Shown here: positions 1-64,000 of the stretch, in pieces
How positions within the stretch are numbered: the first letter of the stretch is position 1
How the letters are laid out: every line of letters begins with the position of its first letter
Source: Streptococcus infantarius subsp. infantarius ATCC BAA-102
GTDB taxonomy: Bacteria; Bacillota; Bacilli; Lactobacillales; Streptococcaceae
Length of the DNA stretch: 64,000 nucleotides
Assembly: GCF_000154985.1 (NCBI RefSeq)
Contig: NZ_DS572691.1
Coordinates: forward strand, 62,001 to 126,000
Direction: 5' to 3'
Made by a program: the position numbers and the translations under genes
The notes under the pieces: model-generated
Told to the model about the DNA's origin: nothing
Databases searched by the model: none
Seen by the model: only the letters and a program-made list of their open reading frames with translations

Positions 1-6
1 TTTTAG

Positions 7-76
7 TTAACTGGTTAACAAAATTAATTATAACACTTTTAGGTCAAGAATCAAGCGAAAAACCTTAACTAGTTAA
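7..76 (-). promoter_or_regulatory. Two AdcR-type zinc operators and a promoter reading off the left edge
   Basis: Two 12-base palindromes, TTAACTGGTTAA at 7-18 and TTAACTAGTTAA at 65-76, both match the AdcR consensus TTAACYRGTTAA. Between them on the minus strand lie TATAAT (32-27) and a possible -35 TTGATT (54-49, 16-base spacer). The gene controlled would lie left of the window and be transcribed leftward; adcRCBA or another zinc-uptake gene is inferred. AdcR is the MarR-family zinc repressor of streptococci. Confidence 0.7.
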
Positions 77-94
77 ATATATTTTTAAAAATAT

Positions 95-120
95 AAAAAA
101 GAAATCCAAAATTGGATTTC
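95..120 (-). terminator. Terminator of the flavoprotein gene
   Basis: Stem GAAATCC/GGATTTC (101-107 with 114-120) is followed on the minus strand by a T-run, just after the stop of the 131-1303 gene. Confidence 0.7.
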
Positions 121-130
121 TCAACAATTG

Positions 131-1315
<1,185 letters not shown>

Positions 1316-1524
1316 TCATAAAATATTTCTATCCCGTAGTCAAATGCTAATAGATATTTTTGAAATAGAGTAGCGAGTTTACAGAAAATGATAGAAAGTT
1401 GACACGATTGCGAAAAAAGCCTATCAATTCAAGCTTTAAGCAGTCAAGTAACTGGCTAAAAATTGACAATCAAGTGTTCATGTGTTATCCTTTTCATAAG
1501 TATTTCAATGTAAAAGAGGATATT

Positions 1525-2070
1525 ATGGCAATCGAGAAAACAGTTAGTGAAATTGCTGAGATTCTAGGAGTTAGCCGCCAAGCGGTTAATAATCGTGTTA
1601 AGAATCTCCCAGAAGAAGATGTAGATAAAAATGAAAAAGGTGTTACAGTAGTTAATCGTAGTGGCTTGATCAAATTAGAGGAAATCTATAAAAAAACTAT
1701 TTTTGAAGATGATCCAATTGATGAAGAAACAAAACAACGTGAACTTTTGGAAATTCTAGTTGATGAAAAAAATACAGAGATTACACGTCTCTATGAGCAA
1801 CTAAAAGCTAAGGACAAACAATTGGCTTCAAAAGATGAACAACTTCGAGTGAAAGATGTTCAAATCGGTGAGAAAGACAAGCAACTAGATCAACAACAAC
1901 AATTGACACTAGCTGCTATGGAAGATAGCAAACGTCTTCAACTTGAACTTAATGAAGCTAAGGCTGAGTTTGAAGAAATTCAAACAAAAACAGAAGAAGC
2001 TATTCAAGAGCAAGAAGAACAAGCAGCCACTCCGAAAGGATTATTTGCTCGTCTCTTTGGTAAAAAATAG
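1525..2070 (+). CDS. DUF536-type HTH plus coiled-coil protein
   Basis: A 181-residue protein. The start at 1525 is chosen because AGAGGA lies just upstream; a longer frame from 1399 has no ribosome site. The N-terminus (EKTVSEIAEILGVSRQAVNNRV) is a winged-helix DNA-binding segment. Residues 75-165 are a long coiled coil with 7-residue periodicity: KDKQLAS, KDEQLRV, KDVQIGE, KDKQLDQ. The C-terminus GLFARLFGKK is basic and amphipathic, typical of DUF536 proteins. DUF536 also occurs in plasmid replication-associated proteins; here it is chromosomal and of unknown function. Oligomerising DNA binding is inferred. Confidence 0.75.
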   Translation: MAIEKTVSEIAEILGVSRQAVNNRVKNLPEEDVDKNEKGVTVVNRSGLIKLEEIYKKTIFEDDPIDEETKQRELLEILVDEKNTEITRLYEQLKAKDKQLASKDEQLRVKDVQIGEKDKQLDQQQQLTLAAMEDSKRLQLELNEAKAEFEEIQTKTEEAIQEQEEQAATPKGLFARLFGKK

Positions 2071-2078
2071 GCTTATTA

Positions 2079-2112
2079 GGCGGAGCTGGGACGAAAGTTC
2101 CAGCTTGTTTTA
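2079..2112 (+). terminator. Hairpin terminator after the DUF536 gene
   Basis: Stem GAGCTGGGAC/GTTCCAGCT with a GAAA-like loop is followed by TTGTTTT. Termination may be partial, because the next gene starts about 35 bases on. Confidence 0.6.
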
Positions 2113-2144
2113 TAAAGAAATGATGATGTTTTTAGGGAGGAATT

Positions 2145-2732
2145 ATGGAAAAGCTATCTGAGTATATTTCCTTTGACTTGGAATTTAATACTGTTGCTGA
2201 GATCAGTCACATTATTCAGGTTTCTGCTGTAAAATTTCGAGATGGTGTAGAAGTTGACAACTTTGACACTTACGTTTACACAGATATTCCTTTACAATCT
2301 TTTATTAATGGCTTAACAGGTATTACATCTGAAAAAATTGCTAAGGCACCAAAATTAGATAAAGTCTTGGCTGATTTTAAAGATTTTGTTGGGAAAACAG
2401 CTCTCGTTGGCTACAATGCCTTGAAATCAGACCTTCCTTTGTTAGCTGAAAATGATTTAGACTTGACAGATTTTTACAAGGTTGATCTTTATGATGAAGC
2501 TTATGAACGTCGTAGCTCAGATTTAAATGGTATTGCTAATCTTAAATTAACAAGTGTTGCTGACTTTTTAGGAATATCTGGTCACGGGCATAATTCTTTG
2601 GAAGATGCTCGTATGACAGCACTAGTTTATGAGAAATTCATGGAATTTGATGAGAATAAATCTTACTTGACTCAACAAGAAGAAGAGCATGGTGACAATC
2701 CATTTGCTGCTTTAGGTGGCTTTTTTAGCTAA
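2145..2732 (+). CDS. DnaQ-like DEDDh 3'-5' exonuclease
   Basis: A 195-residue stand-alone exonuclease of the DnaQ/DEDD superfamily. Exo I is SFDLEF (D11, E13). Exo II is the GYNALKSDLPLL region. Exo III is GHGHNSLEDA, whose His and Asp place it in the DEDDh subgroup. A strong GGGAGGA site lies upstream. It resembles the epsilon proofreading domain, but Gram-positive PolC carries its own proofreading, so this is more likely a repair or RNA-processing nuclease; that part is inference. Confidence 0.82.
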   Translation: MEKLSEYISFDLEFNTVAEISHIIQVSAVKFRDGVEVDNFDTYVYTDIPLQSFINGLTGITSEKIAKAPKLDKVLADFKDFVGKTALVGYNALKSDLPLLAENDLDLTDFYKVDLYDEAYERRSSDLNGIANLKLTSVADFLGISGHGHNSLEDARMTALVYEKFMEFDENKSYLTQQEEEHGDNPFAALGGFFS

Positions 2733-2770
2733 AAGCTCTGCTATTTTTCAAAAAATAAAAAATCATCTAG

Positions 2771-2834
2771 GGTAACCCCTTGCTTGTGACGTTGGGGCAT
2801 GTCCTATAATAAGGGCAGAAAGGAGGTGAAAGGA
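2771..2834 (+). promoter_or_regulatory. MerR-type promoter with 19-base spacer
   Basis: TTGCTT (2780-2785) and TATAAT (2805-2810) are separated by 19 bases, the over-long spacing of MerR-activated promoters. Dyad-like CCCCTT/TTGGGG and GAC/GTC symmetry lie over the spacer. AGGAGG at 2821-2826 serves the ATG at 2835. Autoregulation is inferred. Confidence 0.55.
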
Positions 2835-3569
2835 ATGTCTCGCTCTTATACAACTGGCGATTTGGCGAAGTTGGCAGGTGTTTCAGTTCGGACGGTTCAA
2901 TATTATGATAAACGTGGTATTTTGTCGCCATCTGATTTGACAGAAGGTGGACGGCGAATCTATGTGGATAGTGATTTGGAACAGTTGCGCATGATTTGTT
3001 TTTTACGGGAACTTGATTTTTCAATTGAACAGATAAAACGGCTGTTTGCTGAGGAAAATGCAAGGCAAGTTTTAGAGTTATTGCTTGTTGAGCATATCAA
3101 GGAAACAAAGCGTGAGCTTGCTGAGAAGAAAGCCAAACTTGACACTACTGTCAACTTGCTTGACAGGGTAAAAAATCAAACAGGTCAGTCGCTAGAATTT
3201 TTATCAGACATTTCTCTTACCATGAAAAATCAATTAGCTTGGCGTCGTTTGCAAAAACGGATGTGGATTAGTAATCTAGCAACGATTCTTATTTTTGTTA
3301 TTTGTGTTGCTTGGCTTGAAAATCGTCCACAATCTGTTGTTTGGCAAGGTGTTAGTATCGGTATTGGCTTAGTATATGTTGGCACATTATTAATATTGTC
3401 TTATCATTTTTCACGTAAAGTAGCTTATATCTGTCCCAATTGCCATCAACTTTTCCAACCAACGTATAGGGAATTCGCATTTGCTCGTCATACTCCTAAA
3501 ACGCGAAAATTAACTTGCCCACATTGTCATGAAAAATCTTATTGTTTAGAAACAGCAAAAGAAGCTTAA
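2835..3569 (+). CDS. MerR-family regulator with membrane segments and zinc ribbon
   Basis: A 244-residue protein. Residues 1-70 are a MerR winged helix (TTGDLAKLAGVSVRTVQYYD, then GGRRIY), followed by a dimerisation helix to about residue 125. Unlike typical MerR proteins, it continues with two hydrophobic segments (around residues 140-160 and 170-190) and a C-terminal zinc-ribbon-like module with two CxxC pairs (CPNCH and CPHCH). This suggests a membrane-tethered regulator that may sense metal, redox or envelope state; that is inference. The start at 2835 has an AGGAGG site 8 bases upstream. It is monocistronic with a terminator. Confidence 0.8.
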   Translation: MSRSYTTGDLAKLAGVSVRTVQYYDKRGILSPSDLTEGGRRIYVDSDLEQLRMICFLRELDFSIEQIKRLFAEENARQVLELLLVEHIKETKRELAEKKAKLDTTVNLLDRVKNQTGQSLEFLSDISLTMKNQLAWRRLQKRMWISNLATILIFVICVAWLENRPQSVVWQGVSIGIGLVYVGTLLILSYHFSRKVAYICPNCHQLFQPTYREFAFARHTPKTRKLTCPHCHEKSYCLETAKEA

Positions 3570-3602
3570 AAAGCTCGAACCTTAAAAGGTTCGAGCTTTT
3601 TT
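3567..3602. terminator. Bidirectional terminator
   Basis: Stem AAAGCTCGAACC/GGTTCGAGCTTT with A- and T-runs on both sides serves the convergent MerR and ebfC genes. Confidence 0.85.
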
Positions 3603-3612
3603 GATTATGTCA

Positions 3613-3912
3613 TTAAAATGGTAATTTTCCTGCAAATGCGCCTAGTGTTTTTTGTGTGGCATCATCAATTTGAGAAAGAGCATCGTTGATAGCTTGTGTT
3701 GTCATATCTTGAAGAGTTTCGATATCATCTGGGTCAACGATAGCATCTTTGAATAAGATGTTAACCAATTTTTTGTCACCTGTGAATTCAGCAACAACTA
3801 ATTCTTGAGCTGATTTTCCAGTGAAAGTTGTGCTAGCCAATTCAGCTTGTTTTTTCTCCATTTGTTTTTGGAGTTTTTGAGCTTGGCGCATCATGTTTTG
3901 CATGTTCATCAT
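3613..3912 (-). CDS. ebfC: YbaB/EbfC nucleoid-associated protein
   Basis: A 99-residue small DNA-binding dimer of the YbaB/EbfC family. It starts [22 protein letters not shown], a long basic N-terminal helix, then a beta core ending in a helix with [17 protein letters not shown]. Family members bind DNA as tweezer-shaped dimers. In many bacteria the gene sits with dnaX-recR; here it stands alone. GAAAGGAA upstream is the ribosome site. Three near-adjacent ATG codons make the exact start uncertain by 1-3 residues. Confidence 0.88.
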
Positions 3913-4066
3913 AATAATCTAGATTCCTTTCGTAGCGAGGGTTTGAGCCTTTATTAATTTGGAAATTTATCTTGAAAAAGATATTAATATTATAGCATCT
4001 TTCCTATAGAACTTAAAGTTTGGAATTAGGGTTATGATTATTGTTTTTGGTCTGATAAGAGAGGAT

Positions 4067-4121
4067 TTTACAAAAACTTTACAAAAAACAGGTAATGGAT
4101 TTGACATTAACTGCTTATAAT
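4067..4121 (+). promoter_or_regulatory. Pho box and -10 of the pst operon
   Basis: An 11-base direct repeat, TTTACAAAAAC at 4067-4077 and again at 4078-4088, has the spacing of PhoP/PhoB boxes (one helical turn). The -10 TATAAT lies at 4116-4121. There is no properly spaced -35: TTGACA at 4101 is only 9 bases from the -10. This fits an activator-dependent promoter. Confidence 0.7.
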
Positions 4122-4152
4122 GACGACTATAAAGATGTTAAAGGAGAAAGCC

Positions 4153-5034
4153 ATGAAAAAATGGAAAATGTTAGCCGGTTTAGCTCTACTTAGTTTGGGA
4201 GCAAGTTCAGTCTTATCTGCTTGTGGAAAATCATCTAAAACTGAGTCAGGAACGGGGCAGATTAATGTTGTCTCTCGTGAAGAAGGATCAGGGACACGCG
4301 GTGCTTTTGTTGAGCTTTTTGATTTAAAAGGAAAAAATAGTAAAGGCGATACAGTTGATATGACTACATCAAGTGCTATCGTAACGAGCTCAACATCGGT
4401 CACATTAACGACTGTTGCTGGAGATAAGTCAGCAATTGGTTATGCATCACTAGGTGCTCTTAATGACAGTGTCAAAGTTTTGAATATCGATGGCCAAAAA
4501 GCTAGTGTTGAGACAATTAAGGATGGTTCTTATAAGATTTCTCGTCCATTTAATATTGTGACAAAATCAGAAATCAGTAAGTCAGCAAAGGATTTCATGG
4601 CTTATATCTTAAGTAGTGATGGTCAAAAGATTGTTAAGGAGAATGGCTATATTCCTCTTGAGCAAAAAGAGCCTTATCAAACAAGTGTGACTACTGGAAA
4701 AGTAGTGGTTTCTGGATCTAGTTCGGTAACTCCAGTTATGGAAAAATTGAAAGAAGCTTATGGCAAAGTTAATCCAGGTGTTAAAGTCGATATTCAACAA
4801 AGTGACTCATCAACCGGTATCACTGACACTATTGATGGAACATCGGATATTGGTATGGCTTCTCGTGAATTAGAGGAAGTTGAAAAAGCAAAAGGTGTTT
4901 CATCAACTGTTATTGCAATGGATGGCATTGCACTTGTTGTCAATAAGGCTAATGAGGTAGAAAATTTGACCAGCCAACAGGTAAAGGATATCTTTTCTGG
5001 CAAAATAACAGCCTGGAAAGACTTGACTGATTAA
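4153..5034 (+). CDS. pstS: Phosphate ABC transporter substrate-binding lipoprotein PstS
   Basis: A 293-residue lipoprotein that captures phosphate outside the membrane for PstCAB. The signal peptide ends in the lipobox LSAC at about residues 19-22. The two lobes are in the reversed order usual for streptococci. The segment with SREEGSGTRGAF and AIGYASLGAL, C-terminal in Bacillus PstS, comes first; the GSSSVTPVMEKL, DIGMASREL and DGIALVVN segment, usually N-terminal, comes last. The start at 4153 follows AAGGAG by 6 bases. It is first in the pst-pho operon. Confidence 0.93.
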   Translation: MKKWKMLAGLALLSLGASSVLSACGKSSKTESGTGQINVVSREEGSGTRGAFVELFDLKGKNSKGDTVDMTTSSAIVTSSTSVTLTTVAGDKSAIGYASLGALNDSVKVLNIDGQKASVETIKDGSYKISRPFNIVTKSEISKSAKDFMAYILSSDGQKIVKENGYIPLEQKEPYQTSVTTGKVVVSGSSSVTPVMEKLKEAYGKVNPGVKVDIQQSDSSTGITDTIDGTSDIGMASRELEEVEKAKGVSSTVIAMDGIALVVNKANEVENLTSQQVKDIFSGKITAWKDLTD

Positions 5035-5043
5035 GAGGATGTC

Positions 5044-5889
5044 ATGAATCACAAAAAAGAAAAAATCATGCAGGGGCTATTCTTTTTAACAGCCTGTATT
5101 TCAATCGTTTCAGTTTTATTGATATGCATTTTCTTGTTGGCAAATGGACTACCTGCTATTAAAGAAATTGGCATTAAAAATTTTCTTCTGGGAGAAATTT
5201 GGCGTCCATTAAGTAATGAATTTGGCATTTTACCAATGATTGTTGGGTCACTTTATGTGACGCTGGGAGCTTTAGTCATAGGGGTTCCGATTGGTATCTT
5301 TACGGCAGTTTTTATGGCAAAATTTTGTCCACCTGTTCTTTATAAGCTTTTGAAGTCAGCTATTAATTTAATGGCAGGAATTCCGTCGGTTGTTTATGGT
5401 TTCTTTGGTTTAGTTGTCCTTGTTCCCTTTGTGCGTAATTACATTGGTGGCTATGGTATGGGAGTACTAACGGCATCGATTCTTTTGGGGATAATGATTT
5501 TGCCAACTATAGTTAGTGTGTCGGAGTCAGCGATTAGGGTTGTGCCTAATCATTATTACGAAGGAGGGTTAGCTTTAGGAGCTTCTCATGAAAGAAGTAT
5601 ATTTTTTGTGGTACTTCCAGCTGCCAAACGCGGCATATTGGCATCCGTTATTCTCGGACTTGGTCGCGCTGTTGGAGAGACTATGGCTGTTATTGTGGTA
5701 GCAGGTAATCAGGCGATTTTACCAAGCTCATTAACCTCAGGGGTTCGAACACTAACAACCAATATTGTTATGGAAATGGGTTATTCATCAGGACTTCATA
5801 GGCAGGCTCTAATTGGAACGGCAGTCATTCTATTTCTATTTGTTCTGATTGTTAATATTATTTTCTCATTGTTACGGAAAGAGGATTAG
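5044..5889 (+). CDS. pstC: Phosphate ABC transporter permease PstC
   Basis: A 281-residue inner-membrane permease with about six transmembrane helices. The BPD-type permease loop is EGGLALGASHERSIFFVVLPAAKRGI, followed by GRAVGETMAV. It forms the phosphate channel with PstA. It begins 9 bases after pstS and ends one base before pstA, so the genes are cotranscribed. Confidence 0.93.
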   Translation: MNHKKEKIMQGLFFLTACISIVSVLLICIFLLANGLPAIKEIGIKNFLLGEIWRPLSNEFGILPMIVGSLYVTLGALVIGVPIGIFTAVFMAKFCPPVLYKLLKSAINLMAGIPSVVYGFFGLVVLVPFVRNYIGGYGMGVLTASILLGIMILPTIVSVSESAIRVVPNHYYEGGLALGASHERSIFFVVLPAAKRGILASVILGLGRAVGETMAVIVVAGNQAILPSSLTSGVRTLTTNIVMEMGYSSGLHRQALIGTAVILFLFVLIVNIIFSLLRKED

Positions 5890-5890
5890 A

Positions 5891-6769
5891 ATGAAAAATA
5901 TCAATCAGAGAAATATCAAACAAAGTATTAACTCTCGTAAAAAAGATCCTCTTTCAATGATTTTATTTTGCATGGTGTATTTAACGGCATTTCTGAGTTT
6001 TTCAGTCATTGCTTTTATTGTCATTTATATTCTAATCAAAGGAGCACCTCATCTTAGTAAAGGGCTATTTGCCTTAACTTATACGACAAAAAATGTTTCC
6101 TTGTTACCGGCTCTGATTAATACCTTGCTGATAACTTTATTGACTCTTTTGATTGCTGTTCCGATTGGAATTGGTGCTTCTATTTACCTAACGGAATACG
6201 CTAGAAGGGATAATCCATTAGTTTCAATTATTAGGATTGCTACCGAAACGCTTTCAGGAATTCCATCGATTATTTATGGTTTGTTTGGGGCACTTTTCTT
6301 TGTTAAGTATGCGCACTTTGGATTATCTTTGCTATCTGGTGCGATTACTTTAAGTATTATGATTCTTCCTTTGATTATGCGTACAACAGAAGAAGCTTTG
6401 CTATCTGTTTCAGATGGTTATCGAGAAGGAGCATTTGCTTTAGGAGCTGGAAAATTACGGACAATTTTTAAGATAGTTTTACCAAGTGCAATACCAGGTA
6501 TTTTCTCAGGTATTATTTTAGCGATTGGTCGTATTATTGGAGAGTCAGCAGCTTTGATTTTTACAGCTGGGACTGTGGCAGAAGTGGCAAGAAGTGTCTT
6601 TAGTTCATCTCGAACTTTAGCAGTTCACATGTATGCAATATCTGGTGAGGGGTTATATCTTAATCAGACTTATGCAACAGCGGTAGTTCTTTTAGGATTG
6701 GTTATTGGTATTAATATTTTATCTAGTTTTGTGGCTAGACGTTTAGGAAGTGAGATGGGTGATGAGTAA
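5891..6769 (+). CDS. pstA: Phosphate ABC transporter permease PstA
   Basis: A 292-residue permease partner of PstC with about six membrane helices. The EAA loop is [23 protein letters not shown], then [10 protein letters not shown]. The start at 5891 (MKNINQRN) is one base after the pstC stop; longer readings from inside pstC are not needed. It overlaps pstB slightly at the 3' end. Confidence 0.92.
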
Positions 6770-7511
6770 GTTAATTGTTAATAATTTAGATTTGTATTAT
6801 GGTGATTTTCATGCCTTAAAATCGATTAATTTGGAAATTCCAGCAAATGGTATTACTGCCTTCATTGGACCATCAGGATGTGGAAAGTCAACTTTGCTAA
6901 AAAGTTTGAACCGTATGAATGATTTGGTTAAAGATTGCCGCATTACTGGAAAAGTTATTCTAGACGGTGAGGATATTTACCAAGATGTTGATATCAATAG
7001 GTTGCGCAAGAAAGTCGGAATGGTGTTTCAAAAACCAAATCCATTTCTAATGAGTATTTATGACAATATCACTTTTGGTCCAAGGACACATGGCATTCAT
7101 GCGAAAGCTCAATTGGATGAAATTGTTGAACGCTCTTTAAAACAAGCAGCTATTTGGGATGAGGTTAAAGATCGTTTGAAAAAATCAGCTATGGGCTTAT
7201 CAGGTGGACAGCAACAGCGTCTTTGTATTGCGCGTGCTTTGGCTATTGAACCAGAGATCTTGCTGATGGATGAGCCAACTAGCGCACTTGATCCTATATC
7301 AACATCAAAGATTGAAGATTTGGCAGTTACTTTAAAAGATAAATACAGTATTGTTATGGTAACACATAATATGCAACAAGCAGTTAGGGTCTCAGACCAA
7401 ACAGCTTTCTTTTTAATGGGGGAGTTGATTGAGTGTAATCAAACGAGTCAGCTCTTTTCACTGCCACAAGATGAAAGAACAGAAAATTATATTACGGGGA
7501 GATTTGGATGA
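6762..7511 (+). CDS. pstB: Phosphate ABC transporter ATPase PstB
   Basis: A 249-residue ATPase that powers PstCA. Walker A is GPSGCGKST (36-44), the signature is LSGGQQQR, Walker B is [10 protein letters not shown] and the switch His lies in VTHNMQQA. Start 6762 is preferred over GTG 6750 because it matches the family N-terminus ([14 protein letters not shown]). It overlaps pstA by 8 bases and phoU by ATGA. Only one pstB is present, whereas some streptococci carry two. Confidence 0.92.
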
Positions 7512-8161
7512 TTCGTTCAACATTTGAAAATCAGCTGGAAGAGCTAACGAAAAATGTCATTCTGATGGGAGCTTTGTGTGAGGATGCCATTTCAAAATCT
7601 GTTCAATTTTTGAAGAAAGATGATTCATATTTGGTTAACAATGTGATTAAAACTTATCAAAAAATTGAACAATTTGAGCGTGACATCGAAGAGCAGTGTT
7701 TAAAATTACTCTTACGTCAACAGCCCGTAGCCAAAGATTTGAGATATGTTTCAGCAGCTCTTAAGATGGTTTATGATATGAAACGCATTGGCGCTCAAGC
7801 TGCGGAAATTGGTGAGATTGTGAACCAAGGACATATTCAACCCGGGCCAGAATTAGAATATTTGAAAAAAATGGCTAATCACGTTGTAGGAATGGTGACA
7901 ACCAGTATTGATGCCTTTGTATATGAGAATGAAAAGATGGCAAATCAGGTTATCTGTTCTGACAGTACAGTTAACCAAGATTTTGATACAATAAAGGTAA
8001 ATCTGATGACATATTTCTCAGGTAAGGATGTTGATGGTGAGCATGCTATTGATGTCTTGATGGTAGCCAAGTACATTGAACGTATTGGAGACCATACGGT
8101 TAATATTGCTAAATGGGTAATTTTTTCCATTACGGGGCAACTAGATGGAGATGACATATGA
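7508..8161 (+). CDS. phoU: Phosphate signalling regulator PhoU
   Basis: A 217-residue all-helical protein with two PhoU repeats. Each carries the metal-binding type of motif, seen as [15 protein letters not shown] and [17 protein letters not shown]. PhoU links Pst transport to the histidine kinase and restrains uptake when phosphate is ample. ATGA overlaps with pstB upstream and phoP downstream indicate translational coupling. Confidence 0.92.
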
Positions 8162-8835
8162 TTTACTGTGTTGAAGACGATGATGATATTCGTGAATTGA
8201 TGCTCTATACTTTAAAAACAGCTGGCTTTGAAGCTCAGGGATTTCCTGATGGAGATGATTTTTGGCAAGCTATATCTATCCAACAACCAGATTTGATTTT
8301 ATTAGATATTATGTTGCCTGGAAGTGATGGTTTAGCCATTTTAGAAAAGTTAGAACAAACACCTACGACTGCAGGTATCCCAGTCATTATGGCAACAGCT
8401 AAAGGAACAGAATATGACAAGGTAAAAGGTTTAGATATGGGAGCTGATGATTACCTTGTGAAGCCATTTGGTATGATGGAGATGATTTCTCGAATTAAGG
8501 CAGTTTTGCGTCGAAGCGAAAAAGGACATGTTTCTAAGATCTTGAAACTTGGAAATTTATCACTAGATGTTCAAAATTATGTTGTAAAAAAAGATAATCA
8601 AGTGATTCATTTAACCCTAAAAGAGTTTGAACTTCTTGCTCTTTTGCTGAAAAATCCCAATCGTGTATTTACCAGACAAGATCTACTTAAACAAGTCTGG
8701 GGAGATGATTTTTTAGGTGAAACGAGAACTGTGGATGTTCATATTGGGACGCTTCGAACAAAGCTTGGCGATGCAGGTCACTATATTCAAACCATTCGTG
8801 GCGTAGGATATCGTCTGGAGGATGATAATGGTTAA
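8158..8835 (+). CDS. phoP: PhoB/PhoP-type response regulator
   Basis: A 225-residue OmpR-family regulator. The receiver domain has an acidic pocket (EDDDD, 6-10), phosphoacceptor D50 in LILLDIMLPG, and Lys in LVKPFG. The winged helix (about 125-222) contains LTLKEFELLALLLKNPNRVF and ends TIRGVGYRLE. Its place directly after phoU and before a kinase gene marks it as the phosphate regulator, probably acting on the Pho box at 4067-4088. It is called pnpR in pneumococcus. Confidence 0.88.
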   Translation: MIYCVEDDDDIRELMLYTLKTAGFEAQGFPDGDDFWQAISIQQPDLILLDIMLPGSDGLAILEKLEQTPTTAGIPVIMATAKGTEYDKVKGLDMGADDYLVKPFGMMEMISRIKAVLRRSEKGHVSKILKLGNLSLDVQNYVVKKDNQVIHLTLKEFELLALLLKNPNRVFTRQDLLKQVWGDDFLGETRTVDVHIGTLRTKLGDAGHYIQTIRGVGYRLEDDNG

Positions 8836-10480
8836 GAAAATTTTTCGTTCGACACTTATGGTAACTTTGGGAATTCTCTTTTTAGCAATTATGCTGATTA
8901 TGGGAGTTCTCTATAGCTATTTTGCTCAAGTACAAAAAGAACAACTTCAGACAGAGACGTCCTTAGTTGCCCAAGGGGTCAATCTTGAGGGAAAAAGCTA
9001 TTTTAATCACCTTAAGGTATCAGGAGTTCGAATGACTTGGATTGACCATAAAGGAGATGTTCTTTATGATAGTCATTCTAATGCAAAGAAGATGGATAAT
9101 CATGCCAATCGGAAAGAATTCAAGGAAGCTTTGGCTGATGGTTATGGAGAAAGCACGCGCTATTCATCTACTTTAACAACTAAGTCCTTGTATTTAGCAC
9201 AGCGTCTTGATGACGGAACGGTTATCCGATTATCAGTGACACAGCACAGCTTATTATTACTGTATATTCGCATGTTTCAACCATTTGGCTTGATTATCAT
9301 ATTAGCTATTGCTTTATCAATCTGGGTTGCGCGATATACTGCCAAACGTATTGTGGCTCCTCTAAATGATTTAGATCTAGATCAGCCACTGCAAAATGAA
9401 GCTTATGATGAAATTTCTCCTTTGTTAAGACGAATTGATCATCATCAAAAAGCGTTGAGTAAGCAAGAAGCCTTGTTAAACCAGAAAAAAGAAGAATTTG
9501 ATACCATCATTTCAAAAATTAAAGAAGGTATTATTTTGTTGGATGCTAAGTGTCAGGTGATTAGTATTAATGACGCGGCGCAACAACTTTTTCAGACAGA
9601 TCAAACTTGTCTTGGAAAAGACATCTTACAAATTACGAGAGACTTGTCGTTTCATAAATGGTTAAAATCAGGTCTAGCTGGTCATAAGCAAGAGGGAATT
9701 ATTCATTTTGACAAAGAGAGTTATAAAGTTCTGATTCGCCCGATTTTATTTGATGGTCATGTAACAGGTTTGGTCATTCTTTTATTTGATGTGACGGAAC
9801 AATTACAAATTGAGCAGCTGCGTCATGAATTTACGGCTAATGTCTCACATGAATTAAAGACACCTTTACATGTTATCTCGGGATACTCAGAGATGCTGGT
9901 TAATGGAATGGTTTCAAGTGAGGATGTTCCTTATTTTGCAGGCAAAATTTACAAAGAATCTAAGCGCATGGTTCAACTAGTTGAAGATATTATCAATCTT
10001 TCACATTTGGATGAGACTGATCAGGTACCTATGGAAACATTGGACATCTATGCAATTGCTAAAAATGTTCTTGATAGTTTGTCTACCAAAGCTAGTCAGA
10101 GACAGATCCATTTACACTTAACAGGTCAGCCAACCATGATGCTAGGAAATCCTGCTTTGATTCACTCAGTTTTGTACAATCTCTGCGATAATGCTATTAC
10201 TTATAACCGTGATAAAGGAAGCGTCGAAGTTACAATAACATCGGATGAAAAATACGTTTTCTTAACTATTAAGGATACTGGTCTTGGCATTCCAAAAGAA
10301 GAACAAGAACGGATTTTTGAACGCTTCTATCGTGTTGATAAAAGTCGCTCAAGAAAAGTTGGTGGAACTGGTCTTGGTTTGTCTATTGTCAAACATGCTT
10401 TAAAACTTCATGAGGCTACTATCCAAGTCAGAAGTCAGGAAAATATTGGAACACAGATGTTACTAACATTTCATAAATAA
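8828..10480 (+). CDS. phoR: PhoR-type sensor histidine kinase
   Basis: A 550-residue membrane kinase. Two membrane helices (about 8-30 and 150-172) flank an extracytoplasmic sensor region. A PAS-like segment follows (around 215-325), then HisKA with VSHELKTPLHVISGY (His341), the N box in LCDNAITYN, and the G boxes DTGLGIPKEEQERIF and GGTGLGLSIVKH. ATG 8828 is preferred over 8822 because GGAGG at 8817-8821 is then 6 bases away. It is last in the operon, followed by a terminator. Confidence 0.9.
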   Translation: MVKKIFRSTLMVTLGILFLAIMLIMGVLYSYFAQVQKEQLQTETSLVAQGVNLEGKSYFNHLKVSGVRMTWIDHKGDVLYDSHSNAKKMDNHANRKEFKEALADGYGESTRYSSTLTTKSLYLAQRLDDGTVIRLSVTQHSLLLLYIRMFQPFGLIIILAIALSIWVARYTAKRIVAPLNDLDLDQPLQNEAYDEISPLLRRIDHHQKALSKQEALLNQKKEEFDTIISKIKEGIILLDAKCQVISINDAAQQLFQTDQTCLGKDILQITRDLSFHKWLKSGLAGHKQEGIIHFDKESYKVLIRPILFDGHVTGLVILLFDVTEQLQIEQLRHEFTANVSHELKTPLHVISGYSEMLVNGMVSSEDVPYFAGKIYKESKRMVQLVEDIINLSHLDETDQVPMETLDIYAIAKNVLDSLSTKASQRQIHLHLTGQPTMMLGNPALIHSVLYNLCDNAITYNRDKGSVEVTITSDEKYVFLTIKDTGLGIPKEEQERIFERFYRVDKSRSRKVGGTGLGLSIVKHALKLHEATIQVRSQENIGTQMLLTFHK

Positions 10481-10510
10481 AAAAGGTTGAACCTAGGGTT
10501 CAACCTTTTT
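10480..10510. terminator. Bidirectional terminator between phoR and pepX
   Basis: Stem AAAAGGTTGAACC/GGTTCAACCTTTT serves both convergent genes. Confidence 0.9.
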
Positions 10511-10514
10511 ATAA

Positions 10515-12797
10515 TTATTTTTCTACCGGAAGACTAATGCTTGATTGGTCTAAATCAACGGTTAAAATATAATTGCTATTGTCGCGGATAGTGTGTTCAA
10601 AGTCTGTAGTGTAGAGAAGAACACGTAAGCTATCACCTTTTTTAAGTTTATAGATGCTTGGTTGGAGAGTGAAATCAAGTGTCATCCATTCATTTGGTTT
10701 GATGTCTTCAACTGTTAGCAAATCATTTCGGTTTTGAAGATTGAGAACACCTTTTGTGATGACACGTTCTTGTGTTTTGACAAATGGTAATTCTTTAAGT
10801 GCTTCACGTGAGAAGTTGCGGCCGTTATCGATAGCATGTAGAGCTCGATTGGTTGGAACGTCTTTGAAGCGTTTCTTCTGACCATAATCTAAAACTTGTG
10901 CTGACAAGAGACCTTTATTTTCACTTGATTTAAGTGTCAAATGTAATGTTACCTGACCATTGATGTGATAATCTTGATTAACAGGAATATCAAGGCAGAT
11001 ACTATTTGCTTTTCCTGCAAATAAGTCACTCTTGAATGTGCGGAAGTTTTTACTATAACGTTCAAAGTCATCTTTGCCATAATGGTTGTCAATGATTTGA
11101 AGGTCTTTTCCAAGAGGCAATGTTTCTTGGTTAGCACTACCAAATTGTGTTAAGTTGCTTGTCCATGTTTGTTCTTGACTATTGTCTTGCCAAATCAGAG
11201 TTGGTAAATCAAAGTAATTATCTTGATTCAACATTTTTTGACAAAGCAAAGCATTCATGCTTTCTCTAAAATCAATGGATTGCCAATTATGCATGTAAAC
11301 ATGTTCGCCATTGTGAAGGAAGGCATGCTTTTCAACAGAGCTTGGCAATGCGTTAAAAATGTTAAAAATGTGACGTGGTTTAACGTTCCAGTCTTGAAGA
11401 CCATGTGTGTAAACACAAGTAGCTTTCACTTTATCAGCATGTGGAAGATAGTTGCGGTCATGCCAGAACTGATTATAATCACCAGAAGTACGATCAAGTT
11501 CTGAAGATTGTTCATCTAAAAGTTCTTGATAGTGTGCATTGTTACGGAGATAATCACCAGAAAGCAAATTACGTGAGTAAGTCAATTCGGTAAGGACATC
11601 GAGGTCTTCACCAGGGTAACCACCAGGGCTGCAGACAAGACCATTTTCACGGTAGTAGTCATACCAAGATGAAATAGCTGATTCGGCAATGATGACTTTT
11701 AGTCCTTCAACGCCGGTTGTGGCAAGGGCAGTTGACATAGTTCCAAGATAAGATTTACCAGTGGTACAAACTAAACCATTTGACCAATCAGCTAGCACTT
11801 TTTGATCACGACGATGGCTAGAAAAGGCGATTGCTCTGCCATTTAACCAATCAATAACAGCTTTAAAACTTTCTACCTGAGCGTAGTCACCACTTGTCAT
11901 AAAGCCATTTGATCCAGCGGTTCCAACACCAGAAATGTAGATATTAGCAAATCCACGAGCTAAGAAATAGTCATTCAAAGTATAAGAATCGATAAAGCTA
12001 AAACTTTCTTCAGCATCACCGACTGGAAGGTCTAGCTCAGGAGTTTCAAGTGGCTCGAAGTCACGTGTCTCCACACTGATTTTACCAGCAGATTTGATGG
12101 CTAAGTCGCCTTCCATTTTGTAAAGTTTCTTGTCGTTAGCAACGCCATTTGTCCCTTCGTGGTAAGGACTTGCTGTCATCATAGTTGGTACTTGATGGCT
12201 TGTATTTGGACGAATGATATTGACTTTAATCAAATCCAATTGTCCATCTTGATCGGTATCAAGAGGAGATTGAACGTAGACAACTTCACGAATCAAGTCA
12301 TTCGTATCAAAGGTTGCTAAAGATTTGCCGTTGAAGAAATGATAATCATTATCAACTGGAATCAGACCTTTACTGATTAAATCATCAAGTAAAGTCATTC
12401 CGCCTTTTTGGCGGCTAACAAGGAGGTGGTAAAGGGCCTCAATAACGTGTCCTTTTTGATAATTGATTGGAAAATCGATTTTCTCTAAAAAGTCAGTTGT
12501 ATCTGTAAAATCAACGTGTGGTGTGAATCCAAGTAATTGAAGGGCGATGGTATAAAAAATATCTGCCGTTAGAGGACGATCAGATTTGAAAAATGTCAGT
12601 AAGTCTGTCTCAAAATCTGCAATAAGATTGTGAAGTGGGTAATCCGTGTCTTTATAATTAAAGAAAATCTTACGACAGAAGTGCTCCAGTGTCTCTTTAT
12701 CAGATTGACGTTTGTTAAGCTCAAATCCAAGAGCTTGTAATTCTTGTTCACAAGCATCGGCAAGCCTTGGTATGTAAGAGAATTGGTTATATTTCAT
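10515..12797 (-). CDS. pepX: Xaa-Pro dipeptidyl-peptidase PepX
   Basis: A 760-residue cytoplasmic serine peptidase that releases Xaa-Pro dipeptides, important for casein peptide use. The nucleophile is the Ser of GKSYLGT (about residue 349), the acid Asp lies in LQDWNVKP and the His in NGEHVYMHN. An N-terminal helical dimer domain and a C-terminal beta-sandwich complete the normal family length. It is divergent from the glycerol facilitator gene, an arrangement also known in Lactococcus. Confidence 0.95.
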
Positions 12798-12918
12798 GAA
12801 AATTTCTCCTTCTAAAAGTAAACGTTTTAATTTTACAGATAACCTTTACATTATCTATTATACTTGATAAAATGTTAGTTGTCTAAACTATATTTTTTTT
12901 TGGAGGAAACAAAAAGAC

Positions 12919-13764
12919 ATGGACTTTTCATGGACTGTGAAATACATCACAGAATTTATCGGGACAGCTTTACTCATCATTCTTGGTAATGGTGCAGTTG
13001 CTAATGTGGAACTTAAGGGGACAAAAGGGAATAACTCTGGGTGGGTTATCATCGCACTTGGGTATGGTTTTGGTGTTATGATTCCTGCACTCATGTTTGG
13101 TAACGTTTCAGGTAACCACATTAATCCAGCCTTCACACTTGCACTTGCAGTTTCAGGTTTGTTTGACTGGTCACACGTTCCACAGTACATCACTGCTCAA
13201 TTACTTGGTGCAATGTTTGGTCAATTGCTTGTCGTTATGACACACAAGCCATACTACCTTAAAACTGAAAATCCAAATGCTATCCTTGGTTCATTCTCAA
13301 CTATCTCAGCTGTTGACGACGGTACAAAAGAAAGTCACAAAGCTGCTTGGATTAATGGTTTCTTGAATGAGTTCCTAGGTTCATTCGTACTTTTCTTCGG
13401 TGCTATGGCACTTACTAAAAACTACTTCGGTGCAGAATTAGTTGTAAAATTGACTGCTGTAGGTTATGATGCTTCTACAGCTGCAACTCAAGTTGCTCCT
13501 TACACTACAGGTTCACTTGCTGTTGCTCACTTAGGACTTGGTTTCCTTGTAATGACACTTGTTGCATCACTTGGTGGTCCTACTGGTCCTGGTCTTAACC
13601 CTGCACGTGATCTTGGTCCACGTATCGTCCATGCGTTGCTTCCAAAATCAATTCTTGGTGAATATAAAGGCGATTCTAAATGGTGGTATTCATGGGTACC
13701 AGTTGTAGCTCCAATCCTTGCTGGTGTTGCTGCAGTTGCCTTGTTCAAATTCTTATACCTATAA
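12919..13764 (+). CDS. gla: Glycerol facilitator/aquaporin
   Basis: A 281-residue membrane channel of the MIP family with six transmembrane helices. Two half-helix NPA motifs are intact: HINPAFTLA (N69) and GLNPARDLG (N227). Asp after the second NPA-Arg marks the aquaglyceroporin type. An extended loop around residues 165-205 is typical of the lactic acid bacterial Gla group, which passes water and glycerol. GGAGG lies upstream; a TTCG-loop terminator follows. Confidence 0.9.
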   Translation: MDFSWTVKYITEFIGTALLIILGNGAVANVELKGTKGNNSGWVIIALGYGFGVMIPALMFGNVSGNHINPAFTLALAVSGLFDWSHVPQYITAQLLGAMFGQLLVVMTHKPYYLKTENPNAILGSFSTISAVDDGTKESHKAAWINGFLNEFLGSFVLFFGAMALTKNYFGAELVVKLTAVGYDASTAATQVAPYTTGSLAVAHLGLGFLVMTLVASLGGPTGPGLNPARDLGPRIVHALLPKSILGEYKGDSKWWYSWVPVVAPILAGVAAVALFKFLYL

Positions 13765-13785
13765 GATTACAAGATAATAAACCAG

Positions 13786-13809
13786 AAAAGAACCTTCGGG
13801 TTCTTTTTT
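13786..13809 (+). terminator. Terminator of the facilitator gene
   Basis: Stem AAAAGAACC/GGTTCTTTT with TTCG loop and T-run. Confidence 0.9.
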
Positions 13810-13936
13810 ATTATGCCAGGAGAGCATAATTTCTTGTCAAACTGACTATTTTTTTCTAAAATAGAAAAGACCTGGTCCTTATTTTGTAAGAACTTGTATA
13901 ACATCATCTAACAAAAAACACTGTGAGGAGATAATT

Positions 13937-14684
13937 ATGACTTTATTTAACGGAGTCACGTTTAGGCACCCCGTTTTACGTATCAATAATCGTGATCACA
14001 ACATCGATTTTTATCAAAAATTAGGCTTTAAGTTAGTGAATGAAGAAAATGCTATTGCTGTATTTTCAACAAAACAACGAAATGCTCATTTTGTCATTGA
14101 AGAATCACCTGCACCAGATACTCGTGCTGTTGAAGGTGACAAAAAGATTAATAGAATTGTCGTTAAAATTCCTAAAGCAGCTGAAATTGAAGGTATTTTA
14201 GGTAACGGCATCGATGTGGAACGACTTTTCAAAGGTAAACGTGGTTATGCTTTTGAGACAGTATCTCCAGAAGGTGACCTTTTCCTCTTGCATTCAGAAG
14301 ATAACATCCATGAATTAAGAGAAATTGAGAACAAAACATTTCCTGAAAATGATGATTTAAAAGAAGTTTCTGAGTTCCATTTTGAAAGTTTGACACTTAA
14401 TGTTGCTGACAAAGCTGGCACACAAGCCTTCTATCAAACCGTATTCGGTGGTAAATTGCCGTTAGATCTTCAGTTTGAACAAGGAAATGGAGCAGATTTA
14501 ACTGTTGAGCCTCAAAAAACTTGGGATTTGGAAATCCTAGAATTTAAGGTTTCTAAGAACTACGATCTTAAAGCTTTGGCTGATGATTTAGAGGCTAAAG
14601 GGCAATCTATCTATTTAGATAAAAAAGAAAAGTGTTTTGGTTCTTTCGGATCCTAGTCAAGTTGAAATTTGGTTTATCAAATGA
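13937..14684 (+). pseudogene. cppA: CppA-type VOC/glyoxalase-fold protein with 3' frameshift
   Basis: Two vicinal-oxygen-chelate modules (GVTFRHPVLRINNRD at the N-terminus and FHFESLTLNVADK around residue 150) match streptococcal CppA, named for a reported C3-degrading activity. The original frame stops at 14656 with a garbled tail. Read one base later from about 14636, it gives VLVLSDPSQVEIWFIK and a stop at 14684, the family C-terminus. That stop overlaps the next start as ATGA, strong evidence that this was the true end. One extra base near 14636, real or a sequencing error, explains it. Confidence 0.8.
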
Positions 14685-15628
14685 CAGATTTGCTAGACAT
14701 TATCAATAATCAAATTGATCGCAATATTTATCATGGAGCTAGTTTAGCTCTTTTTAAAGACAATCAATGGAATGAGCATTATATTGGAACGATTGATGGT
14801 AAGACTCCTGTTGTTTCTGGTTTAGTTTATGATCTGGCCTCTGTATCTAAGGTGGTTGGTGTCGGAACGGTTGTTATTTTACTTGTCCGTGAAGGAAAGT
14901 TGGATATTGATGCACCGCTTAAGCAGTATTATCCTGATTTTCATGAGGAAAAAGTGACGCTTCGCCAGCTCTTAACACATAGCAGTGGAATTAATCCTTT
15001 TATTCCGAATCGTGATGCACTTAACGCCAAGGAGTTAAAAGAGGCTATTAATCACATTACGGTAGAAGATAAAAAAGATTTCTTGTACACAGATATTAAC
15101 TTTTTATTGCTTGGTTTCATGTTAGAAGGTATTTTTGGAAAATCTTTAGATGAGATTTTCAAAGAAACTGTCTTTGAACCCTTTGACATGACTAAGACAG
15201 GTTTTGGGCCGTTTAAAGGTGCTGTGCCAACGGTAGAGGGAATTCCGGGAGGAACTGTTCACGATCCCAAGGCTCGAGTGCTCAAAGAGCATACAGGTTC
15301 AGCAGGTCTCTTTTCAACTCTAAAGGACTTGGAAATCTTTGTTAACCATTATTTGAAGGATGATTTTGCTAAAAATCTGACGCAAAATATCAGTCAATCC
15401 AAGAAGGAGCGTAGTGTCGCGTGGGACCTTCAAGGTGATTGGATTATTCATACTGGTTATACAGGTACCTTTGTGCTTATCAATATCCCTCGTCAACGTG
15501 CGGGGATTTTCCTCAGTAATCGTACCTATTACAAGGATGAGAGGGCTCAATGGATTAAGGACAGAGATGCTTTGATTGAGATAATGAAGAAGGAGTTGGT
15601 TTGTGAAACGGTCGATCAAGGAAAATAA
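14681..15628 (+). CDS. Beta-lactamase-family serine hydrolase
   Basis: A 315-residue class C beta-lactamase/PBP-like hydrolase. Motif 1 is SVSK (S54-K57), motif 2 the YTDIN region and motif 3 HTGYTG. It has no signal peptide, so a cytoplasmic esterase or peptidase role is more likely than cell-wall action. Start 14681 overlaps the restored cppA stop (ATGA). The last residues (CETVDQGK) overlap the next small frame, near where foreign DNA begins. Confidence 0.82.
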   Translation: MTDLLDIINNQIDRNIYHGASLALFKDNQWNEHYIGTIDGKTPVVSGLVYDLASVSKVVGVGTVVILLVREGKLDIDAPLKQYYPDFHEEKVTLRQLLTHSSGINPFIPNRDALNAKELKEAINHITVEDKKDFLYTDINFLLLGFMLEGIFGKSLDEIFKETVFEPFDMTKTGFGPFKGAVPTVEGIPGGTVHDPKARVLKEHTGSAGLFSTLKDLEIFVNHYLKDDFAKNLTQNISQSKKERSVAWDLQGDWIIHTGYTGTFVLINIPRQRAGIFLSNRTYYKDERAQWIKDRDALIEIMKKELVCETVDQGK

Positions 15629-15833
15629 TGATAAATTAAAAGTTCAATTAGAACTCCTCCGTAGTTATACGGAACACTTTGACTCAGGTATGATTCATAG
15701 GGCTTTGCCAATGGCTACACAGGTTCAGGTATTAATACATCAAACAGATAAGTCCAATTTATTGACTTCTGAGCACTTTTTCATCCGGCTGTTGTCGGCG
15801 CCGATCATTGTGCGATCGGGGGTGGGCGTATGA
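15603..15833 (+). pseudogene. Chimeric small ORF at the left edge of the transferred segment
   Basis: GTG 15603 has a good AAGGAG site (6-base spacing). The first ~56 residues (KRSIKENNDKLKVQLELL..., AT-rich) look like the start of a streptococcal gene I do not recognise. From about 15770 the base composition becomes abruptly G+C-rich and the frame ends SAPIIVRSGVGV, overlapping fetA by ATGA. I read this as a native gene cut by the incoming DNA and fused to foreign sequence. Confidence 0.5.
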
Positions 15834-16480
15834 ATTCATTGATTAGTTTAGAAAAAATTAATTATAAAATCGCTGATCAACATATTTTACATGATATTGA
15901 TTGGCAGATTCCAGCTGGGGCTCATATTACATTGACGGGACCATCCGGTGGTGGGAAAAGTACGTTATTACAGATCATTGCGGCCATGATTTCTAAAACA
16001 AGTGGGACCTTGATTTTTGATGGGCAGCCGATTGAAAGTTATGACCCAATCATGTATCGGCGGCAAGTCTCATATTGTTTCCAACAACCGACGTTATTTG
16101 GTGAGACGGTGGCAGATAACTTAGCTTTCCCGTACCAAATTCGTAAGCAAGTCATGGATACGAAACGAGTGGTAACGGCGTTAAATAATGTTGGGCTGTC
16201 CGAACGAACCCTGCATCAGCCGATTATCGAGCTTTCCGGTGGTGAACGGCAGCGGGTCGCTCTGATTCGCAACATCTTATTCTTACCAAAAGTGTTGTTA
16301 TTAGATGAGGTGACAGCTGGTTTGGATGAAAATAATAAGCAAATCGTGCACGCCTGGTTACGACAGTTAAATGAGCAGGATCACGTGACAACGATCATGA
16401 TTACTCATGACGCGACAGAGATTGCTGCGGCAGATCAATTAGTGAAAGTGATTGCTGGCAGATTGGAGGTGCACGCATGA
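15830..16480 (+). CDS. fetA: FetA/YbbL-type ABC transporter ATPase (iron export)
   Basis: A 216-residue ATPase. Walker A is GPSGGGKST (37-45), the signature LSGGERQR, Walker B LLLDEVTAGLD and the H-loop MITHDATE. It pairs by ATGA overlap with a UPF0014 permease, which defines the FetAB/YbbLM class linked to iron export and peroxide resistance. Codon use (CGG, GCG, CCG) is richer in G+C than its neighbours and resembles Lactobacillaceae, so transfer is likely. Confidence 0.85.
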   Translation: MNSLISLEKINYKIADQHILHDIDWQIPAGAHITLTGPSGGGKSTLLQIIAAMISKTSGTLIFDGQPIESYDPIMYRRQVSYCFQQPTLFGETVADNLAFPYQIRKQVMDTKRVVTALNNVGLSERTLHQPIIELSGGERQRVALIRNILFLPKVLLLDEVTAGLDENNKQIVHAWLRQLNEQDHVTTIMITHDATEIAAADQLVKVIAGRLEVHA

Positions 16481-17232
16481 ATTTAGCAATTAATAATACG
16501 TCGCTATTTTGGGCGGCAATGTTAGTGCTTGTCGCGTTAGGAATTAGTTTGTGGCAGAAACTTGGCTTGGATAGGGACATCGTCATTGGTGTCGTGCGGG
16601 CTGTTGTACAACTATTTATCGTGGGTTACTTGCTAAAGTATATTTTCCGAGTCAACAATTTGTGGCTAACGCTGGCGATGATAGGCTTCATTATCTTCAA
16701 TGCGGCTTGGAATGCGAAAAAACGGGGGCCGGGGATTGACCATGCATTAGCCATTTCGTTATTATCCATTTTTGTTAGTACAGGGGTAACACTCGGCGTC
16801 CTCGTGCTATCTGGTGCGATTAAGTTTGTGCCATCGCAAATGATTCCCATTTCTGGTATGATTGCGTCGAATTCAATGGTCACAGTTGGGCTGGCTTATC
16901 GCAGCCTCAATAGTCAGTTTCATGACCAGCGGCAAGGTGTGCTTGAACGGTTGGCGTTAGGGGCTGGTCTACTTGATGCTTCGATTGATATCGTGCGTGA
17001 GGCGATTCGTACGGGGATGTCACCAACTATTGATTCGGCAAAGACTGTGGGTCTAGTCAGTCTGCCAGGGATGATGTCCGGTTTGATCTTTGCAGGGGTC
17101 GATCCAGTACGGGCCATTAGGTATCAAATTATGGTCACGTTCATGCTCTTATCAGCGACTAGTTTGGGGTCAATCATTGCGTGCTATTTAGCTTACCGTA
17201 ATTTCTATAATGAACAAAAACAGTTGAAGTAA
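16477..17232 (+). CDS. fetB: FetB/YbbM-type permease (UPF0014)
   Basis: A 251-residue membrane protein with about seven hydrophobic helices. UPF0014 family hallmarks are IGVVRAVVQLFIVGYLLKYIF, the central GMIASNSMVTVGLAYR, and SLPGMMSGLIFAGVDPVRAIRYQ. It forms an exporter with FetA. Base composition is as foreign as that of fetA. Confidence 0.88.
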   Translation: MNLAINNTSLFWAAMLVLVALGISLWQKLGLDRDIVIGVVRAVVQLFIVGYLLKYIFRVNNLWLTLAMIGFIIFNAAWNAKKRGPGIDHALAISLLSIFVSTGVTLGVLVLSGAIKFVPSQMIPISGMIASNSMVTVGLAYRSLNSQFHDQRQGVLERLALGAGLLDASIDIVREAIRTGMSPTIDSAKTVGLVSLPGMMSGLIFAGVDPVRAIRYQIMVTFMLLSATSLGSIIACYLAYRNFYNEQKQLK

Positions 17233-17343
17233 TGACTCCTGATTGCAGTCCCGCGGGGAGACCTTTATGATGGAAGCTGAAATAAAACTTAATGCGGGGG
17301 TATTGATGTAAATGACGCAGCGGTTTGGGTTCCAGTTCCAGCA

Positions 17344-17835
17344 ATGTTTTACTGGTGCTGGTTAGTACCACTCATATTTGGAACCATTTTTGGTTGGCGT
17401 TATCATCGCGATAAGGTTCGCCTAGGTAACGGTATTTGGTTTTCGCTATTTTTCTATTCGTTTTTAACCATGCTGGCGATTACAATTTTAGGTAGCAATA
17501 TCCACTGGTTAATCATTATCAGTGGGACGTTGTTTGTGTTGCTGATCCTGTTGATTGGGCTGATTTTTACCTTACAAGCTTTCTTGCTCTTATGGAATGC
17601 GTGGAACATGTGGCGTCATGAGAGTCATACATTGGCGAATATGTTGACCTTGTACTTGGGACTAGCCATTCTGGTTTTGCCATTTTTAGGCTATCTGTTG
17701 AGTAGTCATGTGCTGCAGCCCGTGAGTTATTTTTTGACGGTATTTCCGAATCTGGTCATTTTTTACCTTGGTTTTTGGTTTTATAACTATCTGACGATGC
17801 TGACGATTTATCAATTCAATTGGCCCCGTCTGTGA
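17344..17835 (+). pseudogene. N-terminal membrane half of a lactobacillus-type YdcF-family protein
   Basis: 163 residues with about five transmembrane helices, ending MLTIYQFNWPRL and a stop. In lactobacilli this membrane part leads into a cytosolic DUF218/YdcF domain, absent here: sequence after 17835 becomes AT-rich and unrelated. I read it as a gene cut at the right edge of the transferred block. The start is uncertain; in-frame codons continue upstream to about 17300 without a good ribosome site. Confidence 0.6.
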
Positions 17836-17865
17836 GATGATAACTTTCGTTTATCAAAAAGCGGA

Positions 17866-18349
17866 ATGATAAAACCTATAAAAATTTACGGGAAAAGAAA
17901 AGTTGGATTTATAGAAAATAATTTAATCAAAGCCCACAAAGAATGGGTTAAAGGATTCAAAGTTTTTACAGCTAGATCGAATAATATTGGTACTGAACTA
18001 CATGATGATAATTTGAACACAAAAATTGGTTATCCAAACGAAATCGTGACTGAAATATACCTGGTGATTGGTGGAGATATAGATTTAAATTTAAATTTAA
18101 ATTCTGCTCGTAATCTCTCTAACTACCTGAAAACAAAATTCTCTAGATTTCTTATTAGTATAGCTAAATCAACTCAAGATGCCCCTAGATCAACTTATAA
18201 ATTTGTCCCTATGTAAGACTTTACACTATATTCAGATATTGATTGGTCTAAATCTATTACAGAAATTGATCAACAACTATATAAAAAAATATAAGCTAAC
18301 TAAAGACGAAATATATGTTATTAACACTACCATAGTAGAAATGGACTAA
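17866..18349 (+). pseudogene. C-terminal remnant of a type II restriction-modification methyltransferase
   Basis: The frame reads KVGFIENN, then KVFTARSNNIGTEL, EIVTEIYLVIGGD and ARNLSNYLKTKFSRFL, the target-recognition end of Eco57I/N6-adenine type DNA methylases. It stops at TAA after KFVPM. The same frame continues DFTLYSDIDWSKSITEIDQQLYKK, the family's conserved tail; after a slip in an A-run it ends YKLTKDEIYVI...VEMD at 18349. So there is one nonsense codon, one frameshift and a missing 5' part. No restriction gene is nearby. Confidence 0.7.
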
Positions 18350-18554
18350 ATATTATATCCAACAAATAGGGGCGGTAATTATAAATTAGATAATACATAA
18401 GAAGCTGGAGACAAGATTGTCTAGATAATGTGTGAGATAAAATTTTTAGCAGGTTATCATACATAAGACAAAATGTTTTTAAAACTGATAATGTATTTAT
18501 TCCACAACAATTACGCATTTATTTTTGAGAAAAATATAAAGCAGGAGGATTACA

Positions 18555-19504
18555 ATGCTGAAAACTTATTCTTTAACAAAAAATACATTATTAGTTTCGT
18601 CAGAATCAAATATCGAAAATTCCTCTGTTGTTTATGTTTATGGTGACGAACGAGAATATATCGAATCTTATGAACATAAATATGACTTTAACATAGACAA
18701 TATACTAACGTTTGATGATCAAGTTGCATATGACACGATAATCGATCAGAACGATGAAAAAAGTTTGCTTGTAAGTTTTTTGTTTCCCAAGATACATGAA
18801 GGTGGGCATCTAGATAATCTGATGACATCTGTTGTTTTCTTGGTATTTAAAAATAAGTTGATAATTTTTACAAAACAAAAATTAAAATTCATTCCCGAAC
18901 TCTTATCCAATATGGTTTTACGTGATGTCAATCATTTTGTAGAGGAAGTACTTTTAAAGATCATGCAAAAAGATTTCCATGTGATGCTTGACGACCTTCG
19001 TGGAGTCAAGGAAAAAATTGATGATTTAGACTCAAAAATATCAACGTCCGGTTCACTCAGACCAACGTTTGGTGATTTATTAACTCTTCAAAAATACATG
19101 ATAGCTTTGTCAACAACTTATAAAGCTAACCATAAAGCGCTTGATTTCATTAAAAAAATTTCACAACTATTGACGATATTGATTTTAGTACTAAAAAAAT
19201 AATTGATGAGTTATATGATACAAGTGATACAATGGATAGAATCATTTTAGGTTACAGCCAATATTTGGATAATTTGGAAAATATGATAAACAATATGATT
19301 TCGTATCAGCTAAACATGATTATGAAAACCCTAACCGAGATATCAATTGTTTTGACTATTCCAGCAATGATTTTTGGTTTTTGGGGAATCAATGTCCATG
19401 TCCCGTTTGAAAAGTCTTCTTATGGTGTTTTAGCCGTATTGATTATCTCTGCTATACTAAGTCTAATTTGCTGGTTTTTGCTGAGACGCAAAACATATTT
19501 GTAA
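18555..19504 (+). pseudogene. CorA-like magnesium transporter, frameshifted in an A-run
   Basis: Frame 1 (18555-19202) gives the soluble CorA-type N-domain with a long helix (DLRGVKEKIDDLDSKI). Frame 2 (to 19504) gives the last helix and two membrane segments with GFWGINVHVPFE, at the place of the CorA GMN motif. Shifting frame in the A7 run near 19150 joins them without loss (…DFSTKKIIDELYDTSDTMDRIIL). The ribosome site GGAGG is intact. It is a second CorA-type gene beside the intact one at 53609. Confidence 0.72.
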
Positions 19505-19589
19505 AGTATTTGTGATACCCCAGTATGATTTAAAGCAGAATTTCTTTGTTGGCTTATTAAAAGGCTGATTCCTTTCAATAATTGAATAG

Positions 19590-20032
19590 CTTCAGCGGCT
19601 ACCTTCACAGTATGAGAGTTAGAATATTCAAAGGGCGCTGATGTCAAGATTATGGACAGTATCATCAGCTTTTGAAGCAACATCATGAAGATCAGCCATT
19701 GATTATTGTTGCTGGTGGAATTGGCATTACACCGTTTATATCTATTGCTCAAATGGCAGTGGAAAGACAACAAACAGTGACGTTTCTTTACTCAACTAAA
19801 CACGAAAAGGATGCTATTTATTTAGATGAATTGACGAAGTTTAATCAAAGCGATATTTATTTCAAACATCAAGTAGGGCGGTTTTCTGATACACAAATTG
19901 TGGACATAATGTAAAAAAATGGTATCTATTTGCTAGCTGGTCCGCATGCCATGACCAAATATTGGCGAAATTTTTTTGAAAAATAGAGGCGTGGTGGATA
20001 GCAGTATTTATTTTGAACCCTTTGAGTGGTAA
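19590..20032 (+). pseudogene. Remnant of a ferric-reductase-like FAD/NAD-binding oxidoreductase
   Basis: QPLIIVAGGIGITPFISIAQMA is the NAD-binding motif of the ferredoxin-NADP reductase fold. After a stop at 19914, the same product resumes as GIYLLAGPHAMTKYWRNFFE, and in a third frame ends GVVDSSIYFEPFEW at 20032. The 5' two-thirds, including the heme membrane part, is missing. At least three lesions make it a clear relic. Confidence 0.65.
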
Positions 20033-20127
20033 GCCGATAAGCTATTAGCAGCTATTAATGTAAAGGAAAGCACATTATGTTAACTCGAAATTACTAACAA
20101 TTCTAATGTTAGAAAGGTAGACAAAAA

Positions 20128-20469
20128 ATGAGGCTATGGCACGAATCGTTAATTACAAAATTACCACGTCAACAATTGCTTGGACAACATAGAGAGTGCT
20201 GTGCACTTCGTGGCGGCGGGTGGGGGAAAAGGCACGCAACAGTGGATTATGTCTTTATTTACTCTCCATATAAATTGTTTAGATACCACAAATTAGTTAT
20301 GACGGAGATGTTAAATCGCGGATACAAACCGAATGAAAATTGGCTAAATCCTTTGTATCGTGGAAATAATATGATTCCTTATAAGTCCCTGCCTATTGAA
20401 GTATCAACTTATCCTATTTATCCTGAACACGACCATAATTATTTAATTGAATGTATTGAAATAAAATAA
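20128..20469 (+). CDS. TIGR02328-family (pyrimidine-dimer glycosylase-like) protein
   Basis: A 113-residue protein, MRLWHESLITKLPRQQLLGQHRECCALRGGGWGK at its start and WLNPLYRG in the middle, matching the TIGR02328 group annotated as pyrimidine dimer DNA glycosylase/endonuclease V-like. AGAAAGG lies about 10 bases upstream. The conserved N-terminal basic and aromatic residues are intact. Function is inferred from family only. It is the only apparently whole gene in the decayed 17.8-20.5 kb stretch. Confidence 0.65.
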   Translation: MRLWHESLITKLPRQQLLGQHRECCALRGGGWGKRHATVDYVFIYSPYKLFRYHKLVMTEMLNRGYKPNENWLNPLYRGNNMIPYKSLPIEVSTYPIYPEHDHNYLIECIEIK

Positions 20470-20880
20470 AAACATCATTCGTTGTGGGGTTACACACGAA
20501 CAATTGCACAAGACTTATAAGAGATATTTTCTAAGTATAAGTTTAATTTTGGATAAAAGAGTTATAAATAGAGTGAAAATAATTAGTAATAGACAAGTTG
20601 TCTTTGGAAAATAATCTTGACATCAGCGCCGTCCACATAAAAAGTATTTATCTAAAATCAACTTTAATACTATTAACAATGAAAAGGAATATTTATAATT
20701 ATCTGGTTATGTACTAGTTACCAGACTAGGTTGTCGCTACATTTGAATTTGAAAAAGGTCTATAATTACATAATAACCCCTCAAAAAGACTATTAAAGAA
20801 GCCCATGTTATCCAGTTACCAGGTAATGGGGGTTGTTTTTTTATAAAATGATATAATACTCCCTAGATAGGAGAAAACGT
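20470..20880. other. 410-base gene-free stretch
   Basis: No coding frame. It holds a weak hairpin CGTTGTG/CACACG near 20480-20503, dyads around TTACCAGGTAA and CTAGTTACCAGACTAG (20710-20830), and a terminator-like CCCAT/ATGGG stem followed by a T-run at about 20802-20842. Confidence 0.5.
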
Positions 20881-21096
20881 ATGTCTAGACAAAAAAGGTC
20901 GAGTAGACATTCTAAGAAAAGAAAGCTTGTCTCTTGTTTTTTTGGTTTACATGGGAGTGTTTGTACTTTTTTTAAAAGGGTAGAAATACTGGAAAAAGAT
21001 TGTAGAGGTATTAAAAAAAAGAAAATGTGGCAGTTCTTGATATCGAGCATGGCTATTCTATATTTTCAACAAAAGAAGAAGCTTAAGCAGAGTTGA
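20881..21096 (+). pseudogene. Small basic ORF, probably a decayed membrane protein
   Basis: A good AGGAG site precedes ATG 20881. The product starts MSRQKRSSRHSKKRK, then turns unusual. Reading other frames gives a membrane-like LVYMGVFVLFLKG and a tail NVAVLDIEHGYSIFSTKEEA that look more protein-like. I do not recognise the family. Two frameshifts in T- or A-runs would explain it. Confidence 0.35.
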
Positions 21097-21116
21097 TCTA
21101 CTGCTTAAGCTTTTTT
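21079..21116. terminator. Bidirectional terminator
   Basis: Perfect stem AAGCTTAAGCAG/CTGCTTAAGCTT followed by T6; it overlaps the end of the GNAT gene on the other strand. Confidence 0.9.
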
Positions 21117-21557
21117 ACTTATTAAGGATTTTTCAACCGTAATGTGTTGGATACCAGCTTCTTCGAAGATTTGGCCGACTTCTTGATAGCCATTATTGAG
21201 ATAGAACTTAAGTGCCCTTAGTTGAGCATGGAGAGAAATAGATTTGAAGCCCTGCTCTTGAGCGAAATCTTCAGCCTCTTTTAGGAGGATGCTACCCAGA
21301 CCTTGACCTTGGTAGTTATCGAGCACGGCCATGCGTTGGAGTGTAACTTGTGTCAAGTCTATGTTAGGAAGTAGTCGTACGGTTGCTGTAGCCTGGCCCT
21401 TGTCATCATAGAGGACAAAGTGAATGCAGTAGGCTTCATTGGCATCAATATCGACGGAGCGAGGAACTCCTTGGACCTTAACGAAAACGGTGTTTCGAAT
21501 AGCCACAGCATCTAGATAAGTCTCTGAAAGTGTATCTCTTGTATGTTTGATAATCAT
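21105..21557 (-). CDS. GNAT-family N-acetyltransferase
   Basis: A 150-residue acetyltransferase. The acetyl-CoA loop is seen in VLDNYQGQGLGSILL, preceded by VTLQRMAV; the C-terminus has ALKFYLNNGYQEVG. The start at 21557 (MIIKHTRDTLSE) fits the family; an upstream ATG at 21593 would add 12 residues, and neither has a good ribosome site. It resembles the ElaA/YjcF branch; the substrate is unknown. It lies directly downstream of the broken carbonic anhydrase gene. Confidence 0.75.
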   Translation of the reverse strand: MIIKHTRDTLSETYLDAVAIRNTVFVKVQGVPRSVDIDANEAYCIHFVLYDDKGQATATVRLLPNIDLTQVTLQRMAVLDNYQGQGLGSILLKEAEDFAQEQGFKSISLHAQLRALKFYLNNGYQEVGQIFEEAGIQHITVEKSLISKKA

Positions 21558-21607
21558 AGGAATAGTGTAGCAAAGATTATAGTCTATCATCAAGTTTTTG
21601 ATAGGTT

Positions 21608-22390
21608 TTATGCTTTAATTTTTCGGCTGTTTGCATCTTGGATAGGACGGTTATTTTCAAATCCAAGAGTTTGGGAGAATTTTTCCACCTGTTCCTTACT
21701 GACAGTTTCTTGGCTTTTGAAGACAATCCAGTTAACACCTTCAGTACAAGGTGGTGTTGTCAATGAGCCTTCAAAGTTGTAATAGTCCTTGTTTTCAGGA
21801 TAGAAATCATCAAGTGAGATAGCCTGAGATAAATCCGTTTCAGTATTGGCGGCTTGAGGCATTTTATCCCAGGTTAATTGCAAGGCTTGGCTTTTATCTC
21901 CATAGTTATAGAGAACTGAGACAACTGTGATTTTTCCATTATCCGTCTTGTAGACGAAATGCCCTTCGAGAGGATAGGTTTTGCCATCTATTTCATTCTC
22001 AGCTGGTGCGTGAAAATGGAATTGTTGCAACTTGTAAACTTCCTTACCAATTGTTAGGGTATTCTTTGGATTTTTAAAGCTGACTTCAATGGTGTGACCA
22101 TTGTTCTTAACATGGGCTTCTGATTCTTGATTATTAAGGTTTAGTTCTGGAAGATCAACGTCCTCAGCTCCTGTGATATTAATGGGAGATTGTTCCTTAC
22201 CCGTCTTGCTGAGTTCACAATCTTTAGAAAGGTCACCCCAATGTTCAGGACCAGTTATACCCGTATAGCCCCATTGGACCTCTTAAGACTTAGAGGTTTT
22301 ACTTTTAGTTTCAGACTGGAAGGCTACGAGTAGGATGGTAGCTGCTATAAGAGACAATAATCCAATTAGCTTAAAACTTTTCTTATTCAT
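21608..22390 (-). pseudogene. Alpha-class carbonic anhydrase interrupted by one stop codon
   Basis: From ATG 22390 (GGGAGA upstream) a signal-peptide-like start is followed after 35 codons by TAA (22285-22283). The same frame then reads EVQWGYTGITGPEHWGDL and continues unbroken to 21608. It retains all three zinc histidines (QFHFHAPAEN and LEGHFVY) and SLTTPPCTEGV. The pre-protein would be 260 codons, normal for secreted alpha carbonic anhydrases. LLVAFQS stands where a lipobox Cys would be expected. Either the gene is inactive or a leaderless form is made from a later start. Confidence 0.82.
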
Positions 22391-22620
22391 CTTTTCTCCC
22401 TATAGGCTGTTATTTTTGTCATGACTGCTAGTTGACCTGTTATTTGTAAACTAGCAGTCAGACGGTGACAGGGTGTTATTTCTCTAAGGTACTTCTGAAA
22501 GTGAAGTGTTTGGAGAAACCGAACAGAAACACCTTTATTTTATAGATAATATGAAAGATAGTCGAATATAAATTATAGTTTATTTAGAAAATTATAATGA
22601 AAAGCAAGTGTTTTACAAAA

Positions 22621-22649
22621 AGAAAAGAACTCGCTATTGCGAGCTCTTT
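22621..22649 (-). terminator. Terminator of pflB
   Basis: Stem AGAGCTCGC/GCGAGTTCT (minus strand) followed by a T-rich run. Confidence 0.8.
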
Positions 22650-22656
22650 ATTCATT

Positions 22657-24966
22657 TTATCCCAAAGCATCATCCATTGAAAGAACTTCGTGGAAGACAC
22701 GTTGTGTCAATTCAGTTTTTTGTTCTGGAGTGAGGTATTTAGTGTTTACACAGTATCCAGAGATACGAACGATAACATCTTCACCATTCATAATCTTGTC
22801 ATAAACATCTTTAAGGTCCATGACGTTCAAGTTAACGTGTTGTCCACCGTTTTCGAAGTAACCATCAAGGATAGTTACCAAGTTATCAACTTGTTCATCA
22901 AATGTCTTACCAAGAGCGCGTGGAGAAACTTGAGTTGTAAGTGAGATACCATCTGCAGCATATGAGAAGTCAAGGCTTGCAAGAGAGTTCAAGTTTTGTA
23001 ACCAACCACCACGAGCTTTGTTAGATGGGTTGGCACCTGGTGAGAAGAATTCAAGTTTAGAAAGGTTTACGGTACCATCTTCGTTGAGGTAAACACCTTT
23101 GTGAACTGGAGAGTTACCAGTTTGTTTAGAGTAAGCAACGTTTGAAGTGATTGTAAGAAGTGAAACTGTAGCTTCTGCATCTTTGTAGAGTTTGTGGCTA
23201 CGAAGACGAGTAGTGTAAGCCTCTACCAACCATTCGGCAAGTTCGTTAGAACGAGGGTCATCTTCACCCCAACGAGGGAAGTCACCAGTTGTTTCGTAGT
23301 CGTAGATGTAACCATCTTCGTCACGGATTGGTTTAACGGTAGCATATTTGATTGCTGACAAAGTATCAACGGTATTAGCGAAACCACAGATACCGAATCC
23401 CATGTTGGCACGTTGTTTAGTTGGCAAGAATGCCATTTGAACAGCTTCGTAGTTGTATTTATCAGTCATGTAGTGAATGATGTTAAGAGCATCTACGTAA
23501 GTTGAAGTCAACCAATCAAGAGATTTTTCAAAGTTAGCTTTAACAGTTTCGAAATCAAGGATTTCGTCACGAACTGGTTCGATGTCAAATACTTTGTAGT
23601 CTTTGTGAACATCATCGTAACCACCGTTTAAACCAGTAAGAAGAGCTTTAAGGACGTTTACACGAGCACCAAAGTATTGGATGTTGTGACGTTGTTCTTC
23701 GTTTTCTGGGTCAAGTGGTGATACACAACATGAGATACATGACATTTCACCATAACCGTCTTTAGCCATTGTTGTTACACCTTCGTATTGGATTGAAGAG
23801 TGTTTGTGTGACATTTTCATACAGTAGCGACGGAATGAATATGGCAATTTATCAGTCCAAAGAACTGTCAAGTTTGGTTCTGGAGCGTTACCGATGTTGT
23901 CAAGTGTGTGCAAGAAACGGTAGTCCATTTTAGTAACACGGTGACGACCGTCAGCACCCATACCAGCCATAGACGTAGTGATGAATGTTGGGTCACCAGA
24001 GTAAAGTTCGTCGTAAGCTTTAGTACGAGCAAATTTTACAGTACGAAGTTTCAAGACAAAGTCATCAACAAATTCTTGGATTTCTGATTCTGTGAAAGTA
24101 CCACGAGCAAGGTCACGTTCAGCAAAGATATCAAGAACGATTGGCACACGTCCAAGAGAAGTAGCAGCACCGTTGATAACACGACATACGGCCATGAAGG
24201 CGATGTTTACCCATTGGATAGCTTCTTTAACGTTCATGGCTGGTTTACGGACATCAACACCGTAAAGATCACCAAGTTTAACAACTTCACCAAGAGCTTG
24301 GTATTGCATGTTAACTTCTTCGCGCAGACGAATAGATTCTTCGTCGATTTCAGTGATAGCGTTCCAGTCGTTAACTTTTTCTTGCATCAAGTAGTCTGCA
24401 CCATAAAGAGCAAGACGAGCATAAACACCGATGATACGTCCACGTGAGTAAGCATCTGGAAGACCAGTTACTGTGTGAGCGTGACGGGCACGGCGGATAT
24501 TAGATGTATAAGCGCGGAAAATTCCGTCATTTACTGTAGTAGTGTATTTTGTGAAAATTTCATGAACAGCAGGATCTGGTTCATAACCATGTTCTTTAAG
24601 TGCTGTTTCTGCCATACGGATACCACCTTTTGGCATGAAATTCAATTTGAACAACTCATCATTTTGAATACCGTAGATTAATTCATCGTCTTTTGAAATA
24701 TAGCCGGCAGGAATATCTGCGATTGATGTTGGACGAGTGTCCATTGGGAAACGAGTTGCTTCGTATTTAGCTTTAGTGTCTTCAATGATTTTCTTGATTT
24801 TAAGAGAGCGTTCAGTAGCTGGTGCTAAGAAGCTTTCATCACCATCATATGGTGTGTAGTTAGCTTGAACGAAGCGAGAAACGCTGGCTTTTTCTTTCCA
24901 GTCAGTACCTTTAAAGCCTTCCCAGGCTTTTTCAAAAACATCTGCATTTGTTTTAACAGTCGCCAT
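22657..24966 (-). CDS. pflB: Pyruvate formate-lyase PflB
   Basis: A 769-residue glycyl-radical enzyme converting pyruvate and CoA to acetyl-CoA and formate in anaerobic mixed-acid fermentation. The active-site pair is [10 protein letters not shown] and the glycyl radical site is [13 protein letters not shown] near the C-terminus. Length is normal. The activating enzyme is not in the window. Strong codon bias suggests high expression. A cre-like site and an inverted repeat lie upstream. Confidence 0.96.
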
Positions 24967-25034
24967 AATGAGATTTCTCCTTAAATTCTAGTAACAAGTC
25001 ATCTATTACATTTACAAGTATAAGTTTAGCACAA

Positions 25035-25069
25035 AGGAAGCGTTTTCCCAATCGAAAAAATTGGGAAAA
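25035..25069 (-). promoter_or_regulatory. cre-like site and 10-base inverted repeat upstream of pflB
   Basis: AGGAAGCGTTTTCCC (25035-25049) matches the CcpA cre consensus on the minus strand except at two end positions. It overlaps a perfect inverted repeat TTTTCCCAAT/ATTGGGAAAA (25043-25052 with 25060-25069). Catabolite control of pflB is plausible from known streptococcal regulation. Confidence 0.5.
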
Positions 25070-25130
25070 CAAGAATCTTTTATAGTACAGTTTCATAAAA
25101 TCGGGTAGCTGTACTAGAAATTTGTAAGTT

Positions 25131-25160
25131 TTGCTTGAAAGCAATGAAAATTGTTATAAT
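25131..25160 (+). promoter_or_regulatory. dinB promoter
   Basis: TTGCTT (25131-25136), an 18-base spacer, then TATAAT (25155-25160). No obvious SOS operator is seen. Confidence 0.6.
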
Positions 25161-25181
25161 AGAGTTAGAAAGGACTGGATG

Positions 25182-26273
25182 ATGCTTATTTTTCCATTAA
25201 TTAATGACACTTCTCGAAAAATTATTCACATTGACATGGATGCCTTTTTTGCATCAGTGGAAGAAAGAGATAATCCAGACCTCAAAGGGAAGCCTGTGAT
25301 TATCGGTTCTGATCCGCGTAAGACAGGTGGACGAGGCGTCGTATCGACATGTAACTATGAAGCCAGAAAATTCGGCGTTCATTCTGCCATGTCTTCAAAA
25401 GAAGCTTACGAGCGTTGTCCACAGGCTATTTTTATTTCTGGAAATTATCAGAAATACCGAGAAATCGGAATGCAAATTCGTGAGATTCTCAGACGTTACA
25501 CAGATCTTGTTGAGCCCATGTCGATTGATGAGGCTTACTTGGATGTGACTGAAAATAAGCGTGGCACCAAGTCAGCGATTAAAATCGCTAAAATGATTCA
25601 ATATGATATTTGGCAAGAAGTTCGCTTGACTTGTTCAGCCGGTGTCTCTTATAACAAATTTCTAGCTAAACTAGCTTCGGATTATGATAAACCGAAAGGT
25701 TTAACCTTAGTATTGCCAGAAGATGCGCAGGATTTCTTGAAAAAATTACCAATTGAAAAGTTTCATGGTGTTGGTAAAAAATCAGTTGAAAAACTACATC
25801 AAATGGGTGTTTTTACGGGGGCGGATTTATTAGAAATACCAGAGATGACCTTGATTGATCATTTCGGGCGCTTTGGTTATGATTTGTACCGTAAAGCGCG
25901 AGGTATTTCAAATTCACCAGTCAGACCCAATCGTATTCGAAAATCTATTGGGAGTGAACGGACCTACAGTAAATTACTGTACAAGGATGCTGATATTAAG
26001 TCGGAGATTTCAAAAAATACACGTCGAGTTGTGGACAGCTTAATGCGAAATAATAAAGTTGGTCGCATTGTTGTTTTGAAGGTTCGATACGCGGATTTTT
26101 CGACTTTAACCAAGCGTAAAACACTAGATGAAGTCACCAATGATTTTGAGGTGATTGACCAATCTGCTCATGCGATATTTGACAGCTTAGAAGAATCAAA
26201 ATCTGGTGTGCGTCTTCTGGGGGTTACTATCACGGGATTAGAAGATAATATTCGTCCATTAAATCTCTTTTAA
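25182..26273 (+). CDS. dinB: DNA polymerase IV DinB
   Basis: A 363-residue Y-family translesion polymerase. The catalytic motifs are [12 protein letters not shown] near the N-terminus and [13 protein letters not shown]; the helix-hairpin-helix lies around [15 protein letters not shown] 25182 sits 8 bases from AAGGA; an adjacent ATG at 25179 is possible. A C-terminal little-finger domain is present. Divergent from pflB. Confidence 0.93.
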
Positions 26274-26279
26274 AAATTA

Positions 26280-26316
26280 AAATACCGTCTTAGCTCAAGT
26301 TCTGAGACGGTATTTG
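26280..26316. terminator. Bidirectional terminator
   Basis: Stem AATACCGTCT/AGACGGTATT lies between the convergent dinB and membrane-protein genes. Confidence 0.8.
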
Positions 26317-26328
26317 ATTTCTTAAAAG

Positions 26329-26829
26329 TTATTGATTAACACTTTCAGAATCAGTCTCATCGTCTTCTTTGTCTAATAGCTGTGCTGCTTTGTTGTACAC
26401 ATAAGCATAAAGCCCCAAAAAGACAAGTGGCAAAACGATATTGAATGGTGAAAGTGGAATATTAAGATATACACTCAAGGCAAAGCTTGCAAGATTGTAA
26501 ACAACAGTATAAATCAAGGCAATGCGGTAAGGTGATAAACTTGGAGCATTGTCTTTGATTTTTAATAAGTTTTTGAATGCTAAAACAGCTACAATGATGT
26601 TAATAACAAGAGCAATAACTGCAATGATAACAATGCCAACATTGGTAGAAGCTTCAAGAATTCGGAATTTCTCAGCATCAAGTTGTTCTTTAAACTTATC
26701 AAGGTTATTAACGACGATATAATGGCTAATAACACTCCAAACTTTGCTTAGCGCAGCAAGAACATTTACCCAAGCGATAAAAAGCGTCCAAGAACGCAAA
26801 GATTGACGAATTTTTTCATAAGAAACCAT
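26329..26829 (-). CDS. Four-helix membrane protein of unknown function
   Basis: 166 residues with about four transmembrane segments (around 15-35, 62-85, 102-122 and 125-145) and an acidic C-terminus (LLDKEDDETDSES). A good AGGAGG-type site lies upstream. I do not recognise a domain. It is transcribed alone. Confidence 0.75.
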   Translation of the reverse strand: MVSYEKIRQSLRSWTLFIAWVNVLAALSKVWSVISHYIVVNNLDKFKEQLDAEKFRILEASTNVGIVIIAVIALVINIIVAVLAFKNLLKIKDNAPSLSPYRIALIYTVVYNLASFALSVYLNIPLSPFNIVLPLVFLGLYAYVYNKAAQLLDKEDDETDSESVNQ

Positions 26830-27041
26830 TTCAAACCTCCTAAAAACAATGGTAATCCTATTATGATAGTACAGATATTATAACACAATTTCCTTATATG
26901 TAAACACTTTTCTGTCAAGAGATGTTATATCAAGAAACCCTTTAGTTTCAAGGATTAAATCGTTTTAAGCCTCTAAATGTTTTAAGTGTAAAGCTATTCT
27001 ATCATCTGAAAATTCATATTTATACAAAATAAATGCATAAG

Positions 27042-27080
27042 AAAAACTAGGAATTTAGTGCTAAATTAACCTAGTTTTTT
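27042..27080. terminator. Terminator of recD2
   Basis: Stem AAAAACTAGG/CCTAGTTTTT with an inner TTTAG/CTAAA stem; T-runs lie on both strands. Confidence 0.75.
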
Positions 27081-27084
27081 ATTA

Positions 27085-29553
27085 TTACTTTTTGAAAAAT
27101 TGTTCGATATCTTCTTGAGTGATACCAATCATTGGATCAATAAATGGAAGATTTTCTTCTGTTAGACGGTATTCTTTGACGTTATCTGGTTTGTCTTCGT
27201 TAAAATCAAGGCTAAGTTGAACAACTTTTTCGGATTTTTCTTCTTCAATGTGAGCAGAAGAAGAAATTGCTTTATCTTCTAGTGGCTCATTTTGGCTTTC
27301 TTTTGCTTCGTCTGGATTTTCTATCGTTTCTGAGTTGTCAAGGTCTTCTGGATTTGTTGTGAAGCGTTGGACGAGATAAGTCTTGCGTTTAGAGCCTTCA
27401 TTTTTTATGGCGTAATCAAAGGCAGCAATCTCTCCCAACATGACTAATTTACTCTTAGAGCGGGTAATAGCTGTGTAAATCAGATTGCGTTGCAAAAGAC
27501 GACGACTTTGGTGCGTAATTGGCAGAATAACTACTTGGAATTCACTCCCTTGTGATTTGTGAATGGACATGGCGTAGGCAAGCGTGATTTTGTGCCATTC
27601 GTTACGAGGGTAAATCACTTCAGTCCCGTCAAAAGACATGTAGAGTTCATCTTGTTTTGATTCAGTGTATTTGGCAGGAATCAAGTCTGTGATATAGCCG
27701 ATGTCTCCGTTAAAGACATTGAGCTCGGCATCATTAATCAAATGAAGAACTTTGTCCCCCTTACGGAAATTCATATCACCAAAAGCAAAGGATAATTGGT
27801 CACCGAGTGGATTAAGCAAATCTTGAATGATTGTATTGAGGCGGTTAATGCCGGCAGCACCACGGTACATAGGCGCAAGAATTTGAATTTCTTGAGGGCT
27901 AATGCCACTTTTAATAGCTGCGCTGACAATTTTCGGAATCATCTCAGGAATATATTGAGCGCCAGCTTCAAAGTAAGAACGGTCCGCTTTTTTCTGAGTG
28001 AAATCAGCTGGCAAGATGCCTTGTCTCATCTGATTAGCTAGTGTGACAATGGTTGAGTATTCAGATTGCCTAAAGATTTTTGTCAGTGCTATTTGCGGCA
28101 GTGTTTTGATTTTAAGTAAATCAGCTAGCACTTGCCCAGGGCCAACGGATGGAAGTTGGTCGCTATCACCAACGATAATGACTTGAGTATTTGATGAAAT
28201 GGAGCTAAAGAGCTGATTGGCTAGCCAAGTATCTACCATTGAAAATTCATCGATGATAATCAAATCACAGTCCAAATAATCATCCATGGCTTGATAATCA
28301 TTGTCGCCGTTTAAGCCAAGATGACGGTGGATGGTTGCACTTGGAAGCCCAGTTAATTCGTTCATGCGACGTGCCGCGCGACCTGTTGGTGCAGCAAGAA
28401 CAATTGGGATATCCTTCTTCTCTAAATCAATGCCGTGTAAATCAGCATAAGCAGCAATCAAACCGTTAATAACAGTTGTTTTACCAGTCCCTGGTCCACC
28501 AGTTAGAATGAAAACTTTGCTTTGAAGAGCTTCTTTAATGGCATTTTTTTGGACAGCGTCATAAGAAATACCAAAGGTGTCTTCGATATCTTCAATTTCT
28601 TCTTGTAAGTCTTGGTCTGAAAATTGTTTAGTTAATGGAGTGTCAAGGATGCGTGTTAGATTTTTCTTGATACCAGCTTCGGCATAAAACAGTGTGTTAT
28701 CAAAGATTTTTGTGCCGATGTTTTGCACCTTGTCTTCAGCGATAAGCGTAGATAATTCTTTAGCAACAGCAGCAGGGTCTAGCTCAATTTGGCGGGCTTC
28801 TTCCAAAATGGTAATAGTATTTTCTAGTAAATCACGCGCCTCAACGTAAGTATCCCCATTTTCAACCGAGGTTTCAAATAAGCTGTGAACGAGTGCGGCA
28901 CGGAAACGCTGCGGTGCATCTGCCTCAATGCCCAATTGTTCGGCGAGCTGGTCCGCAATTTTAAAGCCGATACCTTGAATATCTTCGACCAGTTGATAAG
29001 GATTTTCTTGGATAATCTCTAAACTTTCTTCCTTATAATGATTGAAAATATCAATAGCCACACGATTGGTTAAGCCGTATTCGGCAAGTTTTGAGAGGAT
29101 TTGCTCAGTTCCATAGTTAAGTTTTAATTTGGCAACAAAATTATCACGATTTTCTTTAGAGAGTCCAGAAATACTCTCAAGCTTACTAGGATCTTCCAAG
29201 ATTTTATCAATCGTGTTATCGCCGTAGAGTTGGACAATTTTCTCAGCTGTCTTTTTACCGATGCCTTTAAAGTTGTCACTTGAAAAGTACTTGATGAGTC
29301 CAGAAGACGTTGGTTTTGTTCGCTCGTATCGGGTAACTTTTAGCTGTTCACCATATTTTGGATGCTGGGTTAATTCTCCCCAGAAGGTGTAATTTTCGCC
29401 TTCGATGACATCAGTAATGGTTCCTGTGACAATGATTTCAAAATCATCAAAGTCAGAATCGGTATCTTCGATTTCGAGTAATATGATTTTAAAGAAGTTA
29501 CTGGCATTTTCAAAAATAATACGGTCAATAGCGCCAGAAAAGAAGTATTCCAT
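27085..29553 (-). CDS. recD2: RecD2-type 5'-3' DNA helicase
   Basis: An 822-residue SF1B helicase of the RecD2/YrrC class, working without RecBC. An N-terminal OB-like region and helix-hairpin-helix repeats (FKGIGKKTAEKI, ISGLSKENRD, IQGIGFKIADQL) precede the motor. Walker A is GGPGTGKTT, Walker B LIIIDEFSMVD, and the C-terminal motif AYAMSIHKSQGSEF. An acidic tail of about 90 residues follows residue 730. It is implicated in recombination and replication-fork repair. Confidence 0.93.
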   Translation of the reverse strand: MEYFFSGAIDRIIFENASNFFKIILLEIEDTDSDFDDFEIIVTGTITDVIEGENYTFWGELTQHPKYGEQLKVTRYERTKPTSSGLIKYFSSDNFKGIGKKTAEKIVQLYGDNTIDKILEDPSKLESISGLSKENRDNFVAKLKLNYGTEQILSKLAEYGLTNRVAIDIFNHYKEESLEIIQENPYQLVEDIQGIGFKIADQLAEQLGIEADAPQRFRAALVHSLFETSVENGDTYVEARDLLENTITILEEARQIELDPAAVAKELSTLIAEDKVQNIGTKIFDNTLFYAEAGIKKNLTRILDTPLTKQFSDQDLQEEIEDIEDTFGISYDAVQKNAIKEALQSKVFILTGGPGTGKTTVINGLIAAYADLHGIDLEKKDIPIVLAAPTGRAARRMNELTGLPSATIHRHLGLNGDNDYQAMDDYLDCDLIIIDEFSMVDTWLANQLFSSISSNTQVIIVGDSDQLPSVGPGQVLADLLKIKTLPQIALTKIFRQSEYSTIVTLANQMRQGILPADFTQKKADRSYFEAGAQYIPEMIPKIVSAAIKSGISPQEIQILAPMYRGAAGINRLNTIIQDLLNPLGDQLSFAFGDMNFRKGDKVLHLINDAELNVFNGDIGYITDLIPAKYTESKQDELYMSFDGTEVIYPRNEWHKITLAYAMSIHKSQGSEFQVVILPITHQSRRLLQRNLIYTAITRSKSKLVMLGEIAAFDYAIKNEGSKRKTYLVQRFTTNPEDLDNSETIENPDEAKESQNEPLEDKAISSSAHIEEEKSEKVVQLSLDFNEDKPDNVKEYRLTEENLPFIDPMIGITQEDIEQFFKK

Positions 29554-29625
29554 AAGTCATCCTTACTTGATTGTTATAGTGGCTTTATTATATCATTCGC
29601 CAATGTGATAGACAAACATCGCATT

Positions 29626-29655
29626 AAAAAGACCTAACTCGTGTGAGTTAAGTCT
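29626..29655 (-). terminator. Terminator of lepB
   Basis: On the minus strand, stem AAGACTTAACTC/GAGTTAGGTCTT is followed by TTTTT. Confidence 0.8.
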
Positions 29656-29664
29656 TCGTTGAAT

Positions 29665-30258
29665 TTAGTTGACGTCTCCAATTTTTGAGAGTGGCCAGAA
29701 GCGGAATTTGACTTCGCCGATGATAGCTGATTTTTTGAAGGAACCAACTTCACGGCTGTCTTTTGAAACGATGCGGTCATCTCCAAGCAAGAAATACTGA
29801 TTTTTTGGAACTTTGACGGTAAATTCAGTGCTGCCATCTTTAGCAGTGGTGAAGGCATCAGAGTTTTCAGCTAGTTGTTGGAATAAGGTGTTGTAAGAGT
29901 AAATGTCTTGTAAATCATCATCTTCAAAAGCTTTTTGGTACTTGTCCAGGTAAGGTTCACTTGTCTTTTTACCGTTGACGTAAAGAACATCATCTTTATA
30001 GGTAATGGTATCACCTGGGAGTCCGATAACACGTTTAACGATTTCTTTGGTTTTGTTGCCTTCTTTTTCCTTAGCTACAACAATATCAAAGCGATCGATT
30101 TTGGCAGTTCTTAGAACGATTAGGCGTTCTCCGTCAGCCAGCGTAGGGTCCATAGAATGACCGTCAACACTCACAGGCTGGATAAGGAAAAGGCGAACAA
30201 GACCAAGGGCGATTAAAAAGAGGATAGAGGGTCCCCATTCTTTGATGAATTGTTTCAT
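29665..30258 (-). CDS. lepB: Signal peptidase I (housekeeping)
   Basis: A 197-residue type I signal peptidase that removes signal peptides outside the membrane. One N-terminal membrane anchor (about 10-28) precedes the catalytic Ser35 (GHSMDPTL) and Lys75 (VKRVIGLPGD); box E reads LGDDRIVSKDSR. It lies 16 bases downstream of rnhC on the same strand. Confidence 0.93.
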   Translation of the reverse strand: MKQFIKEWGPSILFLIALGLVRLFLIQPVSVDGHSMDPTLADGERLIVLRTAKIDRFDIVVAKEKEGNKTKEIVKRVIGLPGDTITYKDDVLYVNGKKTSEPYLDKYQKAFEDDDLQDIYSYNTLFQQLAENSDAFTTAKDGSTEFTVKVPKNQYFLLGDDRIVSKDSREVGSFKKSAIIGEVKFRFWPLSKIGDVN

Positions 30259-30274
30259 AATTGGTTCCTCAATG

Positions 30275-31174
30275 TTATTTTTTTAATAAATTTTGTGCTT
30301 TTTGGGTGTTTGCAAAGTGGAGTTTTGCAGTGTGTTCTAAGCCAGGCATGCCGTAAGCTGCTAGGATTTGACTAGCTACTTTATCGGATTTGCTACCAGC
30401 ACCGCTTGGAAGTTTGTACTGTACTTCTTGGCTTAGCTTATCTAAATTCTCCAAGAAAAGGTTACGGGCGATAATGGAGCTAACTGCGACAGCAAGGTAT
30501 TTCCCTTCAGCCTTTTCTTCTAGCGTTAGAGGATTGTCAAAGTGATTTACCTCATTTTTGAGGTATTTTTCGTAATTTTGACGGCTAGTAAAAGCATCAA
30601 TCACGATTTTTTCAGGTTTTACGCCATCTTGCAGTAGCAGATAAATAGCTTGATTATGAAGAGCTACTTTTACAGAGACTGCATTGTGCATCTTACCTTT
30701 TCCAACGACTTGGTTGTATTTTTGAGGGGACAATAGCAGAGCTTTATGCTTGATTTTCTCTTCTAAGATTGGGGCGATTTGGCGAATTTTACTATCCGTT
30801 AAATTCTTAGAATCATCGACACCAAGTTTCTTTAGCAGCGCGTGGTCATCAGGAGTTACAAAACTAGCAACAACCGCTAAGCCACCAAAGTAAGAACCGT
30901 TGCCGACTTCATCTGAACCGATTAAAGGCATGACTTGACCAGCCTTAGTATTCTGCGTGTCTTCTGACGCTTGATAACCAAATTGGCTAGCGACTTCTTG
31001 TGCAGCATTTCCTTGAAAAACGACTTTACCAGAGGTGTAAGCAAGGACTGTAACGCCATTTACTTTTGCGGCAAAAGTGACGTAGGGATTATTGTTTGTG
31101 ACTTGTTTGCCAACTAGTGTTTTAATGAGGTTTTGCAAGTCAATTTTCCCTAGTTTCATAACAATTGTATTCAT
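30275..31174 (-). CDS. rnhC: Ribonuclease HIII
   Basis: A 299-residue RNase HIII, cleaving RNA in RNA-DNA hybrids. An N-terminal TBP-like substrate-binding domain (about 1-85) is followed by the catalytic domain starting [13 protein letters not shown] (Asp-Glu pair). Further acidic residues lie in IDAFTS. It is followed by lepB, a conserved streptococcal pair. Confidence 0.93.
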
Positions 31175-31293
31175 AATTTTATTGTAACATAAAAAGATGA
31201 CAAGGTGGCAAAATAGCCTGTTGAAACTGGGATTTTCACGCTTTCATTTTACGAAATGTTTATTTTAAGGTATAATGTCAAAGAGGTGACTAT

Positions 31294-31602
31294 ATGGAAA
31301 GTAAAAATCGTTATAAATTCGTCTTTGGAGAAAAGTCGCTCACATTGACAACAGATAAGGATAACCTCTTCATGGAGGAAGTTGAGCGTGTAGCCAAAGA
31401 AAAATATAATACAATCAAAGAAAAATTACCACAAGCTGATAATGAAACGATTGCTATTTTGATGGCTCTCAATTCGCTTTCAACTCAGCTTAGTCGTGAG
31501 ATTGAAGTTGAAAAAATGGAAAAAGAATTGACGGCTCTCCGTTCTGAGGCGATTGACGATATTAAGGAGAAAGCCAGCAAATCTGATTCTGATGAGGAAT
31601 AA
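31294..31602 (+). CDS. zapA: Cell division protein ZapA
   Basis: A 102-residue FtsZ-associated protein: an N-terminal strand-rich domain (NRYKFVFGEKSLTLTT) and a long C-terminal coiled coil (QLSREIEVEKMEKELTALR). Its place upstream of a cvpA-type gene and mutS2 is the usual Firmicutes arrangement. AGAGGTGA lies just upstream. Confidence 0.85.
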   Translation: MESKNRYKFVFGEKSLTLTTDKDNLFMEEVERVAKEKYNTIKEKLPQADNETIAILMALNSLSTQLSREIEVEKMEKELTALRSEAIDDIKEKASKSDSDEE

Positions 31603-31605
31603 TAT

Positions 31606-32154
31606 ATGTTATCAGTTTTTATTTTGCTGATTTTAGCTTGGCATTTTTATATTGGCTATTCACGAGGTATTATCTTACAAGCTTACTATTTTGTAGCAAG
31701 TATTGTGTCATTAGTCGTGGCTAGTCGCTTTTATCAAGCATTGTCTGAAGAGATTACTTTATGGATTCCTTACTCAAATGCAGGGCAAGGTGCCAGCATG
31801 AATTTTTTCACGGACGTTAATATTTTTGATTTAGATAGAGTTTATTATGCTGGGGTGGCTTTCACAGCTATTTACATGTTAGTTTATGCCATCTTTCGTT
31901 TTATAGGGATTTTGGTGCATCTGGCACCAGTTCACCATTTTGATAGTGTCAAGCTTAATTGTCTTAGCGGCATCATGGCTGTTTTGGTAGCTTTAGTCTT
32001 CTTTGGCTTAGTCTTGACATTACTTGCAACTGTCCCGATGTCAATGGTTCAAAATCTTCTCTCAAGCAGCTGGATTGCACGTTTGATTATTAATTATTTC
32101 CAACCATTGACAGGTGTTATTAAGGCACTTTGGGTAACAGCCATTTTAGGATAA
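31606..32154 (+). CDS. CvpA-family membrane protein
   Basis: A 182-residue protein with about four membrane helices, of the colicin V production/CvpA family. The N-terminal HFYIGYSRGIILQAYY and a central FIGILVHLAP are typical. It starts three bases after zapA, so it is cotranscribed. Family members are linked to envelope and stress phenotypes; the biochemical role is unknown. Confidence 0.83.
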   Translation: MLSVFILLILAWHFYIGYSRGIILQAYYFVASIVSLVVASRFYQALSEEITLWIPYSNAGQGASMNFFTDVNIFDLDRVYYAGVAFTAIYMLVYAIFRFIGILVHLAPVHHFDSVKLNCLSGIMAVLVALVFFGLVLTLLATVPMSMVQNLLSSSWIARLIINYFQPLTGVIKALWVTAILG

Positions 32155-32156
32155 GA

Positions 32157-32181
32157 AGAAGGGCGTTTAGCCCTTATTTTT
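32157..32181 (+). terminator. Terminator after the cvpA-type gene
   Basis: Stem AAGGGC/GCCCTT followed by ATTTTT. Confidence 0.75.
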
Positions 32182-32242
32182 GTATGAACATGAGTGTGCT
32201 AAAAGAGCACTAGAATAAGGTAAGTTTTGGTATAATAGTGAT

Positions 32243-34579
32243 ATGAATAACAGAATTTTAGAACAGTTAGAATTTGATAAAGTCAAGCAACTTTTTGCTG
32301 GCTATTTACAAACTGAACAAGGGCAAGATGAATTGCGTAAGCTTGCTCCGATGACAGATTCTGACCGTATCTCACGTTCTTTTGCTGAAATGTCAGATAT
32401 GGAGCAGATTTTTGTTGAGCAACATGGCTTTGGTTTAGGCAGTTTACGTGATATTTCTGAAAGCATGCGCCGCTTGGAATTAGATGCGGATGTCAATGTT
32501 TCAGAGATTATTGATATTAAAAAAATCTTGCAAGTATCAGCAGAAGTTAAGCATTTCTATAACGATTTGGAAAATGTTAACTTGACGGCTTTAAACACTC
32601 TTTTTGAGAAAATTGAGCTTTTGCCAAGTCTGCAAGGAAATTTGCAAGCCATTAACGATGGTGGATTTATTGAGAATTTTGCAAGTCATGAATTAGACCG
32701 TATTCGTCGTCAAATCAATCATGATGAAAGCAGAGTTCGTCAAGTCTTGCAGGACATTTTGAAAAAGCAAGCTGACCATTTGACAGAGACTTTGATTGCT
32801 AGTCGTAATGGCCGTGCAGTTTTACCTGTGAAAAATAGCTACCGCAATCGCATCTCAGGGGTTGTGCATGATATTTCAGCATCAGGAAGCACGGTTTATA
32901 TTGAGCCGCGTGCAGTGGTGCAACTAAATGAAGAAATCACACAATTACGCGCAGATGAACGCCATGAAATGGCTCGTATTTTACGCGAATTGTCAAATAT
33001 GCTTCGCCCTCATACTAATATTATTCGAAATAATGCTTGGGTTTTGGGACATTTGGATTTTGTGCGTGCAAAATTCCTCTTCATGCAAGAAAACAAAGCA
33101 GTTGTTCCACAGTTATCCACAGATAAGACTGTGCAGCTCTTGCAAGCCCGTCACCCACTGTTGATAAATCCAGTCGCAAATGACTTGCATTTCTTAGATG
33201 AATTGACAGTTATCGTCATCACTGGTCCAAATACTGGTGGTAAGACGGTTATGTTGAAAACTTTGGGATTAGCGCAGCTAATGGCACAATCAGGACTTCC
33301 AATCCTAGCTGACAAAGGTAGTAAAGTCGCTGTTTTCAATGAGATTTTTGCTGATATCGGTGATGAACAATCTATCGAGCAAAGCTTGTCAACATTCTCA
33401 AGCCATATGACAAATATTGTGGATATCTTGGCGGCAGCTGACAAAGATAGTTTGGTACTTGTGGATGAATTGGGGGCAGGTACTGATCCGCAAGAAGGAG
33501 CTAGCCTTGCCATTTCAATCTTGGAGCATTTGCGTTTGACACAAGTGAAAACCATGGCAACAACTCACTATCCTGAACTAAAAGCTTACGGCATCGAGAC
33601 AGAGTTTGTTGAAAATGCCAGCATGGAATTTGACACAGAGACTTTGAGTCCGACTTATCATTTCATGCAAGGTGTGCCAGGGCGTTCAAATGCCTTTGAA
33701 ATTGTCCGTCGATTAGGTCTTGCTGAAGTGATTGTCAATGAAGCAGAGCGTTTGACGGATTCTGATACAGATGTTAACCGCATCATCGAGCGTTTGGAAG
33801 AACAAACGCATGAAAGTCGTAAACGTCTTGACCACATCAAAGAAGTAGAGCAAGATAACCTCAAATTCAACCGTGCAGTCAAGAAACTTTATAACGAATT
33901 CTCACACGCCAAAGATAAAGAACTTGAAAAGGCTTCTGCTAAGGCACAAGAAATTGTGGATAAAGCCATGGCTGAAAGTGAAGAAATCCTTAAAAATCTT
34001 CACCACAAAGCAAGCCTTAAACCACATGAAGTCATTGAAGCTAAAAGTCAGTTGAAAAAATTAGCACCTGAAGTTGATTTATCGAAAAATAAAGTTCTTA
34101 AGAAAGCCAAGAAATTGCGTGCACCGCGCGTGGGTGATGACATTATCGTCACAGCTTACGGTCAACGCGGAACCTTGATTAACCAAACCAAGAATGGTAA
34201 ATGGGAAGCACAAGTTGGTCTTATTAAGATGACGCTTAAAGAAGACGAATTTAGCCTTGTCAAAGTTCAAGAAGAAGAACAAAAACCGAAGAAAAAACAA
34301 GTTCATGTGGTTAAGAAAAGCAAGAAATCTGCTGGACCACGTGCTCGACTTGACCTTCGTGGTAAACGTTATGAAGAAGCCATGCAAGAATTGGACGAAT
34401 TTATCGACCAAGCCTTGCTTAACAACATGGCTCAAGTTGATATTATTCACGGTATCGGAACAGGTGTTATCCGTGAAGGGGTCACAAAATACCTTCGTCG
34501 CAACAAACACGTCAAATCATTCGGCTACGCCCCACAAAACGCAGGTGGCAGTGGCTGTACCATTGCAAATCTAGGGTAA
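32243..34579 (+). CDS. mutS2: MutS2 endonuclease/ribosome-rescue ATPase
   Basis: 778 residues with the MutS core (Walker A GPNTGGKT, Walker [15 protein letters not shown]), a KOW-like linker (around 625-665) and a C-terminal Smr nuclease domain ([12 protein letters not shown] and [14 protein letters not shown]). MutS2 limits recombination and, in recent work on Firmicutes, splits collided ribosomes. It is full length. Confidence 0.95.
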
Positions 34580-34606
34580 AAAAACTGTCCAGTGGACAGT
34601 TTTTTC
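34577..34606 (+). terminator. Terminator of mutS2
   Basis: Stem AAAAACTGTCC/GGACAGTTTTTT. Confidence 0.9.
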
Positions 34607-34616
34607 TGTGAATAGA

Positions 34617-34645
34617 CAAAAACCTGCAATTTTGCAGGCTTTTTA
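34617..34645. terminator. Terminator of nadA
   Basis: Stem CCTGC/GCAGG with A- and T-runs on either side, just beyond the nadA stop. Confidence 0.7.
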
Positions 34646-34667
34646 AATGTAGAAAATGCAAATAAAT

Positions 34668-35588
34668 TTATTTTTGTCCAAGCAGGATCATTTGGTCGAT
34701 GGCATGACGGGCACCTTTAATAGTGTCTTCGTCAAGCTCAATCTCTTCACCTGCTCGTCCAAGTAAACAGTTGTAAATGTCAGCTAGAGTTGTCATTTTC
34801 ATGTTATGACAAACACATTCAGTTGATAATAAATAGAAGCGTTTATCAGGGCATTCAAATTGTAAATGCTCAACAATACTGCTTTCAGTACCAATGATAA
34901 ATTCTTTGTCAGTGCTATTTTTAGCGTAAGCCATGATTTCTGTAGTACTTCCAGCAAAATCTGCCAACTCAGTAACCTCAGCTAGACATTCTGGGTGAAC
35001 CAGTACTTTAGCATTTGGGTGAGCTTCACGTGCTTTGAGCACATCGCGTTTACGCATGCGCATGTGTGTTGGGCAACCACCTTTGAAAAATTCAAATTGC
35101 TTATCAGGACATTGTTCAGCGACCCATTGACCAAGGTTGCGGTCTGGAACAAAAAGAATCTTATCGTTGTCAATGTTGTTGATAATTTTAACAGCTGAAG
35201 AAGATGTGACGCAGACATCGACCATTGTTTTCACTTCTGAAGTGGTGTTGATATAAGCAACGGTAGTGTAGTCTGGGTGAGCATCTTTTAGCCAAGTAAC
35301 GATTTTTTTATCAATTTGAGCGGCCATTGGGCAACCAGCCATTGGGTTGGCTAGAAGAGCTGTTTTTTCCGGTGATAAAACTTTAACGGTTTCTGCCATA
35401 AAGCGCACCCCACACATCATGATGGTACCTTGTGGTGCTTTGGCAGCATATTTACTTAAAGCAAAAGAATCGCCTACAAAATCGGCAACTTCCCAAATGT
35501 CGTGACTTTGGTAGGCGTGTGCTAAAATACAAACTCCTTTGTCTTTTTTGAGACGTAAAATTTCGTCTTGCATCTCTCTTGTATTCAT
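34668..35588 (-). CDS. nadA: Quinolinate synthase NadA
   Basis: A 306-residue [4Fe-4S] enzyme condensing iminoaspartate with dihydroxyacetone phosphate to quinolinate. The three cluster cysteines are visible in MMCGVRFMAE, VHPECLAEV and STECVCHNM. Divergent from nadBC, so the window holds the full aspartate-to-nicotinate-nucleotide route, uncommon in streptococci but reported for the S. gallolyticus group. Confidence 0.94.
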   Translation of the reverse strand: MNTREMQDEILRLKKDKGVCILAHAYQSHDIWEVADFVGDSFALSKYAAKAPQGTIMMCGVRFMAETVKVLSPEKTALLANPMAGCPMAAQIDKKIVTWLKDAHPDYTTVAYINTTSEVKTMVDVCVTSSSAVKIINNIDNDKILFVPDRNLGQWVAEQCPDKQFEFFKGGCPTHMRMRKRDVLKAREAHPNAKVLVHPECLAEVTELADFAGSTTEIMAYAKNSTDKEFIIGTESSIVEHLQFECPDKRFYLLSTECVCHNMKMTTLADIYNCLLGRAGEEIELDEDTIKGARHAIDQMILLGQK

Positions 35589-35629
35589 TATATGTTTATG
35601 GGATCCTCCTAGGATTGTCTTAGTTATAT

Positions 35630-35718
35630 ATTATAGTACCGAGTCAAGAATGTGTCAAGACACCTGTAAATAAATTTTAATTGGGTGTCTTGTCATGTGT
35701 CTTGATTAGTGGTAAAAT
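35630..35718. promoter_or_regulatory. Divergent nadA/nadBC promoters with three operator-like boxes
   Basis: nadA (minus): -35 TTGACA at 35658-35653, 17-base spacer, -10 TATAAT at 35635-35630. nadB (plus): -35 TTGTCA at 35690-35695, 17-base spacer, -10 TAAAAT at 35713-35718. A near-perfect palindrome GTGTCAAGACAC (35652-35663) covers the nadA -35. Related boxes GTGTCTTGTCAT (35685) and GTGTCTTGATTA (35697) cover the nadB -35 and spacer. NiaR-type niacin-responsive repression is inferred. Confidence 0.7.
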
Positions 35719-35923
35719 ATGTTCTAAGTCGTATGATCTTAATTGATAAGAGTTGATTGAAAAAGTTCCTAAAGACTGATTTAAGTAAGCCTCGCATTGA
35801 TATCATACAGAAAATGAGAAGCTTATGCTTAGGTCAGTTGATGATGGTATTCTAGGAATTCTTTTTTTATCTGACTCACCAAATGGATTGTTTATTCAAC
35901 AATCGTTAAAAAAGAAGGTTTGT

Positions 35924-37228
35924 ATGAAAACAAATGTACTTATTGTCGGTAGTGGTTGTTCAGGACTTTATACGGCCCTTAATTTGCCACAAGAACTTCA
36001 AATTACTATTATCTCTAAAGATACATTAGAACACAGTGATTCTTTCTTGGCACAAGGTGGTATTTGCATGTTGAAAGACGAGTCTGACTACGACTCATTC
36101 TTTGAAGATACTTTGCGTGCTGGTCACTACAAAAATGACAAGGTTTCTGTTGATTTGATGATTAAGTCATCGCCTGATGTTATCAAAGATTTGATTAGTT
36201 ACGGTGTTGATTTTCAACGTGATGAAAATGGTAACCTTGCTTTCACTCGTGAAGGTGCTCACTCTGATAAACGTATTCTTTTTTACCAAGATACTACAGG
36301 TAAAGAAATCACAAGCAGATTGTTAGCTGCGGTCAAAAAACGTCCAAATATTACCTTGATGGAACACACTTGTCTTCTTGATATCTTGGAAGAAGATAAC
36401 CGTTGTTATGGTGGTGTGGTCCGTCTTGAAAATGGTGATTTGCAAAAAATCACAGCTGATGTGACTGTTCTTGCTAGTGGTGGTGTTGGTGGTTTGTACA
36501 AAAATAGTACTAACTTCAAGCATTTGACTGGTGATGCGCTAGCTATTTCCCTAAAACATGATATTGAGCTTAAGGACATGTCTTATGTACAAATTCACCC
36601 AACAACCCTTTACCAAGAAAATCCAAAAGAACGTTCATTCTTGATTTCTGAGTCCGTTCGTGGTGAAGGAGCTCTTCTTTACGATAAAAATATGAATCGT
36701 TTTGTCGATGAATTGCAACCGCGTGATGTGGTAGCACAAGCCATTTTAAAACAAATGGAAAAAGACGGGACAGACCACGTCTGGGAAGATTTGCGTACCA
36801 TTCCGAAAAAAGAATTGGAAGAACATTTCCCAAATATCTTGGCACACTGTCGTGAGTCTGGTTACGACCCATTCACAGAATGTATTCCAGTTGTGCCAGC
36901 ACAGCATTATTTCATGGGTGGTATCAAGGTTAATCACCATAGTAAGACAAGTATGGACTTCCTTTATGCTGTTGGTGAAACAGCTTGTAATGGGGTTCAC
37001 GGTCAAAACCGTTTAGCAAGTAATTCTCTTCTTGAAAGTCTTGTTTTTGCAAAACGCGCAGCTAAGGACTTGGTTGCTAAGTATGAGAGTGTATCCGTGC
37101 TTCCAAAAACTTTGGCTGAGCTTGATTTGCTAGATTATCAAGATGACGATATCTTGGCAGACGACTATAAAAAATTAGTTGTTGAAAAATTAACAGAAAA
37201 TAATCAACTAGAAACTGTTATCGGTTAA
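35924..37228 (+). CDS. nadB: L-aspartate oxidase NadB
   Basis: A 434-residue FAD enzyme oxidising aspartate to iminoaspartate. The N-terminal dinucleotide motif is VLIVGSGCSGLYTAL; substrate-site elements are SFLAQGGI, HPTTLYQEN and SVRGEGALL. The start at 35924 has GAAGG upstream and matches the family; a longer frame from 35825 adds a poor N-terminus inside the leader. nadC follows 28 bases later. Confidence 0.92.
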   Translation: MKTNVLIVGSGCSGLYTALNLPQELQITIISKDTLEHSDSFLAQGGICMLKDESDYDSFFEDTLRAGHYKNDKVSVDLMIKSSPDVIKDLISYGVDFQRDENGNLAFTREGAHSDKRILFYQDTTGKEITSRLLAAVKKRPNITLMEHTCLLDILEEDNRCYGGVVRLENGDLQKITADVTVLASGGVGGLYKNSTNFKHLTGDALAISLKHDIELKDMSYVQIHPTTLYQENPKERSFLISESVRGEGALLYDKNMNRFVDELQPRDVVAQAILKQMEKDGTDHVWEDLRTIPKKELEEHFPNILAHCRESGYDPFTECIPVVPAQHYFMGGIKVNHHSKTSMDFLYAVGETACNGVHGQNRLASNSLLESLVFAKRAAKDLVAKYESVSVLPKTLAELDLLDYQDDDILADDYKKLVVEKLTENNQLETVIG

Positions 37229-37256
37229 TGGTTGTGAGATATGAGAAAGGATAATG

Positions 37257-38114
37257 ATGTTAGATCCAATTACCCTAAAATTAAATGTTGATCCGTTGAT
37301 TTTGAGCGCTCTTTCAGAAGACATCAATAACGAAGACGTGTCAACTAACAGTGTCATGTCAGAAAATGTAGCTGGTCAAGTTGACTTGATTTGTAAAGAA
37401 GATGGGATTATCTGTGGGCTTCCTGTTTTCGAGCGCGTCTTTTATTTGCTTGACCCACAAACAAAGTTTGACGTTTTGGTGAAAGATGGCGACGCTGTTA
37501 AGGAGGGACAAAAGCTTGGCACAGTCTACGGTGACATCCGTGTGCTTCTATCAGGAGAACGTACAGCACTGAACTATCTGCAACGCATGAGTGGGATTGC
37601 GACTTATACACATGAAATGGCTGATCTTCTAAAAGACAGTCCGATCACGCTTCTTGATTCACGTAAGACCACACCAAATAACCGTATTTTTGAAAAATAC
37701 GCTGTTAAAATCGGTGGCGGTAAAAACCATCGTTACAACTTGTCTGACGGTGTCCTTTTGAAAGATAATCACATCGGTGCTGCTGGTGGTGTTAAAGAAA
37801 CTGTTCTTGCTGCTAAAGATTATGCACCATCTGTCCGTAAAATTGAAATTGAAGTGGAAACACTTGAGATGGTTAAAGAAGCAGTTGAAGCGGGTGCCGA
37901 TATTATCATGCTTGATAACATGGACCATGACCAAATGCAAGAAGCTGTTGCTTTGATTGCAGGCAGAGCAGAAATTGAAATTTCTGGTAATGTGACTAAG
38001 GCTAATGTCGCTTCTTACTTGGACTTGGACGTTCAGTACGTCTCAAGTGGTGCCCTTACTCACTCCGCTAAAATATTGGATTTATCTCTTAAAAATCTGC
38101 ATCCTGTTTGTTGA
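37257..38114 (+). CDS. nadC: Nicotinate-nucleotide diphosphorylase (carboxylating) NadC
   Basis: A 285-residue quinolinate phosphoribosyltransferase giving nicotinate mononucleotide. Motifs include SGERTALNYLQRMSGIAT, DSRKTTPNNR, KIGGGKNHRYNLSDG, EVETLEM and SSGALTHSA. ATG 37257 lies 6 bases from GAAAGG; an ATG one codon earlier is too close. It ends the nadBC operon at a strong terminator. Confidence 0.94.
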   Translation: MLDPITLKLNVDPLILSALSEDINNEDVSTNSVMSENVAGQVDLICKEDGIICGLPVFERVFYLLDPQTKFDVLVKDGDAVKEGQKLGTVYGDIRVLLSGERTALNYLQRMSGIATYTHEMADLLKDSPITLLDSRKTTPNNRIFEKYAVKIGGGKNHRYNLSDGVLLKDNHIGAAGGVKETVLAAKDYAPSVRKIEIEVETLEMVKEAVEAGADIIMLDNMDHDQMQEAVALIAGRAEIEISGNVTKANVASYLDLDVQYVSSGALTHSAKILDLSLKNLHPVC

Positions 38115-38156
38115 TAAATAAGTGGATAAGTTTTAAGGCAAAAAATTATTGTTCAA

Positions 38157-38190
38157 AAAAATCCCCAGCTCGATTGAGTTGGGGATTTTG
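38157..38190. terminator. Bidirectional terminator after nadC
   Basis: Stem AAAATCCCCAGCTC/GAGTTGGGGATTTT. Confidence 0.9.
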
Positions 38191-38199
38191 TGTTGATAA

Positions 38200-38697
38200 C
38201 TAAAAAAGAAAAAGTAATAATCCACAGATGATGCCAATAAGATAACCAGCCGCAACATCATGCGGGTAGTGAACTCCACCAATGACACGGCAAATAGCGA
38301 TGACTAGCGATAAAACAAGGAAAAGAATTCCTAAAATCGGATTTAGTCGCAAAACAGCCATGCTGATAATCGTTGCTGAAAAGACGTGGCGACTTGGCAT
38401 GGATTGCCCTTGGGTATCTTTTTGGATGAGGGGATTAATCTGCCAAGCCTCGTAAGGACGTGGTACGTTAATCATCTTTCGCATCAAGGATACAAGGATA
38501 AACGACACTCCAGGGATAAAGATAGCTGGGATAAGTTGGCTTTGCTGTTTGACAAAAAGGTAAATAAGCAGTAGCGGATAGACCAGATACATGACCGCTG
38601 TTAATAGTCTGTTGATAAGTCTCAAACTGTGGACAGCGCGTGGATTTTTTCGGATTGGGTCAGTTATTTTGGCATAAAAATCAGCGTAATTTTTCAT
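38200..38697 (-). CDS. PAP2-family membrane phosphatase
   Basis: 165 residues with about five membrane helices. The three-part phosphatase signature is KMINVPRPYEAW, SMPSRHVFSA and RVIGGVHYPHDVAAG. It probably dephosphorylates undecaprenyl pyrophosphate or a related lipid phosphate at the membrane. Start 38697 (MKNYADFYAKITDP) is preferred over 38736 because GAGGAAG lies just upstream. Confidence 0.87.
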   Translation of the reverse strand: MKNYADFYAKITDPIRKNPRAVHSLRLINRLLTAVMYLVYPLLLIYLFVKQQSQLIPAIFIPGVSFILVSLMRKMINVPRPYEAWQINPLIQKDTQGQSMPSRHVFSATIISMAVLRLNPILGILFLVLSLVIAICRVIGGVHYPHDVAAGYLIGIICGLLLFLF

Positions 38698-38938
38698 AGG
38701 CTTCCTCTGAGTAATGATAATTTTATTATAGCACATGAGCTAGAATAGGGGGAAAATGATAATTTTTCCAAAAAAAGAAAATTCCGTAGCAATTAGTTGT
38801 CAAAATGGTAAATTTCCCGTAAAATAGGCTCATAAACTAATAGAAAAGGAAAAAGAACTTTGGGATGCTTGGTTGATTCGTATCCGTTTTTTCATGAAAA
38901 ACAAGTCAGTCCATCTGGGAGTTCAAGGTAATTACATT

Positions 38939-39253
38939 ATGGCACACAATATTACTGATGCTACATTCGAAGCAGAAACAAATGAAGGTCTTGTCCTTGT
39001 TGACTTTTGGGCAACTTGGTGTGGTCCATGCTTGATGCAAGCTCCAATCTTGGAACAGTTGTCAGAAGAAATGGATGAGGACGAGCTTAAAATCGTTAAA
39101 ATCGATGTTGATGAAAACCCAGAAACAGCTCAAAAATTCGGTATCATGTCAATCCCAACATTGCTTTTCAAAAAAGATGGCGAAGTTGTGAAACAAGTCG
39201 CTGGTGTTCACACTAAAGACCAAATCAAAGCAATCGTTGCTGAATTGAGCTAA
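38939..39253 (+). CDS. trxA: Thioredoxin
   Basis: A 104-residue thioredoxin. Redox site WCGPC (C28, C31), FWATWCGPC context, cis-Pro in MSIPTLLF, usual 104-residue length. ATG 38939 fits; an upstream in-frame ATG at 38873 would add an unrelated basic stretch. Confidence 0.92.
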   Translation: MAHNITDATFEAETNEGLVLVDFWATWCGPCLMQAPILEQLSEEMDEDELKIVKIDVDENPETAQKFGIMSIPTLLFKKDGEVVKQVAGVHTKDQIKAIVAELS

Positions 39254-39272
39254 TTAAGTATTTATAGATGAC

Positions 39273-39303
39273 AAACTCCCGAAATTTTTCGGGAGTTTTT
39301 TGG
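39273..39303 (+). terminator. Terminator of trxA
   Basis: Stem AACTCCCGAA/TTCGGGAGTT, then T6. Confidence 0.9.
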
Positions 39304-39361
39304 TGTTAGAAATAGTATAATGGTAAAAAAGCTAAAGAAAAGGATTTTAGGAGGACGTGAG

Positions 39362-39811
39362 ATGAATTTCTATAATTTAGATTACATTACGCAGCATCAG
39401 TCTTTTAATCTGGTTTTGAGGTCTGTGATTTTGATTGTCTTGCTTGCTATTGTGATGTTGACAAGTCTGCACTACATGCGAAATAGGCTGAAGACGCGTC
39501 TTCGCGATATTAGTATTGGTATCGTGGTGTTGATGTTCATTCTTCTGGGGATTCAAGTTGAAGATTACATGCAAAATAACCATGATTTTTCGCAGTCACA
39601 AGTTCTTGTCAAATTCATCAAAAGTGTGGCTACGGATAACGATTTAAAACCTGAGGATGTCTTAGTCAATTCAACGACCTTAAAAGATGGTATCATTGTA
39701 CGCTATAATAAGGAGGACTATACTGTTCATCTGAATGATGATAATAATTCTTACACACTTGAGCGCACACACGTGATTGATCACCGTATTTACCTTAATG
39801 GAGGAAAATAG
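39362..39811 (+). CDS. DUF3290-family membrane protein
   Basis: 149 residues: two membrane helices (about 20-42 and 50-68), then a soluble domain ending NNSYTLERTHVIDHRIYLNGG, matching DUF3290. It is coupled to a YetF/DUF421 gene three bases downstream, the standard pair in lactic acid bacteria. AGGAGG precedes ATG 39362. Function unknown, presumed envelope-related. Confidence 0.8.
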   Translation: MNFYNLDYITQHQSFNLVLRSVILIVLLAIVMLTSLHYMRNRLKTRLRDISIGIVVLMFILLGIQVEDYMQNNHDFSQSQVLVKFIKSVATDNDLKPEDVLVNSTTLKDGIIVRYNKEDYTVHLNDDNNSYTLERTHVIDHRIYLNGGK

Positions 39812-39814
39812 CTG

Positions 39815-40450
39815 ATGAATATGTATCTTTTAGTCAGTATCAAGTTTTTACTAGGGATTTTGGCGACCATTCTACAGATTAATGTTCTTGGAAAATATGA
39901 ATTCTCGGCAAATACTCCACTTAATCAGATTCAAAACTTTGTTCTTGGTGGTATTATCGGTGGTGTGATTTACAACAGTTCAATTTCAATTTCAACCTTT
40001 TTGATTATTTTGTTGATTTGGTCTTTGGTGGTTATTATCGTAAAACTTTTGATTAACAATAAATACATTAAATCTCTTGTTGTGGGAAATCCAGTAATTT
40101 TGATCAAAGACGGCAAAGTGAATGTGGAAAATTGTGCACAACTAGGTGTTACAGCAGACCAGCTGATGCTCCATTTGAGAATGGAAGGTTTGAATTCGAC
40201 CCAAGATGTCAAGAGTGCCATCATGGAGCCAAATGGGAAGCTAACGGTTCTAGATAAAAATTCGGAAAATCCGAAGTTTCCACTGATTAGCAATGGTCGC
40301 ATTAATTATGATGTCTTAGAATTAATCAATCAGGATGAAGAGTGGCTGCTAGAAAAACTTAAGGAACAAAATATTGATAACCCTAGAGAAATCTTTTTAG
40401 CTGAATACTTAAATGGAAAATTGTACCTGGTTCCCTATTCAGAAAAATAA
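39815..40450 (+). CDS. DUF421/YetF-family membrane protein
   Basis: 211 residues: three N-terminal membrane helices (to about 90), then two YetF-like cytosolic subdomains (GNPVILIKDGKVNVENC; LMLHLRMEGLNSTQDVKSAIMEPNGKLTV). It is cotranscribed with the DUF3290 gene. YetF-type proteins are linked to sporulation or envelope in bacilli; here the role is unknown. Confidence 0.83.
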   Translation: MNMYLLVSIKFLLGILATILQINVLGKYEFSANTPLNQIQNFVLGGIIGGVIYNSSISISTFLIILLIWSLVVIIVKLLINNKYIKSLVVGNPVILIKDGKVNVENCAQLGVTADQLMLHLRMEGLNSTQDVKSAIMEPNGKLTVLDKNSENPKFPLISNGRINYDVLELINQDEEWLLEKLKEQNIDNPREIFLAEYLNGKLYLVPYSEK

Positions 40451-40462
40451 AATTGATAAAAT

Positions 40463-40488
40463 CACCAGATTTTCTGGTGTTTTTTCTT
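40463..40488 (+). terminator. Terminator after the DUF421 gene
   Basis: Stem CACCAG/CTGGTG with T-run. Confidence 0.8.
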
Positions 40489-40522
40489 TTCTTTTTCGAA
40501 TAAATAAGTAGGAGGAAAAGAG

Positions 40523-40903
40523 ATGCGACTTGTAACGATTTTTTGCTTGTTATTGCTAGCCTCTTTATTTCATTGTGGGGATGCTAAAGCTGAAACGGCA
40601 GATAATATTCAATTTGTAAGTCTTGATGAGGTCAAGGGTAAAATGGCAGCTAAAGAGGACTTTTATTTGTTGATTGGTCGACTTGATAATGTTGATACTC
40701 AAAATGCTTTAGACAGACTCAGTCAAATTGACCAAGTGATTTATTGCCTTGATACCAAAGATATTGATTATGTTGCTTACAAAAAATTTGCCAAGAAATA
40801 CAATATCAGAACCATGACACACTTGACACATTTTCGTGGAAAGTATCAGTTTGCAGTAGCTAATGTCCTAACAGCTGACCTAGCAGGATTTTTCGCGGTT
40901 TAA
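40523..40903 (+). CDS. Secreted thioredoxin-like protein lacking CxxC
   Basis: 126 residues with an N-terminal signal peptide (LVTIFCLLLLASLF, possible cleavage after AKA). The body (DFYLLIGRLDN, VIYCLDTKDIDY, NIRTMTHLTHFRGKY) has the strand-helix pattern of thioredoxin-fold bacteriocin-accessory proteins but no CxxC, so redox activity is unlikely. AGGAGGAAAAG lies upstream. Function unknown. Confidence 0.65.
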   Translation: MRLVTIFCLLLLASLFHCGDAKAETADNIQFVSLDEVKGKMAAKEDFYLLIGRLDNVDTQNALDRLSQIDQVIYCLDTKDIDYVAYKKFAKKYNIRTMTHLTHFRGKYQFAVANVLTADLAGFFAV

Positions 40904-40944
40904 GTTAAAATCTGTTAACTTCTTTAAAATTTGTTATACTAAAG

Positions 40945-41047
40945 CTGACATAAAAACACATCACAGTTGGTAGTCTGTGAGTACAACATGTATCAGTAAC
41001 CTTCCCCTTCCGAGGTCGTCCATTGTCAATTTTTTTAAGGAGGGGCT
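40945..41047 (+). ncRNA. yjdF-motif riboswitch
   Basis: The leader of the DUF2992 gene holds a hairpin TCACAG/CTGTGA around TTGGTAGT, then CAGTAACCTTCCCC and CCGAGGTCGTCC. The pyrimidine-rich CCTTCCCC can pair with the AAGGAGGGG ribosome site at 41037-41045. This matches, from memory, the yjdF RNA motif that binds aza-aromatic compounds and controls yjdF. TATACT at 40935 is the likely -10. Confidence 0.78.
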
Positions 41048-41050
41048 GTT

Positions 41051-41479
41051 ATGAAAATGACAGTATATTTTGATGGGGCATTTTGGTCGGCTTTGATTGA
41101 ATTTACGGATTCGAAGAAACGTTACAAGGCTTTTCGTTACGTGTTCGGTAAAGAGCCAAAGGATGATGATATTCTAAACTTTATTGATGTTTCTTTGGGA
41201 AAATGGCTGCGCAGGTATGATAAGGTTGAAGTAAGCTCTGAGTTTTCAGCGCCAGCTATTTCACAGAAAAAACGAAATCCAAAACGAGTGCAACGTGATA
41301 TCAATAAGGCAAAGTATAAGCCTGTGGTGTCAACGAAAGCTCAGCTTGCTATGCAGGAAGTGCGTGAGGAAGTCAAGAAAGCTCAAAAGTCTAAGCAAAA
41401 GGTGAAACGTGAGCTAGAAAAGGAACGAAAATACTTGCTTAGGCAAGAAAAGCGTCATCAGAAAAAGCGGGGACATTGA
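41051..41479 (+). CDS. yjdF: YjdF/DUF2992-family protein
   Basis: 142 residues. The N-terminus (MKMTVYFDGAFWSALIE, then FRYVFGKEPKDDDIL) is the DUF2992 signature; the C-terminal half is a highly basic coiled coil (VKRELEKERKYLLRQEKRHQKKR). Probably involved in handling toxic heteroaromatic compounds, inferred from the riboswitch class upstream. Confidence 0.85.
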   Translation: MKMTVYFDGAFWSALIEFTDSKKRYKAFRYVFGKEPKDDDILNFIDVSLGKWLRRYDKVEVSSEFSAPAISQKKRNPKRVQRDINKAKYKPVVSTKAQLAMQEVREEVKKAQKSKQKVKRELEKERKYLLRQEKRHQKKRGH

Positions 41480-41490
41480 AAAGAAAAAAG

Positions 41491-41655
41491 TTTAAGTTTT
41501 ATATAAGAAAAAATTCAGTTTGGCTTAAGCTAGTCTGGCTATACTATAGTCAATCCTAAATAAACTTTCTTTTTCATAGTTGTAGCAGCTGTTGACATAA
41601 AGTAGCTGTTGCGAATCTCCTAGAAATTCCAGATTTTAAATCTGGAATTTTTTGT
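41491..41655 (+). ncRNA. Candidate small RNA with CiaR-like upstream repeat
   Basis: Between yjdF and the convergent reductase gene lie a CiaR-like repeat (TTTAAG at 41491, five bases, TATAAG at 41502), a possible -10 TATACT (41540-41545), about 70 bases with a GCAGCT/AGCTG stem and an accessible CTTTCTTTTTC stretch and ATCTCCT, then a strong hairpin AAATTCCAGATT/AATCTGGAATTT with T-run. It encodes nothing. The length and build resemble streptococcal csRNAs, but the repeat lies further from the -10 than usual. Confidence 0.45.
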
Positions 41656-41715
41656 ATGTAAAAGGATTTGGTGTTTTTTCTAAGCTGTTAAAAGATTGTG
41701 AATAACGAAAAAAAG

Positions 41716-41750
41716 CACCCTTTATCTTGGCGTATAGGGTGCTTTTCTTA
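41716..41750. terminator. Bidirectional terminator of the flavin reductase operon
   Basis: Stem AAAAGCACCCT/AGGGTGCTTTT. Confidence 0.9.
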
Positions 41751-41790
41751 TGCCTAGAATATTAATTCTATTCTCCTTGGTGTTGACTAT

Positions 41791-44205
41791 TTAATCAAGA
41801 TACTCAGCGATGGCTGTATCAGTTGCGATACGTCCAAATGTGAAGATGTCTGTTAGTGAGTTACCACCGAGTCGGTTACCTGCGTGGAGTCCACCTGCAA
41901 CTTCACCAGCAGCAAAGAGACCTTTGATAATTTTGCCATCTTCGTTGATGACATGGGCGTGAGTATCGATTTTTAGACCACCCATCGTGTGGTGTGTGGC
42001 TGGTTTACGTGGTGTTGCGTAGAATGGTGCTTTTTCGACTTTGAGGTCGAAGGCACCTTTGTCAAATTCAGGGTCATGACCAGCGTCAACGTATGAATTG
42101 TAATTGGTGATTGTTTCTACCAAAGTAGCGGGGTCAATGTTGATTTGTTCTGACAATTCTTCCAAGGTATTAGCCTTAAAGAGGGTACCTGCTTCAACTT
42201 GGGCATCAATTTTTTCTTGGCTAGTGTTGTAGGCTGTTTCTTTGATGTTTTCATCTGCGATGAGATAGAAGAGACCACCGTTATCAATAGCTGCTTGTGA
42301 TAATTGGTCACGGCTACCGTATTCATCGACGAAGCGTTTACCTTTGGTGTTGACCATGATGAAGTTTGCTGGCGGAACTTGCAAACCTGTGAAGAGAGCA
42401 CCAGTCACTGGGTCTGATACTGGCATCATTTGGCTAAAGCCCATACCAACAAGGTCTGCACCGACAGATTGACCAAGTAGGATACCGTCACCAGTTGCAG
42501 CAGAGGTATTTGAAGTAGCAATATTATCATCAATTTCTGACCAGTAAGTGTTGTATTTTTGGAGCATTTTAGTATTAGCTGCAAATCCACCTGTTGTCAA
42601 AATCACAGCTTTACCATTGACGGTAATAGTTTGTCCATTGCGTCCGCTACCTTTGACACCTGTGATGACACCATCGGTTACAACGAGTTCTTTAACCTGG
42701 GTATCTGTTAGAATGATTCCTCCGTTTTTCAAAACAAAATCTTTCAAAACAGCGATGTAGGCAACGCCCATTGGAACTTTTGGTTTATGACCACGACGCC
42801 AAATAGCACCAACTGGCATAGTTACTTCGTCACGTAAGAATTCAACACCGATATTTTCAAGCCAATAAACAGATTCAAGAGCACGTTCTGTTAAGACGCG
42901 AATGAGTTCGTAGTTTCCGTGAATTTCGTGACCTTTGAGGTCTTTGCGTTTACCGCCAAGATAAGTTTGGATGCGGTAGGGAAGTTTTGAGTCAAAGAGG
43001 TAAGTTGGGTCTTTGAGGTATTCTTCAATTTCAGTCTTAAGAGCACGGAAATCTGGCAAGAATTCAGGGTCAATAGTTGACTTATCAATGTCATGAAGTT
43101 CTTGCAAATTGTGAGCTTCACCAGGATTAGCAGGAAATGTATTTTGCCAAGTAGGGTCAGGTACATTCATTGGACCACCAGCGCGGACAGTGTTTCCGCC
43201 GACTGCTGGGAATTTTTCAACGAGGATGACTTTTTTACCAGCTTGAAGGGCTCGAGCAGCTGCTATCAAACCAGCACCTCCCCCACCGACAATGACAAGT
43301 TCTGTGTCGTAAGTTTTGTCTTCTTTATCAAGAGCTGAAGGAGCTTTTGGACGTGAACGAAGGGCGTCAGGATTAGCACCAGCTTGGCGCACCGCACGCG
43401 CGCCCCCATTTAGGACACCTTTTGAAGTAACTGAAGCACCAGAAATGGCATCGACATTAAGGGTTTGACCTTCGATGATTTCGTCTGGAATACGGGTGAA
43501 GACCACATCAGCAATACCGCCAGTTTCACCAGAAGAATCAATATCAATAGCTTCGATGCGTTCTTCTGAAAGGGTTACTGACATTGGTAGGTCACCGTTG
43601 TGACCGACAGTAGTGACGTGATAAGTACCGGGTTCAAATCGTACGTCTTCAGGTTGGTTGAGCTGATTAGCAATATTGGCAAAGCGAATAAAGCGGAAGA
43701 AGCAAGATTCTAGGAAATCAATGGTTCCTTGGTCTTTAAGGTCGCCATTTTCATCAAAGGCATGTTGGACACGCCCAAGTAAAAATTCACTACCAGGCAT
43801 GACAACAGCATTAACTCCTGGGGCGTCTAGAATTTGACGTAGGTGAAGTTGTGCGCGTGAAGAACCTTGAACATCATATGAAGCTCCCACAATCATAATT
43901 GGCTTGCCTGTCAAAGGGTGAATGTTAAATGACAACCATTCGATAAGACTGTTTAGGCTTGATGGAATGGTGTGATTGTGTTCTGGTGTAGCGATGATAA
44001 CCCCATCAGCTTCAGTGATTTTAGTGTTGAAAGTTTGGATAACAGCAGACTCTGTTTGGTCATCAGTTTCATTAAACATTGGAACATCAGTGATTTCCAG
44101 AATCTCAATGTCTGCTTCTTTGGCAAAATGTTTTGCCATGTATTTGAGTAGAAGTCGGTTGTATGAGTGTTTGGCATTTGTTCCGACGATGGCAACTAAT
44201 TTCAT
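41791..44205 (-). CDS. Three-domain NAD(P)H flavin/fumarate reductase-type fusion
   Basis: 804 residues in three modules. Residues 1-185 are an NADPH-dependent FMN-reductase flavodoxin fold ([28 protein letters not shown]). Residues 205-285 are an FMN_bind domain with SGASVTS (255-261), where the last Thr is the likely covalent FMN site. Residues 305-804 are an FAD-binding fumarate/urocanate-reductase domain ([34 protein letters not shown]). An electron path NADH to FMN to FAD to an enoate acceptor is inferred. No signal peptide, so cytoplasmic. Start 44205 has AGGAGG upstream. Confidence 0.87.
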
Positions 44206-44215
44206 AATAAACCTC

Positions 44216-44814
44216 CTAGTCTTTTTCCCAAGCAAAAGCTTTTTTACGGTTGGTATTAGCTTTGCTGACAACTTGATTGGTAATATCTACAAAAGCTAGA
44301 AATTCCTTGAAATTATCTTCAAGTTCAGCGACTTTTTCAGGATTATTGAGATTAAAATTGTCATCTAACACTTGTTCGGAATGACCAAGAAGAAATTCTG
44401 TGCCAGGCATGATGCGAGCTTTCAATTCAGGGGCATCCAAGATTTGACGAAGATGTGCTTGTGCGCGTGATGTTTCTAGTGCTCCAAGAGAAGCTCCTAC
44501 AATCATGGTTGGTTTATTGATTAGCGCACGACTTGTGTAGGCAATCCATTCAAGAGCAGAAGATAGCGGTGCTGGAATGGTATGGTCATACTCAGGTGTA
44601 GCGATGATAACCCCGTCTGCGCTAGCAATTTTTTCAGAAAATGCAGCAACAACAGCAGGAGCAATCTTATCCTCAGGTTCATTGAAGGCAGGCAAATCCT
44701 TGATTTCAAGCAGTTCAATGTCGGCCACATCAGCAAAATGCTTAGCCATAAATTTTAACAACTTACGGTTTGTTGAACGAGTTGAATTTGTCCAACAATA
44801 GCAACTAATTTCAT
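44216..44814 (-). pseudogene. NADPH-dependent FMN reductase with frameshift at codon 8
   Basis: ATG 44814 begins MKLVAIVG, identical to the fusion's N-terminus, then runs to a stop. Adding one base near 44791 (GGACA to GGNACA) gives TNSTRSTNRKLLKFMAKHF and an open frame to 44216. The rest (TPEYDHTIPAPLSSALEWIAY, MIVGASLGALETSRAQ) is intact, a close paralogue of the fusion's first domain. Initiation from an internal ATG (44761) would give a protein lacking the phosphate-binding strand. It lies 10 bases before the fusion gene. Confidence 0.75.
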
Positions 44815-44871
44815 ATAGTCAACTCCTTTTACACAAATAATTACCTTTATCATACTCCTTTTTCAAAATAA

Positions 44872-44886
44872 TTGAAAACGTTTTTG
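44872..44886 (-). promoter_or_regulatory. cre-like site upstream of the flavin reductase operon
   Basis: TTGAAAACGTTTTTG agrees with the CcpA cre consensus at all constrained positions but the last two. Carbon-catabolite control would fit an alternative electron-sink enzyme. Confidence 0.4.
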
Positions 44887-44936
44887 TTATAGGAGAGGAA
44901 AGTATCATTTTTTAAGAATATAGTATGACAAGAAAA

Positions 44937-44962
44937 AGAGCCCTGAAACATCAGGGCTCTTA
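44937..44962. terminator. Hairpin terminator
   Basis: Perfect stem AGAGCCCTGA/TCAGGGCTCT lies in the gap downstream of mutY and upstream of the reductase operon. Most likely it ends the mutY transcript. Confidence 0.75.
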
Positions 44963-45056
44963 CTTAAGGATACGTTTTTAATATCTGTGAACGATTCATC
45001 TTGAGATATTATCATTAGGAATGGCTATATTATAGAAGGCTTTCCTTAAATTGGTC

Positions 45057-46205
45057 TTAATCAATTTTCTTAAGATATTCTGCCAGCATCTTCTTTTGTG
45101 GTGTAGCCATGGGATAATCTTGAAGTTGGTCTAGTGAGACCCATCGGAGTTCTTTGTCTTTGGAAACTTCATCTGAAGTTACCATGCCTTCAATGAGCTC
45201 AATAGTCCATTTTTGGTGGCTAAAGGTGTGCTTGACTGGGCTAAATTCTCGCTTAGTCCAATCAGGAGTGACTTGGTAATCCTTTTCAAAAAGTGCTTTT
45301 TGTGAGACGGTTTTAAGAGAAGCAGTATTTTTTTCAAATAAATCTAGCTGCTGTCCGATAAAGTCTGTCTCCACGATTGGAAATGACCAGAAGCCGCCAA
45401 GCAAGCGCCCATCAAGATTTTTTTCTAATAAGAAATCACCGCCGTTATTTCGAATGACAAAAGCTTGAAGCTGTAGCGGCTTGGGCTTTTTCTTAGGCAG
45501 TTTAATGGGGTATTTGTCATAAGTCCCGTGTAAATAAGCTGCACTGAAAAAGCGAATCGGAGACTCATCTGGACGAGGATTCTTGGCTGATTCGATATCA
45601 GTCCCCAGATCCATCAGTGCTTGGTTAAAATCCCCAGGACGTTCTGGATCAATTAAGATTTCCATAATTGCCTGGAAAATCTTGCGATTTTTGGGTTCAC
45701 CAATATCATAATTGACTTCAAAAAGGCGCGCCATGACGCGCATAACATTCCCATCAACAGCAGGTTCAGCAAGTCCAAAAGCAATACTAGAAATAGCTCC
45801 AGCAGTGTAAGGACCAATACCTTTTAAAGAAAGAATATCCTTGTGATTATCTGGAAAAACACCATCAAATTTTACCATGATTTCTTGCGCAGCCTTTTGC
45901 ATGTTGCGCACGCGAGAGTAGTAACCAAGCCCTTCCCAAGCTTTTAGCAATTTATCCTCAGGAGCATTGGCTAAATCTTCAATCGTCGGGAACCATTTTA
46001 AAAAGCGTTCGTAATAAGGAATTACCGTCACCACTTGCGTCTGTTGCAGCATGATTTCAGAAATCCAGATAAAATAAGGATTCTTAGTTCTGCGCCAAGG
46101 TAGGTCGCGTTTTTCATTATCATACCAATTGAGCAGGGTACGGCGAAAAGAAGCAATCTTTTCATCGTCCCACATCTCAATCCCATAATCAGTTAAATTA
46201 ATCAT
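45057..46205 (-). CDS. mutY: A/G-specific adenine glycosylase MutY lacking the Fe-S cluster
   Basis: 382 residues. The catalytic domain has EIMLQQTQV, the helix-hairpin-helix LKGIGPYTAGAI with the catalytic Asp in AVDGNVMRV. The C-terminal NUDIX-like 8-oxoG recognition domain spans about 245-380. After FNQALMDLGTD, where most MutY have four cluster cysteines, this protein has ESAKNPRPDESPIRFFSA and no cysteine at all. Loss-of-cluster MutY is known in some lactic acid bacteria and anaerobes. Removes adenine opposite 8-oxoguanine. Confidence 0.93.
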   Translation of the reverse strand: MINLTDYGIEMWDDEKIASFRRTLLNWYDNEKRDLPWRRTKNPYFIWISEIMLQQTQVVTVIPYYERFLKWFPTIEDLANAPEDKLLKAWEGLGYYSRVRNMQKAAQEIMVKFDGVFPDNHKDILSLKGIGPYTAGAISSIAFGLAEPAVDGNVMRVMARLFEVNYDIGEPKNRKIFQAIMEILIDPERPGDFNQALMDLGTDIESAKNPRPDESPIRFFSAAYLHGTYDKYPIKLPKKKPKPLQLQAFVIRNNGGDFLLEKNLDGRLLGGFWSFPIVETDFIGQQLDLFEKNTASLKTVSQKALFEKDYQVTPDWTKREFSPVKHTFSHQKWTIELIEGMVTSDEVSKDKELRWVSLDQLQDYPMATPQKKMLAEYLKKID

Positions 46206-46284
46206 GTTTCCATTTTAGCAAAGTTCATATCTTAAGGGTAATAAAAGTTCTTGGAAAAAATTTTTAATAAAAAGCACATATCTC

Positions 46285-46314
46285 TTGACAAAAGGTAAGC
46301 GGTTACATTATAAT
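46285..46314 (+). promoter_or_regulatory. Strong promoter of the RYKNGD peptide cluster
   Basis: TTGACA (46285-46290), 18-base spacer, TATAAT (46309-46314), both consensus. No larger gene follows for nearly a kilobase; the first peptide ORF starts 54 bases downstream. Confidence 0.8.
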
Positions 46315-46367
46315 AAAAGTGTAAAGAAGGATGACAAAAGAAACGAAGTAAGGAGGTAACAGTTCTT

Positions 46368-46427
46368 ATGATGAAACCACATGTCGCCCGGTATAAAAAT
46401 GGTGATAAAGTCTCTAGTCGGAGTTAA
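46368..46427 (+). CDS. RYKNGD peptide 1 (19 residues)
   Basis: Peptide MMKPHVARYKNGDKVSSRS. AGGAGG at 46351-46356 is an excellent ribosome site; ATG 46371 is an alternative start. First in the series after the promoter. Basic, hydrophilic, no signal peptide. I do not know this family. Confidence 0.65.
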   Translation: MMKPHVARYKNGDKVSSRS

Positions 46428-46465
46428 GTAGGCACAGTTAACTTTACGTTATGGAGGTGGCGCTT

Positions 46466-46507
46466 ATGTTGAAATTAAACTTAGGACGCTATAAAAATGG
46501 TGATTAG
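46466..46507 (+). CDS. RYKNGD peptide 2 (13 residues)
   Basis: Peptide MLKLNLGRYKNGD, ending directly after the shared motif. GGAGG at 46453-46457 is its own ribosome site. Confidence 0.62.
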   Translation: MLKLNLGRYKNGD

Positions 46508-46586
46508 TCACTTTGATTAGCCATAAAGATTTATACCTCAAATCTCAAAAAAATTTGTAACAAAAGAAACATCGGAGGAACGTCTT

Positions 46587-46628
46587 ATGTTGATGATGAA
46601 TGTAGGTTGTTACAAAAATGGAGACTAA
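46587..46628 (+). CDS. RYKNGD peptide 3 (13 residues, Cys variant)
   Basis: Peptide MLMMNVGCYKNGD: Arg of the motif is replaced by Cys (TGT versus CGT, one base). Its ribosome site GGAGG is preceded by ACAAAAGAAAC, the same leader seen before peptide 1, suggesting duplication of leader plus ORF. Confidence 0.58.
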   Translation: MLMMNVGCYKNGD

Positions 46629-46674
46629 CAACTAGTTGAATTTAGGTCAATGAAGGAGTGATGTCACATTTTAG

Positions 46675-46737
46675 ATGAAGATATTAATTGGAAGTGAACG
46701 ATTAGAAATAGCTGGTGCAAGAAATAATACCGGTTGA
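46675..46737 (+). CDS. Possible 20-residue peptide within the cluster
   Basis: MKILIGSERLEIAGARNNTG lacks the shared motif and a well-placed ribosome site (AAGGAG is about 16 bases away). Listed because it lies inside the peptide array; may be chance. Confidence 0.2.
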   Translation: MKILIGSERLEIAGARNNTG

Positions 46738-46818
46738 TCTTGTTGCTAGTAACAGTAGTAATCGAAAGGGCTTCTAATCATATTGCTTCCATGTTTGAAA
46801 AAAGCTTTTAATTTTTTA

Positions 46819-46932
46819 ATGAAAGTTGTGATAGATGTGAAAGCAATCAATGTAGGCCGTTACAAAAATGGAGACTCAAAAAAGATATGGCGACGAGTCA
46901 GTCGCCCTATCAAAAAAACAGAAAAAATTTGA
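46819..46932 (+). CDS. RYKNGD peptide 4 (up to 37 residues, extended)
   Basis: The frame from ATG 46819 gives MKVVIDVKAINVGRYKNGD followed by a strongly basic tail (SKKIWRRVSRPIKKTEKI). GTG 46837 would give the shorter form VKAINVGRYKNGD..., closer to its siblings. The ribosome site is weak for both. The tail contains a perfect DNA hairpin GGCGAC/GTCGCC. Confidence 0.48.
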   Translation: MKVVIDVKAINVGRYKNGDSKKIWRRVSRPIKKTEKI

Positions 46933-46978
46933 TTATTATCGTTGTTATGTGAGTATTTTCAATTAATGGAGGTATCTT

Positions 46979-47032
46979 ATGAACGTAGCAAGATATAAAA
47001 ATGGTGATACTTTAGCTAATTGCATAAAATAG
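46979..47032 (+). CDS. RYKNGD peptide 5 (17 residues)
   Basis: Peptide MNVARYKNGDTLANCIK with the ribosome site GGAGG in the context ATGGAGGTATCTTATG, nearly the same leader as peptide 2. Confidence 0.63.
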   Translation: MNVARYKNGDTLANCIK

Positions 47033-47034
47033 CT

Positions 47035-47055
47035 AAAGGAGTGATACCAATGTAA
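47035..47055 (+). promoter_or_regulatory. Ribosome site with start-stop codon pair
   Basis: AAAGGAG (47035-47041) is followed 8 bases on by ATG immediately followed by TAA (47050-47055). It could be a decayed peptide ORF or a ribosome-holding minimal ORF. A degenerate copy, AAGGAGTGATGTCACATTTTAG, lies at 46653-46674. Confidence 0.35.
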
Positions 47056-47093
47056 AAAAGTAGTGACAAAAAACTCATGGAGGTATATGTACA

Positions 47094-47150
47094 ATGCTGA
47101 AAATGAATTTAAATCGCTATAAAAACGGAGATAATAATCTAACAGACTAA
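47094..47150 (+). CDS. RYKNGD peptide 6 (18 residues)
   Basis: Peptide MLKMNLNRYKNGDNNLTD. The ribosome site is GGAGG at 47079-47083. The motif is encoded with AAC GGA GAT where peptide 1 has AAT GGT GAT, so the peptide is more conserved than the DNA. Last copy before the terminator. Confidence 0.63.
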   Translation: MLKMNLNRYKNGDNNLTD

Positions 47151-47197
47151 CTCCTTATGAGAATGGTATGTTAGATAACATACGAAAAAATTTTTTT

Positions 47198-47230
47198 GAA
47201 GCTGAGATAAAAATTCTCGGCTTCTTTTTT
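47198..47230 (+). terminator. Terminator of the RYKNGD transcript
   Basis: Stem GAAGCTGAGA/TCTCGGCTTC followed by T6. It separates the peptide cluster from the pilus-type genes, although read-through is possible. Confidence 0.82.
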
Positions 47231-47374
47231 ATGGCTTTAAAATTAAAGAATTGCCATTATCGAAAAATCAATGAAAAAACTTTAGAAAATCTACAGAAAA
47301 TCGTTGAGAGAAAAAAAGATTACAATAAAGTTAATAGAAAGCGCTTTATAATAAGTAGAAACGAGGCGATTTAT

Positions 47375-47644
47375 GTGGGAAAAGAAAAATTTCGAAGATT
47401 AAAACGTATCGAACTATATGAAATCATGCTAGCTCAGAGTAAAGAAATCGACCGATTAAGAGATGAATTGGCAAAAGCCAATGAAAAATTAGAAAATCAA
47501 GAGATAAAACTAGCCAACGCTAGTTCTATCGCAGAAGCTTCCCTTAGTTTGACGAATGTTTTTGAAGAAAGCCAAAAAGCAGCAGACTTGTATCTTAAGA
47601 ATGTCAAACAAATGAATGGAGAAGCGGAGTATGAAAAAGGATAA
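47375..47644 (+). CDS. Small coiled-coil protein of pilus-type clusters
   Basis: About 89 residues from GTG 47375 (GKEKFRRLKRIELYEIMLAQSKEIDRLRDEL, then ASSIAEASLSLTNVFEESQKAADLYL). Small proteins of this type, often annotated only as DNA repair protein, sit next to signal peptidases and Cna_B-type surface proteins in Firmicutes. The frame is open from 47168, but the upstream part crosses the terminator and looks non-coding. The 3' end overlaps lepB. Confidence 0.6.
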   Translation: MGKEKFRRLKRIELYEIMLAQSKEIDRLRDELAKANEKLENQEIKLANASSIAEASLSLTNVFEESQKAADLYLKNVKQMNGEAEYEKG

Positions 47645-48215
47645 CGAAATTACTCTTCCCACAACCAGTGAGATTGAAGAGTTATATAAAAAAGCGAAAT
47701 ACCATAAACTTTTTACCGAGAAGATAAGAAGCACGGTTTTTATGTTAATTGTAGTAGCCGCCTTTGCGATTTTGGTAGCTATGCTTTACCTTCCAACCCT
47801 CAGGATCTATGGGAAATCCATGAAGGGGATGCTAGATAGTGGAGATGTGGTCTTGACAGTTAAAAGTAATCACTTTAGGACAGGAGACATCGTCGCTTTT
47901 TATTACAACAACAATATTTTGGTAAAACGAGTTATTGCAGAATCGGGTGATTGGGTTAACATCACCAAGGATGGAACGGTTTATGTCAATAGCAAAAAAA
48001 TAAAAGAACCTTATATCGAACACAAATCTTATGGTGAGACAAACATTAAGTTTCCTTACCAAGTTCCAGAAAACCGTATTTTCGTTTTGGGAGAAAACCG
48101 TAGCGTTTCGATTGATTCACGAAATACTTCTGTTGGTACAGTTTCTTATGAACAATTAGTTGGTAAACTAATTTTTAGAATCTGGCCTTTATCAGATATT
48201 GGTACTCTAAATTAA
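47631..48215 (+). CDS. Signal peptidase I of the pilus-type cluster
   Basis: A 194-residue second signal peptidase I. Membrane anchor about 35-55, catalytic Ser63 in YGKSMKGML, catalytic Lys99 in LVKRVIAESGD, box E LGENRSVSIDSRN. Pilus islands of streptococci often carry such a dedicated peptidase (SipA type). Overlaps the coiled-coil gene by 14 bases; GGAG upstream. Confidence 0.88.
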   Translation: MKKDNEITLPTTSEIEELYKKAKYHKLFTEKIRSTVFMLIVVAAFAILVAMLYLPTLRIYGKSMKGMLDSGDVVLTVKSNHFRTGDIVAFYYNNNILVKRVIAESGDWVNITKDGTVYVNSKKIKEPYIEHKSYGETNIKFPYQVPENRIFVLGENRSVSIDSRNTSVGTVSYEQLVGKLIFRIWPLSDIGTLN

Positions 48216-48273
48216 AAGTAATTGTCGACATATTTTCACTGATGTTTTAGGAGGGAAGGAGAGTGAAAAATCG

Positions 48274-49167
48274 ATGAGAAATTTTTTTAGACGAAAAGAT
48301 TTAATCAAGAATCATAAAAAACTCGCTACTTTCCTTGCCGTTATAGTAGCTCTGGTGACAGCTTATCTTTTGATTTTACCAGCTATCACTCTTGATAATA
48401 AGACTGCTTTGCAAGATCCTGGTATAGAAGTTGAACAAAGTAGTCAGTCGCCGCCATCACTACCGGCACCACAGGATAATCAGTTAGGATCTGCAACAGA
48501 AAGTTCCTCAGTTGATACGTCAAATAGCGGTGCTACACAAGCAGCAAGTGATGAGCCTGATTTGATCACACAAGCGACAACCTTGACAGCACAAAATCAA
48601 GATTACACGATTAAAGCTGATGTTGATGAAAAGGCACAGTTGCCTAAGGATACGACATTGACCGTCAAGGAAATCAAAAATGACGATGCTGCTTATCAAG
48701 CGAATTATGAAAAAGTACAAAATTCTCTAGTAGGAAAGAACATCGAAAGTGTTCTTCTCTACGATATTTCTTTTGAATCAAATGGTCAAAAGGTTGAACC
48801 AAAAGCTGACGTTAAGGTGACAATCACACCGAAAGAAGCTGTGAATGCCAAAGATAACTTTGATGTTTTGCATTTTCCTGATGATGGTTCACAAGAAAAT
48901 ATTTCGCAAAAAGATGTCAAAGAAATCGATCATAAGATTACATCAGTTTCTTTTGATAATAGTCAATTTTCAGCTTATGCCTTGGTAACATCAAGCAATC
49001 CTTCTGAGTCAAAAGCAAATCTTAATAAAGTTGGTGGTCCGAGATCAACAACTACTCATAATGTGACCTTCAAGTACACTGATAATGCAGGTGTTGAACA
49101 TGAAATGGCAACCGCACAAATTGTCGATGGAGGAATAATTTCAGTCTTCCCAATCAAGATTATCTGA
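48274..49167 (+). pseudogene. N-terminal fragment of a pilus/surface adhesin
   Basis: 297 codons. The signal region has a long basic start and membrane stretch LATFLAVIVALVTAYLLILPAITL, the LPAITLD junction being typical of streptococcal pilus adhesins; a Ser/Pro-rich linker follows. Then comes a domain with VDEKAQLPKDTTLTVKEI, QNSLVGKNIESVLLYDISF and NSQFSAYALV. After ...HEMATAQIVDGG the sequence breaks into sortase DNA and stops within nine codons. No LPxTG anchor remains. Confidence 0.75.
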
Positions 49168-49493
49168 CTTTAGTGACATGTACACCTTACGGGATAAATA
49201 CCCAACGTCTACTGGTACGCGGGCACCGCATTCCAAATGCTGATGGTGAAGCTAAGACCACTTCCGATGCCATGCAGCTCAATGCGTTATATATTGCACC
49301 GTTTATCGGTATTCCAATCTGCCTTGTTATTGTTATCTATATCTTTGTTACAACAAGTAGCAGGTACCTCAAACGTCATGGTGACCGAGTTGGTAAATAC
49401 CTCAGTCAAAAGGGACTTAAACGACCACAAATGAACTCTAAAAACTACCAAGAAACGATTAATCAATTAAAAATAATTTTTAAGGATGATTAA
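49145..49493 (+). pseudogene. C-terminal fragment of a class C (pilus) sortase
   Basis: In frame from about 49150: PNQDYLTLVTCTPYGINTQRLLVRGHRIP carries the catalytic Cys (TLVTC) and Arg (LLVRG) of sortase C. A C-terminal membrane helix (IAPFIGIPICLVIVIYIFV) and a basic tail follow. The catalytic His, lid and N-terminal helix are missing. A deletion joins it to the adhesin around 49140-49152, removing the pilin genes in between. Confidence 0.8.
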
Positions 49494-49502
49494 AAAAGAA
49501 TT

Positions 49503-49531
49503 GAAGATGAGCGATAAGCTCATCTTTTTTT
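49503..49531 (+). terminator. Terminator after the sortase remnant
   Basis: Stem AAGATGAGC/GCTCATCTT with T7. Confidence 0.9.
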
Positions 49532-49666
49532 GTTACGCTTTCACAAAGTTTTTGTTAAGTCAATTTGAAGTTTATATTAAAAGTTAAATACAAGACTTAA
49601 TTTTGCAACAATTCATAAAATTTATGCTATAATTGGAGTTATACTAGCGAAAAGCGAGGTAAGAAT

Positions 49667-49831
49667 ATGTGGGTTGTTAGGAAGATGTACTGGCGCAGTG
49701 GTCAGCAGTTCGTTCAAGCACAAAAGATTTTTGAAAGTCGTGAAGAAGCAAATGCTTTTAGAAAAGAATTAGATTTTGCAACGGAGATTTATGAGACAAA
49801 CTTAGCCGTTTCTAATAAAGGCGATTTTTAA
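49667..49831 (+). CDS. Small 54-residue protein
   Basis: MWVVRKMYWRSGQQFVQAQ, then IFESREEANAFRKELDFATEIYETN. GCGAGG upstream is a fair ribosome site and a promoter-like TATAAT-type element precedes. The pattern (aromatic N-terminus, SREEA helix) looks like a compact alpha/beta protein; I know no function. It lies between the pilus scar and rpsF. Confidence 0.6.
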   Translation: MWVVRKMYWRSGQQFVQAQKIFESREEANAFRKELDFATEIYETNLAVSNKGDF

Positions 49832-49835
49832 GCAA

Positions 49836-49862
49836 AGAAGCAGAGCACACCTGCTTTTTTGT
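49836..49862 (+). terminator. Terminator of the 54-residue gene
   Basis: Stem AAGCAG/CTGCTT with T6. Confidence 0.8.
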
Positions 49863-49974
49863 TTTGGGGATTTTTGGGAAAATAAAATGGTAAAAAATTT
49901 AGGATAAAAACACTTTCTTTTCCGCATATCTCTTGCGCAATTTCTGAAGCTATAGTATAATGGTTTATTGTGAG

Positions 49975-50030
49975 TATACCTCACTTACTCGTGATTTCGG
50001 TCACGGGTCATTAGACCAAAAGGAGGAAAA
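49975..50030 (+). promoter_or_regulatory. rpsF leader with hairpin, possible S6:S18 autoregulatory site
   Basis: Hairpin CGTGA/TCACG around TTTCGG, with GGGTCATTAGACC beyond. Leaders of rpsF operons carry an S6:S18-binding RNA in many bacteria; identity here is inferred from position. Confidence 0.4.
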
Positions 50031-50036
50031 ATATCA

Positions 50037-50327
50037 ATGGCTAAATACGAAATTCTTTACATTATTCGTCCAAACATTGAAGAAGAAGCTAAAAACGCTT
50101 TGGTAGCACGCTTTGACTCTATCTTGACTGACAACGGTGCAACTGTTGTTGAATCAAAAGACTGGGAAAAACGTCGTCTTGCATACGAAATCAAAGATTT
50201 CCGCGAAGGACTTTACCACGTTGTTAACGTTGAAGCAGAAGATGCTGTAGCTCTTAACGAGTTCGACCGTCTTTCAAAAATCAACGGTGACATTCTTCGT
50301 CACATGATCGTTAAACTTGACGCGTAA
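50037..50327 (+). CDS. rpsF: 30S ribosomal protein S6
   Basis: 96 residues, [20 protein letters not shown] at the start and [10 protein letters not shown] at the end: bS6, which binds 16S rRNA together with S18. AGGAGG upstream. First of rpsF-ssb-rpsR. Confidence 0.97.
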
Positions 50328-50338
50328 GAAGGTATTTT

Positions 50339-50845
50339 ATGATTAATAATGTAGTACTTGTCGGTCGCATGACCCGCGATGCAGAACTCCGTTACACACC
50401 ATCTAATCAAGCAGTTGCGACATTTACACTTGCTGTAAACCGTAACTTCAAGAATCAAAATGGTGAACGCGAAGCAGATTTTATTAACTGTGTTATTTGG
50501 CGTCAGCAAGCTGAAAACTTGGCTAACTGGGCTAAAAAAGGTACATTGGTTGGTGTTACTGGTCGTATTCAGACTCGTAACTATGAAAACCAACAAGGCC
50601 AACGTGTTTACATAACTGAGGTCGTTGCAGATAATTTCCAAATCTTGGAAAGTCGTGCTACACGTGAAGGTCAATCAAGTGGTTCTTACAACGGTGGATT
50701 TAACAACAATTCATCATTGGATGGATCTTCTAATGGTGGTTTCTCATCACAATCTTCACAACAAACACCTAACTTCGGTCGTGACGAAAGCCCATTTGGT
50801 AATTCAAACCCAATGGATATTTCAGATGACGATCTTCCATTCTAA
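50339..50845 (+). CDS. ssb: Single-stranded DNA-binding protein
   Basis: 168 residues: N-terminal OB fold ([20 protein letters not shown], to about 105), a Gly/Ser/Asn-rich linker, and the acidic tip DISDDDLPF that recruits repair partners. Housekeeping SSB, judging by position between rpsF and rpsR. Confidence 0.96.
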
Positions 50846-50905
50846 TGGATATGGACACCTCAAGTGTTAAACTTGAAACAACAATAATATAAAGGAGAAT
50901 AAAAC

Positions 50906-51145
50906 ATGGCTCAACAACGTCGTGGCGGATTCAAACGCCGTAAAAAAGTTGATTACATCGCAGCTAACAAAATTGAATATGTTGATTACAAAGATACTGA
51001 GCTTCTTAGCCGTTTCGTTTCAGAACGTGGTAAAATTCTTCCACGTCGCGTAACTGGAACTTCAGCTAAAAACCAACGTAAAGTAACAACAGCTATCAAA
51101 CGCGCTCGCGTTATGGCTCTTATGCCATTCGTAAACGAAGACTAA
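50906..51145 (+). CDS. rpsR: 30S ribosomal protein S18
   Basis: 79 residues, [20 protein letters not shown] and [13 protein letters not shown]: bS18, partner of S6 in the small subunit platform. AAAGGAG precedes the start. Confidence 0.97.
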
Positions 51146-51162
51146 TTCGTTGCGGTGAACAG

Positions 51163-51193
51163 AAAAAACGACTTCGAAAGAGGTCGTTTTTTT
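51163..51193 (+). terminator. Terminator of the rpsF operon
   Basis: Stem AAAACGACTTC/GAGGTCGTTTT with T-run. Confidence 0.9.
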
Positions 51194-51291
51194 GTGTGGA
51201 AAAATTTTTTTGAGTTTACAAGTTGAAATTATTGTTTTATAATAATTTCAAGAATATGATTGTTGTAAAACAATAATTTAGAGGGAGACTT

Positions 51292-51816
51292 ATGAAAGAG
51301 ATTGCTTTAAAAGTTGGAAGAGAAGTTGTTAAGATAATATGCTATTTATCGATTGTAGGTATGATTTTGATGGGATTTGGTATCTTTGCAGTGTTTTTTG
51401 CTGGGCAAAATCATGGTGGCCTATTTACTTTGGATTATGGTTATCAAAGAGTTCAGGTCTCTGTTTGGATTCCGATTGTTGTCTTAATAATGGCTATGAT
51501 TATTTTTTATCTTCTATTTAGGATAATGCGAGCTTTGGATAAGTTGTTGATAAATTTTCAAGATGAAGAGTATTTTTGCTCCGAAAACATCAATTTGCTT
51601 TCTAAAGTTCTTCTTTATCAGATTTTATTCACAGGAATTCAATTGCTTGTTAATATCTTGCTTAATTTTTCTAAAATAGCAGATACAAGTAGCTTATTTG
51701 ATTTATCTTTTAAAGATTATCTTGTGAATATTGTTTTTATCATTATCAATGATATTGCTATTGTTGTGCTAAAACGTGGTTATGAATTGCAAAAAGATCA
51801 CGATGAGATTATTTGA
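51292..51816 (+). CDS. DUF2975-family membrane protein
   Basis: 174 residues with four membrane helices (about 15-37, 62-85, 98-125 and 140-165), of the DUF2975 family. It is followed after one base by a small Cro/CI-type HTH gene, the usual pairing in Firmicutes. GAGGGAGAC precedes ATG. Role unknown; the pair may form a membrane-controlled regulator. Confidence 0.75.
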   Translation: MKEIALKVGREVVKIICYLSIVGMILMGFGIFAVFFAGQNHGGLFTLDYGYQRVQVSVWIPIVVLIMAMIIFYLLFRIMRALDKLLINFQDEEYFCSENINLLSKVLLYQILFTGIQLLVNILLNFSKIADTSSLFDLSFKDYLVNIVFIIINDIAIVVLKRGYELQKDHDEII

Positions 51817-51817
51817 T

Positions 51818-52042
51818 ATGGAAGAAATAAAAGTACATTTAGATAAGGTGTTAAAATCAAGAAATATCACCTCTAAGGAGCTGGCTGAGAAAATAGGAAT
51901 CACTGAGGCAAATTTGTCTATTCTGAAGACTGGAAAGGCAAAAGGGGTCAGGTTTAATACCTTGATGAGTATTTGTAGAGAGTTGAATTGTCAGCCGGGA
52001 GATATTTTAGAATATAGGAGAGATTATGGTGAAAGTAATTGA
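51818..52042 (+). CDS. Cro/CI-type HTH regulator (YozG-like)
   Basis: 74 residues: KVHLDKVLKSRNITSKELAEKIGITEANLSILKTGKAKGVRFNTL is a complete helix-turn-helix, ending GDILEY. Partner of the DUF2975 gene. Confidence 0.8.
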   Translation: MEEIKVHLDKVLKSRNITSKELAEKIGITEANLSILKTGKAKGVRFNTLMSICRELNCQPGDILEYRRDYGESN

Positions 52043-52476
52043 GGGTTTGGGAGTGACTTTATTATTTGGACTGTTATCGGGTTGTGGCATTATCTCAGAA
52101 GCTACTTATGATACCGCTCCGCTGGTGCCATTAAAAACTGAAAGTAGTCAAGCTTATCAAAGTGAAGAATAACTAAATGTTAAAAATATTTTGGTGGTAA
52201 ATAAAGACGAGGTTTTACCTTTAGAGAATCACTTTTCTGGGACAGTATATATCATGTTTACAAAAGAAGATCTGAAAAAAGGTCTGAAGACTGATTTTTT
52301 ACTGAATGACAAATCATTAACAGATGTTAAAGAAGACAGTCAGGATGATTTCAATATTCGTTACCACAAGAAAACATATTTCTCAGACTAAAAAAATTAC
52401 GATTGAAAATCTTGATCAGATTAAAATGACCTCAACTTGGTCAGATGACGTTGTTTTGAGTTTGCGTTCTAAGTAA
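52026..52476 (+). pseudogene. Small lipoprotein gene with a stop codon and a frameshift
   Basis: ATG 52026 overlaps the HTH gene. The product starts with a signal peptide and lipobox LLSGCG, then stops at TAA (52170-52172) after 48 residues. The same frame continues NVKNILVVNKDEVLPLENHFSGTVY to 52391. After a slip near 52370 the tail ISQTKKITIENLDQIKMTSTWSDDVVLSLRSK completes at 52476. Restored length about 149 residues. A 48-residue lipopeptide could still be made. Confidence 0.6.
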
Positions 52477-52477
52477 A

Positions 52478-52518
52478 AAATAACCTCACTAAACCTTATG
52501 CTTAGTGAGGTTATTTTT
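52478..52518. terminator. Bidirectional terminator
   Basis: Stem AATAACCTCACTAA/TTAGTGAGGTTATT. Confidence 0.9.
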
Positions 52519-53173
52519 ATTGTTGTGGTGTCATTGCGTTTAGGATATTGTATTTCTTTTGTAGGAAATAACGTCCGACAAGTGACACAGCACCGATGAT
52601 TAACATGACGATTGGTGGTAATTGTGGGTTAAGAACGGCTGGTAAGAATGCAGTTGCTGTGTATAGGAGAACCCAACCAAGCATTGCTAAACCAAGTACA
52701 AGGAAAGTTTTTTTCCAACCTGGTCGTTCGCTCTTAGGTTTACCAGCGAAGCGATAGATGAAGTGGTAAGTTGCGTACATAGCAGCACCCCCACCAAAAC
52801 CAAGGGCAAGAAGTGAGAAAAGTCCAGAGCTAGTTGCTGCTGAATTAAAGAACCCCATAAGGGCGTTAAGTAGAGCAACGATTCCGATGAAAAGAAGTGA
52901 TGTATCTAACCACATTAACCAAGGGTTATCATTTTTCTTTTCTTGGTTTGCTTTAGCATCAGAAGCTTTTTCAGTGAAAGAAGCAGCCCAAACCGTTGGT
53001 GCACCAAGAAGGGCACGAGCAGTTAAGCCTTTTTTCTGATTTTCAATGATTGTTGGTAAAACTTCTTCCAAAATTGCTTGGATTTCTTCGTCAGATTTAC
53101 CATCTTCAATCAATTGATTAGTAGCAATGTGAATAAATTCTTGGTTCTTTTTAGTAAGATTAGTTAAATCCAT
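52517..53173 (-). CDS. DUF1129-family membrane protein
   Basis: 218 residues: soluble helical N-terminus (LTKKNQEFIHIATNQLIEDGKSDEEI), then about five membrane helices. Matches the streptococcal DUF1129 group. GGAGAAT precedes ATG. It lies downstream of corA and of the repeat block on the same strand. Role unknown. Confidence 0.78.
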   Translation of the reverse strand: MDLTNLTKKNQEFIHIATNQLIEDGKSDEEIQAILEEVLPTIIENQKKGLTARALLGAPTVWAASFTEKASDAKANQEKKNDNPWLMWLDTSLLFIGIVALLNALMGFFNSAATSSGLFSLLALGFGGGAAMYATYHFIYRFAGKPKSERPGWKKTFLVLGLAMLGWVLLYTATAFLPAVLNPQLPPIVMLIIGAVSLVGRYFLQKKYNILNAMTPQQ

Positions 53174-53218
53174 AAATATTCTCCTGTATAAGGTCTTATA
53201 AGATAAAGCCAGTTATTA

Positions 53219-53253
53219 GTTAGAGAAAACAAAACCTTTGGTTTTTCTAACTA
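53219..53253. repeat. Isolated hairpin beside the repeat block
   Basis: GTTAGAGAAAAC pairs with GTTTTTCTAAC across about 10 bases (53219-53253). It lies in the leader of the DUF1129 gene and may be part of the structured region or an attenuator. Confidence 0.5.
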
Positions 53254-53287
53254 ATAAATGCCTAAAATTTCATTTTCAATAAAGTCA

Positions 53288-53605
53288 CAACGAGAGAGAA
53301 ACGATTCGATAATAATCGCTTTTCAAACTAGTCAGAGAGTTAGGAAAGCTCCAACAAAATTACGACATGAGTAAAGCAATTCGATAATAATTGCTTTACA
53401 AATAGTGAGCTGCCTAGGAAGAATCCTGATAGATTCTTCCGTATTTCTGTTAGCGACTTTAGTTGCGTAAGTAGGTGATGGTTGTTAAGACGAGAGAAGA
53501 GTGATTCGATATTAATCACTTTTCGAGCTAGTAAGTGGTTTAGGTTGTCTCAAAATAGAGACAATCGTATTTTTACTAGTAACTTTAGTTACAGTAAAAA
53601 TTAAT
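53288..53605. repeat. Tandem structured repeat, ~126-base unit, 2.5-3 copies
   Basis: Three copies of hairpin A (53296-53324, 53371-53399, 53496-53524) share the loop CGATAAT/CGATATT, while their 11-base stems differ with compensating changes: GTAAAGCAATT/AATTGCTTTAC versus GAAGAGTGATT/AATCACTTTTC. Hairpin B (GGAAGAATC/GATTCTTCC at 53417-53440; TTGTCTC/GAGACAA at 53545-53564) and hairpin C (GCGACTTTAGTTGC at 53453; GTAACTTTAGTTAC at 53579) repeat at 126-128 bases. Copy 1 lacks clear B and C. No coding frame. Confidence 0.8.
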
Positions 53606-53608
53606 CAA

Positions 53609-54553
53609 TTAAAACCATTTCTTCCTGAAGAAGTAGAATACCACGGACAAGCTCATGGCAGCGGCGATGAAGACGATGTACCAAAAGGCATGTGGTAGAC
53701 CATTTAATGGTAACCAGTTGTTTTGGAAGTTCATCCCGTAGGCAGAGAAGATAACCGTTGGAATATCAAGTGCCATGGTCATCAAAGCCAAGGTTTTCAT
53801 GATGGTATTCTGGTTGTTGTTGATGATTGAAGCGGTTGTTTCAGTCATGGCATTCAAGACATTTTCATAAATGCTAGCCATCTCAATCGCCTGTTGTGTT
53901 TCAATCAAAGTATCTTCAAGCAAATCTTCGTCTTCGATGTATTTTTTCAAAGAGCTGGTACTACTCGAAAGTTTTTTAACGATACGTTCATTGAATTTCA
54001 ATGAGGCTTTCAAGTAGACGATAGATTTTTCAAGCTCCATCATGTCGATGAGTTGTTCATTACGTGTGGCATTTTCCAATTCTGCTTCGATTCGGTCACT
54101 TTGACGGTCGATAGAACGAAGGGCTGTTAGGAATAGCTCTGCGTTACGATAAAGCAGTTGGAAAACAAAGCGTGTCTTCATGAAGGTATAGAAGTTTTTC
54201 ACACGACGATTGAAGAAGTTATCAAATAAGGTTAATTCTTGTAAACACGTTGTGATAACAGCGTTGTCAGTTACGATGATACCTAGTGGAATTGTCACAT
54301 AATAGCTTTTGTTATTACGTTCTTCGTAGGTTGGTACGTCGACGATAATCAAAGTGTAATCGTCTTCGACAGAAATACGTGATGTTTCTTCAAGGTCGAG
54401 TGGCGCACGAAGGTCTGTGATATCGATATTAAATTGTTCGGCTAAACTCACAGACTCTTCCTGGGAGGGGTTAACTAAATTAATCCAAGCTCCTGGCTCG
54501 AATGTATTGATTTCTTTAAACTCTAACGCTGTTGATAGAAACATTTGTTCCAT
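53609..54553 (-). CDS. corA: Magnesium transporter CorA
   Basis: 314 residues: cytosolic funnel domain, long stalk helix, and two C-terminal membrane helices with the intact signature YGMNFQNN. Ends with basic RKKW. Start 54553 (MEQMFLSTALEF) has AGGAGG upstream; an earlier in-frame ATG does not. A structured leader precedes. Confidence 0.9.
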   Translation of the reverse strand: MEQMFLSTALEFKEINTFEPGAWINLVNPSQEESVSLAEQFNIDITDLRAPLDLEETSRISVEDDYTLIIVDVPTYEERNNKSYYVTIPLGIIVTDNAVITTCLQELTLFDNFFNRRVKNFYTFMKTRFVFQLLYRNAELFLTALRSIDRQSDRIEAELENATRNEQLIDMMELEKSIVYLKASLKFNERIVKKLSSSTSSLKKYIEDEDLLEDTLIETQQAIEMASIYENVLNAMTETTASIINNNQNTIMKTLALMTMALDIPTVIFSAYGMNFQNNWLPLNGLPHAFWYIVFIAAAMSLSVVFYFFRKKWF

Positions 54554-54582
54554 AAAAACAACCCCTCCTTTTGCGATGAGAT

Positions 54583-54648
54583 ACAAGAACTATTAAACTA
54601 TGATAACTAGTTAGGACCACCAGCGATAGTGCCGTCTTTAGTTCTTGT
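54583..54648 (-). promoter_or_regulatory. Structured leader of corA
   Basis: A perfect 10-base closing stem, ACAAGAACTA (54583-54592) with TAGTTCTTGT (54639-54648), encloses 46 bases with further dyads (AACTAGTT). It ends about 30 bases before the corA start. It does not look like the M-box. A cis-regulatory RNA is inferred. Confidence 0.45.
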
Positions 54649-54805
54649 TCAATGATTTTTTTAAGTTGTAAAATAATCTCTTTTTAGACAAAATTCTACG
54701 TACTAGTCTATTATACTACAATTAGCAGTTTTTGGGGACAGAGAAAAGTAGAAAATTTGTTATAATGAAATAAGAAGAAAATGTACTCGCAAAGAAAGGA
54801 TGGAA

Positions 54806-54838
54806 AGCTAAGCGTGGCCTAGTGTCAAGCTTAGCTTA
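54806..54838 (+). promoter_or_regulatory. Hairpin directly upstream of uvrA
   Basis: AAGCTAAGC/GCTTAGCTT forms a 9-base stem between the nearest ribosome-site-like AAAGGATGG (54795) and ATG 54850, which itself has no adjacent ribosome site. An in-frame TAG at 54844 excludes an earlier start. Confidence 0.5.
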
Positions 54839-54849
54839 TCTCATAGATT

Positions 54850-57675
54850 ATGCAAGATAAATTGATTATTCGTGGGGCTCGTGCCCACAATTTAAAAAAT
54901 GTCAATGTTGAGATTCCGCGGGACAAATTAGTTGTTGTGACTGGTTTGTCGGGGTCTGGAAAATCAAGTTTGGCATTTGATACGATTTACGCAGAAGGGC
55001 AACGTCGTTACGTTGAAAGCTTGTCTGCTTATGCCCGCATGTTTCTTGGTAATATGGAAAAACCAGATGTGGATTCGATTGAAGGTCTTAGCCCAGCTAT
55101 TTCCATTGACCAAAAAACAACAAGTAAAAACCCGCGCTCTACTGTAGGAACAACGACAGAAATCAATGATTATCTGCGCCTTTTGTACGCTCGTGTGGGG
55201 ACGCCTTACTGTATTAATGGGCACGGTGCTATTACGGCATCATCTGTTGAACAGATTGTTGATAAGGTATTGGAATTACCTGAGCGCACAAGAATGCAAA
55301 TTTTAGCGCCTGTTGTGCGTCGCAAAAAAGGTCAACACAAGACGATTTTTGATCGCATTCAAAAAGATGGTTATGTACGTGTACGCGTGGATGGTGACAT
55401 TTTTGATATTTCAGAAGTTCCTGAGTTATCTAAGAGTAAAATACACAACATCGAGATTGTCGTGGACCGTTTGATTAATAAAGAGGGCATTCGTTCACGT
55501 CTTTTTGATTCTGTGGAAGCAGCCCTTCGTTTGGCAGATGGTTATGTCATTATCGATACCATGGATGGCAATGAATTGCTTTTTTCTGAACATTATTCAT
55601 GTCCAGTATGTGGCTTTACTGTTCCCGAATTAGAACCACGTTTATTTTCATTTAATGCGCCATTTGGTTCATGTCCAACCTGTGATGGTTTGGGAAATAA
55701 ATTGGAAGTCGACTTGGATTTGGTGATTCCTGACCGCAGTAAAACGCTTCGTGAGGGGGCTTTAGCACCATGGAATCCAATCTCATCAAACTACTATCCT
55801 GCTATGCTTGAGCAAGCTATGGAAACTTTTGGTGTTGATATGGATACGCCTTTTGAAGACTTGACTGAAGAAGAGCAAAATCTTGTACTTTACGGTTCTG
55901 GTGAGCGTGAATTCCATTTCCACTATGTCAATGATTTCGGTGGTGAACGCAATATTGATCTTCCTTTTGAGGGTGTTGTTAACAATATCAATCGTCGTTA
56001 CCATGAGACAAATAGTGATTTTACCCGCAATGTCATGCGCGGCTACATGAATGAATTGCCATGTCCAACTTGTCATGGTTACCGTTTGAATAATCAAGCG
56101 CTCTGTGTTCGTGTGGGTGGTGAAAATGGTTTGAATATTGGGCAAGTGTCTGATTTGTCAGTTGCTGACCACTTGGAACTCTTGAATCATCTAGAACTCT
56201 CTGAAAATGAAAAAACGATTGCCACACCAATCGTTAAGGAAATCAAAGACCGTTTAACTTTCTTAAATAACGTGGGATTGAATTATTTGACCTTGTCACG
56301 TTCTGCGGGGACTTTGTCAGGTGGTGAAAGTCAACGTATTCGCTTGGCGACACAAATTGGTTCAAACTTGTCGGGTGTCCTTTATATCCTTGATGAACCG
56401 TCAATTGGTCTTCATCAACGTGACAATGATCGCTTGATTGATAGCTTGAAGAAGATGCGTGATCTTGGTAATACCTTGATTGTTGTTGAACACGATGAAG
56501 ACACTATGCGTCAAGCTGACTGGCTGATTGATGTCGGACCAGGTGCGGGTGAATTTGGTGGACAAATCGTGGCATCTGGTACGCCAGAAGATGTTGCCAA
56601 AAATAAAAAATCAATTACAGGGCAGTATTTGTCTGGAGCAAAAGAAATTCCTGTGCCACTAGAACGTCGTAAAGGAAATGGGCGCGTGCTTGGTGTCAAA
56701 GGTGCTTCTGAAAATAACCTGCAAAATATTGATGTGACTTTCCCACTTGGTAAATTCATTGCGGTGACAGGTGTTTCGGGTTCTGGAAAATCAACCTTGG
56801 TTAACAGTATTTTGAAAAAAGCTGTTGCTCAAAAATTGAATCGCAATTCTGCCAAACCTGGTAAACACAAGGCACTTGAGGGCATTGAAAACATTGAACG
56901 CTTGATTGACATTGACCAAAGCCCAATCGGTCGTACGCCGCGTTCAAATCCTGCAACTTACACAGGTGTTTTTGATGATATTCGTGACCTTTTTGCTAAG
57001 ACCAATGAAGCTAAGATTCGTGGTTACAAAAAAGGACGTTTCTCATTTAACGTCAAAGGTGGACGTTGCGAGGCTTGCTCTGGTGACGGAATTATCAAGA
57101 TTGAAATGCACTTCTTGCCAGATGTTTACGTACCTTGCGAGGTTTGTCATGGCACACGTTATAACAGTGAAACGCTTGAAGTTCATTACAAAGACAAAAA
57201 TATCGCTGAAATTCTTGATATGACAGTCAATGATGCGGTTGAATTCTTTGCACCAATCCCTAAAATCGCACGCAAATTGCAAACTATCAAAGACGTTGGA
57301 CTTGGTTATGTTACTCTTGGACAACCAGCCACAACACTGTCTGGTGGTGAAGCACAGCGTATGAAATTAGCGAGTGAACTTCACAAACGCTCAACTGGTA
57401 AGAGCCTTTATATCCTTGATGAACCAACGACAGGTCTTCACACAGATGACATTGCTCGTCTACTTAAAGTCCTTCAACGTTTCGTGGATGATGGAAATAC
57501 CGTGCTTGTTATTGAACACAATCTTGATGTGATTAAGACAGCTGACTATATTATCGACCTTGGACCAGAAGGCGGTGTTGGTGGCGGACAAATCGTTGCC
57601 ACAGGCACACCAGAAGAAGTCGCCAAAGTCAAAGAATCCTTCACAGGACAATATTTGAAAGATAAATTGAAGTAA
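54850..57675 (+). CDS. uvrA: Excinuclease ABC subunit A
   Basis: 941 residues: twin ABC ATPase that finds DNA damage for nucleotide-excision repair. Walker [10 protein letters not shown] (N-half) and GVSGSGKST (C-half); signatures [12 protein letters not shown] and [12 protein letters not shown]; zinc fingers [13 protein letters not shown]...CPTCDG and CEACSGDG...CEVCHG. Full length. Confidence 0.96.
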
Positions 57676-57681
57676 AAAAGT

Positions 57682-57710
57682 CCAGGTAAGTTATCTTGCC
57701 TGGCTTTTGT
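57682..57710 (+). terminator. Terminator of uvrA
   Basis: Stem CCAGGTAAG/CTTGCCTGG (one wobble) then CTTTTG. Confidence 0.75.
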
Positions 57711-57776
57711 GTTATATGGAGCCAATTTATGGGGAACGGCGCAGTTCTGCTGCTGTTGAGATTTATTGGAGGATTT

Positions 57777-59028
57777 ATGTCTTATTCAAAAGAAGTTAAT
57801 CGGTATGTTTTTCCGTTGATTGCAACAAATATTGCACAGCTTTTGATTAATCAATTGTCACTGCATTTTGCGGTTAATGACTCAAGCGTGGCACTTTCTG
57901 GAATATCTGTGATTCAAAATTTCTTGTTTGACTTTGGTGGGATTTTAGGCGCTTTTAGCTTATCCTTTAATATCAAAGGGGCGCAAGCTTTTGCGGAAAA
58001 TGACAAGAAGCATTTTAAAGATTTGTTTAAGTCCTCTTTATTACTTGATGTGGTGATAGGTGCTAGCTTTTTAGTTCTATGTGTAGTTTTTAGAAAATCT
58101 TTTTTACGTTTATTTTATGGATTTTCAGGAGAATTGCTTGGCTTATCAACACTTTATCTCGTTATTATGTCACCGTATATTCTTCTGACCTTGTTAACAT
58201 TTTTGTTGACAAATGTTTTAAAAGTTGAAAACCAAACCGATTTTTTGGATTGGGCTTGTTAGCTCGCTGCTTGATGTGGTGATGAATTACTATCTGGTTC
58301 TAATTTTTGGAGTGAAGGGTGCAGCGATTTCGGCTATAACTTCTTTGTTTTTAGTGGTTTTGGCTTATTTTTATTTAGTTCATGATGTGATTTTTGAGGC
58401 TTTGAAATCTCAGTCAACTTGTAAAAAAGAGTTAATTCTTTTTGGGATTCCTTTAACCATTCAGGCAATTTTTGAGAGTGTTCTTTTTATCATGGCATTT
58501 GATGCTTTGATGGGAAGATAGGGGTTAGAAATTCTCTCTATCTATGCAGTGATTAGTCAGCTATTTTCAATAGTTCGTTTGCCTGCTTATATGTATGCTG
58601 GTACGGTTTCTGTCTTTTTGCCGCAGGCTAGTCAAAAGCATGAAAATAAGTCATTTATGCGCGTGATTTATCGAAATAGTTATCTAATGAGTTTTGGATT
58701 TGCTGTGATAGTGACGCTTTGTGCTAATGTCTTTGCAAACTTTTTATCAAGTCAAATCAATACAAATATCATTGCGCTTACGGCATTTACTATGCTAGTC
58801 ATGGCAGCCACACCACTTTACGAAAGTTCAAAAATGCTTCTGCAAAGTTGTCATGCTGAAAAATGGGTGGTCAGTATGACGACTGTGGTCAATCTGCTAA
58901 GCATCGCTGTTTTACTAATCATTCAATTTCTGGGTCTTCAAAGCTACCAATCGCTTTATTTTATTTACGGCTTAAGCCTAGTTATTCTAAGTATTTTGTT
59001 CATCAAAAAAGCAAATTCAATAACTTAA
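57777..59028 (+). pseudogene. MATE-family efflux transporter, broken twice
   Basis: From ATG 57777 (GGAGG upstream): MSYSKEVNRYVFPLIATNIAQLL... a MATE/DinF-like exporter start. A frameshift near 58225 (KVENQT to MKTKPIFWIG) and an in-frame TAG at about 58519 (DALMGR stop GLEILSIYAVISQLF) interrupt it. The three pieces together give a near-complete 12-helix protein ending at 59028. No functional transporter is expected. Confidence 0.82.
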
Positions 59029-59051
59029 AAGAACCTGATGGTTCTTTTTTT
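59026..59051 (+). terminator. Terminator after the MATE remnant
   Basis: Stem AAAAGAACC/GGTTCTTTT, T-run. Confidence 0.9.
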
Positions 59052-59163
59052 ACGATAAAATTGATTTACCAGATAAGTATTTTGTGAAAAAAACGTGAAA
59101 AAGGCGATCGTTTCAAGGATTTTCTGGTATAATTATTTTAAAAAACGAGTGAGGGAGAGTTTC

Positions 59164-60225
59164 ATGTTAGCAAGACTGAAAAGATTTGATGCTAAGTTAG
59201 ATGAAAAAGAGCTGGACGCCATGTTGGTGACTGGTCAAAATAATATTTATTATTTGACAGGTTTTTGGGGGACAGCAGCAACTGTCTTTATTTCCAAAAC
59301 ACGTCGTTTGTTCGTAACGGATGCTCGCTACACTTTGATTGCTAAGCAAACGGTTCAAGGATTTGATATCATCGAAAGCAGAGATGCACTTTCTGAAATT
59401 GCTAAGGCGATTGCGTCTGATGCGATTTCGACGATTGGTTTTGATAGTCAGGTGTCATTTGCTTATTATCAGACTTTGCAGGGTGTGTTTGCAGGTTATG
59501 ATTTGGTAGCTACGACGAATTTCATGGAAGAATTACGCATGATTAAAGATACTTCTGAAATTGCGACCATCCGAAAAGCTTGTTCGATTTCTGACCGTGC
59601 CTTTACAGACATGCTTGATTTCATCAAACCTGGGCAAACAACAGAATTGCAAGTAGCAAACTTCCTTGATTTTCGTATGCGGGAGTACGGAGCTTCTGGG
59701 GTATCTTTTGAAACCATTGCAGTATCAGGTTACCGCTCTGCTATGCCTCACGGCGTAGCCAGTGAGAAAGTTATCCAGTCAGGCGAAACCTTGACCCTCG
59801 ATTTTGGTTGCTACTACAATCATTATGTCAGCGACATGACGCGTACCATCCATATTGGTGAGACGACTGACGAAGAGCGTGAGATTTATGATGTGGTTTT
59901 GCGCGCTAATCAAGCTGTGATTGATTCGGTCAAAGCTGGTATGACACGCCGTGATTATGATAAGCTAGCGCGTGATGTGATTGAAAAAGCTGGTTATGGT
60001 GAGCACTTCACACACGGAATTGGTCATGGAATTGGACTTGATATTCACGAAATCCCATTCTTTGGAAATTCTGATGAATTGGTTGAAGTCGGCATGACCA
60101 TCACCGATGAACCAGGCATATACCTTGATAACAAATACGGTGTGCGTATCGAAGATGACCTTGTGGTCACTGAAAAAGGGTGCGAGGTTCTGACCTTGGC
60201 ACCGAAAGAATTGATTGTCTTGTAA
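59164..60225 (+). CDS. Xaa-Pro aminopeptidase (M24 family)
   Basis: 353 residues: creatinase-like N-domain, then pita-bread M24 metallopeptidase. Metal ligands are seen in LDFGCYYNHYVSDMTRT (two Asp), HGIGHGIGLDIHE, TDEPGIY and VRIEDDL. Removes N-terminal residues before proline. Start 59164 has GAGGGAGAG upstream; the frame continues upstream without a start signal. Confidence 0.93.
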   Translation: MLARLKRFDAKLDEKELDAMLVTGQNNIYYLTGFWGTAATVFISKTRRLFVTDARYTLIAKQTVQGFDIIESRDALSEIAKAIASDAISTIGFDSQVSFAYYQTLQGVFAGYDLVATTNFMEELRMIKDTSEIATIRKACSISDRAFTDMLDFIKPGQTTELQVANFLDFRMREYGASGVSFETIAVSGYRSAMPHGVASEKVIQSGETLTLDFGCYYNHYVSDMTRTIHIGETTDEEREIYDVVLRANQAVIDSVKAGMTRRDYDKLARDVIEKAGYGEHFTHGIGHGIGLDIHEIPFFGNSDELVEVGMTITDEPGIYLDNKYGVRIEDDLVVTEKGCEVLTLAPKELIVL

Positions 60226-60255
60226 TCACTATGCGTTTAGAAAAGGAGGAAAACA

Positions 60256-60720
60256 ATGACTGAAAGACTTTCTTGGGAAGATTATTTTATGGCAAATGCG
60301 GAGTTGATTTCAAAACGCTCAACTTGTGATCGTGCCTTTGTCGGAGCTGTTTTGGTTAAAGATAATCGTATCATCGCCACTGGTTACAATGGTGGTGTTT
60401 CTGAAACTGATAACTGTAGCGAAGCAGGACATAAAATGGAAGACGGTCATTGTATTCGTACCGTTCACGCTGAAATGAATGCTCTTATCCAGTGTGCTAA
60501 AGAAGGTATCTCAACCAAAGGCACAGAAATTTACGTGACCCATTTTCCGTGTATCAACTGTACCAAAGCGCTTCTTCAGGCAGGGATTAAGAAGATTACT
60601 TACAAAACAGCTTACCGCATGCATCCATTTGCTATCGAATTGATGAAACAAAAAGGTGTCGAATGCGTTCAGCACGATGTCCCAGAAGTGAGACTTGGCA
60701 TGGATGATTTTGATGACTAA
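60256..60720 (+). CDS. comEB: dCMP deaminase / ComEB-type
   Basis: 154 residues of the zinc cytidine-deaminase fold: [10 protein letters not shown] (His ligand and catalytic Glu) and [10 protein letters not shown] (two Cys ligands). It converts dCMP to dUMP for thymidylate supply. The name comEB comes from the Bacillus homologue; competence is not implied. AGGAGG upstream. Confidence 0.9.
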
Positions 60721-60721
60721 T

Positions 60722-60752
60722 AAAAAGAGCACTCAAAAGAAGTGCTCTTTTA
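60722..60752. terminator. Bidirectional terminator
   Basis: Stem AAAGAGCACT/AGTGCTCTTT. Confidence 0.9.
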
Positions 60753-60775
60753 GTCTTTTTAGTTCAATTTATCTT

Positions 60776-61072
60776 TTAGAATTTTTTCATCAACTTCGGA
60801 AGCTGGCGTCCAACCTTTTTTAACAAATCATTGATGTAAAAGTTGTTGTATAAAATAGCAAAAGCAATGTTTAAGCCAAGTCCGATGCCAGTATCAACAT
60901 TAAGGCTTAGTGAGAGCATTCCCCCTAAAATCATTGCTCCAAGCATAATGCCAAGCCATTTCCAATCTTTACGAAAAAGTGGCACAAAGCAATAAAAGAA
61001 TAGCGTTGTCCAGCTGAAACCAACTTTAACTTCTTTAATCTCTCCCTCTGGACTCTCAAGTTTCACTTTCAT
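60776..61072 (-). CDS. Small membrane protein, DUF2628-like
   Basis: 98 residues: an N-terminal strand region (VKLESPEGEIKEVKVGFSWTTLFF), two or three membrane helices, and a basic tail. The KVGFSWTTLFF and PLFRKDWKW pattern resembles DUF2628/HrgC-like proteins. Function unknown. Confidence 0.65.
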   Translation of the reverse strand: MKVKLESPEGEIKEVKVGFSWTTLFFYCFVPLFRKDWKWLGIMLGAMILGGMLSLSLNVDTGIGLGLNIAFAILYNNFYINDLLKKVGRQLPKLMKKF

Positions 61073-61255
61073 ATTCAGTAAATCTCCCTTTTTAATAAAT
61101 TTCTAGTGTTTTATTGTATCAAAATTGGATTTTTTTAACAATGAAGTCTAAAATAGTAGGAGAGGGTTATTCTTTTGAAACCCAAAAAGATTTGAGCCAT
61201 AACGTATTTTATGGTAAAATGAAGTGATAAATAATTTATAAGAGGTAATTAATAA

Positions 61256-61816
61256 ATGATTGAAGCAAGTAAGCTTAGAGCAGGTATGACTTTCGTAACA
61301 TCTGATGGAAAACTCATCAAAGTTCTCGAAGCAAGCCACCACAAACCAGGTAAAGGTAACACAGTTATGCGTATGAAACTCCGTGACGTACGTACTAGTT
61401 CAACATTCGATACAACTTACCGTCCAGAAGAAAAATTCGAACAAGCAATCATCGAAACACGTGCTGCACAATACCTTTACAAAATGGATGACACAGCATA
61501 CTTCATGGATTCTGAAAGCTACGAACAATATGAAATTCCAGTTGCTAACGTAGAACAAGAATTGCTTTACATTCTTGAAAACTCAGAAGTTAAAATCCAA
61601 TTCTACGGAACTGAAGTTATCGGTGTAACTGTTCCTACAACTGTTGAATTGACAGTTACTGATACTCAACCATCAATCAAAGGTGCTACAGTTACTGGTT
61701 CTGGTAAACCTGCAACTCTTGAAACAGGTCTTGTTGTTAACGTACCAGACTTTATCGAAATCGGTCAAAAATTGGTAATCAATACGCAAGAAGGTACTTA
61801 CGTATCACGTGCCTAA
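61256..61816 (+). CDS. efp: Translation elongation factor P
   Basis: 186 residues, three beta domains. The tip loop SHHKPGKGN carries Lys33, the residue that contacts the P-site tRNA at poly-proline stalls. Starts the efp-asp23-nusB cluster, conserved in streptococci. AGAGGTAA upstream. Confidence 0.95.
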
Positions 61817-61826
61817 ACTTGCCAAT

Positions 61827-61850
61827 AGAGAGGGCACCGCTCTCTTTACT
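61827..61850 (+). terminator. Partial terminator after efp
   Basis: Stem AGAGAG/CTCTCT with a T-rich run; may be leaky, as asp23 follows. Confidence 0.5.
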
Positions 61851-61886
61851 TTTTAATCCTTAAATTTAATTAGAAAGGAAATGCTT

Positions 61887-62276
61887 ATGACAACTGAAAA
61901 TATTGGTGATATTGTTATTTCACCACGAGTACTAGAAGTTATCACAGGTATTGCTGCAACAAAAGTTGATGGCGTTCACTCACTTCGTAACAAAGCCATG
62001 ACTGATACTTTCAGCAAAACAGTTTTAGGTAAAGGTGTTTACCTTCAAACAGAAGAAGATGGTACAGTTAACGCTGATATCTATGTATATCTTCAATACG
62101 GTGTCAACGTTCCTGCTGTTTCAATGGCTATCCAAAAAGCTGTTAAAGCTGCAGTTTACGAAATGGCAGAAGTGACTATTTCATCTGTCAACATTCACGT
62201 TGAAGGAATCGTTCCTGAAAAAACACCAAAACCTGATTTGAAAGCATTGTTTGACGAGGATTTCTTGGATGACTAA
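61887..62276 (+). CDS. Asp23/Gls24-family protein (YqhY-like)
   Basis: 129 residues: [28 protein letters not shown] is the Asp23 signature; [22 protein letters not shown] is the conserved middle. Start 61887 is better spaced from AGAAAGGAA than 61881. YqhY-type members are linked to fatty-acid synthesis control in Bacillus. Overlaps nusB by 8 bases. Confidence 0.9.
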
Positions 62277-62697
62277 TAACTTTACAAATTCAAGACGTGA
62301 CCTTCGTGAGCGTGCCTTCCAGGCACTCTTTAGCCTCGAATTTGGTGGAGAATATTTGCAAGCAGCTGAATTTGCTTACACTTATGATAAGACTGTCGAA
62401 GAAGACGAAGAAGTTCAAGTTCCAGTATTTCTTCTAAATCTTGTTAAAGGTGTTTGTGATTTGCAATCAGAACTTGATCAACAAATCGAAGCACACTTAA
62501 AATCAGGCTGGTCACTAGAACGTTTAACGTTGACTGATAAAGCTTTACTTCGTTTAGGTCTTTACGAAGTAAAATATTTCGAAGAAACACCAGGTCGTGT
62601 TGCGGTCAATGAAATCATTGAAATCGCTAAGAAATATTCAGACGAAACATCAGCAAAATTTGTCAATGGTTTATTGAGTCAGTTTGTTACTGAATAA
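62269..62697 (+). CDS. nusB: Transcription antitermination factor NusB
   Basis: 142 residues, all-helical: [18 protein letters not shown] at the start, [25 protein letters not shown] at the end. Works with S10 in rRNA antitermination. Start 62269 overlaps the asp23 stop. Confidence 0.94.
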
Positions 62698-62730
62698 TAA
62701 AAAAGAGATGCTATACACATCTCTTTTTTG
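62698..62730. terminator. Terminator after nusB
   Basis: Stem AAAAAGAGATG/CATCTCTTTTT. Confidence 0.9.
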
Positions 62731-62784
62731 TTGTGTGGATAAGTAAAAAGTGTAATATAAAAGAATAGGCTTAGCCTGTTCTTT

Positions 62785-63746
62785 TTAAATGCTTCCCCCA
62801 GGAATCAATGAGATAGGTAAAATGTAGTCTTTATTTGTTTTTTCACCTTTGATGCGTTTTAGGAGAATATCGACAAGTAGACTTGCGATTTCATCGATTG
62901 GTTGACGGATAGTAGTCAACTGTGGGAAGTAACTTTCAATGAATGATGTGCCATCATAACCAATGATTTTCAAATCATCAGGGATGTTCATATCTAGCTG
63001 TTTAGCGATTTTCATTGTCAAAATGGCTGTCAAATCATCTGAAACAAATATCCCATCTGGACGATTGCTTGCGAGGATTGATTTAATTTCCATTTCACGT
63101 CGAATTGCGGATAAGTTGTTAGGAACTTTAAAGATTTCTCCGTGAGGAATTTGGAATGAAAATCCAAGTGCACGTAATTCGGTTGGTGAGTCAGTATTAT
63201 CTTGCCCTGTAATCATGATGATGTTTTCGCAACCATTTTTTTGAAGCGTGCGAGCAGCCAGTTTTCCACCTTCAAAGTTGTCTGAAGCAACGACAGGGAC
63301 GTTTGGAGCTAGGTTCCTATCGAAAGCAATAATTGGTGCACTGACGCGCTCGTAATCATCGATGCCAAGGTTGTGACTAGATGAAATGATGCCGTCAACT
63401 TGGTTAGCTTCAAGCATTTCAATGTATTCACGTTCTTTGGTTGGGTCATTTTCGCTGTTGCAGATAATCGTTTTATAACCACGTTTGAATAACTCGATTT
63501 CAAGATATTCAATTAACTCAGAATAAAAGATATTACTAATATTAGGAAGATTAAGCCGATAAGTTGGGCTGATTTTCCTTGGAGTCCACGGGCGAGGTTG
63601 TTTGGTTTATATCCCAAAGTTCTCATGGCCTCTTGGACTTTTTGTTTTGTCTTCTCTGACAAATAACCTTTGTTGTTGATAACGCGTGAAACGGTTGTTG
63701 GGCTTACCCCAGCAAGTTCAGCAACGTCAGTTAATTTTGCTACCAT
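62785..63746 (-). pseudogene. scrR: LacI-family sucrose repressor ScrR, frameshifted
   Basis: ATG 63746 begins VAKLTDVAELAGVSPTTVSRVINNKGYLS, a complete LacI HTH, then SAQLIGLIF and a stop at 63513. One missing base near 63543 (TTCCTA for TTNCCTA) separates it from NISNIFYSELIEYLEIELFKRGYKT and the sugar-binding domain to 62785. The restored protein has normal length, about 320 residues. Without the effector domain it cannot dimerise normally. It follows scrB as in other streptococci. Confidence 0.85.
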
Positions 63747-63747
63747 A

Positions 63748-64000
63748 TTAGTATTTCAAATCAAAGTATGTACCAGTGACGTCTCCAGATTTAAGTGTAA
63801 TTCCGTTTTGACCAGCTTCTGGGAAGATACGGCTAGTAAATACTTTTTCTCCTTTATTGATAAAGATTTCAATGATCGAATTATCTACAAAAATATTGGC
63901 TGTTGTTTCTTTCGTATCGATTGTACATTCTCGAGTAGTACCAAATTTTGTAGTGTATTGAACACCGGCTTTACTGCGGTCAAGGATAATTTTACCGTCT
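63748..64000 (-). CDS. scrB: Sucrose-6-phosphate hydrolase ScrB, C-terminal part
   Basis: The frame from the right edge reads DGKIILDRSKAG, then ANIFVDNSIIEIFINKGEKVF and ends VTGTYFDLKY. This is the beta-sandwich end of a GH32 hydrolase; the catalytic propeller is outside the window. The stop lies one base before scrR, so the two are cotranscribed. Confidence 0.88.
   Translation of the reverse strand, partial: DGKIILDRSKAGVQYTTKFGTTRECTIDTKETTANIFVDNSIIEIFINKGEKVFTSRIFPEAGQNGITLKSGDVTGTYFDLKY

Follow-up and report, generated by a model that had tools for sequence, protein, structure and literature searches.

Arrays of two to eight RYKNGD micro-ORFs, probably under sugar control, between two housekeeping genes of many streptococci

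Closest described systems

The PSM-alpha genes form a tandem operon of short peptides, the PSMs, which are amphipathic and secreted; SR1/SR1P is a dual-function small RNA, in which a small peptide is encoded on a regulatory RNA under carbon-source control; and catA86 and ermC have leader peptides of the translational-attenuation type. The array of micro-ORFs that we describe here, found in the window (the whole stretch of 64,000 nucleotides that was analysed), resembles PSM-alpha in that one RNA carries several related, very short ORFs in a row, but its peptides are hydrophilic, reach the end of their core after about 10-13 residues and are tied to RNA elements. With SR1/SR1P it shares a small peptide on an RNA and a carbon-source control, which for the array is predicted, and it differs in its many ORFs with one motif and in having no Rfam match over the array.

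According to work on the cmlA leader (PMC11190716), its KNAD sequence, in combination with chloramphenicol, arrests translation at the step where Asp occupies the P site and Lys the A site, and tetrapeptides inserted before KNAD weaken the arrest at low drug; by analogy, this shows that a motif so short can work. Our locus has in common with such leaders a very short ORF with its own SD, a conserved motif ending about 5-13 codons in, as in cmlA on Asp, a tail that is variable or absent and, shortly after it in the case of module B (see below), a hairpin and an SD that folding predicts to be covered; several solitary copies precede a gene. It departs from them in that the array has 2-8 copies in a row and no cargo gene, and YKNGD, unlike KNAD, has Gly and not Ala before Asp. 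PMC10192921 gives A, S or T as the residues that chloramphenicol favours in the nascent peptide, and since NGD contains none of these, an action of the same drug on YKNGD is disfavoured and the likeness to cmlA is partial. The streptococcal TprA/PhrA (RRNPP) system, for which control by CcpA is stated in the title of PMC6753895, comes close in another respect: some of its loci hold a YKNGD sORF or a remnant of it between phr and a bacteriocin-type operon, along with an SD-ATGTA-like element, but Phr has a signal sequence and the YKNGD peptides have none.

The preliminary description of the window knew of no described family, and we found none in the motif, locus and Rfam searches. The string YKNGD occurs in open-access full text (articles without supplements) only in papers whose titles or abstracts concern unrelated subjects, and the longer motif strings and a locus-based search of the same literature returned no description. 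Peptide 4 has no match in NCBIfam, the remaining peptides being too short for protein-family libraries, and at gathering score Rfam 15 has no match over the array; sub-threshold matches, to snoRNAs among others within the array and to salivarius-1 beyond it, were judged to be chance. Pneumococcal rio16 / Spd_sr37 was considered as a possible earlier description and rejected, the rio16 peptide being unrelated.

Anatomy and distribution of the array

A cluster of at least six RYKNGD frames behind one consensus promoter and before a terminator had been proposed for the window, and our analysis bears this out. The six micro-ORFs lie on the + strand at 46368-47150 and share the motif [NHD]-[VIL]-[AGSN]-[R/C]-YKNGD, with the Y codon of YKNGD at 46392, 46490, 46611, 46861, 46994 and 47118; a six-frame search of the whole 64-kb window found no [YF][KR]NG[DEN] beyond these six. 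The promoter (46285..46314, +) is TTGACA-18-TATAAT, with 12/12 matches to the consensus, and holds a cre-like CcpA operator in its -35/-10 interval (about 46293-46307), and at the other end a stem like that of an intrinsic terminator (47198-47224) is followed by a T run (together 47198..47230, +).

Between them, always on the + strand, sORF 1, MMKPHVARYKNGDKVSSRS (46368..46427), has its SD AAGGAGG at 46350-46356 and is followed by RNA element A, GTAGGCA...ACTTTAC (46428..46447). sORF 2, MLKLNLGRYKNGD (46466..46507), and sORF 3, MLMMNVGCYKNGD (46587..46628), are the two peptides that indeed end at GD, as had been claimed, and in the latter Cys replaces Arg in the window strain, with Arg in the nearest genome, L028. 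A mini-ORF, MSHFR, stands behind GGAGTG (46661..46678). sORF 4 (46837..46932), which probably starts with GTG, consists of MKAINVGRYKNGD and an 18-residue tail; it lacks a clear SD and is the one exception to the GGAGG noted earlier before most frames (5/6). Next come sORF 5, MNVARYKNGDTLANCIK (46979..47032), and RNA module B (47009..47055), that is, a hairpin with the conserved loop TTGCATAAAATAG (47020-47032), the extended SD AAAGGAGTGATACC and a start-stop ATGTAA (47050-47055), which with MSHFR gives the window two additional ultra-short SD-ATG ORFs. RNA element C, ACTCCTTATGAGAA (47150..47163), is complementary to TAAGGAG and is located only after the last frame, sORF 6, MLKMNLNRYKNGDNNLTD (47094..47150).

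The repeated leaders are also present as first reported. As to the reported frame lengths of 13-37 residues, the short frames are there, but peptide 4, the one of 37, is probably shorter: we moved its start to GTG 46837 because two related loci, L077 and L079, show ATG there, which would probably give a peptide of 31 residues that starts 7 codons ahead of Arg. In L028, compared with window positions 46368-46507, sORF 2 is absent and sORF 1 runs into the 3' flank of sORF 2. This junction looks like a recombination between repeats, and the copy-number range of 2-8 may have arisen in such a way.

A codon pattern for R/S-Y-x-N-G-D has matches in 137/284 Streptococcus genomes, some of them by chance or inside long genes, and among the matches listed, clusters of 2-8 copies lying close together on one strand occur in 58 of the 284, a count that combines the match listing for all 284 with a repeat search of 32 genomes. 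In a collection of named species the pattern M[LMI]xx[NDH][VLI]xRYKNGD, outside which many forms fall, returned 19 stretches, every one with Streptococcus in its title; S. equinus, S. gallolyticus, S. uberis, S. ictaluri and S. thoraltensis are among the species.

The upstream neighbour, mutY (45057..46205, - strand), is divergent from the array in the window and in 55/59 arrays altogether (window counted in), and rpsF (50037..50327, +) lies downstream in 37/59, within the DNA examined. A tie to the adjacent pilus locus, which had been thought possible, finds no support in the same comparison, where a pilus-type signal peptidase gene is near 9/59 arrays. From the neighbour counts over the 59 arrays, the order mutY <- array -> rpsF reads as an old locus, and the array looks like a vertically inherited possession of Streptococcus that a pilus adjoins in some lineages only.

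Pilus remnants intervene between the array and rpsF in the window, where 47616-49493 is a collapsed pilus locus: about 6.2 kb of L028 are missing, and what is left comprises the gene of a signal peptidase, the first part of an adhesin-like ORF that matched no family, and the C-terminal residues of a class C sortase. Elsewhere in the window, at 40940-41479, an azaaromatic (yjdF) riboswitch lies upstream of a YjdF-like ORF, and this riboswitch is also found in one other array-bearing locus (L066). A phage origin was considered and rejected, since none of the 7 viral stretches with the pattern resembles such a micro-ORF; in that check, the short frame of L022 lacks an SD and lies across the start of a gene.

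For the promoters, and likewise for the scan of SD-ATG ORFs, the starts, tails, folding, 16S pairing and RNA elements considered below, we used the 43 non-redundant of the 59 arrays, a set that leaves aside L028, the single-copy loci L032, L033 and L097 and all solitary loci. When the best promoter within 410 nt was chosen for each array, the -35/-10 consensus was matched 12/12 in 23/43, and a cre-like site (at least 10/12 positions) was found in the promoter of 41/43, compared with 4.9% of shuffled promoters; the strict cre core is present in 32/43. By sequence, then, 41 of the 43 carry a cre-like site placed as a member of the CcpA regulon would have it, where it can block the promoter, and because of these sites we suggest that the array transcript is probably under CcpA repression.

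Selection on the peptides and the RNA behind them

It had been proposed that the peptide is conserved here rather than the DNA, and both the free third codon positions and the substitution ratios agree with this. Among 210 distinct sORFs third codon positions vary and the peptide is constant: Arg is encoded by CGC 51, CGG 48, CGT 45, AGG 35, AGA 29 and CGA 1 (with one Cys, TGT), and Tyr, Asn and Asp each by both of their codons. The search pattern fixed codon positions 1 and 2 of RY.NGD, so that the fixation of residues there is partly by construction, and positions -3 to -1 (N/H/D, V/I/L, G/A/S/N) and all third positions are outside the pattern. A DNA alignment of nine close relatives to the window, which does not depend on the motif, gives a pN/pS of 0.38 for the core, 0.68 for the N-terminus (counted for sORF 4 from 12 codons ahead of Arg) and 1.24 for the tail; the sequences are related and their pairs not independent, and the core frame is under purifying selection. 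One finding had been named in advance as pointing to a DNA or RNA element instead, namely homologous loci in which frameshifts break the motif and the DNA stays conserved. Such loci do exist in a side branch, as frameshifted remnants in 7/30 close TprA/PhrA loci, but in the arrays of the close relatives the core frame is selected.

A scan for SD-ATG ORFs that made no use of the motif, in arrays that had themselves originally been found by it, gave Y.NG[DEN] in 135/165 ORFs and RFKNGD or RYKDGD in three more; of the 27 that remain, 19 are 1-5 codons long. Over the 43 arrays the conserved block terminates at Asp. The codon after Asp is a stop in 52/159 sORFs, which thus have no tail, and begins with A in 86 of the other 107, whose tails have 1-22 residues, leaving 21 exceptions; since the tail is absent or of variable length, the peptide can do without a fixed free C-terminus. 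The analysis of tails took the nearest start with any SD-like 4-mer, which biases it to short distances, and starts were therefore redone with all in-frame ATGs behind strong SDs, available for 139 sORFs (the other 20/159 lack one). By best support the start falls 7 codons ahead of Arg in 101/139 and 4 ahead in 23/139, and only 1/139 has a candidate more than 7 codons from Arg; ten solitary types show a distance of 7 codons in nine and of 6 in one. Classes of paralogues that can be recognised by their N-termini turn up again in different genomes, and by inspection the peptides are, as first described, hydrophilic and without a signal sequence.

Three RNA elements recur in the arrays in a usual order, and one of them lies 8-21 nt past the Asp codon of 81/159 sORFs; with a rarer fourth (3) they follow 84/159, the remaining 75 having no recognised element within reach. 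The distances from Asp are 10-21 nt for A, 8-12 for B and 10-17 for C, and the elements appear in 0.2-0.5% of 60-nt control windows. The [GC]TAGGCA of element A is present in 38/43 arrays, as a single copy in 37, and the element as a whole ([GC]TAGGCA, then ACTTTAC or similar) stands after the first or second sORF in 34 arrays and later in one, 10-21 nt past the Asp codon in these 35 sORFs. Element C (CTCCTTATGA) is found exclusively after the last sORF, in 14/43 arrays.

Module B consists of a hairpin with the loop TTGCANAAAATAG, then an extended SD and often an ATG with a stop within 1-5 codons. Its loop lies 8-12 nt past Asp in 28/32 copies, at exactly 11 nt in 20; of the four copies that deviate, two stand behind RFKNGD variants. 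Because the tail frame differs among the copies, we take the module to be kept as RNA and not as tail peptide. The mean pairing with the 16S 3' tail, whose sequence was verified in two genomes, is -15.1 kcal/mol for the SD region of module B (22 copies, chosen by a pattern that already includes an SD), -12.3 for the SDs of sORFs (154) and -8.4 for the comparison ORFs of the window (39 of at least 180 residues, possibly with false starts). The hairpin arms are matched above permuted ones (z 5.9, 36 copies of related sequence), and RNAalifold gave no consensus structure on an alignment of module B that has register shifts and leaves L086 and L102 out of 26 listed copies.

Model folding suggests how a ribosome at Asp could act on this RNA. 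When 12 nt past Asp are hidden, the SD of the mini-ORF opens (+0.107 versus +0.006 in shuffles, means of 31 cases), and when a ribosome footprint at Asp is hidden, the SD of the next YKNGD sORF stays unopened (+0.008, n=70); the footprint folding is judged on means, as counts above 0.2 pit single folds against six-shuffle means. Local stability exceeds that of shuffles at the motif end (mean z -0.95 at offset 0) and also elsewhere (-0.83 at -63, -0.88 at -18). A hairpin overlapping the GGNGAY codons was rejected as a general feature (z 0.3 over 159 sORFs; 2.0 for first sORFs).

What the micropeptides may do

The preliminary description suggested intracellular or translation-acting peptides, and among the readings this fits best. 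We tentatively propose, giving it somewhat less than an even chance, that the nascent micropeptides act in cis and hold the ribosome at Asp beside an RNA element. One RNA from the locus, probably repressed by CcpA, would bear the row of micro-ORFs, each giving a nascent [NHD]-[VIL]-[AGSN]-RYKNGD that is active while still inside the ribosome. The ribosome would pause once Asp, usually residue 13 and in one class residue 10, has been added, and, standing just upstream of element A, B or C, would alter the folding or pairing of the RNA; at module B the pause would uncover the strong ribosome-binding site of the ORF of 1-5 codons. The benefit would probably be a tuning of translation or of array RNA stability on glucose exhaustion, and the solitary copies may be leader ORFs of small secreted-peptide operons that work in the same mode. 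We favour action in cis because selection stops at Asp, the start is a short distance away, the tail is a matter of indifference and the elements lie near the leading edge of the ribosome. Against it stand the terminator, with no cargo gene behind it to read the pause, the sORFs that have no recognised element, the unopened SD of the next YKNGD sORF, the merely partial likeness to cmlA, the missing RNAalifold consensus for module B, a stability that is raised away from the motif end as well, the failure of the GGNGAY hairpin as a general feature, and the canonical bacteriocin loci and further TprA-like loci without an sORF.

It is also possible, if less probable, that the micropeptides are free in the cell and that their nine-residue core is an epitope binding a protein or the ribosome; the array would then raise the dosage and provide variants, and the RNA elements would only tune stability or translation. 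Selection of the core at the peptide level (codon use and pN/pS), many copies per RNA behind what is often a full-consensus promoter, and the recurring paralogue classes all agree with this, but it would not lead one to expect a start almost always within 7 codons of Arg or a distance to module B that is kept regardless of the tail frame. Rather unlikely, in our judgement, is an RNA that is itself the functional product, regulatory or docking to ribosomes, with micro-ORFs that mainly load ribosomes in order to protect or shape it. The usual order of the conserved elements A, B and C, the extended pairing with the 16S tail and the complementarity of element C to the SD of module B speak for such an RNA; it leaves unexplained the conservation of amino acids alongside free synonymous change.

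Leaderless peptide signals, whether they leave the cell and are taken up again or act within it on an RRNPP (TprA/PlcR-like) regulator, are similarly improbable. Solitary copies stand beside RRNPP regulators and Phr-like genes in two genomes (G107, G117), which are the exceptions to the rule that the gene adjoining the array is not a receptor gene, mutY being the usual neighbour; the SD-ATGTA-like element that several TprA-like loci carry and the CcpA control of TprA/PhrA given in the title cited above point the same way. The peptides, short and hydrophilic, show by inspection no signal sequence or export leader. No intact YKNGD copy is present at 19 further TprA-like loci (in L185 a remnant lies some 15 kb away from the regulator), the 30 close TprA/PhrA loci hold one intact copy, one RYKNED and seven frameshifted remnants, and several array genomes (e.g. 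G013, G061, G067, G068, G070, G072 and G074) have no TprA-like match at E 1e-20. The RRNPP ligand is weakened by both TprA-like loci and array genomes, and the earlier thought of signals with an exporter elsewhere has the tails of 0-22 residues and the 19 further loci weighing against it. The frameshifted remnants, shared by several genomes, lie downstream of phrA, and nine TprA-like loci carry a conserved AAAGRAGTGATTCNAATGTA-like element, downstream of phr where phr was seen, which resembles module B and has ORFs of one or a few codons.

The solitary copies differ in their company. In L034 a single YKNGD sORF has behind it a gene resembling lactococcin 972 and one for a membrane protein associated with bacteriocins, both matches being below curated cut-offs; the arrangement is repeated in L121, and the sORF also occurs in L122. 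In L084 the sORF has an RRNPP regulator on one side and on the other a small protein that looks secreted, and in L089 it lies between phr and a TOMM-type operon. A generic lactococcin-972 partner was rejected for canonical loci, as the 600 nt upstream were free of YKNGD-like sORFs in all 30 of the top TIGR01653 loci; the relative that has one, in L034, is sub-threshold. Two loci (L219, L220, near 1301) have just upstream of a lactococcin-972 gene a short hydrophobic sORF with a WxW-type tail, which looks like a signal of ComS/RtgS type.

In a second family of Lactobacillales the pattern was found in 10/76 genomes, and seven micro-ORFs come from six of these (two from G397, one each from G356, G423, G546, G553 and G563); four of the seven have a secreted-looking protein about 20-80 nt downstream (L193 twice, L195, L213), a small membrane-type ORF follows in L196 and L206, and none in L210. 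Thirteen matches outside Streptococcus were examined and yielded four SD-led micro-ORFs in three genomes. Directly upstream of a gene, where a leader ORF with its own SD would be placed, lie the solitary copies of L034, L084, L089, L193, L195 and L213 (the last without an obvious SD); from this layout the array departs by its terminator and the lack of a downstream cargo gene.

We give a small chance to an RNA that parks ribosomes, in which a strongly promoted transcript, strong ribosome sites, start-stop-like ORFs and pausing micropeptides would come together under catabolite control; glucose exhaustion would then lead to several ribosomes being held per RNA at defined positions, slowing translation or storing ribosomes. 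That the frames are mere coincidence in a non-coding repeat has a negligible probability: short ORFs are common in six frames generally, and nothing further was found in its favour, but the clusters in many genomes (among the matches listed), the motif in most SD-ATG ORFs and the pN/pS contrast of core versus tail stand against it.

New here are the cre-like site of the promoter, the RNA elements past Asp, the strong ribosome site with an ORF of 1-5 codons and the solitary copies. Conserved in much of the genus and beyond, and repeated in as many as eight micro-ORFs in tandem, the nine-residue motif would show that bacterial genomes contain micropeptides under selection even where ORFs are as short as they can be. 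Should these peptides act inside the ribosome, the array would supply numerous naturally occurring versions of a single pausing motif, many of which adjoin an RNA element, and such a set would serve the study of nascent-chain control of translation. It also offers an experimental handle on an RNA that is likely to be CcpA-controlled in many streptococci.
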